Under the pieces are notes generated by a model. It was given only the letters and a program-made list of their open reading frames with translations. It was not told the origin of the DNA and made no database searches. 33,594 nucleotides of DNA from Candidatus Zhuqueibacterota bacterium. Its GTDB lineage: Bacteria; Zhuqueibacterota; Zhuqueibacteria; Zhuqueibacterales; Geothermadaptataceae. The translations under genes and the position numbers were made by a program. Positions 1 through 33,594 of the stretch are shown here, in pieces (within the stretch, counting starts at the first letter, position 1; every line of letters begins with the position of its first letter). The DNA lies in contig JAUZRQ010000118.1 of NCBI GenBank assembly GCA_030950365.1, forward strand, positions 1 to 33,594. The letters run 5' to 3'.

Positions 1-12
1 GTAAGGCAACCC

Positions 13-111
13 GTCATCGCGAGCGAATCCGCCAATTGGCGGATGGCGCTCTCCTTGCTTCAAAGATGGAGATTGCGTCGTCTCCGCCGGCTGGCGGATC
101 CTCGCAATGAC
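13..111. repeat. Palindromic intergenic repeat, copy A
   Basis: The element is bounded by terminal inverted repeats: GTCATCGCGAG at 13-23 and CTCGCAATGAC at 101-111, which pair with one mismatch. Inside lie a perfect 16-bp palindrome TCCGCCAATTGGCGGA (28-43) and a near-palindrome of the same design at 83-98. The same ends recur in two other intergenic spaces of this window (3004-3120 and 6402-6558), so this is a dispersed, REP/MITE-like family. No open reading frame of its own is visible. Confidence 0.8.
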
Positions 112-575
112 GAATTGCCAGATAGTAAGCCCTGAAAAAGCTGATTTAAGTGCATAAGCGAATAAATTTTTGCACTTACGCCCCTAAATCTGAATACCCA
201 TAATTGTTCGGCTAAATGTCCTTCCCGGCGCGTTCCATAGAATGACAAAGGAAGTCTCGACATTGGCGATGCGGCTGAATATTTACCCAGGCCCTGTTGC
301 AATCTTCTGGAAATAAAGCCAATAGGCAATCACCCGTCATCGCCACAGATAAAACGCGGATGAGCCCGGGACGGTTTACCGCTCCACCTCTTGATGGACC
401 GATTGTTCAGCTCGATGATTTCCGTTTATTCACATGCCCAATCAAAAGCGGCGATGGCTACGCAATCCGCACCGGCTTTTTGCCCCCCTGCAAGCTCCCT
501 CTGCGCACTCTGCGTCTCTGCAAGAAATTTTTCCAAAACGCCCGGTCGATTCCATGCCAATCTGTTGCCATGGAG
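112..575. other. Gene-free stretch beyond the VIT-VWA gene
   Basis: No credible gene is visible here. Short open frames on both strands give low-complexity, arginine-rich translations. Around 497-523 there is a short quasi-tandem run of CTCTGCG-type units (CTCTGCG, CTCTGCG, TCTCTGC with small offsets), a kind of motif that recurs in intergenic DNA of many bacteria. This lies just beyond the stop of the minus-strand gene, so it may be part of its 3' untranslated region. No hairpin with a T-tract was seen. Confidence 0.5.
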
Positions 576-2936
576 CTACCGAACCTTGATCATCTTCTTG
601 ATTACCGCGCCGTGCTCGGTTTGCAGCCGGTAGAAATATACGCCATTGGACAGCGGCCGTCCGTAGCGGTCGAAACCGTACCACAGAATCTGATGTTCGC
701 CGGCCGGCCGGTAGCCTTCGTCGAGCACCACCACTTCTCGGCCCAAAATGTCGTACACGGCAAGCTTCACCCAGCTATCCGTCGTCAGCATATAGCGGAT
801 GGTCGTGCCAATGCCAGCATCGCCGGGGAACGGATTGGGTGTGTTTTGGAACAGCAGATACCCTCCGGGAATCACGCGGTAATCGCGGTCTGGCTCGTGC
901 ACCTTATAGGCCACATCATCCATGCGCACGATGACATTTTTGCCCAGCGAAAAATATTTACCCAGCGCCGGTTGCTGCGCCAGGAGTTGAAAATAGGCAT
1001 CACTGGCGAACAACACATCCACGATGCGCTCGTTGCCGGTGAATTGCACATCCACCCAGAAACTGTCGCGCAGAAAAAAGGTCTTGCCGGCGATATACCG
1101 CACTTCCGACACCGATAAATTACGGGTGGTCACGGCGCTACGGTACGCCCCAATATCCGATGCCGCGCTGAAGGCTTTCGTGCCGGTTTGCTGGCGCAAA
1201 TCACTCAGCGACCAGCCGCCCGGCGCATTTTCAAGAATCAGAATCGAGGTATATGGCGTCACGATGCCGTAGCGTTTGCTCAGCTTGATGATCTCGTTAA
1301 TCAGCTCTTCCGATTCGCCGTATAGCCGGATTTGATTGAGCAAATGGCCGATTTTGCGCAGCGCCCATAGCCGCGGAATAAACGCATTCTGATCGCTCTC
1401 TTCCGGGAACGCGGCCTCGGTCTGAAATTGCCGCTGTTGGCCGTTCACATCGCCGGTCAGCGTGAGGCCATACGAACCGCTGTTTTCATACCGCCCCAGC
1501 ACGGTGATCTGCAGCCCACGGAACAGGTCCGGCAGCTCCTGCGGATACACGTCGTACACCCGGAGACCGCCGTAATCGAGCTTCAAATTGGCCAGCACCG
1601 GATAGTTGATCTTGCTGAAAAAAGACGACACCGCCACCTCGATGTCCTCTTCCGGATGCACATAAACCGACAGCCCGGCGTTGTCCTCGGAAAGATAGTC
1701 CAGCAAATGCGTGTTGACATCGTAGCCCACGCCGAACACGAACAGTCGCGCGCCGTGTTTGTTGGCCTTTTTCACGTTGTTTCGGATTGCCCCGATGTCG
1801 CGCTCGCCCACCGTCGGCCGGCCATCGGTGAGAAACAGGACCATGTTGGTGAGCTCATCCGCTTTCATCTGATCCATGGTCGCCAGCAGGGCATCGTTGA
1901 TGTTGGTGCCACCATCCGCAGAAAACCTCGCAATGAACGCCTCGGCCGCCTGCTTGTTTTCCGGCGTGGCCGGCACGGGCCCGTTCTGAAACAGCCGGAT
2001 ATCCGTGCTGAACGAAATGATGTTGAACCGATCCTGCTCGCCGAGCTGGTTCACCACAAACCGCAGCGCCTCTTTGGCCTGGCGAATTTTCTTGCCGGAC
2101 ATGCTGCCGGAGCGATCCAGCACAAATAGGATACGCTTTTTCACGATCATCGTGTCGTCGATCTCGACTTTCGGCACGGCCAAAAACAGATAGAAACCAT
2201 CTTCGCCCGCCGGCCGGTGCGTGAGCGCGTGCAACCCTACATCCTCGGTGGAAACGGTGTAGTACAGTTGGAAATCCGTGTCGGGTTTGACGCCGCCCTC
2301 ATCGTACAACACGCTGGCATGCCTCTCGTCCGGCCGATCCACCTGAATTGGATGACTGGGAGAGTAGACGGTTTTGATGGGACTGGAGCTGCTGATATTC
2401 ACCGCTACCGACACCGAATCCAGCGGTCTGGCAGAAAACTTCTCCGTACTCAGTGGATACCGGTACGCGTAGATGCCGCTGTCGTAACGCAAAATTTCGG
2501 AATAGCTGATTTTGATGCGCTTCTCGCCTTTGGCGCGAATGGGAAATACGCGGGCACGAAACAGACCGGTGCCGAGGTATTCGAGCAGCGCCGGGTCCAG
2601 ATGCCGGCGCACAATGCTCTCGTAAATGGCGCGCGCTGAATCCGCCGGCAGCATCTGTCCGCTGATTTCCTCGCCGTCGATGAACATGGTGAAATTGTTA
2701 ATGGCCGCGCCTTTGGGCAGCGGAAAAATGTAAATCCCCTCGATGCTGTCGATTTCGGTATCGTTCAGGAACACCTGATCGATGGTCGTCGTGGCGACGT
2801 TGTCATTGATATAAACGGTCACATGGTGGTATTTCACCGAAATATTCACGCCCGGCGGCGGCACAATGATGCCGTCGGCGCGTGACAGCGCCGGACACAG
2901 GACCAGCACGAGCAAAAGCCATCCCAAGCGTTTCAT
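576..2936 (-). CDS. Exported VIT and von Willebrand A domain protein with FlgD-like C-terminal tail
   Basis: The product is about 786 residues. A signal peptide (residues 1-20, ending SRA before DGI) is followed by a VIT domain (about 25-150), then a VWA domain starting near 268 with an intact metal site DRSGS (D274, S276, S278), a GGTN threonine loop and a later TDG. The last 85 residues start with NTPNPFP and contain VYDILGREV and NGVYFYRL, the hallmark of FlgD-Ig/type-A sorting tails found in FCB bacteria. The VIT+VWA order is that of inter-alpha-trypsin inhibitor heavy chains and many bacterial surface proteins; the function is probably metal-dependent adhesion or protein binding at the cell surface. 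I chose the ATG at 2936, which has GGAAGA upstream, over a GTG four codons earlier. It lies 230 bp downstream of the serpin gene on the same strand, separated from it by a repeat, so co-transcription is uncertain. Confidence 0.85.
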   Translation of the reverse strand: MKRLGWLLLVLVLCPALSRADGIIVPPPGVNISVKYHHVTVYINDNVATTTIDQVFLNDTEIDSIEGIYIFPLPKGAAINNFTMFIDGEEISGQMLPADSARAIYESIVRRHLDPALLEYLGTGLFRARVFPIRAKGEKRIKISYSEILRYDSGIYAYRYPLSTEKFSARPLDSVSVAVNISSSSPIKTVYSPSHPIQVDRPDERHASVLYDEGGVKPDTDFQLYYTVSTEDVGLHALTHRPAGEDGFYLFLAVPKVEIDDTMIVKKRILFVLDRSGSMSGKKIRQAKEALRFVVNQLGEQDRFNIISFSTDIRLFQNGPVPATPENKQAAEAFIARFSADGGTNINDALLATMDQMKADELTNMVLFLTDGRPTVGERDIGAIRNNVKKANKHGARLFVFGVGYDVNTHLLDYLSEDNAGLSVYVHPEEDIEVAVSSFFSKINYPVLANLKLDYGGLRVYDVYPQELPDLFRGLQITVLGRYENSGSYGLTLTGDVNGQQRQFQTEAAFPEESDQNAFIPRLWALRKIGHLLNQIRLYGESEELINEIIKLSKRYGIVTPYTSILILENAPGGWSLSDLRQQTGTKAFSAASDIGAYRSAVTTRNLSVSEVRYIAGKTFFLRDSFWVDVQFTGNERIVDVLFASDAYFQLLAQQPALGKYFSLGKNVIVRMDDVAYKVHEPDRDYRVIPGGYLLFQNTPNPFPGDAGIGTTIRYMLTTDSWVKLAVYDILGREVVVLDEGYRPAGEHQILWYGFDRYGRPLSNGVYFYRLQTEHGAVIKKMIKVR

Positions 2937-3003
2937 GGCTTCTTCCACCGGGGGGTTATGATGATTTGCAAATACTCAATTATTCCCGTTTGATGAAATC
3001 TTG

Positions 3004-3120
3004 CCCGTCATCGTGAGCAGCCGCAAAGCAAATGCGCCTGTCCGACTGCTGGCGGACGGCGATCTCTTTGCGAATAGAACAATGAGATCGCGCCGTCGCT
3101 CCGCTCTTCGCGATGACGGG
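3004..3120. repeat. Palindromic intergenic repeat, copy B
   Basis: It starts CCCGTCATCGTGAG and ends CTTCGCGATGACGGG, again forming terminal inverted repeats. Inside it carries one TGTCCGACTGCTGGCGGACG-like unit near 3039-3058, the unit that is tandemly amplified in copy C. It occupies most of the space between the serpin gene and the VIT-VWA gene. The 12-mer CTGAACAGTTAC lies just past its right end and is also found just past copy C. Confidence 0.8.
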
Positions 3121-3166
3121 TAGGAGACTGAACAGTTACGATGGTTTTGTTGCATTCACTCACGGT

Positions 3167-4417
3167 TCATTCCGCCGTTGGGTCCAGCACCTTGCCGATG
3201 AACAAAATCGTGCCCGAATTTTTCTCGCGGATCACGAACAGGAACGGCCGATCGACCCGGAACAGTTTCGGGCCGGACGGGCCAATGGCGGTAGAGCGAA
3301 CGGCAACCACGGTGACGGCGGCGGCCTCGGTGCCTTCCTCGTTAACTTCAACGTAGGTTTTTTGGCGCACATAACTGATGAACAAACCACCGTTTTTGTA
3401 CATGCGCGTAAAATCGGCGCGCTGGGGATCGAAAGCGATGCCCATTCCAATGTCGCTCAGCGGCCGGTTCAGCCTGGTATCGTACCGTAGCTTGAACCGC
3501 GGCAGGTGCACCGTCACCGAATCCTTGCCGAAACTGTTCATCCAGGCCTGCCACTTTTCGGCGGTCAGGTTTGCGATAAACGCATCCATGCGCTGACCGG
3601 CCCGCGGCAGAATCACGGTCATGCGAAACGCGCCGCCGCCATACGGCAAGTCCACCGCTTCGATTTCATCATTGGCCAGATAATCGAGATAGGCGGTTTG
3701 CATCATCATTTTCACCTCGCGGGTGCTGCCGTCCTCCAGCCGGAACTGATCGTCCTGCGTTTTCGATTTGTCGAACTGATAGAGCCAGATGCCCTTGAAA
3801 TAAATCGCGTTGATCAGAAACATCACGTCGTTCGGATCAATATTGTCGATGATCTTCTCGATTTTTCCACGGGTTTTGTCCTTCACCCAGCCGTTGATGA
3901 TGCCCAGCGCCCCCGGATCAAAAAAATTCAGGCCGCGGACTTCGGCATTGAAGTATTTGCGGTTGATGTCCAGAAAAGCCTGCTCAAAGCCGTAATTCTC
4001 TTTGTAAAAAATCGCATTGGCGATTTCCATGATCACGTTCGGATCCAGATTGAGCAGCAGCTCCATCAGCGACTGGTAGCTCTGGTTAATTTCGGATTCC
4101 TGCATATCGCCCAGCCGCAGCGCCAGAATCATCGAATCCCGGGTGGCGTGATTGGCGCCGTTCAGGGTCATGGCCAGCGCAAAGGACGCGCTCAGCGGCG
4201 ACAGAATGACGTTCTTTTTGGCATCCAGCGCGTTGGTCTGTTTGAACAGGTCGATGCTGAAACGGTTGTCGCGCTCGACCAGTTTTTTCTCCAGCACGGT
4301 CAGCTCCCGTGGCAGTTGGTCTGAAACACCGGTGACATTCTTGCCGCCGCACGCGGCCATGGTGAGCCACAGGATCAGCCCCATCAGCACGGCCACAAAA
4401 AATCCTACTTTTTTCAT
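3167..4417 (-). CDS. Serpin (serine/cysteine protease inhibitor), predicted lipoprotein
   Basis: The product is 416 residues, the normal serpin length plus a leader. The start was chosen at the ATG with AGGAG seven bases upstream; the N-terminus then reads as a lipoprotein signal (basic MKK, hydrophobic stretch, MAAC lipobox). The serpin core is clear: NAIYFKGIW, the hinge EEGTEAAAVT (about 360-369) with small residues as required for an inhibitory serpin, and the C-terminal signature FRVDRPFLFVIR. Counting from the P14 threonine puts P1 at Thr376 with an Arg at P3, so target specificity cannot be read safely. Serpins trap serine or cysteine proteases by inserting the cleaved loop. It is third in a run with two lipoproteins carrying BsuPI-like domains (52 bp after the second), which suggests protection of the cell surface from proteolysis. 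Confidence 0.93.
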   Translation of the reverse strand: MKKVGFFVAVLMGLILWLTMAACGGKNVTGVSDQLPRELTVLEKKLVERDNRFSIDLFKQTNALDAKKNVILSPLSASFALAMTLNGANHATRDSMILALRLGDMQESEINQSYQSLMELLLNLDPNVIMEIANAIFYKENYGFEQAFLDINRKYFNAEVRGLNFFDPGALGIINGWVKDKTRGKIEKIIDNIDPNDVMFLINAIYFKGIWLYQFDKSKTQDDQFRLEDGSTREVKMMMQTAYLDYLANDEIEAVDLPYGGGAFRMTVILPRAGQRMDAFIANLTAEKWQAWMNSFGKDSVTVHLPRFKLRYDTRLNRPLSDIGMGIAFDPQRADFTRMYKNGGLFISYVRQKTYVEVNEEGTEAAAVTVVAVRSTAIGPSGPKLFRVDRPFLFVIREKNSGTILFIGKVLDPTAE

Positions 4418-4469
4418 GATGGCACTCCTGCTACGGTTTGTCCAAAGCCATTTTTGCATACCGTCGCTT

Positions 4470-5357
4470 TTACTGAACCACAAATTCCAGGATCTCGCCG
4501 GGCCCCAGACTTTCGGTGGTCAGCAGGCCGACACGCATGCGATACCGGCCCGGCGCAAGTGTGCGCAAGCTGTCGGACGCATGCCAGCGGTAACGCGCAT
4601 CCCATGTCAGCTCAAACGCCCGAGTCTGGCCATCCGGAATCACGACCTCCTGCAGCGGCGCCTCCCGCCGGGGAAAATAATCAAAAGGATACTGCGTGAC
4701 GTATCTGACTCCTGTTTCGTACAGAACAAACCCGATCCGGTAATCGGAATCGAAATAGATCCTTCGTTCCCGCCCGGTGGTATTTTCCACAATTGTCTGA
4801 ATGCCGATGGGCTCGCCCACGGCAAACACGGAATCGTTCAGCGCAAACCGGACCTGCAGTCCGAGCCACGGCGCTGTGGTATCGCAAACCAGCCGGGAAA
4901 TCTGGCTTAGCACCTCGATGACCTGTTTGAGATACGCCACATCGCTGCCGGCATTGTCCGCCAGCAGAGTGCATCCCCAGGTGCGCACGGTTTTGCGGCG
5001 CTCACCGGCGCGCAAATCCAGAGTGAATTCCACATCATCTGAGCACCGGCGGTGTTCGTCGAGATACACCTCTCGCAGATTCCAGACCGGTGTGAGCATG
5101 CGCAGCATCTGGTTGTAGGTATCCTCATCCAGTGGCATGCTCAGCGGCGGCCGGGTGCGCGCCTCCGTTGCCGTCCGGTCGCTGCGAATGGTGAGATCAT
5201 AAACCACCCCTCCGGCAAACCCGCCGAAGGCAAACAGGTGGATTTCTACCTCATCCGGCCGCTGCTCAAACGGCGACGGGCTGCCGCAGCCCGTACTCCA
5301 GGCCAGAAACAGCACCCAGGTCATACGCACAAAACGCTGTATCCACCGGCCGCGCAT
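4470..5357 (-). CDS. Lipoprotein with C-terminal BsuPI-like (proteinase inhibitor) domain, paralogue 2
   Basis: The product is 295 residues. The ATG is preceded by GAGGGG at good spacing. The N-terminus carries a hydrophobic segment ending STGC, read as a lipobox (Cys24). Residues about 35-155 form a domain beginning EIHLFAFGGFAGG that resembles the N-terminal half of the upstream neighbour. Residues about 165-295 look like a BsuPI (intracellular proteinase inhibitor) beta-sandwich: a VGEPI motif, IVENTTG strand, a Tyr/Phe-rich central part and a PDGQTRAFELTWD strand. It lies 12 bp after the upstream paralogue and 52 bp before the serpin, so the three are probably one transcript. Inhibitory activity is inferred from fold only; BsuPI-like domains also occur in proteins of unknown role. 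Confidence 0.75.
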   Translation of the reverse strand: MRGRWIQRFVRMTWVLFLAWSTGCGSPSPFEQRPDEVEIHLFAFGGFAGGVVYDLTIRSDRTATEARTRPPLSMPLDEDTYNQMLRMLTPVWNLREVYLDEHRRCSDDVEFTLDLRAGERRKTVRTWGCTLLADNAGSDVAYLKQVIEVLSQISRLVCDTTAPWLGLQVRFALNDSVFAVGEPIGIQTIVENTTGRERRIYFDSDYRIGFVLYETGVRYVTQYPFDYFPRREAPLQEVVIPDGQTRAFELTWDARYRWHASDSLRTLAPGRYRMRVGLLTTESLGPGEILEFVVQ

Positions 5358-5369
5358 CGCCAGCCCCTC

Positions 5370-6287
5370 TCACGGTAGAATGATCAGCTTTTTCAGGGGC
5401 GCGCCGCCGCCAGGATACCCTGTAAGCTCGGCGCCCAGCCAGACCTCGCCGGTAACCGGCTGGCCGCTGCTGTCGCGTCCATTCCAGGTGATTTGCATCT
5501 CCTGAACCTGCCCCCCCTGGAATGTCAGCTCGCGAATCACCATGAGAAATTCCCGGCCCTCCGCCCAGCGCCAGAGCGTTGTCAGCGGAAAGCCTTCCGC
5601 CTGCTGCACCGCTTCTGGGGCCACAGCGTAAAAATCGAACTGCTGGGTATTGGGAAAGGTGATTTTGATGGCATGCGTCGCCTGGTTTTCGATGCGCAAT
5701 TTCAGGCGGATGGGCTGCCCGGCTTTCACCGTGTCGGACGGCACCAGCAGGGTCAATTTCAGCGGCAGCGACCGCAGCCGGTCCATCTGTTTGCGCAGCA
5801 TGTCCAGAATGGCTTTCAGGGATGGCGGGGCGGCCAGGTCATCGGCCAGCACGGTGTGCGATTGCTCGCCCTCCCGAAAGGTGACGTGGTAGAAAAACAG
5901 ATCGGCCGCGCCCTCGGTGAGGTAGCGCTCCTTGAGCTGGAAAAAATCGTTTTCGATGAAGGTGGCGCGAATGCGACCAACCTCATCCGCGGGGAGGTGG
6001 TCCTGCACAAAGCCCTGACGCGGATAATCCTGAAAATACACGACCTTGCCATTGTCGAAAATCAGCAGACGCCAGTCCACGCCTGCAATGCCGCCGGAAA
6101 CCCGCAATTGCACAAAGGCATCATCCACATTCCATGCACCTCTCCCTTTCAACGTTCGCGTCTCCTCTTCGCTGCTAGAAAAAATCCGGGGTTGATCGCA
6201 GGCCTGCAGCGCCAGCGTGAACATCACCACCGCCACCAGTCCCCGACTCCAGTGCCACACCTGTCGGATGGGTTCGATCCTGCTCAT
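5370..6287 (-). CDS. Lipoprotein with C-terminal BsuPI-like (proteinase inhibitor) domain, paralogue 1
   Basis: The product is 305 residues from the ATG that has GAGGA eleven bases upstream; a GTG six codons earlier has no ribosome site. The leader ends LALQAC, a good lipobox. Residues about 45-165 are an unrecognised domain shared with the next gene (VSGGIAGVDW here, AFGGFAGGVV there). The C-terminal half is a textbook-looking BsuPI domain: KAGQPIRLKLRIENQ, QFDFYAV, LWRWAEGREF and a final GQVQEMQITWNG strand. It is the first gene of the lipoprotein run that ends with the serpin. The duplicated two-domain design followed by a serpin suggests a shared job, plausibly inhibition of external proteases, but no partner protease is encoded nearby. 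Confidence 0.78.
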   Translation of the reverse strand: MSRIEPIRQVWHWSRGLVAVVMFTLALQACDQPRIFSSSEEETRTLKGRGAWNVDDAFVQLRVSGGIAGVDWRLLIFDNGKVVYFQDYPRQGFVQDHLPADEVGRIRATFIENDFFQLKERYLTEGAADLFFYHVTFREGEQSHTVLADDLAAPPSLKAILDMLRKQMDRLRSLPLKLTLLVPSDTVKAGQPIRLKLRIENQATHAIKITFPNTQQFDFYAVAPEAVQQAEGFPLTTLWRWAEGREFLMVIRELTFQGGQVQEMQITWNGRDSSGQPVTGEVWLGAELTGYPGGGAPLKKLIILP

Positions 6288-6401
6288 GGTTTGGTTTTTC
6301 CTCACGTTATGGCCTTGTTTGTCAATTATTTTCAGCTATCCATTTTAAATTGCCAGTGTATAAAACGTAACGATTCAGCCCTATCAACAAGCTATAATGG
6401 A

Positions 6402-6558
6402 CCCGTCATTGCAGGATCCGCCAGTCGGCGGAGGCGCCTGTCCGACTATTGGCGGACGTGTCCGACTACTGGCGGACGTGTCCGACTATTGGCGGATGGC
6501 AATTTCCATGCCTTGCTCAGGGAGATTGCGTCGTCGCTACGCTCCTCGCAATGACGGG
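6402..6558. repeat. Palindromic intergenic repeat, copy C, with three tandem 20-mers
   Basis: The copy begins CCCGTCATTGC and ends CTCGCAATGACGGG, matching the ends of copies A and B. In its middle, a 20-base unit TGTCCGACTATTGGCGGACG is repeated three times without gaps (6439-6458, 6459-6478, 6479-6498) with single-base changes and a diverged last few bases in the third. The unit contains a TCCGNNNNNNGGCGGA inverted motif. This is internal expansion of the repeat, not a CRISPR: there are no spacers between units. Confidence 0.82.
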
Positions 6559-7080
6559 TGAATGCCGATCATAATCTTTTTAGCTGAACAGTTACTATAA
6601 AACAATCAGATATGGACAAAATTAGATCGTTTGGATCCATATCCTGACCAATCAATCATTCGCGTTCCAACTGCAAGCATCCGTGGCGTTTAAAAATCGA
6701 TAGCCATCGGCGAAATCCCTGGTGTCTCGAATTCTTTTTCCAAATGAATTTTGCAGGAAGCGCGTACAAAAATACAAAGCCTCGTCTTCCGTGGTCGATG
6801 GTATCCGGCAGCTCATTACGCAAAAGCAGTGCCATCCCCGATGAAATCGGATGGATCATTCCCTGTCGAGCGCTACTTTGCTTATAAATCCACCGCTAAC
6901 CGATTGGATTTACAGCAGAAATGCCCTGTCTATCGGATTTTTGTCCGTTCACCCGCCCCATGCTTTGTCCGACCGCCCGGCGCAATCATCCCCGGGGCAT
7001 ACTAATTTTTTTCAAAAATTTGAAAACCCGTTTCAAGAATTTGAAAACAGCGGAACAAGAAAGGCGTGGAAAGCGGAGAC
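6559..7080. other. Gene-free stretch between the barrel gene and the lipoprotein operon
   Basis: No convincing gene is present; open frames are short and give low-complexity translations. It holds an 8-bp inverted repeat GATATGGA/TCCATATC (6609-6616 and 6636-6643, 19-base loop), and a direct repeat near the barrel gene's end (CAAAAATTTGAAAAC at 7013-7027 and CAAGAATTTGAAAAC at 7034-7048, 21-base period). The first of these overlaps a perfect inverted repeat TTTTCAAA-AA-TTTGAAAA (7009-7026), lying about 55 bases after the barrel stop codon. It is AT-rich and could be part of a 3' end. Confidence 0.5.
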
Positions 7081-8142
7081 TCAAAACCGCCGTTCAAGAC
7101 CGGCAAACAGCAGGACTTTCTGGTAAAACAGGCCACGGATGGCGCTTTCGTTGTTGTACCACGCCAGCCGCAGCAGCAGGTTGGTGTGGTCGGTGAGATT
7201 GTGCGACAGATCGGCCACCAGGAAATTGCTCTCGGTGCGTTCCACGTCCAGCTCGATGGGGAACGCCGGCAAAATGGGCTCGTGATAGCGGTAGTACTGA
7301 AACAGCAGCGCCACCCGCGCCAGCAAATGCGTGTTCAGCGGCCAGGCGATGATGAGCGAACCGCGCAGGCGGTCCTGGCTATAGCCAAAACTGTTGGAAC
7401 GATTGCGCAGCCATTCCACCGAGGCCTGCCAGAACAGCCGCTGCCGCGCGGAAAGCTGCCAGCGCACAATCCACTGCCGGTCCTTCTGGCGAAACGGCTG
7501 ATACACCACCTCCCCCGCCGGCCCGATGCGCGTCGCCGGGCGTAAATACTGCACGGCGCGCCGGCTCAGCGCCAGCTCGGTGAACCAGCCATCGCGTAGC
7601 CGGCCTCCGGCCACCACGCCTACGCGCCGCGCAGTGAAATCAAAACGGTCGAAATGGCGGTAATCCAGCCGGGTGGATTCCCAGACCAGCGCGGCATAGC
7701 TGCGCTGGGTGAGGGCGCGCTGCAATCGCACGTCGGACGTCAAATGGGCAAAATCGAGATTGCTGTTGAAGTACATTTTCAGGAATCCGGCATAGCCCAC
7801 CTGCACCAGCCAGCGCGGACGCGGCAGCCAGGAGGCGCGCAACTGCGCATCGCCGGTCCATTTGTCCTCGCGCGACACCTGCGGATACACCTGCGCCACG
7901 GCGGAGCCCAGCGCCTGCCAGTGCCAGCGTGCGCCGGCGCGCCGCACCTTGCCGTGGTAAGCCAGTCGTGTGGCCGCGGCAGCCGCCGGATCACGGCGCG
8001 ACTCGAAGACGTTACTATCATGCTCCAGTCCAGCCTGCAACCGGTGCTGCGCCGTCCAGGCGGGGGCCTGGGCCTGTAAAACGGAAGAGAACCACAGCAG
8101 AAAAACCAGTGCGAAAAGCGTTTTGGCCAACCGATCGCTCAT
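7081..8142 (-). CDS. Predicted outer-membrane beta-barrel protein
   Basis: The product is 353 residues. A signal peptide is clear (SDRLAKTLFALVFLLWFSSVLQAQA, cleavage after AQA). The mature part is a series of alternating amphipathic strands rich in Trp, Tyr and Arg, with paired strands such as SYAALVWESTRLDYR and WIVRWQLSARQRLFW, and the chain ends in phenylalanine (LLFAGLERRF), the usual C-terminal signal for barrel assembly. I do not recognise a named family; strand count is roughly 16-18 by eye. Its ATG overlaps the stop of the upstream coiled-coil gene by four bases (ATGA), so the two are translationally coupled and probably work together in the envelope. Confidence 0.78.
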   Translation of the reverse strand: MSDRLAKTLFALVFLLWFSSVLQAQAPAWTAQHRLQAGLEHDSNVFESRRDPAAAAATRLAYHGKVRRAGARWHWQALGSAVAQVYPQVSREDKWTGDAQLRASWLPRPRWLVQVGYAGFLKMYFNSNLDFAHLTSDVRLQRALTQRSYAALVWESTRLDYRHFDRFDFTARRVGVVAGGRLRDGWFTELALSRRAVQYLRPATRIGPAGEVVYQPFRQKDRQWIVRWQLSARQRLFWQASVEWLRNRSNSFGYSQDRLRGSLIIAWPLNTHLLARVALLFQYYRYHEPILPAFPIELDVERTESNFLVADLSHNLTDHTNLLLRLAWYNNESAIRGLFYQKVLLFAGLERRF

Positions 8143-9116
8143 GGTTGGCGCCCGATCCGATTTTTCATCTCATCGGCGCGCCGTCGGAGACTGTCCGCCG
8201 TGGCCGACCAGTGGCGCACGCTCTGCTGCAGCCGCCGGATCCACGCCTGCAAATCGGCGTCGGAAAGCGCGGCAATGTTCACCGGCCATTCCGGGATGAT
8301 CTGCAAGAAGGCGCCGGCGGCGAGATCGGACCAGGCCAGGTTGCGCGCAGCGCCGGCGAACAAATCGGCCTTTTGGGTCGCTAATTCGGCGCCTTGCAAC
8401 TCCTCTGGATTCACCGCTTCGGTAGCCGGATCGGTGAGCCGGATATCCTGCATGAACTCAGCCAACCGCTGGCGGAGGGTCATCTCGTTCTGCAATTCAG
8501 CCATACGCTTTTGGGTTTGCCGGGTCAGCTGCTGCAGGCGGTCGGCCTGATCGAGGAGCAGTTGAATTTTCCGCTGCGCTACTTCGGGCGGATCATCCGG
8601 CTGAAGGGTGATGCGGAACAAGGTCAGCCGCGGTGGTTCCTGCTGCAAAATTGCCTGGCAGCGCTGCCGCAATCGTTGCACGTGCCGCAACCGCTCGGAC
8701 CAGTCGCGCATGGCCGCTTCCCCGGACGGACGCTGCTGCACCATGCGGGTGATCCAATCGCGCAGCCAGGCCTCGCCGCTCTCGGCCGTCCGGATCAGCT
8801 CGTTGAGCAGCAGCGCCTCGCGGTGCTGCAGCCGGTCGTATTCGTTTGCCAGCCGGTCCGAGCGCTGCAACTGCCGCGACACCGCGCGCCGGCTGAGGAT
8901 GCCTGTCTTTTGCTTCTGCACCTGCAATTCAGCCGACAGGCTATCGATTTGCTGCGACAGCCGGCTTTTCTGTGCGCGCACCGCGGCGATGTTTGCCTGC
9001 AACTGATCGAGGCGGGCCTGCAACGAATCCAGTGGCGCCGATTGCGCGAACAGCCAGCCCGGCCAGACCAGCCAGAAGAGCCACCAGCGCGTGATTTTGT
9101 ATACGATATTGGACAT
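8139..9116 (-). CDS. Exported coiled-coil protein
   Basis: The product is 325 residues with an N-terminal hydrophobic segment (WWLFWLVWPGWLFAQS) that reads as a signal peptide cut near FAQS. Residues about 28-115 and 175-230 are strong heptad-repeat coiled coil (LDSLQARLDQLQANIAAVRAQ and similar), and a third helix-rich segment ends the protein. There is no recognisable enzymatic motif. It is coupled by a 4-bp ATGA overlap to the barrel gene, and a sigma-54-type promoter sits about 75-95 bases upstream. I infer a periplasmic scaffold or partner of the barrel; the specific role is unknown. Confidence 0.75.
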   Translation of the reverse strand: MSNIVYKITRWWLFWLVWPGWLFAQSAPLDSLQARLDQLQANIAAVRAQKSRLSQQIDSLSAELQVQKQKTGILSRRAVSRQLQRSDRLANEYDRLQHREALLLNELIRTAESGEAWLRDWITRMVQQRPSGEAAMRDWSERLRHVQRLRQRCQAILQQEPPRLTLFRITLQPDDPPEVAQRKIQLLLDQADRLQQLTRQTQKRMAELQNEMTLRQRLAEFMQDIRLTDPATEAVNPEELQGAELATQKADLFAGAARNLAWSDLAAGAFLQIIPEWPVNIAALSDADLQAWIRRLQQSVRHWSATADSLRRRADEMKNRIGRQP

Positions 9117-9191
9117 GGTCCGTCACGTTTCAGGGATAAATCGTTTTTGTCTCTCCGGCTTCCGGCGATCAAACATGCTGCACCTTATCTG

Positions 9192-9208
9192 GTGCAAATG
9201 CCATTCCA
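9192..9208 (-). promoter_or_regulatory. Candidate sigma-54 (-24/-12) promoter for the coiled-coil/barrel operon
   Basis: On the minus strand the sequence reads TGGAATG-GCAT-TTGCA, matching the sigma-54 consensus TGGCACG-N4-TTGCA at 10 of 12 defined positions, with the obligatory GG and GC exactly ten bases apart. The predicted transcription start lies about 65 bases before the coiled-coil ATG. A TGCACC-N6-GGTGCA inverted repeat (9179-9196) overlaps the -12 element and start region. The gene directly upstream encodes a sigma-54-dependent activator. The match is by eye only. Confidence 0.55.
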
Positions 9209-9378
9209 CAGCTTTTGCCCCATCTTTCTGGCCCTGAGGGAAGTTGGAATCGCAAAGCGGTTACCAACAAACCCTCGATAAGCCATCCTGAAACCGCGTA
9301 GCGCTAACATTCCTATCAGTCGATTTGTTTCCAGCTTCCAGTTTCATGCCACGCCTGCGGCCTTTCGCGCCGGAGCCG

Positions 9379-10770
9379 TTATTCCAAGCCGTACTTTTCC
9401 ATTTTATAAAATAGGGTATTGGTGCGCAACCCGAGCAACTGCGCGGCTCTGGATTTGACCCCGCCGGCCTTCTCCAGCGCCCGGCGGATCAGCATCTGCT
9501 CCACGCGCGCAAGTGTGGCGTTCAGGTTCAGGTTCTCGTCCGAAATCAGCCCGCGATCGTCGCGGCCGCCGTCCAGCGGCGGCAGATCGCTGGCGGTGAT
9601 CACATTGTTCTCGCACAGCACCGCGGCGCGTTCCAGCACATTTTCCAGCTCGCGCACATTGCCGGGCCAGGAGTACGCCTGCAGCCGCTTTAGCGCCTCC
9701 GACTCGATGCGCAAACCAGGCTTTTTCAGTTCGGCTTGCAATCGCCGCAAAAAATGCTCCGCCAGCAAGGGCACGTCTTCCAACCGGTCGCGCAGCGGCG
9801 GCAGGGTGATGGGCACGATGTGCAGCCGGTAAAACAGGTCTTCGCGGAAACGGCCCTCTTTCACTTCCTGCTGCAAGTTTTTATGCGTGGCGGCGATGAT
9901 GCGCACATCCACGCGGATGGTCTCTTCGCCGCCCACGCGTTCGAACTCTTTTTCCTGCAACACGCGCAGCAGCTTTACCTGCGTGGCCAGGGGAATATCG
10001 CCGATTTCATCCAGAAACAGGGTGCCGCCGTGCGCCAGCTCGAAGCGGCCGGGTCTGCGTCGCAGCGCACCGGTAAACGCGCCTTTTTCGTGGCCGAACA
10101 GCTCGGATTCCAGCACACCCTCGGCCAGCGCGCCGCAGTTCACGCGGATAAACGGGCCGTCGCGGCGGGGACTCTTCTTGTGCAGCGCCCGCGCCACCAG
10201 TTCCTTACCGGTGCCGCTCTCGCCGTAAATGATCACTGAAGCGTCGGTCGGCGCGACTTTCTCGATGGTGCGGAACACCCCCTGTATGGTTTCGGACCGG
10301 CCGATGATTTCGCCGTAGTTGAACTCGCCGGCATCGCGGTCGCGCAGATACTGATTTTCGGCGGTAAGCCGCGCCAGCTCCTGCCGTTCGGCCAGCTGCT
10401 GCGCCAGCCGCTCCAGCTTCACACCGATTTCATCCGCTGAAAACGGCTTGGTGATGAAATCCGCCGCGCCCTTTTGCATGGCCTCCACCGCCAGCTCGAT
10501 GGAGCCGAACGCGGTGATCAGGATCACTTCCACCTGTGGATAGTCCGCTTTGATTTTTTCCAGCACCGTAATGCCATCCATGCCGGGGAGCTTGTAATCG
10601 CAAATGACGATATCCGGCACGGATTCGCGCATGGCCTTCAGGGCGTCTTCGGCCTTCTGGACCCCCTGCACGGGGTACTCGAAATACGTCAGCACCTGTT
10701 CGAGGCCATCCAGCATGGTGGCGTTGTCTTCGATCACCAGCACGCGCGGTTTTGCTTGAGGCGCATTCAT
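9379..10770 (-). CDS. NtrC-family sigma-54-dependent response regulator
   Basis: The product is 463 residues with three domains. The receiver (about 9-120) has the acidic pair E14-D15, phospho-acceptor D58, T86 and K108. The AAA+ domain (about 152-380) has Walker A GESGTGKE (183-190), the sigma-54 contact loop GAFTGA (230-235), Walker B with D254-E255, and a conserved arginine region FREDLFYRL. The C-terminus is a Fis-type helix-turn-helix (RRALEKAGGVKSRAAQLLG). All key residues are present, so it should drive open-complex formation by sigma-54 polymerase on phosphorylation. The sensor kinase upstream on the same strand is the likely partner. The gene immediately downstream has a sigma-54 promoter candidate, making that operon the likely target. 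The start is the ATG after GGTGGTGA. Confidence 0.95.
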   Translation of the reverse strand: MNAPQAKPRVLVIEDNATMLDGLEQVLTYFEYPVQGVQKAEDALKAMRESVPDIVICDYKLPGMDGITVLEKIKADYPQVEVILITAFGSIELAVEAMQKGAADFITKPFSADEIGVKLERLAQQLAERQELARLTAENQYLRDRDAGEFNYGEIIGRSETIQGVFRTIEKVAPTDASVIIYGESGTGKELVARALHKKSPRRDGPFIRVNCGALAEGVLESELFGHEKGAFTGALRRRPGRFELAHGGTLFLDEIGDIPLATQVKLLRVLQEKEFERVGGEETIRVDVRIIAATHKNLQQEVKEGRFREDLFYRLHIVPITLPPLRDRLEDVPLLAEHFLRRLQAELKKPGLRIESEALKRLQAYSWPGNVRELENVLERAAVLCENNVITASDLPPLDGGRDDRGLISDENLNLNATLARVEQMLIRRALEKAGGVKSRAAQLLGLRTNTLFYKMEKYGLE

Positions 10771-11033
10771 GATTCACCACCCAAAAAATTCCATTTTTTA
10801 TTTGTCGCAACTTGACATCCACGGATGAAACGCGGGTGGGCAAGCCAATTCGGGAAACGGAGCATTGGTCTGGACATTCGATTGCTTGCGTGAGCCTAAT
10901 TTGCTGGCATCCGTGTCACCCGTGTTCCATTTATTGCTCTTAATGGTTTCAATGCTTATTTCGTCATGTTGTCCCACCTGCCATTTTAGTACCAGCTATT
11001 GCTGCTATCGTCCTTTTCCGGGAACTCCACGCA

Positions 11034-11852
11034 TTACAGCGTCTGTTCCAGACCAAGATAATCATGGACGGTTTTCACAACCACTTTGTTCTTCGCGGGA
11101 AAACGATCAAAAAATTGCTTTTGTTTGTGTTCCAATTCTTTTTCAAATTTCACTTCCATCAGCGTATCCTTGAAAAAGAAATCCAGTTCCTGACCATTGC
11201 GGTACACATAACAGGGATGTCGGTCTTTAATTTTCAGATAGACCAGATTTTCCAAAACTGCGCCTTTATCGCGAAATCCGGCGATATAGTTTCGCAAGCC
11301 AATATCTGCGGCAAACAGTTTTCTCGGAGCTTTGAGGCGCTCATTCAATTTGTCTCATCGTTCGATGGCATAGACCAAAAACGTCTGCCTAAAGTAGTGC
11401 AAATATCGGCGAATGGTATCCGGAGAAACGCCGAGAATCCGGGCGACTTTGTTCAAACTGATTTGCTTTCCGGCGCGCTCCATCAATAGCCGAAAAAAAT
11501 CTTTGATCCCGGTGACATCTTGCACCCCATAGCGGACTACGATATCTTTATAAATGATACTATCAATCAAATTGTCCAGATAACTGACGTCATCAGTTAA
11601 CACATATTCGGGCAGCCCACCCATCTGCATAAATGTCTCAAAATGCGCCTCCAGCATATAGCCTTCTGCCAGGGATACCTTGAGACCCCGAAAAGCCAGG
11701 AATTCTTCAAAATCAAGGGGCAGCATTTCCAGCCCCCGGCTGCGCCCGGTCAGAAAACCCCGCGTGTCCTGCAAAATCGAAGCGGACGAAGAGGTGGCAA
11801 AGATTTTGACATTTTCGTGATCGTACAGATTTGTGCAGAATGATACGATCTG
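11034..11852 (-). pseudogene. Remnant of an AAA_14/DUF4143 ATPase: N-terminus missing, internal TGA stop
   Basis: Two open stretches in the same frame are separated by a single TGA (11352-11354, reading IER-stop-DKLNERLKAPRK). Together they give the later AAA_14 domain (NLYDHENVKIFATSSSAS, then GFLTGR, the MLPLDFEEFL segment), a winged-helix part (SLNKVARILGVSPDTIRRYL) and DUF4143 (ADIGLRNYI, VLENLVYLKI, the ELDFFF and EVKFEKEL nuclease-like strands). The P-loop and Walker B half expected ahead of this is absent: homology begins near 11852, and the upstream in-frame codons (to 11966) do not look like this family. These ATPases are common in bacteria and archaea, function unsettled. It looks AT-richer than its flanks and sits between a kinase and its likely response regulator, as an inserted and then decayed gene would. 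Confidence 0.85.
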
Positions 11853-11859
11853 ATCGTAT
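11843..11859. repeat. 17-bp palindrome at the ATPase-remnant break
   Basis: ATACGATC-T-GATCGTAT is a perfect 8-1-8 palindrome. It sits exactly where recognisable ATPase homology starts, so it may mark a deletion or insertion junction. A related TGATCGTACA lies about 33 bases away at 11818. It could also be a protein-binding site; nothing else supports that. Confidence 0.6.
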
Positions 11860-12000
11860 AATTTCCAAGCAATTTCATTGTAACCATCATTGCAGGTTGC
11901 AACGTACGGCTCAGCTACGACAGGATGCCCAAAGCCCAATAAAAAATCCGCGAGCAGTCGCGCCATCCGTGTTCAGCACCATCCCCCCAAGAATTCGACG

Positions 12001-13455
12001 CTAAGACGTTTCGCTGTGATGCCGGCACAGCGGCAGCCACACCCGGAACGTTGCGCCGCTGCGCCATTCGGTCACGGCCACGCGGCCGCCGTTGGCCTCC
12101 ACGTACTGTTTCACCAGCGCCAGGCCGAGTCCCGTGCCTTGATGCCGGGTGGTGAAAAACGGCTCGAAAATACGTTCCACATCCCTTTCGGCGATGCCGG
12201 GCCCATTATCTTGAATGATGCATTCGCATTCCTGTTCATTGTTTTGAATGCGAATGCGGATTTGCGCCTCCGCTTGCTCCGCCACCGCCTGACAGGCATT
12301 CTGCAGCAAATTTAAAAACACCTGGCGCAACTGCTCGGGGTCGGCATCGATGCGACAGTCGTCCTCGACCAGAAAATCCCACTGCACGGCCTCGGCCTTC
12401 TGGCCGAGCGCCGACCGCGCCTCTTGCACAATTGCGGCCGCCGCGACGCACGTTTTGTTGGGCCGGGCAGGCCGGGCATAATTCAAAAAATCGTTGATAA
12501 TGTTTTTCAGCGTGCGAATTTCGGTTTTGATTTTTTCCACATGCGGACGCAGCCTGGCATCGCACTGCTTTTCCAGCAGGCCGGCAAACAGCTCCATGCC
12601 GCCCAATGGATTGCGGATCTCATGCGCGATGCCCATCAGCATCATGTGCAGTTGCCGCTCGCGCCGCAGCACGGCCTCACGCATGGTTTCCAGGGTGTTG
12701 GCCAGCACCACCGTTTCGTTGCTGCCCCGCGCTTCGATGGGCAGATCGTACTGCCCGGCGGCAATGGCCTCGGCCGCACGGCGCAGCTTTTCCAGCGGCC
12801 GGGTGATAGTAAACGCAATGCCGGCCGCCAATCCCACCGTCACCAACACAACCACGACGCCGATGGTCCAAAAAAGACGCCGGGTTTCGCGCAGAGCGGC
12901 GAGACTCTCCGCCCGCGCCTCCACGCACACCACCGCTAAAATGCGGTCCTCCCGGATCAGCGACGCATAGGCCGCTTTGAACGGCACGCCGCTGGCGTCC
13001 TCGAAAAACGGCGCGGCCGCCGGCTGTCCCGCCACGGCCTGCTGAAATTCCAGCCGGTCGATGCGGGCGCGGACGTATTCCTGGCCCGGCAGCAACTGTT
13101 GCCGGCTGTCGTAAAACACCCGGCCGTTGGGATCGGTGATGACGATGCGGGTGAGCCGGGTTTGCGCTAGAAAGTCCCGCATGCTTTGCCGCACAAACCG
13201 GGCCATGCGCGAGTCGGGATCGGGCGGAAACACGCCCAAAAATGGGATTCTCGCCAGAGACGTGGCCGCCAGCGAGGCATAGGCCGTCACCCGCGAATCG
13301 ATTTCGCGCTCGATCACCCGGCGAAGCTGAAATTGGGCGTAGTAACCGGCCGCGATCAGCACCAGCGCCACCTGCGCGGCAAACGCCAGCGCCAGAATGG
13401 TGCGCAACCGAAATGGATGGTGGAACTTTGGCAAACGCTTCGTCATCATGGGCAT
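12001..13455 (-). CDS. Membrane sensor histidine kinase
   Basis: The product is about 484 residues. Two transmembrane segments (about 20-40 and 196-218) enclose a periplasmic sensor of about 150 residues with a PAS/Cache-like stretch (RIVITDPNGRVFYDSR). A HAMP linker (TRPLEKLRRAAEAIAAGQYD) leads to HisKA with the phosphorylated histidine in GIAHEIRNPLGG (His278) and an HATPase domain with N box (NLLQNACQA), G1 (DNGPGI), F box (FEPFFTT) and G2 (GTGLGLA). All catalytic motifs are present, so it should autophosphorylate. The most natural partner is the NtrC-type regulator that lies after the ATPase remnant on the same strand; such kinases commonly pair with sigma-54 regulators. The start is uncertain: there is no clear ribosome site, and ATGs six or nine bases later are equally possible. 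Confidence 0.92.
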   Translation of the reverse strand: MPMMTKRLPKFHHPFRLRTILALAFAAQVALVLIAAGYYAQFQLRRVIEREIDSRVTAYASLAATSLARIPFLGVFPPDPDSRMARFVRQSMRDFLAQTRLTRIVITDPNGRVFYDSRQQLLPGQEYVRARIDRLEFQQAVAGQPAAAPFFEDASGVPFKAAYASLIREDRILAVVCVEARAESLAALRETRRLFWTIGVVVVLVTVGLAAGIAFTITRPLEKLRRAAEAIAAGQYDLPIEARGSNETVVLANTLETMREAVLRRERQLHMMLMGIAHEIRNPLGGMELFAGLLEKQCDARLRPHVEKIKTEIRTLKNIINDFLNYARPARPNKTCVAAAAIVQEARSALGQKAEAVQWDFLVEDDCRIDADPEQLRQVFLNLLQNACQAVAEQAEAQIRIRIQNNEQECECIIQDNGPGIAERDVERIFEPFFTTRHQGTGLGLALVKQYVEANGGRVAVTEWRSGATFRVWLPLCRHHSETS

Positions 13456-13759
13456 AGGTCTGGAAACGATTTCATGCAAAAGTATAACACCGCCCACCGT
13501 CGGATGCAAGGAGATTCACACTCGTAAAGCCACCGGGCTATTTGAAAGCGCCTGGTGTTCTGCGCCTGCTCCATTGCCGCACAGACTTTAAAAAATTTTC
13601 AATGGAATCCGTTTGCATTTCAGGCCGGTCTTTTGTAATATCCATTAGATCATCCGGCGGCCCACTGCGGCCGGTTCATCCAACAGCCTGTGCCCCATTG
13701 GCCCTTTGCCGCATCGGCAAAGCAAAAGCAGAAACACAAACCCCCTCCTCGCAACAGCT

Positions 13760-15733
13760 ATGGCGACCATGATCAAAACACAACTCGACCGAAGGATACA
13801 CACGATTCTACCAGCAATCGGCGCTTTGCTTATGGTTGCCTATATAGCGAACGCCGTGGCCAGCCCCTCCGGCGAGCGCCGTCATCCGCAACAAAGTGCC
13901 GAGGTTTATCCCATACTTGATTTCATCCGCACAGCCCCGGAAGATTCGCTGTCTCTGGCGCGCACCGTGCTGGCTCTGTCCCAGGCCGCAAGCGTCGATC
14001 TTTTCGGACGGCCGTTTGATCCTGAGCCTTACGCGGCCCTTCTGGATAGCATGGCCGATATCCTGAGCCTGCGACTGCAGTATGCGCACTCGCCGCGCGA
14101 GATGGTGCAAATTATGAACCGTTTTTTTTACGAAGAACTGAAATTCACCACCGATGCGCAGGACACCGCTGGCCGCGATCCGCGCAATTTGTTGCTCCAT
14201 TCCGTGCTTGAACGCAAAAAAGGCTACTGCCTGACGCTTTCCATCCCCTACCTGAGCCTTGCAGAAAAACTGTCCCTGCCCCTGTACGGCGTGCCCGCGC
14301 CCGGCCATTTTTTTGTCCGTTACGACAACGGCCGTACGCGCATCAACATCGAAACCACCGATAACGGCAAAATGGCGCCGGATTCATTTTACCAGTCGCG
14401 ATACCATCTTGACGATGACTCGCCGTTTTACCTGCAAAACATTCGCAAAAAAAACGTCCTTGGCATCTATCTGAACAATCTTGGCAATACCTATCGCCGC
14501 TACGGACGGTTGGACGAGGCTGTGGCCATACTAAGCCTGTCCGTTGAACTCAATCCGTTTTATGCCGAAGCCCTGACCAATCTTGGCAACGCATTGTTAG
14601 AAAAAGGCGACGTCGATCCAGCCATCAGGCTACAAAAGCAGGCGCTGCAATACAATCCTTATTTGCCGGAAATTTACATCAACCTGTCCAATGCCTACCT
14701 GCAAAACGGCGAATTCGATGCGGCGCTGAAAGCCTGCGAAGGCGCGCTGGAGCTGAATCCTGACATGGGCACGGCGTATCTCAATATAGGCATCATCTAT
14801 ACACAACAGAAAAAGTACGAGGACGCCCTGGAAGCTTATGCCACGGCGTTGAAATTGTCTCCGCAGATGGCCGAGGCCTATTCAAACATGGGCAATGTGT
14901 ACCGGGAGCTGGGCCAATACGATCAAGCCATGCTGCATTTCAAAAAGGCGCTGGCCATAAAACCCGATCTCATCGAGGCGCTGGTAAATCTCGGCCACCT
15001 GTACGTCAAATCGCGGCTTTTTGATGAGGCCATTTACATGTACCGAAAAGTGTTGCAGCAGAACCCCGATTATCCTGGAGTCTGGCTCAATCTGGGCAAT
15101 ATCTACAAAAAACTCAATCATTACGATGAAGCGGTTGCGGCCTATCGCCGCGCCATCGAGCTCGATCCCGGCCAGGCGCTGGCCTATTACAACCTGGGCC
15201 TCTGCTTTGCCAACGATCCTTCGCGGGTTGATACCGCCATAGCGCTCTTGCGCCGGGCGATTCGTTACAAGCCCAATTTCGCGGCCGCGTATCAGAATCT
15301 GGGCGTGCTGTATCATTTTCAAAAATCGCGGCTGGATTCGGCGCGCTATTTTTACGAACAGGCGCTCCTGCTGGATCGTAAATTGCTGGACGCCTGGATG
15401 AATTTAGGCGCGATCTATTTTTCCCTTGGCTATGTCGATTCGGCCATTGCCACCTATCGCAAGGCTCTGCGACTCGATCCGTTTTCCGAAAAGCTCTATT
15501 TCAATCTGGCCCTGGCGTATAGCGAAAAAGGCCTGACGCAAAACGCCATCCGAACGTATAAAAAAGTCCTCTCAATCAATCCCCAGCATGCCGGAGCCAG
15601 CTACAATCTGGCGGTCAGTTATTTCCAGCAGCAGAAGTACGATCTGGCCATCCGGTACTGCGATAAAGCCCGCGCACTGGGCTATCCGGTCAATCCCCAT
15701 TTTTTGCGTTTGCTACAGCCATACCGCAATTAA
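13760..15733 (+). CDS. Exported SirB1/transglutaminase-like protein with about 12 TPR repeats
   Basis: The product is about 657 residues. A hydrophobic segment near residues 14-34 (ILPAIGALLMVAYIANAVA) is a signal peptide or anchor. Residues about 50-210 match the SirB1/transglutaminase-like fold: RDPRNLLLHSVLERKKGYC with the candidate nucleophile Cys157, PAPGHFFVRYD with His183, and NIETTDNGK with an acidic residue after it, a complete Cys-His-Asp/Glu set. From about 232 to 650 come 12 tetratricopeptide repeats, each starting like AYxNLGxxY. TPR arrays bind proteins; the papain-like head may cut or crosslink a bound partner, or may be a non-catalytic fold. It is divergent from the sensor kinase. 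No ribosome site decides between the ATG here and the one nine bases later. Confidence 0.85.
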   Translation: MATMIKTQLDRRIHTILPAIGALLMVAYIANAVASPSGERRHPQQSAEVYPILDFIRTAPEDSLSLARTVLALSQAASVDLFGRPFDPEPYAALLDSMADILSLRLQYAHSPREMVQIMNRFFYEELKFTTDAQDTAGRDPRNLLLHSVLERKKGYCLTLSIPYLSLAEKLSLPLYGVPAPGHFFVRYDNGRTRINIETTDNGKMAPDSFYQSRYHLDDDSPFYLQNIRKKNVLGIYLNNLGNTYRRYGRLDEAVAILSLSVELNPFYAEALTNLGNALLEKGDVDPAIRLQKQALQYNPYLPEIYINLSNAYLQNGEFDAALKACEGALELNPDMGTAYLNIGIIYTQQKKYEDALEAYATALKLSPQMAEAYSNMGNVYRELGQYDQAMLHFKKALAIKPDLIEALVNLGHLYVKSRLFDEAIYMYRKVLQQNPDYPGVWLNLGNIYKKLNHYDEAVAAYRRAIELDPGQALAYYNLGLCFANDPSRVDTAIALLRRAIRYKPNFAAAYQNLGVLYHFQKSRLDSARYFYEQALLLDRKLLDAWMNLGAIYFSLGYVDSAIATYRKALRLDPFSEKLYFNLALAYSEKGLTQNAIRTYKKVLSINPQHAGASYNLAVSYFQQQKYDLAIRYCDKARALGYPVNPHFLRLLQPYRN

Positions 15734-15886
15734 GCCGGGATGAAGTGCTGTTGTGGAACTCGGAATAGTGGCCCACCCCATGTTGCTGCGCCTTGATAAT
15801 TCAGTTGCAAGATTGCCGAAAAATTTCTATCATTGCTTACAAATTCGGTGATTCAATTTATTCAATAAGTTGAGGGATAAAATTGT

Positions 15887-16288
15887 ATGCCTGCCAAACC
15901 ACACAAACAAAAACTGATTGTCATCGGCGACCGTGTTTTGATTTCGCCGGAAGATACCGTGGAACGCACCGAAGTTGGGCTGTACCTTCCGCAAACGGTT
16001 ATCGAGAAGGAGCAGGTGCAAAGCGGCTGGGTGGTGGCCGTTGGGCCGGGCATTCCGCTCCCCGAGCCCGGCGGTTCTGAAGATGAGCCCTGGAAAAGCG
16101 GCGTGCAGGAACCTAAATACCTGCCCATGCAGGTGGAAGTCGGCGACTATGCGCTGTTTTTGAAAAAAGCCGCCGTCGAAATCAAATGGGAAAACAAGAA
16201 ATACCTCATCGTCCCTCAATCGGCCATCCTGGCAGTGGTGCGTGATTCCATCGACCTCGGTCTCGAGGACGACTTCGATGTGGATTAG
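15887..16288 (+). CDS. groES: Divergent GroES-type co-chaperonin
   Basis: The product is 133 residues, longer than the usual 95-100. The Cpn10 frame is visible: IVIGDRVLISPED at the N-terminus, a mobile-loop region TEVGLYLPQT where canonical proteins have GG-I-x-LP (so LYL stands in place of IVL), SGWVVAVGPG, then an insertion of about 25 residues (IPLPEPGGSEDEPWKSGVQE) before the conserved VEVGDYALFLKKA and KKYLIVPQSAILAVV. The C-terminus carries an acidic tail (EDDFDVD). GroES caps the GroEL folding chamber; no groEL is in this window, so this may be a second, specialised copy. GAGGG lies about 11 bases before the ATG. Confidence 0.82.
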   Translation: MPAKPHKQKLIVIGDRVLISPEDTVERTEVGLYLPQTVIEKEQVQSGWVVAVGPGIPLPEPGGSEDEPWKSGVQEPKYLPMQVEVGDYALFLKKAAVEIKWENKKYLIVPQSAILAVVRDSIDLGLEDDFDVD

Positions 16289-16367
16289 GCATCGGGGCGA
16301 TAGTGTTATCAAGTATTCCTCAAACCAGATTTCATCTCACCGTAATTCAACCTCACATGGAGGAGCC

Positions 16368-16580
16368 ATGCACTACGGTACCGTGAAAATGTGGGATGCC
16401 AACAAAGGATTCGGTTTTATCGTCTCGGACGACGATGACGAGCTGTTCGTCCATGTCAGCGACCTGGATGTCACCGTCCGCGATAAGCGCCTGAAGCCTG
16501 GCCAACGCGTGGCCTTCGATATTCAGCGCGAGATGAAGGGGGATCGCGCTGTACGGGTGCGGGTATTAAAGGGCCAATGA
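16368..16580 (+). CDS. Cold-shock protein (CspA family)
   Basis: The product is 70 residues, a single cold-shock OB fold. It has GTVKMWDANKGFGFI with the RNP1 motif KGFGFI and LFVHVSDL as RNP2, ending with the usual AVRVRVLKG strand. GGAGG stands just before the ATG and fixes the start; an upstream in-frame extension has no homology. It binds single-stranded RNA or DNA and unfolds structures. It lies between groES and the phosphofructokinase gene on the same strand, with gaps of about 80 bases on both sides. Confidence 0.93.
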   Translation: MHYGTVKMWDANKGFGFIVSDDDDELFVHVSDLDVTVRDKRLKPGQRVAFDIQREMKGDRAVRVRVLKGQ

Positions 16581-16666
16581 ATGCCGTCGAAATATTAATT
16601 GGAACGGGATGTATTCCAGCTTGATAGGATTTCAGGAGTGATCATCTGAAGATGAGGAACGATTCG

Positions 16667-17770
16667 ATGGCAGATTTTCAATTAAAACGCGTGGGGATTT
16701 TGACCGGGGGCGGCGATTGTCCGGGATTGAATGCGGTAATCCGAGCGGTGGCCAAAGCAGCCATGGGAAAATATGATGCAACCGTTATCGGCATCGAAGA
16801 CGGTTTCGAGGGGTTCGTTGAAGGACGAATGCATGAGATTCAAAATAAAGAAGTGTCCGGCATTCTCAGTGTTGGCGGCACCATTCTGGGCACATCCAAC
16901 AAGGGCGATCCATTTCACTATCCCATCGAAGACCTGGATGGCAACATTCAAATCGTGGATGAATCGGCGCGGGTGATTCGCAATTACCGGCACTGGGGCC
17001 TCGACGCGCTCATTGCTATCGGCGGTGACGGCACGATGCACATCAGTCAGAAGCTATTTGAAATGGGTTTGAACATCATCGGCGTGCCCAAGACCATCGA
17101 CAATGATCTCGCCGCCACGGACCTGACCTTTGGCTACGACTCGGCACTGTTCGTGGCCACCGAAGCCATCGACCGCCTGCACACCACCGCGTCTTCACAT
17201 CACCGCGTGATGGTGATCGAAGTGATGGGCCGTTATGCCGGCTGGATTGCGCTGGGCGCCGGATTGGCCGGCGGCGCGGACATCATTCTCATTCCGGAGA
17301 TTCCATTCCGGTGGGAGAGCATCTATAAAAAAGTCCGCGAGCGCAGTTTGCACGGAAAGCGTTTCAGCATCGTGTGCGTGGCCGAAGGCGCGCGGCCTGA
17401 AGATGGCGACATTGTGGTCAAGGCGCACGACATCCGACGTACGGACGCAAAACAGCTCGGCGGCATCGGCGAGCTGGTTGGCCAAAAAATCAGCGAGGAC
17501 ACCGGTCTGGAAACGCGGGTGACCGTACTGGGTCATTTACAGCGCGGCGGCAGCCCCACCGCGTTCGATCGCAATCTGGCCACCAAATACGGCGCCGCCG
17601 CGATCGATCTGGCCGCCGAGGGCCAATTCGGCCGCATGGTAGCGCTGCGCGGGCAACAAATCATTTCAGTGCCGATCAAGGAGGCCATTGCGCAGCAACG
17701 TCTGGTGCCACTGGATTGCCCGGAAATCCGCGCCGCGCGGGCTGTTGGAACCTCCTTTGGAGATGATTGA
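16667..17770 (+). CDS. pfkA: 6-phosphofructokinase, G/K substrate-site type
   Basis: The product is 367 residues. Phosphofructokinase phosphorylates fructose 6-phosphate. Visible motifs are GILTGGGDCPGLNAVIR (nucleotide loop), GGDGT (119-123), PKTIDNDL with catalytic Asp145, MGRYAGWIA and GHLQRGGSPTAFDR. The two residues that separate phosphoryl donors read Gly122 (as in ATP enzymes; Asp in pyrophosphate enzymes) and Lys142 (as in the pyrophosphate-type PKTIDND). This Gly/Lys combination is known from group III ATP-using enzymes such as that of Streptomyces, so ATP is the better guess. The ATG with AGGAA eight bases upstream is preferred to one five codons earlier. An intrinsic terminator follows. 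Confidence 0.93.
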   Translation: MADFQLKRVGILTGGGDCPGLNAVIRAVAKAAMGKYDATVIGIEDGFEGFVEGRMHEIQNKEVSGILSVGGTILGTSNKGDPFHYPIEDLDGNIQIVDESARVIRNYRHWGLDALIAIGGDGTMHISQKLFEMGLNIIGVPKTIDNDLAATDLTFGYDSALFVATEAIDRLHTTASSHHRVMVIEVMGRYAGWIALGAGLAGGADIILIPEIPFRWESIYKKVRERSLHGKRFSIVCVAEGARPEDGDIVVKAHDIRRTDAKQLGGIGELVGQKISEDTGLETRVTVLGHLQRGGSPTAFDRNLATKYGAAAIDLAAEGQFGRMVALRGQQIISVPIKEAIAQQRLVPLDCPEIRAARAVGTSFGDD

Positions 17771-17796
17771 GCCAGAGTGGCATTGCCTGAAACCAG

Positions 17797-17828
17797 GCCC
17801 GGCCGGCATGTCCGACCGGGCTTTTTTT
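17797..17828 (+). terminator. Intrinsic terminator after pfkA
   Basis: GCCCGG-C-CGG pairs with CCG-A-CCGGGC (one internal mismatch, small loop ATGT region), giving a GC-rich stem from 17797 to 17821, followed immediately by seven T residues. It stands 26 bases after the stop codon. Confidence 0.85.
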
Positions 17829-18033
17829 ATTCCCTTGAACCACCGGGAGCCGTGAAAGCACCTGATGGTTGATCCATCAATGCGCAATGGTCCTATTTCC
17901 CTGCTTATGCGCCATCCTCAACACATGGCGTCCTGTCGTCTATTGCCCTATCTAATCGGGAATACCTGCGTATTCGATCGATAGAAAGAAATTGAAAAAT
18001 CACTTACCTCTCAATCATTGCAAAGTATATTAA

Positions 18034-18051
18034 ATTAACAAATCAGTTAAT
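18034..18051. promoter_or_regulatory. Candidate operator: ATTAAC-N6-GTTAAT palindrome before the AbiE pair
   Basis: A perfect 6-bp inverted repeat with a 6-base spacer ends 12 bases before the antitoxin ATG. AbiEi proteins are known to bind inverted repeats in their own promoter and repress the operon, so this is a fitting autoregulation site. A TATATT at 18026-18031 just upstream may be a -10, but I see no good -35. Confidence 0.5.
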
Positions 18052-18063
18052 CGGGTGTATTTG

Positions 18064-18651
18064 ATGAAAGTGCTCCGGCTCCGACAGATCGACAAGCCTT
18101 ATTTCAGCTACGAGGATATTGCAAGAGTATTCAACATTTCAAGAGATTCGGCACGGGTGGCCGCCTCTCGCTATGCGCGCTCAGGCATTCTGCTGCGCCT
18201 GAAGCCCGATATTTATATTTTAAAAGAAAAATGGCCGTATTTATCCACAGAACAAAAACTTTTATTAGCCAACCTGCTTCAGGTTCCTTCCTATGTATCA
18301 TTAACAACGGCTCTTGCCTATTACGAAATAACAACTCAGATCCAGCAAAATTTTATTGAAAGCATTGCCATTAAACGCACCAAAGAAATTGCAATTGAAG
18401 ATACTTTGTTTAAGTACAACAAAATCAATCCCGCTTTGTATTTTGGTTTTGTGCGGCTGCGTGGCTTTTTTATTGCCGAACCAGAAAAAGCCCTGCTGGA
18501 TGCGCTTTATTTTATGTCCTTTGGCCGATATACGTTGGATATTTCGGCCATTGATCTCGATAAATTCGATTCGCAAAAGCTTAAAAATCTTGCAAAAAAA
18601 TTTCCAGCCGGTACTCAAAAGTTGTTAATCAATTGCTATGAACATTCTTGA
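18064..18651 (+). CDS. abiEi: Type IV antitoxin of the AbiEi family
   Basis: The product is 195 residues. The N-terminus is a winged helix-turn-helix (YFSYEDIARVFNISRDSARVA, then GILLRLKPDIYIL as the wing). The remainder matches the AbiEi C-terminal domain, with YVSLTTALAYYEI, FGFVRLRGFFIAEPEKALLDALYF. In type IV systems this protein represses the operon and neutralises the toxin without binding it. It overlaps the toxin gene by 14 bases. Coding sequence is AT-richer than the flanking metabolic genes, as for transferred modules. The ATG used here follows GTG and TTG codons in frame, so the true start may be slightly earlier. Confidence 0.85.
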   Translation: MKVLRLRQIDKPYFSYEDIARVFNISRDSARVAASRYARSGILLRLKPDIYILKEKWPYLSTEQKLLLANLLQVPSYVSLTTALAYYEITTQIQQNFIESIAIKRTKEIAIEDTLFKYNKINPALYFGFVRLRGFFIAEPEKALLDALYFMSFGRYTLDISAIDLDKFDSQKLKNLAKKFPAGTQKLLINCYEHS

Positions 18652-19300
18652 AAAGCATGAAGTTTTTGAAATTGAAGTACTGGACAGGCTGAAAAGCGTT
18701 CGAATCCTGGATAGCCTGGTATTTGGTGGCGGGACCATGCTTCGGCTTTGTCACGAAATGCGGCGGTTTTCAGCGGACCTCGATTTTTGGAAGCGGCGCA
18801 AAATAGCGGATGACAAACTATTTGCACGTATCCACGATGCCCTTACCCGTTTTTATGAAATCACCGAAGCTCAGATAAAACATTTTAGCCTACTAATCGC
18901 AATTCGATCACCCGCGTTTCCACGGAGGCTGAAAATCGAAGTGCGCCGAAAGCGCGAGGATTGGGAATACGAAGAGAAAATCGCCTTTTCCAGGTTCAGT
19001 ACGCGACAGGTTCTACTGAAAGGGCATACCCTGCGTCAAACCCTCTTAAACAAAATCGCCGCTCTAATGGATCGCGGTGAAATCCGGGATGCTTTCGATA
19101 TCGAATTTATTCTTCGGCAAGGCGTTTCTCTTCCTGAATTGTCTGATCAACAACGAAGTCAGCTTATTCGGCAATTGCAGAAATTCAAGGCCCGCGATTT
19201 TAAAGTCACCCTTGGCTCCGTTCTGGAAAAGGAAGCCCGGGATTATTATTCGCAACACGGCTTTCGCTTTTTGCTCTCAAAATTGGAAAGCCCACTGTAA
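18638..19300 (+). CDS. abiEii: Type IV toxin, AbiEii nucleotidyltransferase
   Basis: The product is 220 residues. The nucleotidyltransferase signature is intact: FGGGTMLRL (28-36) followed by RRFSADLDFW with Asp47 and Asp49 as the metal ligands. A later RGEIRDAFDIEFI matches the conserved K...R..DxxD helix of the DUF1814/AbiEii family, and LLNKIAALMDR precedes it. AbiEii-type toxins transfer nucleotides (to tRNA in studied members), arresting growth, and the pair can act against phage. The gene begins inside the end of the antitoxin gene, a hallmark of a co-translated pair. Nothing suggests inactivation. Confidence 0.88.
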   Translation: MNILEKHEVFEIEVLDRLKSVRILDSLVFGGGTMLRLCHEMRRFSADLDFWKRRKIADDKLFARIHDALTRFYEITEAQIKHFSLLIAIRSPAFPRRLKIEVRRKREDWEYEEKIAFSRFSTRQVLLKGHTLRQTLLNKIAALMDRGEIRDAFDIEFILRQGVSLPELSDQQRSQLIRQLQKFKARDFKVTLGSVLEKEARDYYSQHGFRFLLSKLESPL

Positions 19301-19445
19301 ATTTCTATGGCGTCGCATCATTTTGTTGTTTTTCAAGCTTCCAATCATTGTCGCGGATTGCCATGTTGAGATGCCACACCGGGATAAAAATCGGGGAAAT
19401 GTCTGGTTCTGAGCATCAGGCTATCGCCAAATCCAGTTTCCGCAT

Positions 19446-19476
19446 CCCCCCGGGTGCCTTCGAGGTGCCTGGGGGG
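19446..19476 (-). terminator. Hairpin downstream of the stomatin gene, no T-tract
   Basis: Seventeen bases after the stop codon the transcript could form a long irregular stem: six C paired with six G, then GG/CC and CC/GG steps separated by symmetric mismatches, around a TTCGA loop region. There is no run of U after it, so it may be a 3' stabiliser or a factor-assisted terminator, or a copy of a dispersed GTGCC/GGCAC-type element (a short GTGCC-T-GGCAC palindrome also occurs near 21217). Confidence 0.45.
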
Positions 19477-19493
19477 CACGGATGCCTCCTATT

Positions 19494-20480
19494 TCACTGC
19501 TGGTCTTTCAAAATCTCTTTTACAGCCCCGACGGCGCCAAGCACGCCCGTGGCCTCATAGGGCATGAATACCACCTTCGATTTGTCCCCGCTGACGATCT
19601 CCTTTAGCGCTTCGATATACTTCACCGAAATCAGGTATTGCGTCGGATCGGCCTTGCCCGCACGCACGGCTTCGGCCACTCGCAGGATGGCCTCTTTTTC
19701 CGCCGTGGCCACGCGTTCGATCGCCTGCGCCTGTCCTTCAGCCCGCAGGATTTGCGACTGCTTCTCGCCTTCGGCCTTGCGGATGGCTGCCTCTTTCACG
19801 CCTTCGGCTTCCAGAATCGCGGCTTTCTTCCGGCCCTCCGCTTCCAGAATTGTGGCGCGGCGATCGCGCTCGGCTTTCATCTGCTTTTCCATGGCCGCAC
19901 GCACGTCCTCCGGCGGCGAAATATCCTGCAACTCTACCCGATTGATGCGCACGCCCCACTTGTCCGTGGCCTCATCTAAAATCATACGCAATTTGCGGTT
20001 GATGGTGTCGCGGCTCACCAGGGTTTCGTCCAGATCCAGCTCGCCGATGATGTTACGCAGGGTGGTTTGCGTGAGCTTTTCGATGGCATCGGGCAGGTTG
20101 GATATTTCATACACCGCTTTGATGGGATCGGTAATTTGAAAATACAACAGGGCATTGATTTCAATGCCCACATTGTCGCGGGTGATCACATTCTGGCGCG
20201 GGAAATCATACACCGTCTCGCGCAGGTCGATGCGATCCACCTCGCGCTGAATAATCATCGTCCGCCCGGACACATCGGTTTTCACATAGCGCCAGCTTAT
20301 CTTGCGCGGCCGGTCGATGAACGGCCAGATGATATTCACGCCGCTGGTGAGGGTGCTGTGGTATTTCCCCAGCCGTTCAACAATCACCACTTCAGCCTGT
20401 TTCACGATGATCAGCCCTTTGATTGCCAGCACAAGCACCAGAACTGCGATCATGATGACGATAAACAATGCAGGTTCCAT
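19494..20480 (-). CDS. SPFH/stomatin-like membrane protein (QmcA-type)
   Basis: The product is 328 residues. One N-terminal transmembrane segment (ALFIVIMIAVLVLVLAI) is followed by the SPFH/band 7 domain: KQAEVVIVERLGKYH, TRDNVGIEINALLYFQITDP, LDETLVSRDTINRKL and WGVRINRVELQDISPP. Residues about 200-270 are a long charged coiled coil rich in EAEGxKKAAI repeats, then the conserved C-terminal AVGAVKEILK. Such proteins form oligomeric membrane rings and act as membrane-domain organisers, often with NfeD. The nfeD gene is 20 bp upstream, the classic pair. GAGGGG just before the ATG sets the start. Confidence 0.93.
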   Translation of the reverse strand: MEPALFIVIMIAVLVLVLAIKGLIIVKQAEVVIVERLGKYHSTLTSGVNIIWPFIDRPRKISWRYVKTDVSGRTMIIQREVDRIDLRETVYDFPRQNVITRDNVGIEINALLYFQITDPIKAVYEISNLPDAIEKLTQTTLRNIIGELDLDETLVSRDTINRKLRMILDEATDKWGVRINRVELQDISPPEDVRAAMEKQMKAERDRRATILEAEGRKKAAILEAEGVKEAAIRKAEGEKQSQILRAEGQAQAIERVATAEKEAILRVAEAVRAGKADPTQYLISVKYIEALKEIVSGDKSKVVFMPYEATGVLGAVGAVKEILKDQQ

Positions 20481-20500
20481 GATCCCCTCTCGTGTTTTGG

Positions 20501-20938
20501 TTATTCCGTTTGCAACGATTTCACATACAGTCGATTGCCTTCGACGCGTTCGATCACGACTTTGTCGCCGGCCGAATGCTTCTGACCATCGGCTGCACGC
20601 GCCGGCCATTCCTCACCACCCACCTTCACCAGGCCGCTGTCCTCGTTGGTATCTTGCAGCACCGTGGCTTTCTGACCGATAAGCCGATCGACGTTGGTGG
20701 CAGTGCGCTCTTCGGCCGTTTGCGCCCATTTTTGAAATAGCGGACGCACCGAAATAAAAGCCAGAAACGTGCCCACGGCAAAGCCCACAACCTGCCAGCT
20801 CGTACCGAGCCCCGCTCCAGCTACCAGCGCCGCCAGAAGCGCGCCGACGGAAAAGCACATGACCACGAATCCCGGGGTGAACACCTCAACAATGGCCAGA
20901 AACACCGCCAGGATGATCCACCAGTGCCAGGCTTGCAT
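20501..20938 (-). CDS. NfeD-like membrane protein with OB-fold tail
   Basis: The product is 145 residues of the short NfeD type, without the N-terminal serine-protease domain of long forms. It has transmembrane helices at about 5-25 (WIILAVFLAIVEVFTPGFVV) and 28-70, then an OB-fold domain (LIGQKATVLQD, GLVKVGGEEWPARA, GDKVVIERVEGNRLYV). The first in-frame ATG after GGAGAGG was chosen; the open frame further upstream is unlike the family. It precedes the stomatin gene by 20 bp on the same strand, the standard NfeD-SPFH operon. The OB fold is thought to contact the SPFH partner. Confidence 0.92.
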   Translation of the reverse strand: MQAWHWWIILAVFLAIVEVFTPGFVVMCFSVGALLAALVAGAGLGTSWQVVGFAVGTFLAFISVRPLFQKWAQTAEERTATNVDRLIGQKATVLQDTNEDSGLVKVGGEEWPARAADGQKHSAGDKVVIERVEGNRLYVKSLQTE

Positions 20939-21383
20939 AATCCTCTCCCGATATCCCTTTGAATGATTATTACAATTGAACGAAAATGTTCCCAGCATCC
21001 TCGTTTTGAAAATCACGACTCTGGATAATTTGACCAATTTTCGGCCGCTAAACAACGAAAATTCGACCAAATTGGAACATGCCGCTTGTATCAGCCATCG
21101 ACATCGTTTCAATATGGTACAGCCCCTACGAAAGGTTAATATGTACTCTTAGTGTTTTCATATTTCTACTCCAAGCACTACATCTACTGCGATGCTATAT
21201 CTCTAATAGAAACAACACGTGCCTGGCACACATATTTTTCTCTTTGCCAAATTTTCTGAAAAAAGATTGGATAAAAGCATTTTCGGCTTATATTTGCCAC
21301 TGGCATGCAGGTTGCTTAATGAAGTTTTTTTAGTGGTCGATGATAATTCTGATGGACAAATCAACGCAATAAAGGAAATGGTC
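20939..21383. other. Divergent promoter region between nfeD and the methyltransferase gene
   Basis: These 445 bases hold no convincing gene. The in-frame extension of the methyltransferase frame (from 21219) has no family similarity and no ribosome site. A perfect inverted repeat AATTTTCG/CGAAAATT (21036-21043 and 21056-21063, 12-base loop) lies here, with flanking related GACCAA words on both sides. A GTGCC-T-GGCAC palindrome lies near 21217-21227. Both strands should start transcription somewhere inside, but I see no clear consensus boxes. Confidence 0.5.
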
Positions 21384-22190
21384 ATGCAACAGGACGTCAT
21401 GCAGACTTCGGAACAGCCCACAACCTCACACTCCGAACGCCTCGAAGCCATCCGGCGCTACTGGAACGAGCACATCCACGATCTGGAAATCGCCAAACAT
21501 CCCGTCGGCACGCTCGGTTTTTTTGATGACCTCGACGAATACCGCTTCGACAAGCTGCGCTACCTGCCCCGGCTGGTGGATTTCAACGGTTATAAAGGCA
21601 AAAAAATCCTGGAGATCGGCTGCGGCGTGGGGATCGATCTGGTGCGGTTTGCCGCCGGAGGAGCTATCGTCACCGGGGTCGATCTTTCCGAAACCGCCAT
21701 TGAACTGGCGCGCAAAAATTTCGAGCTGCGCAACCTGCGGGGCAATTTGCTGGTGATGAATGGCGAAGACCTGCAATTTCCCGACGATTCGTTCGATGTG
21801 GTGTATGTGCACGGGGTTTTGCAATACACTGCCGATCCGCACCAGATGGCGCGGGAAATGCACCGTGTGCTAAAACCGGGGGGCGAGGCCATCGCCATGG
21901 TGTACAACCGCCTTTCCTGGCTCAACGCGCTGTCGAAAATCATGAAAGTGGAGCTGGAACACGAGGACGCGCCCGTGCTGAACAAGTATTCTATCAAAGA
22001 ATTCAAGGCCATTCTGGCGCCGTTTCCGAAAGTCAAGATCATCCCGGAGCGGTTTCCGGTGAAGAGCCGCCTGCACCGTGGCTGGAAAGGCACGGCCTAC
22101 AATGGCGTGTTCGTGCCGGCGTTCAACATTCTCCCCAAACCCATTGTGCGACCGCTGGGCTGGCATTTGATGGCATTCGCATACAAATGA
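21384..22190 (+). CDS. Class I SAM-dependent methyltransferase
   Basis: The product is 268 residues. The Rossmann motifs are clear: KKILEIGCGVGIDLVRFA (motif I), TGVDLSETAIELARK, FDVVYVHGVLQYTADP (post-motif), HRVLKPGGEAIAMVYN. The N-terminus has YWNEHIHDLEIAKHPVGTLGFF, a segment shared by methyltransferases of this subgroup. I chose the ATG with AAGGA eight bases upstream rather than an ATG two codons earlier. Its stop overlaps the start of the GlpD-type gene by four bases (ATGA), so the two are translationally coupled. The substrate is unknown; the pairing with a glycerol-3-phosphate oxidase and the methyltransferase in the opposing cluster suggests lipid or quinone chemistry. Confidence 0.88.
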   Translation: MQQDVMQTSEQPTTSHSERLEAIRRYWNEHIHDLEIAKHPVGTLGFFDDLDEYRFDKLRYLPRLVDFNGYKGKKILEIGCGVGIDLVRFAAGGAIVTGVDLSETAIELARKNFELRNLRGNLLVMNGEDLQFPDDSFDVVYVHGVLQYTADPHQMAREMHRVLKPGGEAIAMVYNRLSWLNALSKIMKVELEHEDAPVLNKYSIKEFKAILAPFPKVKIIPERFPVKSRLHRGWKGTAYNGVFVPAFNILPKPIVRPLGWHLMAFAYK

Positions 22191-23938
22191 ACCGAACCCC
22201 TGATGTACCCATGAAACGAAATCCGGAACACCTGCACCAGAAAACTTTCGACCTGATCATCATCGGTGGCGGCATTTATGGCGCCTGGGTGGCCTGGGAT
22301 GCCACGCTGCGCGGGCTATCCGTGGCATTGTTTGAAAAAGACGACTTCGGCAGCGCCACATCGTCGAACAGCCTCAAAATCATCCATGGCGGACTTCGCT
22401 ATCTGCAACATGCCGACATCAAACGCATGCGCGAATCGGTGCGCGAGCGCATGATTCTCATGCGCGTGGCGCCGCATCTGGTGCATCCGTTGCCCTGTAT
22501 CATGCCGACGTACGGCCATGGCGTCAAAGGCCGGGAGGCGCTGGCCATTGCGCTGTTCCTCAATGATCTGATCACCTTCGATCGCAACAAACTGTCCGAT
22601 CCGCAGAAATATTTGCCCAAAGGGCGCATCCTGTCGCGCGAAGAGCTGCTGGAACGCTTACCGGGCATCGAAACCCAAAACCTGACCGGCGGCGCGATGT
22701 GGTACGATTGCCAGATTTATAACTCGGAACGGCTGTTGATTGGCCTGCTGGCCGGCGCTTCGGCGCGCGGAGCGGCCGTGGTCAATTACGCGCCGGTGGT
22801 GAATTTCCTGGTGCAGGATGGTCATCTGCGCGGCGTGCATGTGCACGATCGGCTATCCGGCCGCGAATACGATGTTTTTTCGCGTCTGGTGGTTAACACC
22901 AGCGGACCGTGGGTGAACAAACTGCTGGGGCTGCTACCGCAACGCGATTCCCTGCCGCAAATCCAATTTTCCAAAGCCATGAATCTGGTGGTGCGCCGCA
23001 AACTCATCGACACGTACGGCGCGGGCATTCCGAGCAAATATTCATTCCAGGACGCCGATGCACTCATCAAACAGGGCAGCCGGCTGCTATTCATGACGCC
23101 CTGGCGCCAATACACGCTCATCGGCACCACGCATGTTCCGTACGAAGGCGATCCGGACGAGTTTGCCATCACGGAAGAAGATATCCAGGAGTTGCTGCAG
23201 GAGTACAATCTGGCCTATCCGGCGCGCAGCATCCGCCGCGAGGATGTCACGCATGCCTATGGCGGACTGCTGCCCATGGAGCCAAAATCGCGGGCCGGCA
23301 ACCATGTGACGCTGACCAAACATTACAAACTACTGGATCACGAAAAAGAGCACGGGCTCAAAGGCCTGGTAACCGTGGTCGGAGTCAAATACACCACCGC
23401 GCGCGATGTGGCCGCCCGGGCCGTGGATATCGCCGTGCAGAAGCTGGGCCGCCGCGAGCGCTGCCGTACGGATCAAATCCCGATTCCGGGCGGCAATATC
23501 GAGCGGTTCGGCGCATTTTTACAGGAAGAAATCACCAAGCGACCGTGGAACCTGAACGACCCGGAAGTCCGGCATCTGGTATTGAACTATGGCCGCGAGT
23601 ATCCGAAAATTCTACACTATCTGGAAGAAAATGTTGCCTGGCGGGAACGCGTGGATCCGGAACAGGAAGTGCTGTTTGCCGAAGTGGTGCACGCCATTCG
23701 CGAGGAAATGGCACAAACCCTGCTCGATGTCGTCCGCCGGCGCACCGAGTTGGGCTCGGCCGGATGCCCGTCGGACACCGTGCTGGAAAAGGTTGCCCGC
23801 CTGATGGCCTCGGAGCTGGGCTGGGATGAGGCCAAAATACAGAAAGAAATCCAATCCGCGAAAGACCATTATCGCATTGCTGGTTATGATCCTGCCGCAC
23901 GCCATGTAAGGGAACCCAGTGCCGAGCGCGACGAATAG
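22187..23938 (+). CDS. glpD: FAD-dependent glycerol-3-phosphate dehydrogenase (GlpD/GlpA type)
   Basis: The product is 583 residues. The FAD site is complete: DLIIIGGGIYGAWVAWDA near the N-terminus, then FEKDDFGSATSSNSLKIIHGGLRYL, the characteristic GlpD segment, and RLVVNTSGPWVNKL. GGLLPMEPKS and VVGVKYTTAR match the region that closes the active site. A C-terminal helical domain follows. The enzyme oxidises sn-glycerol 3-phosphate to dihydroxyacetone phosphate, passing electrons to quinone at the membrane. It is coupled to the methyltransferase by a 4-bp overlap. The alternative start eight codons downstream is equally plausible, since neither has a good ribosome site. Family assignment is strong; that its substrate is glycerol 3-phosphate is inferred. 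Confidence 0.88.
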   Translation: MNRTPDVPMKRNPEHLHQKTFDLIIIGGGIYGAWVAWDATLRGLSVALFEKDDFGSATSSNSLKIIHGGLRYLQHADIKRMRESVRERMILMRVAPHLVHPLPCIMPTYGHGVKGREALAIALFLNDLITFDRNKLSDPQKYLPKGRILSREELLERLPGIETQNLTGGAMWYDCQIYNSERLLIGLLAGASARGAAVVNYAPVVNFLVQDGHLRGVHVHDRLSGREYDVFSRLVVNTSGPWVNKLLGLLPQRDSLPQIQFSKAMNLVVRRKLIDTYGAGIPSKYSFQDADALIKQGSRLLFMTPWRQYTLIGTTHVPYEGDPDEFAITEEDIQELLQEYNLAYPARSIRREDVTHAYGGLLPMEPKSRAGNHVTLTKHYKLLDHEKEHGLKGLVTVVGVKYTTARDVAARAVDIAVQKLGRRERCRTDQIPIPGGNIERFGAFLQEEITKRPWNLNDPEVRHLVLNYGREYPKILHYLEENVAWRERVDPEQEVLFAEVVHAIREEMAQTLLDVVRRRTELGSAGCPSDTVLEKVARLMASELGWDEAKIQKEIQSAKDHYRIAGYDPAARHVREPSAERDE

Positions 23939-24043
23939 CCCCTATTGCCTGTTATACCACCTCATTTTTGACGCGATCATCCCAATGACTTCCTTCCACC
24001 GATTTTGCTTGTGATTTTACAGCAAAGGAATTATTTTCTTTGC

Positions 24044-24087
24044 ATGGCATGGCTGTCGGTTTTTCATAAACCGTACGGCTATGCCAT
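24044..24087 (+). other. Long hairpin in the nhaA leader (candidate structured RNA or regulatory element)
   Basis: The two arms 24044-24062 and 24068-24087 pair over 19 base pairs (two G-U, one bulged T at 24074) around a TTCAT loop. The stem begins ATGGCAT and its complement ends ATGCCAT. It ends 55 bases before the nhaA ATG and about 105 bases after the preceding stop codon. No T-run follows on either side, so it does not look like an intrinsic terminator. It does not match a riboswitch I can name. Confidence 0.65.
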
Positions 24088-24142
24088 CTTTATAGCTGCC
24101 CGGTCAATTCACTCAAATCGGAACCAACCTTTCAGGAGTCCC

Positions 24143-25327
24143 ATGAAAAAGATTCTGGAAGAATTTATCGAGAAAGAATCATCGAGCGGCATTTTGCTGA
24201 TGATCGCCACGGCGCTGGCCCTGCTATTGAGCAATACTTTTTTGGCTGAATTGTATGAAGCTTTTTTGCATATTCCTGTGGAAATCCGCGTCGGCGCGCT
24301 ACATCTCGACAAAACGCTACACCACTGGGTCAACGACGGTCTGATGACCATTTTCTTTCTGCTCATTGGCCTCGAAGTCAAGCGCGAAATTCTGGAAGGC
24401 CATCTGTCGTCTATCCGGCAATCGGCCCTGCCGGTGATCGGCGCCGTGGGGGGGATGGCAATCCCGGCCACAGTTTATATACTGTTTAACTACGGCGACC
24501 CCGTGGCCATGAACGGATGGGCCATTCCCACAGCCACGGATATTGCCTTTGCGCTTGGCATCCTCTCGCTTCTCGGCAAGCGTGCCCCCGTTTCCCTGAA
24601 AATTTTTCTCATGGCGCTGGCCATCATCGACGATCTCGGCGCCATCGTCATCATTGCGGTATTTTATACGGCGCAGCTATCGGGGATGTCGTTGGCCGTG
24701 GCCGGGGTCGCCCTGCTCATTCTCGTCCTGTTGAACCGGTTCGGAGTATCCAAAAAAGCCGCTTATTTTATCATCGGCACGGTGCTATGGGTGAGCGTGC
24801 TGAAATCCGGTGTGCATGCCACATTGGCTGGCGTGGCTCTGGCGTTTACTATTCCCCTGAACGCCCGCGATGAGGAAGGCCGCTCGTTTTCGCCGCTCAA
24901 AGAAATCGAGCATGACTTGCATTTCTGGGTGGCGTTTTTCATCCTGCCGCTGTTCGCTTTTGCCAATGCCGGGGTCAACATCAGGCAGCTTTCCTTCGAT
25001 CAGCTATTCAGCCCGGTACCGATGGGCATCATGCTGGGTCTGTTCCTTGGCAAGCAGTTTGGTGTGTTTGTATTTAGTTGGATTGCGATTAAACTGGGAT
25101 TGGCCCGGTTGCCCGCCGAAAGCAATTGGCTACAATTCTACGGCGTGTCCGTGCTGACCGGCATTGGATTTACCATGAGCTTGTTCATCGGCTCTCTGGC
25201 TTTTGAAGACCCCACCATGTATCAATACACCGACAAACTGGCCATCCTGGCCGGATCGCTACTTTCCGGGCTGCTTGGCTATGGCGTGATTCGCATGACC
25301 AAAGTCGGATCGGGCGCTGCTGCTTGA
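24143..25327 (+). CDS. nhaA: NhaA-type Na+/H+ antiporter
   Basis: The product is 394 residues with about 12 transmembrane helices. AGGAG is placed four bases before the ATG and decides the start. Key residues fall at the same numbers as in the E. coli protein: D133, the paired D163-D164 in ALAIIDDLGAI that carry ions, and H225, linked to pH sensing in E. coli. The GLEVKREILEGHLSS and WAIPTATDIAFALG signatures are present. NhaA expels sodium in exchange for protons at the inner membrane. It lies 204 bp after the GlpD-type gene, with a strong hairpin in its leader, so it is probably transcribed separately. Confidence 0.96.
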   Translation: MKKILEEFIEKESSSGILLMIATALALLLSNTFLAELYEAFLHIPVEIRVGALHLDKTLHHWVNDGLMTIFFLLIGLEVKREILEGHLSSIRQSALPVIGAVGGMAIPATVYILFNYGDPVAMNGWAIPTATDIAFALGILSLLGKRAPVSLKIFLMALAIIDDLGAIVIIAVFYTAQLSGMSLAVAGVALLILVLLNRFGVSKKAAYFIIGTVLWVSVLKSGVHATLAGVALAFTIPLNARDEEGRSFSPLKEIEHDLHFWVAFFILPLFAFANAGVNIRQLSFDQLFSPVPMGIMLGLFLGKQFGVFVFSWIAIKLGLARLPAESNWLQFYGVSVLTGIGFTMSLFIGSLAFEDPTMYQYTDKLAILAGSLLSGLLGYGVIRMTKVGSGAAA

Positions 25328-25332
25328 GGACC

Positions 25333-25363
25333 ACTCTGGCAGGGGGTCAATCCCTGCCAGAGT
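25333..25363. terminator. Perfect 12-bp hairpin between convergent nhaA and phosphotransferase genes
   Basis: ACTCTGGCAGGG and CCCTGCCAGAGT pair perfectly around a 7-base loop. It begins six bases after the nhaA stop codon and overlaps the last codons of the convergent CDP-alcohol phosphotransferase gene. A bidirectional terminator is the natural reading, though neither strand has a T-tract next to the stem. Confidence 0.6.
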
Positions 25364-26180
25364 CCCCGGAGCGCCGCCAGCTCATGACGGTTTCCACGAT
25401 CTCACGGTAGCGCGCCTCGATTTCGCCCGAGTGAAAAATGTGATAGATGGAAACCACTCGAGCCAACGGAATGAGGCTGCCATAGGTCAGTAGAAACAGG
25501 TAGATCAGCGTCCATGGCGCGAAGCGAGCCTTCGCCAGGCTATCGATGACCAGAATCACGGTAATGATGTTCATGGATTCGGGATAGCGAAACAGCACGC
25601 GAATCAGCGATGGCTTGCTGGTGGCCAACCGGGTGGTCCGGCTGGGCGTTTGCTTTTGCAGATTCTCGAAGCTGTAGCTGGGATTATCGGCCTTAGCGAA
25701 CAGCGTGTTCACGGTTTGGAACATGGCCGAGATGTCGAACCGCAGCGAAAACAGACCGGCGGCAAAGCCGAGAATAATGACCTCGAGCTGACCATTGCGC
25801 TGGAACTCTCCGATGGCCAGCCCCATGTACATGAGCGGGATCACCACCTCATGTCCGATGAGATCGAGAAACACGCCGCGCACGCTGCTCTGGTTGCGGT
25901 AGCGCGCCACCTCGCCGTCGGAGCAATCGAGCACATAGCCGAGCTGCAACAGCAGGATGCCGGCGAAGTTCACCGCGTAATCGGCGCTCATCAGCAGCGC
26001 GCCGCCCGCCATCCCAATGAGAATTTGCAAAAGCGTCACGCCGTTGGCGCTAATGGGGGTGTGCAGCAATAGCCATGTCAGGTAAATGGAAATACGTCGC
26101 ACGATCACATCGTGCCGCGGGGCGTAGTGCGATTTCGATGATTTGGTGACCTTTTTGCGCAGCTCCGCAATGGATTCCAT
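25347..26180 (-). CDS. CDP-alcohol phosphotransferase (CDP-alcohol phosphatidyltransferase family)
   Basis: The product is 277 residues with about six transmembrane helices. The family motif D-x2-D-G-x2-A-R-x8-G-x3-D-x3-D is present from D85 to H110, but its last position is His110 instead of Asp; in structurally studied enzymes that fourth aspartate acts as the base. The enzymes join a CDP-linked alcohol phosphate to an acceptor with loss of CMP, at the membrane. The gene lies three bases after a methyltransferase gene and its ribosome site overlaps that gene's end, so it is the last gene of a tight operon. The substrate is unknown; a LicC/PntC-like cytidylyltransferase nearby would supply a CDP-linked head group. 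A bidirectional hairpin overlaps the 3' end. Confidence 0.88.
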   Translation of the reverse strand: MESIAELRKKVTKSSKSHYAPRHDVIVRRISIYLTWLLLHTPISANGVTLLQILIGMAGGALLMSADYAVNFAGILLLQLGYVLDCSDGEVARYRNQSSVRGVFLDLIGHEVVIPLMYMGLAIGEFQRNGQLEVIILGFAAGLFSLRFDISAMFQTVNTLFAKADNPSYSFENLQKQTPSRTTRLATSKPSLIRVLFRYPESMNIITVILVIDSLAKARFAPWTLIYLFLLTYGSLIPLARVVSIYHIFHSGEIEARYREIVETVMSWRRSGDSGRD

Positions 26181-26183
26181 ACC

Positions 26184-26996
26184 TCATCCCTCCCCCGGCT
26201 TGCGATACAGAAACAGCATGGATTTGATCTGCCAGAACCGGTTTTGAATGGGGCGGTATAGCCATTTCCAGCGCAAAAGCAGCGGATCGAACAAGTACTG
26301 AATCCATAGTCCGAACTGCAGCGACTTGCGCACCAGCCAGGCCTGTTTCCACCGCGCCGGCACCAGCCTGCGGTACAGAATCATGGGAAAATTCAGTGGC
26401 GTGAAGTCCTCGTGATACCAAAGCTCGAGTCCGGCGGCGCGAAAGTGCGTTTCATACTCTTCGGGCAGGCGGTAAATGGCCGAGTAGGCATCTTCCACTT
26501 TTTCGTGAAATTCACTTTGCACCTCGATGCGCCGGTGGATGCCCACGGTTTCCCGACTGACCACCACGCCGCCCGGTTTCAGCATGGCCGCCACGTTCTG
26601 CAGCACGGCCGCCAGCGCGTCATCCGGAAAGTACACCAGCACCCCGGACAAAATAATGATATCGAACGTGTCGTCACTGCGGAACGATTCCACGCTTTCG
26701 ACCCGAAACTCGATATTACGCATCTGGCGGCGCCGCGCCTCTTCTTGCGCGCGGCGAATCATGCCCTCGGCAAAGTCCACGCCGAGCACGTAATCGCAAT
26801 GCGTCGCGAACTCGAACGCCCAGCGGCCGGTGCCGCAGCCCAGATCCAGCACGCGACCGTGCGGCTTCAGCACTCGGAACAGATGACGTTTTTCGGCCCG
26901 GTGCACGTAATCGGCCAGCTCAGGCAATTTTTCAAACGCCGTCTGATACTTTGCCGCGTGCTTTTCCCAGAACTGCTTCGTGGTAGCCGTGGTCAT
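26184..26996 (-). CDS. Class I SAM-dependent methyltransferase in the head-group operon
   Basis: The product is 270 residues. The N-terminus reads FWEKHAAKYQTAFEKLPEL, then HGRVLDLGCGTGRWAFEF (motif I), VLGVDFAEGMIRRAQ, FDIIILSGVLVYFPDD and MLKPGGVVVSRETV. The C-terminal 100 residues are Trp/Tyr/Arg-rich with hydrophobic helices (FGLWIQYLFDPLLLRWKWLYRP), possibly sitting on the membrane. AGGAG is eight bases before the ATG. The start overlaps the ApgM-like stop by four bases and the end is three bases before the phosphotransferase start, so its function is tied to both. It is a paralogue in outline, not a close copy, of the methyltransferase on the plus strand. The substrate is unknown. Confidence 0.88.
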   Translation of the reverse strand: MTTATTKQFWEKHAAKYQTAFEKLPELADYVHRAEKRHLFRVLKPHGRVLDLGCGTGRWAFEFATHCDYVLGVDFAEGMIRRAQEEARRRQMRNIEFRVESVESFRSDDTFDIIILSGVLVYFPDDALAAVLQNVAAMLKPGGVVVSRETVGIHRRIEVQSEFHEKVEDAYSAIYRLPEEYETHFRAAGLELWYHEDFTPLNFPMILYRRLVPARWKQAWLVRKSLQFGLWIQYLFDPLLLRWKWLYRPIQNRFWQIKSMLFLYRKPGEG

Positions 26997-28222
26997 GCAA
27001 ACGTCTCCTGGTGCAAAAATTGCCTCATGAAATGATAACTGCGGCCGTAGCGCCCGCTGCCGCGCTGCTCCGCCTCGCGTTCGGTCAACCGCTTCGCCCG
27101 ATCCGGCTGAATGTTTTTGCCGTAGATGGCCACCGGCACCAGGTCGGAGGTGTGCGTGCCGTCCGACAGCAGGGTGTAATGATCCGGCAGCAACATGACG
27201 CGGTACTCGCCAGGCCAGTGTTCTTCGCAAAATTCGAGCAGTGGCCCGACAATGTTTTGGTCGATCAGCTCGATGGCCTTGATTTTGCCTTTAATACTGC
27301 GCTGATGCGCCTCTTCGTCCGGCGCGTTGATGTGAACATACACGAAATCTTCCTGCAGCAAAAACTTGCGCGCCGTGTCCAACTTGCCCTGATAATTGGT
27401 GTCGATGTAGGCGTTGGTGCCGGGGATGTTCTCCGTGCGCAGGCCAGCAGCCAGCCCAATGCCTTTGAGAAAATCCATGCCGCACACGATGCCGCCGGTG
27501 ACCTGGTAGGTCTCGTACATGTCGGGCATGTTGGGCGGCGCGGACGGGCTCCACAGCCAGATCATGTCCGCTTTGGTGCGGTAGCGTTTGTTCAGCTCCC
27601 GAAACTGCTCGATGGACTGCAGCATGATGCGCCTTAGCACCGGAATGAATTTGCGCGCGCGGTCGCTGCGGCCGTGCGGCAGGATGTCGTGAATTTCCTG
27701 CCCGATGTTCATGTGCGGCTCAAAGCACACGATCTCGTCCGCCGGGATGCCCGCTTCGCGGATGATGAGCAAATTGCGGTAGCTCATGCCCGGATAGATT
27801 TCGATTTCGAAGCTGTCCCGGTCGAATTTCAGGTGGGTGAGCATGGTCAGGGCATCGCCATCGCTGATCATGCCGGCGGTGAAATCCTTGATGCGGTCGC
27901 CATCCAGCGAAATGAGATTGCACCGAAAGGCCAGGTCTGCGGGGTCGAGGAGGATGCCCTTGGCCAGGGCTTCAAAAGAAGCGCGGCCATAGGGATAGTA
28001 TTCGTACGGATCGAAGCCCAGAATGCCCATGTTGGCCACGATGCTGCCGATGGGCAAATTGGGAAAAATCGTCTGCATCAGCCCGACCCGCCCCTCACGG
28101 GCGATTTTGTCGAAATTGGGGGTGTTGGCGGCTTCCAGCGGCGTGCGGTTGCCCAGCTCCGACACCGGCCGGTCGCCCATGCCATCTCCGATGATGACCA
28201 GATATTTTTTGGCAATTAACAT
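26993..28222 (-). CDS. ApgM-like alkaline-phosphatase-superfamily enzyme (phosphoglycerate mutase or phosphotransferase)
   Basis: The product is 409 residues. It matches the archaeal-type cofactor-independent phosphoglycerate mutase/proposed homoserine kinase family: VIIGDGMGDRPV with metal ligand Asp13, TPLEAANTPNFDKIAREG, catalytic serine Ser60 in PIGSIVANMGILGFDPY, FRCNLISLDG, the SAPPNMPDMYETY region, HINAPDEEAHQR and LPDHYTLLSDGTHTSDLVPV. All expected metal and phosphoryl residues seem present. The annotated relatives move a phosphate within or onto a small molecule. It is tightly coupled (ATGA overlap) to a methyltransferase and the phosphotransferase, which fits a role in making or recycling a phosphorylated head group at least as well as glycolysis. 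The ATG has no ribosome site; a TTG five codons earlier is possible. Confidence 0.85.
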   Translation of the reverse strand: MLIAKKYLVIIGDGMGDRPVSELGNRTPLEAANTPNFDKIAREGRVGLMQTIFPNLPIGSIVANMGILGFDPYEYYPYGRASFEALAKGILLDPADLAFRCNLISLDGDRIKDFTAGMISDGDALTMLTHLKFDRDSFEIEIYPGMSYRNLLIIREAGIPADEIVCFEPHMNIGQEIHDILPHGRSDRARKFIPVLRRIMLQSIEQFRELNKRYRTKADMIWLWSPSAPPNMPDMYETYQVTGGIVCGMDFLKGIGLAAGLRTENIPGTNAYIDTNYQGKLDTARKFLLQEDFVYVHINAPDEEAHQRSIKGKIKAIELIDQNIVGPLLEFCEEHWPGEYRVMLLPDHYTLLSDGTHTSDLVPVAIYGKNIQPDRAKRLTEREAEQRGSGRYGRSYHFMRQFLHQETFA

Positions 28223-28562
28223 GGATACGGAGTTCAATCGGGTTCAGGGTTCAACGAATTCAAACCGTGTCGGCAAAATGGCACACCTTTGCATGATTTT
28301 TCATTTGTGCTTGATACAAAAAATACTCTCGTAAGGTTTGCTGAGATCGCCGTAGGATGATTTGGAGCTTATCCGCGGTCGATCCGCGTCCTGCCGTGGC
28401 TTTAAAAATACTGTTTCGCCCTTTTCAGACGGAACCTGAGAAACATTTCAAACACAATACGCGCTTTGGATTCCTTAACACACAAATCTCGGCATGCACC
28501 AAATAAATGATTTTCATGCGGCGCCATACGGATCATTGCCATTCGTGGGTCAGGAAATCAAT
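28223..28562. other. Gene-free stretch between the nucleotidyltransferase and ApgM-like genes
   Basis: These 340 bases carry no credible gene. Both flanking genes are on the minus strand, so this should hold the promoter of the ApgM-methyltransferase-phosphotransferase operon. A short ATTCAA-type repeat (TTCAATCGGGTTCAGGGTTC region, 28230-28260) is present but no clear promoter boxes or terminator hairpin were seen. Confidence 0.5.
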
Positions 28563-29318
28563 TTACTCTGCCGCAGCAAACAGCGCCTCGGCGCGCCGCA
28601 AGTCCGCCTCGTCATCGATTTCCAGCCACTTGCGGCCGCCGATATCCAGCACCGAGAGGCGCGCTTCGGCGAGGTGATCGGCCAGCACCAGATCGTAGTA
28701 CACCTGCACCCGGCCGCGTCGCACATCCTCATCCAGCCAGCGGGAAAACGCCCGCCCGGTTTCGGGATGGATGGCCAGAATCCCGGCGGATTTGTAGCAA
28801 TGGCTGAAATCATCCGGCGGATCGCCGCGCACGATGCGCAGGCGCTCAATCACGCCATTCGCGTCGGTTTGCAGCATGCAGCCATCGCGGAAGCGGGCAA
28901 AATCATCGGCCAGCCAGTAGCTGCGGTCGGCGGGCACGTCGATGAGCGCCGTCAGCACATCCGCGGCAAAAAACACATCGCCTTCCAACAAAAGACAGCC
29001 GCCTGCAAGGATGTCCCGCGCCAGCCACAGCGAATACATGTTGTTGGTGCGATCGTATTCGGAGCTGTAAATCTCATGAATCTGCATCCCGGAGGCGTAT
29101 TCGCGCGCATGCGCCATCAGGGCTTCGTGCATGTAGCCGGTGACCAGATACACCTGCTGCACGCCAAAGGCCGCCAGATTGGCCAGCGCATTCTGCAAAA
29201 TGGTCACGCCGCCGATTTCGGTCATAGGCTTGGGCAGATGATCGGTACGCGGTTTCAGTCGCTCGCCTTTACCGGCAACCAGAAGAATGGCCTTATCCCA
29301 GAAAGCGGAGTCTGTCAT
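28563..29318 (-). CDS. LicC/PntC-like nucleotidyltransferase (CTP:phospho-head-group cytidylyltransferase)
   Basis: The product is 251 residues with the nucleotidyltransferase fold. The nucleotide loop is AILLVAGKGERLKPRT and PKP follows (Lys30). The segment YDRTNNMYSLWLARD followed by LLLEGDVFF is typical of the LicC (phosphocholine) and PntC (aminoethylphosphonate) cytidylyltransferases rather than of sugar-nucleotide enzymes, and YKSAGILAIHPETG follows it. The expected reaction is CTP plus a phospho- or phosphono-alcohol giving a CDP- or CMP-linked product and pyrophosphate. The actual substrate cannot be told. It lies 340 bp upstream of the ApgM-methyltransferase-phosphotransferase operon on the same strand. 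The ATG was chosen over a TTG five codons earlier; neither has a clear ribosome site. Confidence 0.82.
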   Translation of the reverse strand: MTDSAFWDKAILLVAGKGERLKPRTDHLPKPMTEIGGVTILQNALANLAAFGVQQVYLVTGYMHEALMAHAREYASGMQIHEIYSSEYDRTNNMYSLWLARDILAGGCLLLEGDVFFAADVLTALIDVPADRSYWLADDFARFRDGCMLQTDANGVIERLRIVRGDPPDDFSHCYKSAGILAIHPETGRAFSRWLDEDVRRGRVQVYYDLVLADHLAEARLSVLDIGGRKWLEIDDEADLRRAEALFAAAE

Positions 29319-29394
29319 CGGAGTCGATGCCAATGTTTAAGTTCATCATTCATAAAGAATTTTCTCAAATAGCGAATGATTTTATTATGCGTAT

Positions 29395-29790
29395 CTATAA
29401 TACTTGAAAAGGATCTTGAGCGTTTAATCGTTGATCAAATGTGGCTACCGAATCGCATCCATATTCAAGACAAACTTCCCCAATTAAATAATCTGAGAAA
29501 TCCGCAGTACCTGTTTGAAAGGACACCAGCGCTTTTCGAACCAATGACGCACCTTGAATTTTAAGTTCATTCGTATTGATTAAATACCAGATGGCTTTTA
29601 GTATTTTTGATTTTGGAAATTTTTAGTTGTGCTTTAAAACCTATACCAGTTCGCATAAAACGATGTGCGAAATACATCCTGGATTTTCAACTGTACATTG
29701 ATTTTGAAAAAGCGCTTCGGCTTTATTAGCTTGATCAGGATCATCATATGTCAAATACCAAACAAGGATATTTGTATCAATACCGATCAT
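29395..29790 (-). pseudogene. vapC: vapC PIN-domain toxin inactivated by two in-frame stop codons
   Basis: The frame of 131 codons, the right size for VapC, begins at an ATG overlapping the vapB stop by four bases and reads MIGIDTNILVWYL, then CISHIVLCELV. Codon 50 is TAG (29641-29643), where homologues usually have Trp (ELVW). Codon 56 is TAA (29623-29625), where an aromatic residue is usual. After that the frame continues without interruption as a good PIN C-terminus (ASLVRKAL, TADFSDYLIGEV, ATFDQRLNAQDPFQVL). The four catalytic acids (Asp5, Glu47, and the Asp residues in ADFSDYL and TFDQR) are all still encoded. Two separate point mutations, no frameshift, indicate recent loss of the toxin. 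Confidence 0.88.
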
Positions 29791-30035
29791 TCAGCGCTAT
29801 CCCCTTTTTCAATGGCTTCCTGCATTTCTTCAATAGTCTTTTTGGGCCCCGAATAGGCTAAAAGCCCTTTTAGTTCAGTTATGGAAATATTAATGGGTAC
29901 CAAACGGACTTGCCCATCAGGCCCAATCCAGAATTCAACTTTATCACCAGGCTTTATATTAAGTTTTTCACGAATCGATCTGGGCAAAGTGACTTGCCCC
30001 TTACTCGTGACAGTAGATATTGCACTATTTTTCAT
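29787..30035 (-). CDS. vapB: AbrB/SpoVT-fold antitoxin VapB
   Basis: The product is 82 residues. Residues 5-50 are the swapped-hairpin DNA-binding domain (STVTSKGQVTLPRSIREKLNIKPGDKVEF); the C-terminal tail (TIEEMQEAIEKG) is the part that normally wraps the toxin. The stop overlaps the start of the vapC remnant, the usual operon arrangement. The leader before the ATG is very AT-rich without a good ribosome site. The antitoxin is intact while its toxin is dead, so it is now an orphan repressor. Confidence 0.9.
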   Translation of the reverse strand: MKNSAISTVTSKGQVTLPRSIREKLNIKPGDKVEFWIGPDGQVRLVPINISITELKGLLAYSGPKKTIEEMQEAIEKGDSAE

Positions 30036-30140
30036 TTTATTACTTACTATTTTTTATTACTTTATAAAAGTAGCAATACATTTCTAAAAACGCAAGAAAT
30101 CATAAAAAAATCCAATTACCATTCCATTCATTCCATGTGT

Positions 30141-31418
30141 TCATCCCGCCCACAGCGCTTCAAGACGGCCCCTTGCACGGATCAATCGATGCTGGTCATC
30201 TTTCACCAGAACCTCGGCCGGGCGCGGACGGGCGTTGTAATTGGACGACAGGCTGAAGCCGTAAGCGCCGGCGGTTAGTACGGCCAGCAGATCGCCGCGC
30301 TGCAGCGGAGGCAACCGGCGATCTCGCGCCAGAAAATCGCCGCTTTCGCAAATCGGGCCCACCACATCCGCCTGAATCGCCTCGCCTTCACGCCACTGTA
30401 GCGGCACGATGGCATGATAGGCCGAATACAAACTCGGCCGCAGTAGCTCGGTCATGCCAGCATCGACAATCACGAACCGCTTGCCGCCGGTCTCTTTGAG
30501 GTACAATACCCGCGTCAGCAACAAACCCGCATTGGCCACCAGCGCCCGCCCGGGCTCGAACAGAATGGGCAGTTCCAGTTGACGCAGCGAGGCCAGCAGC
30601 GCATCGGCCACGGCCTTGGGTTCGATGGCCAGTTCGTTCACCCCCTGCCAGTCATGGCGGAAATGCCGTTCATCGCCCTGTGGCTCGTATCGTACGCCCA
30701 ATCCGCCGCCAACATCGATATACTCCAGGCGATGTCCCTGCTGCGCGGTAAAGGAGGCCAGCTCATACATGACCTCACCCAGCTTGCGGTATGGCAAAAT
30801 CTGGGCAATTTGCGAACCGAGATGGGCGTGCAACCCCACGAGTTGTACATGCGGATGGTCACGATACTCCGTGATCAGCCGCCGCGCAACATCCATAGCA
30901 ATGCCAAATTTGTCCTGGTGCCGGCCTGTAGAAATGTACGGATGGCCGTGGATGTCGATATCCGGATTGATGCGCAGGGACACGCGGGCGCGGCGCTGCA
31001 GCCGGGCGGCAATGTCGGCAACGACCTGCAGTTCCATTTCCGATTCCACATTCAGCCCGCGAATGTTTTGCTGAATGGCAAACTCGATTTCATCGTCCCG
31101 CTTGCCCACTCCCGCAAACACGATATTCTCCGGCGCCACGCCCGCCTGCAAGGACAGATGCATCTCGCCGATGGACACCGCATCGGCGCCGGCGCCCATT
31201 TCGGCAAGCAAGCGCAGAATTTCGGGATTGCTATTGGCCTTCACGGCGTAGCACAGCCGGTGCGGCACGCCGGCGAAGGCCTCATCCATTCGCCTGTAAT
31301 TGTCACGAATCTGGGATTCGCTGTACACATACAGCGGCGTGCCGTATTCCTCGGCCAACTGGCGCACCGGCACGTTCTCCAGCACCAAATCATCGCGGTC
31401 ATACTGCAAATACTGCAT
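30141..31418 (-). CDS. lysA: Diaminopimelate decarboxylase
   Basis: The product is 425 residues. It makes lysine from meso-diaminopimelate with pyridoxal phosphate. The cofactor lysine is Lys60 in CYAVKANSNP. Other signatures are SIGEMHLSLQAGV, GLHAHLGSQI, YIDVGGGLGVRY, FEPGRALVANAG, and PICESGDFLARD with the active-site cysteine near the C-terminus. Length and motif order are standard. The ATG three codons inside a GTG start was chosen because AGGA would be too close to the GTG. It stands alone on the minus strand, 105 bases before vapB; no other lysine gene is in the window. Confidence 0.95.
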   Translation of the reverse strand: MQYLQYDRDDLVLENVPVRQLAEEYGTPLYVYSESQIRDNYRRMDEAFAGVPHRLCYAVKANSNPEILRLLAEMGAGADAVSIGEMHLSLQAGVAPENIVFAGVGKRDDEIEFAIQQNIRGLNVESEMELQVVADIAARLQRRARVSLRINPDIDIHGHPYISTGRHQDKFGIAMDVARRLITEYRDHPHVQLVGLHAHLGSQIAQILPYRKLGEVMYELASFTAQQGHRLEYIDVGGGLGVRYEPQGDERHFRHDWQGVNELAIEPKAVADALLASLRQLELPILFEPGRALVANAGLLLTRVLYLKETGGKRFVIVDAGMTELLRPSLYSAYHAIVPLQWREGEAIQADVVGPICESGDFLARDRRLPPLQRGDLLAVLTAGAYGFSLSSNYNARPRPAEVLVKDDQHRLIRARGRLEALWAG

Positions 31419-31610
31419 GCGGCTCACTTTCCTGATAATCTGCGTCTATCGATTTTGGGTTGGTTGTGTTCAAGGATTCACAGTCCCTTCATCAATGCAG
31501 CCGGTAGCTTTTCCGGTCGCAATTATTTGCTTGTCGCTCCACTATCGCGGAATAACCAATCACATCATTTTTTCTGCAATGGCTGAACAGCCGCCGTTTC
31601 TTGCATCCCC

Positions 31611-33332
31611 TCATTGCCATTTGATCAAAAGATCGTTGCCCACATTGGGCCAGCGCGAACGCACCTTGATGGAATCGGCCACCTGGAAAAAATGCTCGCT
31701 CGGCCGGAACGGCAGCGGCTGCCCGGGATCGAACCGGTGATTGCGGTTCTCGTCAAGATAGCCCTCAATGGTATATACGCCCGGCAGGATGTTCTGGAAC
31801 TCGTAGGGCCCGGCATGCGGAAGCCACAGGGAGTAATACAGCTTGCCGCCAGCCTGCTGCAATCGTAAAAATACCGGCACGGAATCGAGCTCGGCCGGCT
31901 CAAAGTGAATACGGCCGGCAATGGATGACAGCGTATCTCGGTCGATGCTGACAAACGTCCGAACGCCGGTGGTGTCCAGCAGCGCGTTGCCGGCCAGGTC
32001 TCGAAATTGGCTCGTGTCCAGCGTAATGGTGTAACGCATCTTGCTGGCCCACTGCGGCGATGGCCGGAAGCTCATCGAAAACGGCGATTCCCACACGATG
32101 CTGCCCTCGACTGCTTGGCCGCTGCTATCGGTGACGGCAATGCCGCTCGCGGAATCTGCCGGTTGCATCCATTCATTAAAAACGATCCGTACCGGCTCAT
32201 CCAGCGGCACGTTGAGGGCGCTGTCCGCGGGAACGATGCGAATGATGCGCGGCGCCAGGGTGTCCGGCACGGGTTTGGCGCCGAAGCGGTCATACGCATA
32301 CGCCGTATCGACAGGATTGCCCGAGGCGTCAAAAAGATTCATCACGTCCAACCGCAGATCGCCGGGCTGCGTCACGGGATCGAGCACGGCGTAAAACACG
32401 CGGGGATCTAGCGGGAAACGGGCCACCGCCCGGATGGGAAGCGTGTCTCCGGCCTCTGTGCGCACCACGAAATAGCGCGACCAGTCGCTGGTATCCGCCG
32501 CAACGACCGGCTCATCGAAACGAATTTCGATGATGCGCTGATTGAGCATGCTCGCTTGCGACAGCGCCGGCCTGACGGTATCGGCGCGCTGCAGCCGGAA
32601 ATGCAAATGGCGGTACCGTTTGCGCCGCGCCGAAATCACCACGTCGCCAAAAGTCACGCCGATGGCATCTTCGCCGGGATTGTACACGCCATCGCGCGCC
32701 TCATCGCGAACGGCCACCAGCCGGTAGCGGCCGTGCGAGAGGTACGAAAACCGGTACTGCCCATCATCGCCGGCCTGAGTGATGTAATCCCCGGCCCGGT
32801 GCAGAAAGGCATCAAAGGCTGGATCCCCGCTATCGGGCAGGATGTAGGCCCAGATGGCCACGCCCTGCGGCTTTTTGTCGACCACCCGCCCTGCGATTTC
32901 GCCGTGATCGATGCTGTCGCCGGTGGAAAAGGCCAGGGTGAACGACTGTGCCATGGAGTTGCCATGATTGTCTTTGAGATCGGTGCCGAGGGTGATGACA
33001 TAGGTCCGCTGTGGCAACAAAGAATCCGGGAACTGGATGCGTGCCGTGCGGCCACGGAATTTAAATCTGAGCGGCTCGGCGGGGTTTGGCGAAACAAACA
33101 GCGCCCCGGGAAACGTGTCGCGATCGATCTTTTCGCTAAACACGAATTCGACGGCCGCATCGCGAGGCACGCGCACAGCGCCGGGCTCTGGATAGGTCGC
33201 GACAACTTCCGGCGGCGTTTTGTCCTCAGGCCCACCCGACGGCGGCACCTGATGCGCGCAGGCCATGATCAGAAGCAACAGCGCGCCAACGCATGCTTTT
33301 TTGAAGCATTTTCCATTTTGTCGGGATTTCAT
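31611..33332 (-). CDS. Lipoprotein with bacterial Ig-like (SbsA/Big_5) domains
   Basis: The product is 573 residues from the internal ATG that yields a normal lipoprotein signal (KSRQNGKCFKKACVGALLLLIMAC, lipobox IMAC). An Ig-like domain follows (about 35-130), opening PSGGPEDKTPPEVVATYPEPG, the Big_5 pattern seen in Bacteroidota surface lipoproteins. Residues about 135-240 contain a carboxypeptidase-regulatory-like repeat (GEIAGRVVDKKPQGVAIWAYI, GQYRFSYLSHGRYRLVAVRDE). A second Ig-like domain starts near LAPRIIRIVPADSALNVPLDEP, and the end carries another such repeat (GVYTIEGYLDENRNHRFDPG). The role is unknown: structural or adhesive at the outer membrane by domain content. No ribosome site precedes the ATG. 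Confidence 0.82.
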   Translation of the reverse strand: MKSRQNGKCFKKACVGALLLLIMACAHQVPPSGGPEDKTPPEVVATYPEPGAVRVPRDAAVEFVFSEKIDRDTFPGALFVSPNPAEPLRFKFRGRTARIQFPDSLLPQRTYVITLGTDLKDNHGNSMAQSFTLAFSTGDSIDHGEIAGRVVDKKPQGVAIWAYILPDSGDPAFDAFLHRAGDYITQAGDDGQYRFSYLSHGRYRLVAVRDEARDGVYNPGEDAIGVTFGDVVISARRKRYRHLHFRLQRADTVRPALSQASMLNQRIIEIRFDEPVVAADTSDWSRYFVVRTEAGDTLPIRAVARFPLDPRVFYAVLDPVTQPGDLRLDVMNLFDASGNPVDTAYAYDRFGAKPVPDTLAPRIIRIVPADSALNVPLDEPVRIVFNEWMQPADSASGIAVTDSSGQAVEGSIVWESPFSMSFRPSPQWASKMRYTITLDTSQFRDLAGNALLDTTGVRTFVSIDRDTLSSIAGRIHFEPAELDSVPVFLRLQQAGGKLYYSLWLPHAGPYEFQNILPGVYTIEGYLDENRNHRFDPGQPLPFRPSEHFFQVADSIKVRSRWPNVGNDLLIKWQ

Positions 33333-33594
33333 AAGCAGGGAAATTAGAGAACGACCGGCAAAGATGCAAGGGATTTTGTGCTGTTGGTCTTTTTGCATAT
33401 TGCGGTGAAAGTTGCCACTGATTCCGGACGAAAGTTTACCACTTGATGTTCTGAACTTTTCTTGTTTTTTCACACAGACCTGGTGGCAGGTTTAAGCCGG
33501 AGTACGCACATGGCCTCTGCGCGCCCGGCACCCCTGCGAGAGATTTATTCTTCTCGTCGATGTAGCCCATCTTCTGCATTCAACCAGGCGGTGC
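33333..33594. other. Gene-poor right edge
   Basis: The upstream part of this lipoprotein's frame (to 33473) has no family similarity and is probably leader. A 47-codon open frame on the minus strand (33436-33579) starts with ATG right after an in-frame stop, but its translation resembles nothing I know. No terminator or RNA was recognised. Confidence 0.45.

Follow-up and report, generated by a model that had tools for sequence, protein, structure and literature searches.

A stem-loop at the predicted 5′ end of the nhaA mRNA of a Zhuqueibacterota bacterium, kept in a sister species and most likely stabilising

The nhaA gene examined here lies in a stretch of 33,594 nucleotides from Candidatus Zhuqueibacterota bacterium (assembly GCA_030950365.1, contig JAUZRQ010000118.1, positions 1 to 33,594, forward strand), referred to as the window in the rest of the paper. 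The identity of nhaA, proposed in a preliminary description made from the letters of the window, was confirmed by the NCBIfam model NF007112, which scores 577 bits against a cut-off of 408. Comparisons were made with one other genome of the genus, the sister species (G001, with L002 denoting the same contig, whose title is candidate division KSB1 bacterium). The promoter, leader and coding sequence of nhaA comprise the following features:

24009..24014 (+), predicted nhaA promoter, -35 element TTGTGA, read from the sequence; hexamer and spacing are identical in L002 1750-1778
24032..24037 (+), -10 element TATTTT, the same in L002; the predicted +1 is 24044, 7 bases on
24044..24087 (+), stem-loop of 19 bp with one bulge, at the predicted very 5′ end of the nhaA mRNA
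24088..24101 (+), short conserved tail CTTTATARCTGCCC, 13 of 14 bases identical in L002 (alignment)
24133..24138 (+), Shine-Dalgarno-like CAGGAG of nhaA, read by eye
24143..25327 (+), nhaA, Na+/H+ antiporter of 394 amino acids, above cut-off for NCBIfam NF007112 and TIGR00773

Just 3′ of nhaA, at 25334-25362, the window carries one inverted repeat, CTCTGGCAGGG/CCCTGCCAGAG, which lacks a T-tract; at the matching place in the sister (L002 3066-3461) there is an array of 3 copies of a 136-nt unit with the same inverted repeat.

Folding of the leader recovered exactly the hairpin described earlier at 24044-24087, consisting of 13 + 6 pairs, two of them G-U, with a bulged T at 24074 and a 5-nt loop. 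Its 3′ end lies 55 bases from the nhaA start codon (ATG at 24143), and both the sequence and a terminator scan agree with the earlier statement that no T-tract follows; the intervening leader of ~55 bases is weakly structured and contains the ribosome site. The RNA strand is predicted to form a stable stem-loop, as expected of a 5′-terminal stabilising element: its folding energy is -28.9 kcal/mol, compared to a mean of -12.6 in 200 dinucleotide shuffles (z -6.8), and the sister keeps the pairing. None of the 200 shuffles reached this stability, which upholds for the hairpin sequence itself the proposal that it pairs far more than expected by chance. The same cannot be said of its rarity in the genome, as a census of the window and 15 other stretches of the same genome (326,594 bases) returned 46 hairpins of at least 15 pairs, of which 2 have more pairs than the nhaA hairpin and 18 lie entirely outside crudely called open reading frames. 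Long hairpins are therefore not rare in this genome, and by eye many of those in the census resemble terminators or repeats. The nhaA hairpin was itself scored as lying inside a reading frame, since its stem begins by chance with an in-frame ATG. It stands out by sitting where the transcript is predicted to start.

This place is predicted from the position of the promoter motif in both species. The motif TTGTGA-N17-TATTTT spans 24009-24037 in the window and 1750-1778 in L002, and in both the first paired base of the stem falls exactly 7 bases past the -10 hexamer, the usual position of +1. We infer that the nhaA mRNA should start with the stem. A standard promoter scan, which requires 9 of 12 consensus bases, did not list this promoter. 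In the regions upstream of 136 open reading frames of the sampled genome, TTGNNN-N17-TANNNT is enriched, with 31 cases at spacing 17 compared to 5-17 at each remaining spacing between 10 and 25; spacings 16-18 together gave 56 motif pairs, versus 27 when the regions were reversed and 31 when they were reverse-complemented. Sigma70-like promoters are thus in use in this genome. We folded the predicted transcript starts (~-4 to +51, with mononucleotide shuffles) of 32 promoter-like sites of spacing 17 in the sample. With its start set by hand, nhaA was the only one to begin with a hairpin (z -7.2, the next being -1.8).

In the sister, the hairpin is found at L002 1785-1828, 5′ of an nhaA gene whose product shares 89% identity with that of the window. 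The upstream gene is common to both genomes; its end lies 105 bases from the hairpin in the window and ~0.9 kb away in the sister. From the end of this gene to the far part of the leader, the sole block that can be aligned is 23997-24100 of the window with 1739-1842 of L002, an ungapped stretch of 104 bases with 78% identity that corresponds to the promoter, the hairpin and a short tail; intergenic DNA outside it does not align. Since the distance to the upstream gene differs and only this block aligns, the element belongs to nhaA rather than to the 3′ end of the gene before it. The two species differ at 7 of 38 stem positions, all by transitions, yet 18 of the 19 pairs are kept in the sister, the loop-closing pair being lost. 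Two stem pairs changed on both sides, from U-A to C-G, and are compensatory, while two others changed on one side between Watson-Crick and G-U with pairing retained; the outer 7 bp are invariant. Retention with nhaA together with compensatory changes bears out the proposal of a cis-acting RNA element, and the use of G-U pairs points to an RNA rather than a DNA dyad. The probability that randomly placed substitutions would leave equally good pairing ranged from 0.0009 to 0.065 depending on the substitution model and the starting sequence, the highest value (p 0.065) coming from a transitions-only model that starts from the window sequence. The covariation count was uninformative, as 140 of 500 shuffles in its own control reached the observed value. 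The search for covariation in relatives suggested in the preliminary description thus yielded compensatory changes in the sister, but from two sequences only, so that this evidence is thin, suggestive and not conclusive.

Neither BLAST with 151 bases nor a covariance-model search at E up to 10 found a second copy of the hairpin in its own genome; both returned the locus alone, matched on the two strands because it is a palindrome. A pattern search allowing 3 mismatches returned 26 sites compared to 22 in the control, giving no repeat signal. With no further locus in the genome, neither a repeat nor the suggested mobile element end is borne out. Other sequences do recur in the sampled stretches. 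The dispersed short repeat CCGCCANNAGTCGGAC occupies 8 sites in 5 of the 16 stretches, with three in tandem in the window (window 6439-6498 and 3055; L126 3225; L129 16074; L131 8831; L132 14421). Intergenic hairpins of the GGCACC/GGTGCC type, possibly a REP-like family, occur at L131 9629-9661 and L133 17236-17274 with an exact core and, similar by eye, at 19431-19490 of the window. A contig start of the same genome (L128 1-234) carries four direct repeats of 31 nt, spaced at 66-69 nt and ending around GATTGAAAC, by appearance the end of a CRISPR array. Finally, L130 ~3000-3090, with a long stem and a TCA in the loop, looks by eye like a selenocysteine tRNA, but ARAGORN predicted no tRNA within L130 2800-3300.

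Among 82 genomes of the phylum, a covariance model built from the two sequences (R1) gave strong matches only in the genome of origin and its genus sister (E ~1e-27, 87 bits); weak matches in 7 other genomes (E 0.003-0.07, 17-21 bits) were treated as chance. We also surveyed the leaders of 87 nhaA loci, 86 of which had enough upstream DNA (L054 was dropped); L134 and L085 apparently repeat L051 and L016, and the survey excludes the distant NhaA matches L089-L091 and L093-L095. A promoter-like site of spacing 16-18 was present in 30 of the 86 leaders, and just after it a fold with z of -3 or lower was found in three: L002 (-5.0), L005 (-3.1) and L009 (-4.0), the hairpin of L009 lying 199 bases 5′ of the gene. 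The architecture is clear only in L002, borderline in L005 and doubtful in L009. We considered whether the Calditrichota-type loci L005 and L036 share it with unrelated sequence and make no such claim, as 11 of 1000 shuffles were as stable in L005, again borderline, and 741 of 1000 in L036. The element is thus restricted to the genus as far as searched. Strong hairpins do occur in other nhaA leaders (for instance L074, L075, L078 and L079), without a promoter-like site that would place them at +1. L074, L075 and L079 have in common a strong hairpin of the GGGGAAGGG/CCCTTCCCC type no more than 100 bases 5′ of nhaA, which could be the terminator of the preceding gene or a leader element.

Taken together, we consider the hairpin to be a real and probably functional 5′ mRNA element that is restricted to the genus and represents a known kind in a new setting. 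With moderate confidence, we favor the view that it is an RNA element with which the nhaA mRNA begins and whose most likely role is to stabilise the message. The E. coli ompA and papA messages have a stem-loop at the extreme 5′ end without an unpaired leader, and their ribosome site lies further on and single-stranded. The nhaA stem-loop is likewise predicted at the extreme 5′ end with the ribosome site further on, but belongs to another gene, sequence and phylum, and its stabilising role is a proposal. Transcription of the sigma70 type would start around 24044, the first paired base, and the base-paired 5′ end, if it folds in the cell as predicted, would most likely withhold the single-stranded end needed by RppH-like pyrophosphohydrolases, by the 5′-end sensor of RNase E/G and perhaps by that of RNase Y. 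The lifetime of the nhaA message would thereby be prolonged, while the weakly structured leader would keep the ribosome site. E. coli messages are described as stabilised by 5′ structures that leave no single-stranded 5′ end for RppH and RNase E (PMC3997798). Genes for RNase E/G and two RNase Y proteins were found above cut-off in the genome, and none for RNase J. It sits less well with stabilisation that the conserved tail CTTTATARCTGCCC is not explained by it alone and that other nhaA leaders do without the element.

The alternative that survives best, though we regard it as doubtful, is that nhaA expression is switched by the 5′ hairpin together with the conserved tail, in response to Na+, Li+, pH, temperature or a protein. 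nhaA is a homeostasis gene, the hairpin and the tail are conserved together, in L002 a pairing between the tail and the start codon region is predicted, and known Li+ riboswitches sit 5′ of nhaA (PMC9646797). The nhaA hairpin resembles the Li+-I and Li+-II riboswitches (nhaA-I and nhaA-II motifs) in its place in an nhaA leader, and the Na+-I riboswitch (DUF1646 motif) in its place upstream of a sodium transport gene, but it matches the covariance model of none of them. Rfam at gathering cut-offs gave no match in the whole window, and cmscan at E up to 10 on 23850-24250 listed none of the Li+-I, Li+-II or Na+-I riboswitches, returning two microRNA models and one snoRNA model far below their cut-offs. 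This agrees with the earlier remark that the hairpin does not match an ion riboswitch that could be named, and it weighs against the idea, raised alongside, of an ion-sensing RNA. The Li+ classes are described as conserved aptamers found in proteobacteria (PMC9646797), compared to one 44-nt hairpin here, a single stable helix without a multi-part aptamer, an evident alternative fold or a consistent expression platform. Pairing of the tail with the start codon is not predicted in the window sequence, where the unpaired probability is ~0.9, and outside the genus the element is absent from the genomes and leaders searched. We found no positive evidence of ion or pH sensing. It would be a long shot for the hairpin and its CTTTATARCTGCCC tail to work together at +1 as an RNA device, specific to the genus and so far undescribed, that matches the lifetime or translation of the mRNA to Na+, Li+ or pH, for instance by exposing its own 5′ end to decay.

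We also judge it unlikely that the hairpin reflects a DNA operator, with the dyad ATGGCAT...ATGCCAT at +1 to +44 bound by a repressor or an activator of nhaA. While a dyad at the transcript start with its outer 7 bp invariant would suit such a site, one pair is U-G in both species and another two are G-U in either one or the other, keeping RNA pairing and breaking DNA symmetry. The 30-bp gap between the half sites is unusual, and no regulator gene was recognised adjoining nhaA among the neighbours searched. In a genome-wide search, exact half sites occurred in only two other places, both in long open frames. The G-U pairs, and the fact that no other promoter carries the dyad, speak against an operator.

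A terminator or attenuator is very unlikely, both for the upstream gene and inside the nhaA leader. The stem is GC-rich and is followed by CTTTATA, but the sequence after it (CTTTATAGCT) lacks the T-tract of an intrinsic terminator, whereas several sampled hairpins just 3′ of genes carry long T-runs. The terminator scan omits the hairpin, and a promoter motif precedes it. A terminator of the upstream gene was rejected from the sister, where the hairpin stays with nhaA despite the ~0.9 kb to that gene. Just as improbable is a chance or neutral palindrome, or the remnant of a dispersed repeat: long hairpins are common in the sample and the covariation comes from two sequences, yet the hairpin is single-copy and its fold is kept together with the promoter while the surrounding intergenic DNA diverges. 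Repeat and mobile-end readings are likewise disfavored. A leader peptide or an N-terminal extension of NhaA was rejected, since the frame opened by the ATG at 24044, which would add 33 residues to NhaA in the window, is not conserved, the sister having a stop at codon 3 and a distance of 94 nt, out of frame.

We found no paper on nhaA leader stem-loops or on nhaA in KSB1 of hydrothermal settings, and make no wider claim. 5′-terminal stabilising hairpins are known mainly from a few E. coli messages. If the nhaA stem-loop stabilises its message, a conserved case in an ion-homeostasis gene of an uncultured lineage would show that this strategy is used far from E. coli, and it carries the simple prediction that the nhaA transcript begins at the first paired base. 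Should the element instead prove to have a sensing role, it would count as a new regulatory RNA that acts on sodium/proton antiporter genes.

Follow-up and report, generated by a model that had tools for sequence, protein, structure and literature searches.

A four-gene locus in an uncultured bacterium of candidate division KSB1 may encode a self-contained route to a methylated amino-alcohol head group activated as its CDP derivative, in which a protein derived from the TIGR02535 family acts as the phosphotransferase, a reading to which we give slightly less than an even chance. The locus lies in a window of 33,594 nucleotides (the whole stretch of DNA that was analysed), and it was confirmed to be present as an earlier note on this DNA had described it: four minus-strand open reading frames whose coordinates (Table 1) and junctions agree with the claimed 4-bp overlap and 3-bp gap. 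The overlap is the ATGA at 26993–26996, common to the stop codon of the ApgM-like gene and the start codon of the methyltransferase (MT) gene, and the 3-bp spacing separates MT from the CDP-alcohol phosphotransferase (CAPT) gene. The nucleotidyltransferase (NTT) gene lies about 340 bp upstream of the ApgM-like gene on the same strand, a looser linkage than that among the other three, and neither promoter nor terminator matches exceeded chance level in the intervening sequence. Neighbours of the set in the window are nhaA, glpD and lysA; neither glycan genes nor thr genes were found there. What the analysis shows is gene order, family membership, phylogeny, conservation and residue changes.

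Table 1. Features of the four-gene locus (positions in the window)
Feature	Coordinates	Strand	Family or proposed role
LicC/PntC-type nucleotidyltransferase (NTT)	28563..29318	-	PF00483; proposed CTP:phospho-alcohol cytidylyltransferase
Gap of 340 bp between NTT and the three-gene unit	28223..28562	-	Order same in sister genome
ApgM-superfamily phosphotransferase, diverged, TIGR02535 ('proposed homoserine kinase') clade	26993..28222	-	TIGR00306; proposed phospho-alcohol maker
Class I SAM-dependent methyltransferase (MT)	26184..26996	-	PF13649 and related
CDP-alcohol phosphotransferase (CAPT), fourth signature Asp replaced by His	25347..26180	-	PF01066

The arrangement recurs in the sole congeneric genome compared (G001), in which the four-gene order was read across two contigs, one with NTT followed by the ApgM-like gene (C339) and one with ApgM-like–MT–CAPT (C93). 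A stop in the G001 NTT gene, considered as a possible gene break, is the normal end of the gene. The dN/dS values against G001 were 0.036 for the ApgM-like gene, 0.08 for MT, 0.10 for CAPT and 0.21 for NTT; all four genes are under purifying selection, the ApgM-like gene most strongly, and their order is more than chance. The earlier note had made its reading depend on the four genes being conserved together in relatives; because they stay together in the sister genome, the reading held at the genus level, while beyond the genus the set was not found in the genomes sampled, which outside the phylum were a 388-genome set of relatives. An MT orthologue was detected only in G001 among the 388 genomes, and a contig scan with MT as the query returned only the sister contig WFVT01000093.1 (candidate division KSB1) and a weak Dyadobacter match. 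No CAPT relatives were found in the viral contigs searched. Among the points counted against the pathway are the occurrence of the set in two genomes only and the 340 bp that set NTT apart.

The protein labelled 'ApgM-like phosphotransferase' in the earlier note does belong to that superfamily, scoring 387.1 bits against the general apgM model TIGR00306 (cut-off 320), and the label was corrected to a divergent member of the TIGR02535 clade. Its TIGR02535 score of 374.4 bits lies under the curated cut-off of 446.3, compared with 550 and 532 for two true members (L056 and L136), and it likewise fell under the equivalog cut-offs of PRK04135 (138.5 against 468), PRK04024 (243.2 against 489) and PRK04200 (385.5 against 426). 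In the tree, the protein joined the threonine-linked TIGR02535 clade with support of 100/100, on a long branch of 1.9. Relatives in this clade adjoin thr genes in 27 of 29 loci (10 of 11 in the phylum and 17 of 18 more widely), and ThrB scored above its cut-off in the source genome (G000) and G001; the 11 further genomes of the phylum that carry the TIGR02535 clade gave no ThrB match at that level. The ApgM-like protein, unlike these relatives, is neither thr-adjacent nor filling a ThrB gap. The genome also has its own phosphoglycerate mutase (PGM) of the PRK04135 type, adjoining pyruvate kinase and enolase, so we rejected a glycolytic PGM as the identity of the ApgM-like protein. With ThrB present, a separate PGM and no thr neighbours, the protein would be free for a new role.

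Residue comparison pointed in a similar direction. The superfamily metal and catalytic columns (D13, S60, R80, R100, D302, D347, H348 and H357) are retained, as are 57 of the 78 near-invariant columns of the threonine-linked clade. Four positions that are invariant in 25 threonine-linked members are altered in both genomes (S115T, H118M, H150N and E299N), with further changes at clade-invariant sites including G305A and P351L, and the PGM-clade motif DRRAGR reads DFTAGM. The four substitutions would be compatible with a substrate that has no amino-acid carboxylate. Structure prediction from the single sequence gave a mean pLDDT of 37.7 for the ApgM-like protein and 39.8 for CAPT, too low to use.

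The assignment of NTT to the LicC/PntC type was borne out by the tree, where it fell in a LicC-like clade (99/99) together with CobD-associated and PEP-mutase-associated cytidylyltransferases, and by its best solved relatives, LicC (1jyk, 8.8e-13) and PntC (6pd1, 2.5e-11). The GXG(T/S)RX4-8PK motif is present as GKGERLKPRTDHLPKP, with the main positions retained and Glu at the T/S position. NTT falls together with rhizobial enzymes that are PEP-mutase-associated and 35–36% identical to it; with the LicC alignment as a bridge, Glu117 corresponds in position to PntC Glu104, and Asp214 is LicC-like. We propose NTT as a putative CTP:phospho-alcohol cytidylyltransferase. Inositol-phosphate cytidylyltransferases stand apart in the same tree, and this position led us to reject, for this NTT, the inositol-type solute pathway that the earlier note had offered as an alternative. 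A fused inositol-type pair is encoded separately in the source genome.

The families named for the other two proteins were also recovered, MT matching PF13649 (4.2e-25) and related models, and CAPT matching PF01066 at 31.3 bits (cut-off 22). The top solved relatives of MT include plant and nematode phosphoethanolamine methyltransferases, a signal shared with generic enzymes. Because the top phosphoethanolamine-methyltransferase score sums two domains (43 + 36 bits), against a single 60 bits for the generic 1ve3, we downgraded the reading of MT as a phosphoethanolamine methylase; nematode PMT1 scored 46.8 bits over residues 6–224. The closest solved relative of CAPT is AF2299 (4o6m). The CAPT motif of the locus, DCSDGEVARYRNQSSVRGVFLDLIGH, retains seven of the eight residues of D1xxD2GxxAR...GxxxD3xxxD4 and has His at D4, so that the full signature is absent. 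The fourth signature Asp of CDP-alcohol phosphotransferases is called absolutely conserved and catalytic, and is regarded as the catalytic base. A D4N mutant was almost without activity (PMC4634129). The nearest CAPT relatives are paired with inositol-type NTTs in glycan-like clusters that hold glycosyltransferases, flippases or sugar transferases, one related gene adjoins tagD in a Lactiplantibacillus polysaccharide cluster, and the fourth Asp is lost in the glycan-cluster relatives as well. Given these neighbourhoods, the acceptor of CAPT may not be a lipid.

The reactions themselves are inferred, and so are the identity of the head group, the stage at which it is methylated and the acceptor. 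The ApgM-like enzyme would move a phosphate, via its active-site serine and two metals, onto a small alcohol, candidates being ethanolamine, choline and amino alcohols like them; NTT would couple the phospho-head-group to CMP; MT would methylate the head group at the phospho-base stage or once transfer has taken place; and the membrane protein CAPT would hand the phospho-head-group to diacylglycerol or to a lipid-linked or surface glycan. For the PF01633 family, the absence of a choline kinase, which the earlier note had observed in the window, extended to the whole genome: no PF01633 choline/ethanolamine kinase was detected in G000 or G001 at 1e-5. The operon suggests a possible choline-kinase-free bacterial route to phospho-alcohol head groups. 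Psd is present in the genome, which makes it unlikely that the pathway is an essential replacement for phosphatidylethanolamine synthesis. The earlier note knew of no published pathway that combines precisely these families, a statement not contradicted by the open-access literature, where we found no paper on one; its interpretation as a whole is partly supported. More ambitiously, and rather improbably, the TIGR02535-clade protein, an alkaline-phosphatase-superfamily enzyme, might be an amino-alcohol (ethanolamine/choline-type) phosphotransferase unrelated to choline kinases that opens a new CDP-head-group route, with transfer by a His-for-Asp CAPT. TIGR02535 is widespread and its reaction unproven, although in many bacteria its members are believed to stand in for homoserine kinase; a member turned to a different small molecule, in a genome whose threonine synthesis no longer depends on it, would give a second, independent handle on the donor and acceptor type of the family. 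CAPT in turn points to a subfamily of CDP-alcohol phosphotransferases in which this presumed base, the fourth Asp, is missing.

The alternative that comes nearest in probability, though still doubtful, concerns the last step and leaves the three steps before it in the preferred pathway as they are: CAPT would decorate a surface glycan or polyprenyl-linked sugar rather than diacylglycerol. The clusters of its closest relatives, including the one beside tagD, and the shared loss of the fourth Asp argue for this; the window itself holds no glycan gene and has nhaA, glpD and lysA as neighbours. An unlikely explanation is that the ApgM-like protein is a redundant PGM or homoserine kinase placed in the operon by chance, the other three proteins using a phospho-alcohol from elsewhere. 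The general apgM score, the grouping with proposed homoserine kinases and the intact catalytic residues count in its favour. However, the genome already has PGM and ThrB, the protein scores under all equivalog cut-offs and departs from the 25 threonine-linked members and from DRRAGR, and its gene has no thr neighbours and is coupled to MT by the ATGA.

Two further readings are less likely still, and about equally so. In one, the ApgM-like protein would resemble PhpG of phosphinothricin biosynthesis, an ApgM-superfamily protein that works with a CMP-activated compound: it would take the compound activated by NTT as donor, with a phosphoglycerate-like acceptor, and would not make the phospho-alcohol. 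The PhpG model (NF038358) covers the same superfamily, and ApgM-like genes of Rhodococcus and Halobaculum are paired with NMN-adenylyltransferase-like genes. However, the score of the ApgM-like protein against that model, 159.8 bits, is far under the cut-off of 545, the protein is nearer TIGR02535, the partner nucleotidyltransferases in Rhodococcus and Halobaculum are of another family than NTT, and CAPT would already serve the transfer step. The other is a PntC-type phosphonolipid pathway with the C–P bond formed elsewhere in the genome, as the grouping of NTT with the rhizobial enzymes and its Glu117 might suggest; against it, pepM and phosphonopyruvate decarboxylase are absent nearby, Asp214 is LicC-like, and a TIGR02535-clade enzyme has no known place in such a pathway.

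The combination of NTT and CAPT is of a known modular kind in which the source module varies (PEP mutase, CobD-like, HisC-like or Fe-ADH). PntC phosphonyl-tailoring systems (PMC6697681) and the rhizobial plasmid clusters L130 and L131, ordered aepX–PLP enzyme–NTT–CAPT–MT, share NTT, CAPT and a methyltransferase with the present locus, but their source is a PEP mutase, they have no ApgM-like gene, and the CAPT of L130 keeps the fourth Asp. Same-phylum NTT–CobD-like PLP enzyme–CAPT–MT clusters (L104 and L105) have a LicC-like NTT, a CAPT and a related MT (28% over 150 residues); their phospho-amino-alcohol presumably arises by decarboxylation of phosphoserine or phosphothreonine, and their CAPT is not orthologous. 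To our knowledge, none of the TIGR02535 proteins has an established activity, and the homoserine-kinase role is an unproven proposal. One member was required for threonine synthesis, yet did not rescue an Escherichia coli thrB mutant (PMC7311316). The ApgM-like protein shares the clade and all common catalytic residues with such members (for example BT2402; PMC7311316), but differs in its neighbours, its altered clade-invariant residues, its score under the curated cut-off and the presence of ThrB. Treponema denticola has a CDP-choline pathway in which choline is phosphorylated and activated by a LicCA fusion before transfer by CPT (PMC8590670); the two systems would be alike in having a phospho-alcohol activated by a LicC-type enzyme and passed on by a CDP-alcohol phosphotransferase, whereas here an ApgM-superfamily enzyme and MT are found instead of a PF01633 kinase, and the CAPT signature is altered.

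The four genes form a real, selected and genus-restricted operon whose modular kind is already known; two of its parts are unusual: a TIGR02535 ('proposed homoserine kinase') paralogue removed from the threonine pathway and a CDP-alcohol phosphotransferase (CAPT) without its fourth signature Asp. All four were found at 25347-29318 on the minus strand, where the earlier note had placed them, family scans backed each of its family calls, and the 4-bp overlap (ATGA) and 3-bp gap were both verified. The genome (G000) measures 4.98 Mb, and the window corresponds to its contig C22. The earlier note proposed a search for co-occurrence, and the congeneric sister genome G001 (WFVT01000093.1, candidate division KSB1) indeed carries all four genes in identical order, across two contigs. 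The dN/dS values against G001 were 0.036 for the ApgM-like gene, 0.08 for the methyltransferase (MT), 0.10 for CAPT and 0.21 for the LicC/PntC-type nucleotidyltransferase (NTT), so by that measure all four are functional. An MT orthologue occurred only in G000 and G001, both among 82 genomes from the phylum and in the wider relatives set of 388; CAPT relatives at 37-44% were seen in four sampled genomes, all from the same family or order, and weaker ones in three that lie outside the phylum. In this sample no ApgM homologue from outside the genus exceeded about 43% identity. Within these genomes the set is therefore a genus-level invention. Between lysA and NTT, the window has a MazE/AbrB-like antitoxin gene followed by a PIN-type toxin frame broken by a TAG near 29640; the pair is absent from the matching place in G001, where lysA adjoins NTT (L119).

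Coordinates of the operon genes and of related loci
Feature	Locus	Position	Strand	Basis
NTT	window	28563-29318	minus	family scan
ApgM-like	window	26993-28222	minus	family scan
MT	window	26184-26996	minus	family scan
CAPT	window	25347-26180	minus	family scan
MazE/AbrB-like gene and PIN-type frame	window	29390-30035	minus	
D4-substituted CAPT	L165	2959-3729		
D4-substituted CAPT	L166	4007-4894		
D4-substituted CAPT	L167	3992-4771		
D4-substituted CAPTs	L156, L157, L034-L037			
NTT, CobD-like PLP enzyme, CAPT, methyltransferase, in this order	L104	576-4106		
Same order	L105	1258-4823		
Inositol-phosphate fusion protein	L038 (own genome, C2)	5938-7272		
ApgM-like set	L132 (Rhodococcus plasmid)	3326-6275		
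ApgM-like set	L134 (Halobaculum plasmid)	3962-7271		
ApgM-like gene and symporter	L128 (Macrococcus plasmid)	6368-9059		

The window ApgM-like protein scored above the general apgM model but below every equivalog cut-off. The glycolytic enzyme of the genome is a second ApgM (PRK04135, 597 bits; cut-off 468), adjoining pyruvate kinase and enolase. In the tree, the window protein and its G001 sister form a long branch joining the TIGR02535 clade (support 100/100). Judged by eye from protein sequences, threonine synthase visibly adjoins 10 of 11 clade relatives in the phylum, and aspartate kinase, threonine synthase or homoserine dehydrogenase adjoins 17 of 18 inspected in a wider sample. The homoserine kinase role of this family is proposed but unproven: a Bacteroides member is required for threonine synthesis, yet did not rescue E. 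coli thrB (PMC7311316). The 11 other phylum genomes that carry a clade member all lack a ThrB above cut-off, whereas both G000 and G001 have one, which leaves the window protein dispensable as a homoserine kinase. It retains all metal and catalytic columns common to the phosphoglycerate mutase (PGM) and threonine clades, and 57 of the 78 columns near-invariant in 25 threonine-linked members; the 21 altered columns, including S115T, H118M, H150N and E299N, are identical in both genus members. Where the PGM clade has DRRAGR, the threonine clade has NHSAGH or a similar motif and the window protein has DFTAGM. Such loss of charged and polar residues would be compatible with an acceptor lacking an amino-acid carboxylate.

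A LicC-like NTT paired with a CAPT recurs both inside and outside this phylum, coupled to a module possibly supplying the phospho-alcohol: PEP mutase (L114, L130, L131), a CobD-like PLP decarboxylase plus methyltransferase (L104, L105), a HisC-like enzyme (L110, L117, L120) or Fe-ADH (L111, L157, L167). The window set is of this same kind with another source module. The L104 and L105 clusters possibly encode a route to head groups of the ethanolamine or choline type that proceeds by phosphoserine decarboxylation.

For the window operon, we hypothesise an ethanolamine/choline-type head group, and its acceptor is likewise hypothetical. LicC and PntC are the closest solved structures to NTT, which grouped with CobD-associated, CDP-glycerol/LicD-associated and rhizobial PEP-mutase-associated enzymes (99/99), separate from inositol-1-phosphate types. 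At the two amine-contacting sites (from PMC6697681, placed through the LicC alignment) it has Glu117 (PntC-like) and Asp214 (LicC-like), a mixture that does not decide between phosphate and phosphonate substrates. For MT (METHYLTRANSFERASE), plant phosphoethanolamine methyltransferases ranked top among solved structures solely by summing two domains (43 + 36 bits), against 60 bits from one domain for a generic methyltransferase; the nematode phosphoethanolamine enzyme scored 46.8 bits across nearly the full length. The assignment of MT as a phosphoethanolamine methyltransferase is thus no more than suggestive. Choline kinase, absent from the window according to the earlier note, is missing in its PF01633 form from both G000 and G001, and Psd, tied to phosphatidylethanolamine synthesis, is present. 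CAPT is closest to AF2299 among solved proteins. The published CAPT signature, D1xxD2GxxAR...GxxxD3xxxD4, has been termed absolutely conserved, with D4 as the likely base and D4N nearly abolishing activity (PMC4634129; PMC6506517). D4 is His in the window CAPT and seven relatives (G001, L034-L037, L156, L157) and Gly or Ala in three further related CAPTs from plasmids, while the other CAPTs examined keep Asp. Because several D4-substituted CAPTs sit in glycan-type clusters, a glycan or polyprenol acceptor instead of diacylglycerol is a serious alternative. The D4-substituted enzymes listed in the table, with His, Gly or Ala at this site, often lie within polysaccharide-type clusters.

Elsewhere in the genome, L038 encodes a fused inositol-phosphate cytidylyltransferase/phosphotransferase-like protein (NF041135, 311 bits, under the cut-off of 580), which suggests a di-myo-inositol-phosphate-like product in this organism. 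In L132 and L134 an ApgM-like gene has two neighbours, one NMN-adenylyltransferase-like and the other SelD or SelD-related, possibly an unrecorded selenium- or sulfur-phosphate pathway. In L128 the gene beside an ApgM-like one encodes a DASS-type anion symporter, and mecB lies on the same plasmid.
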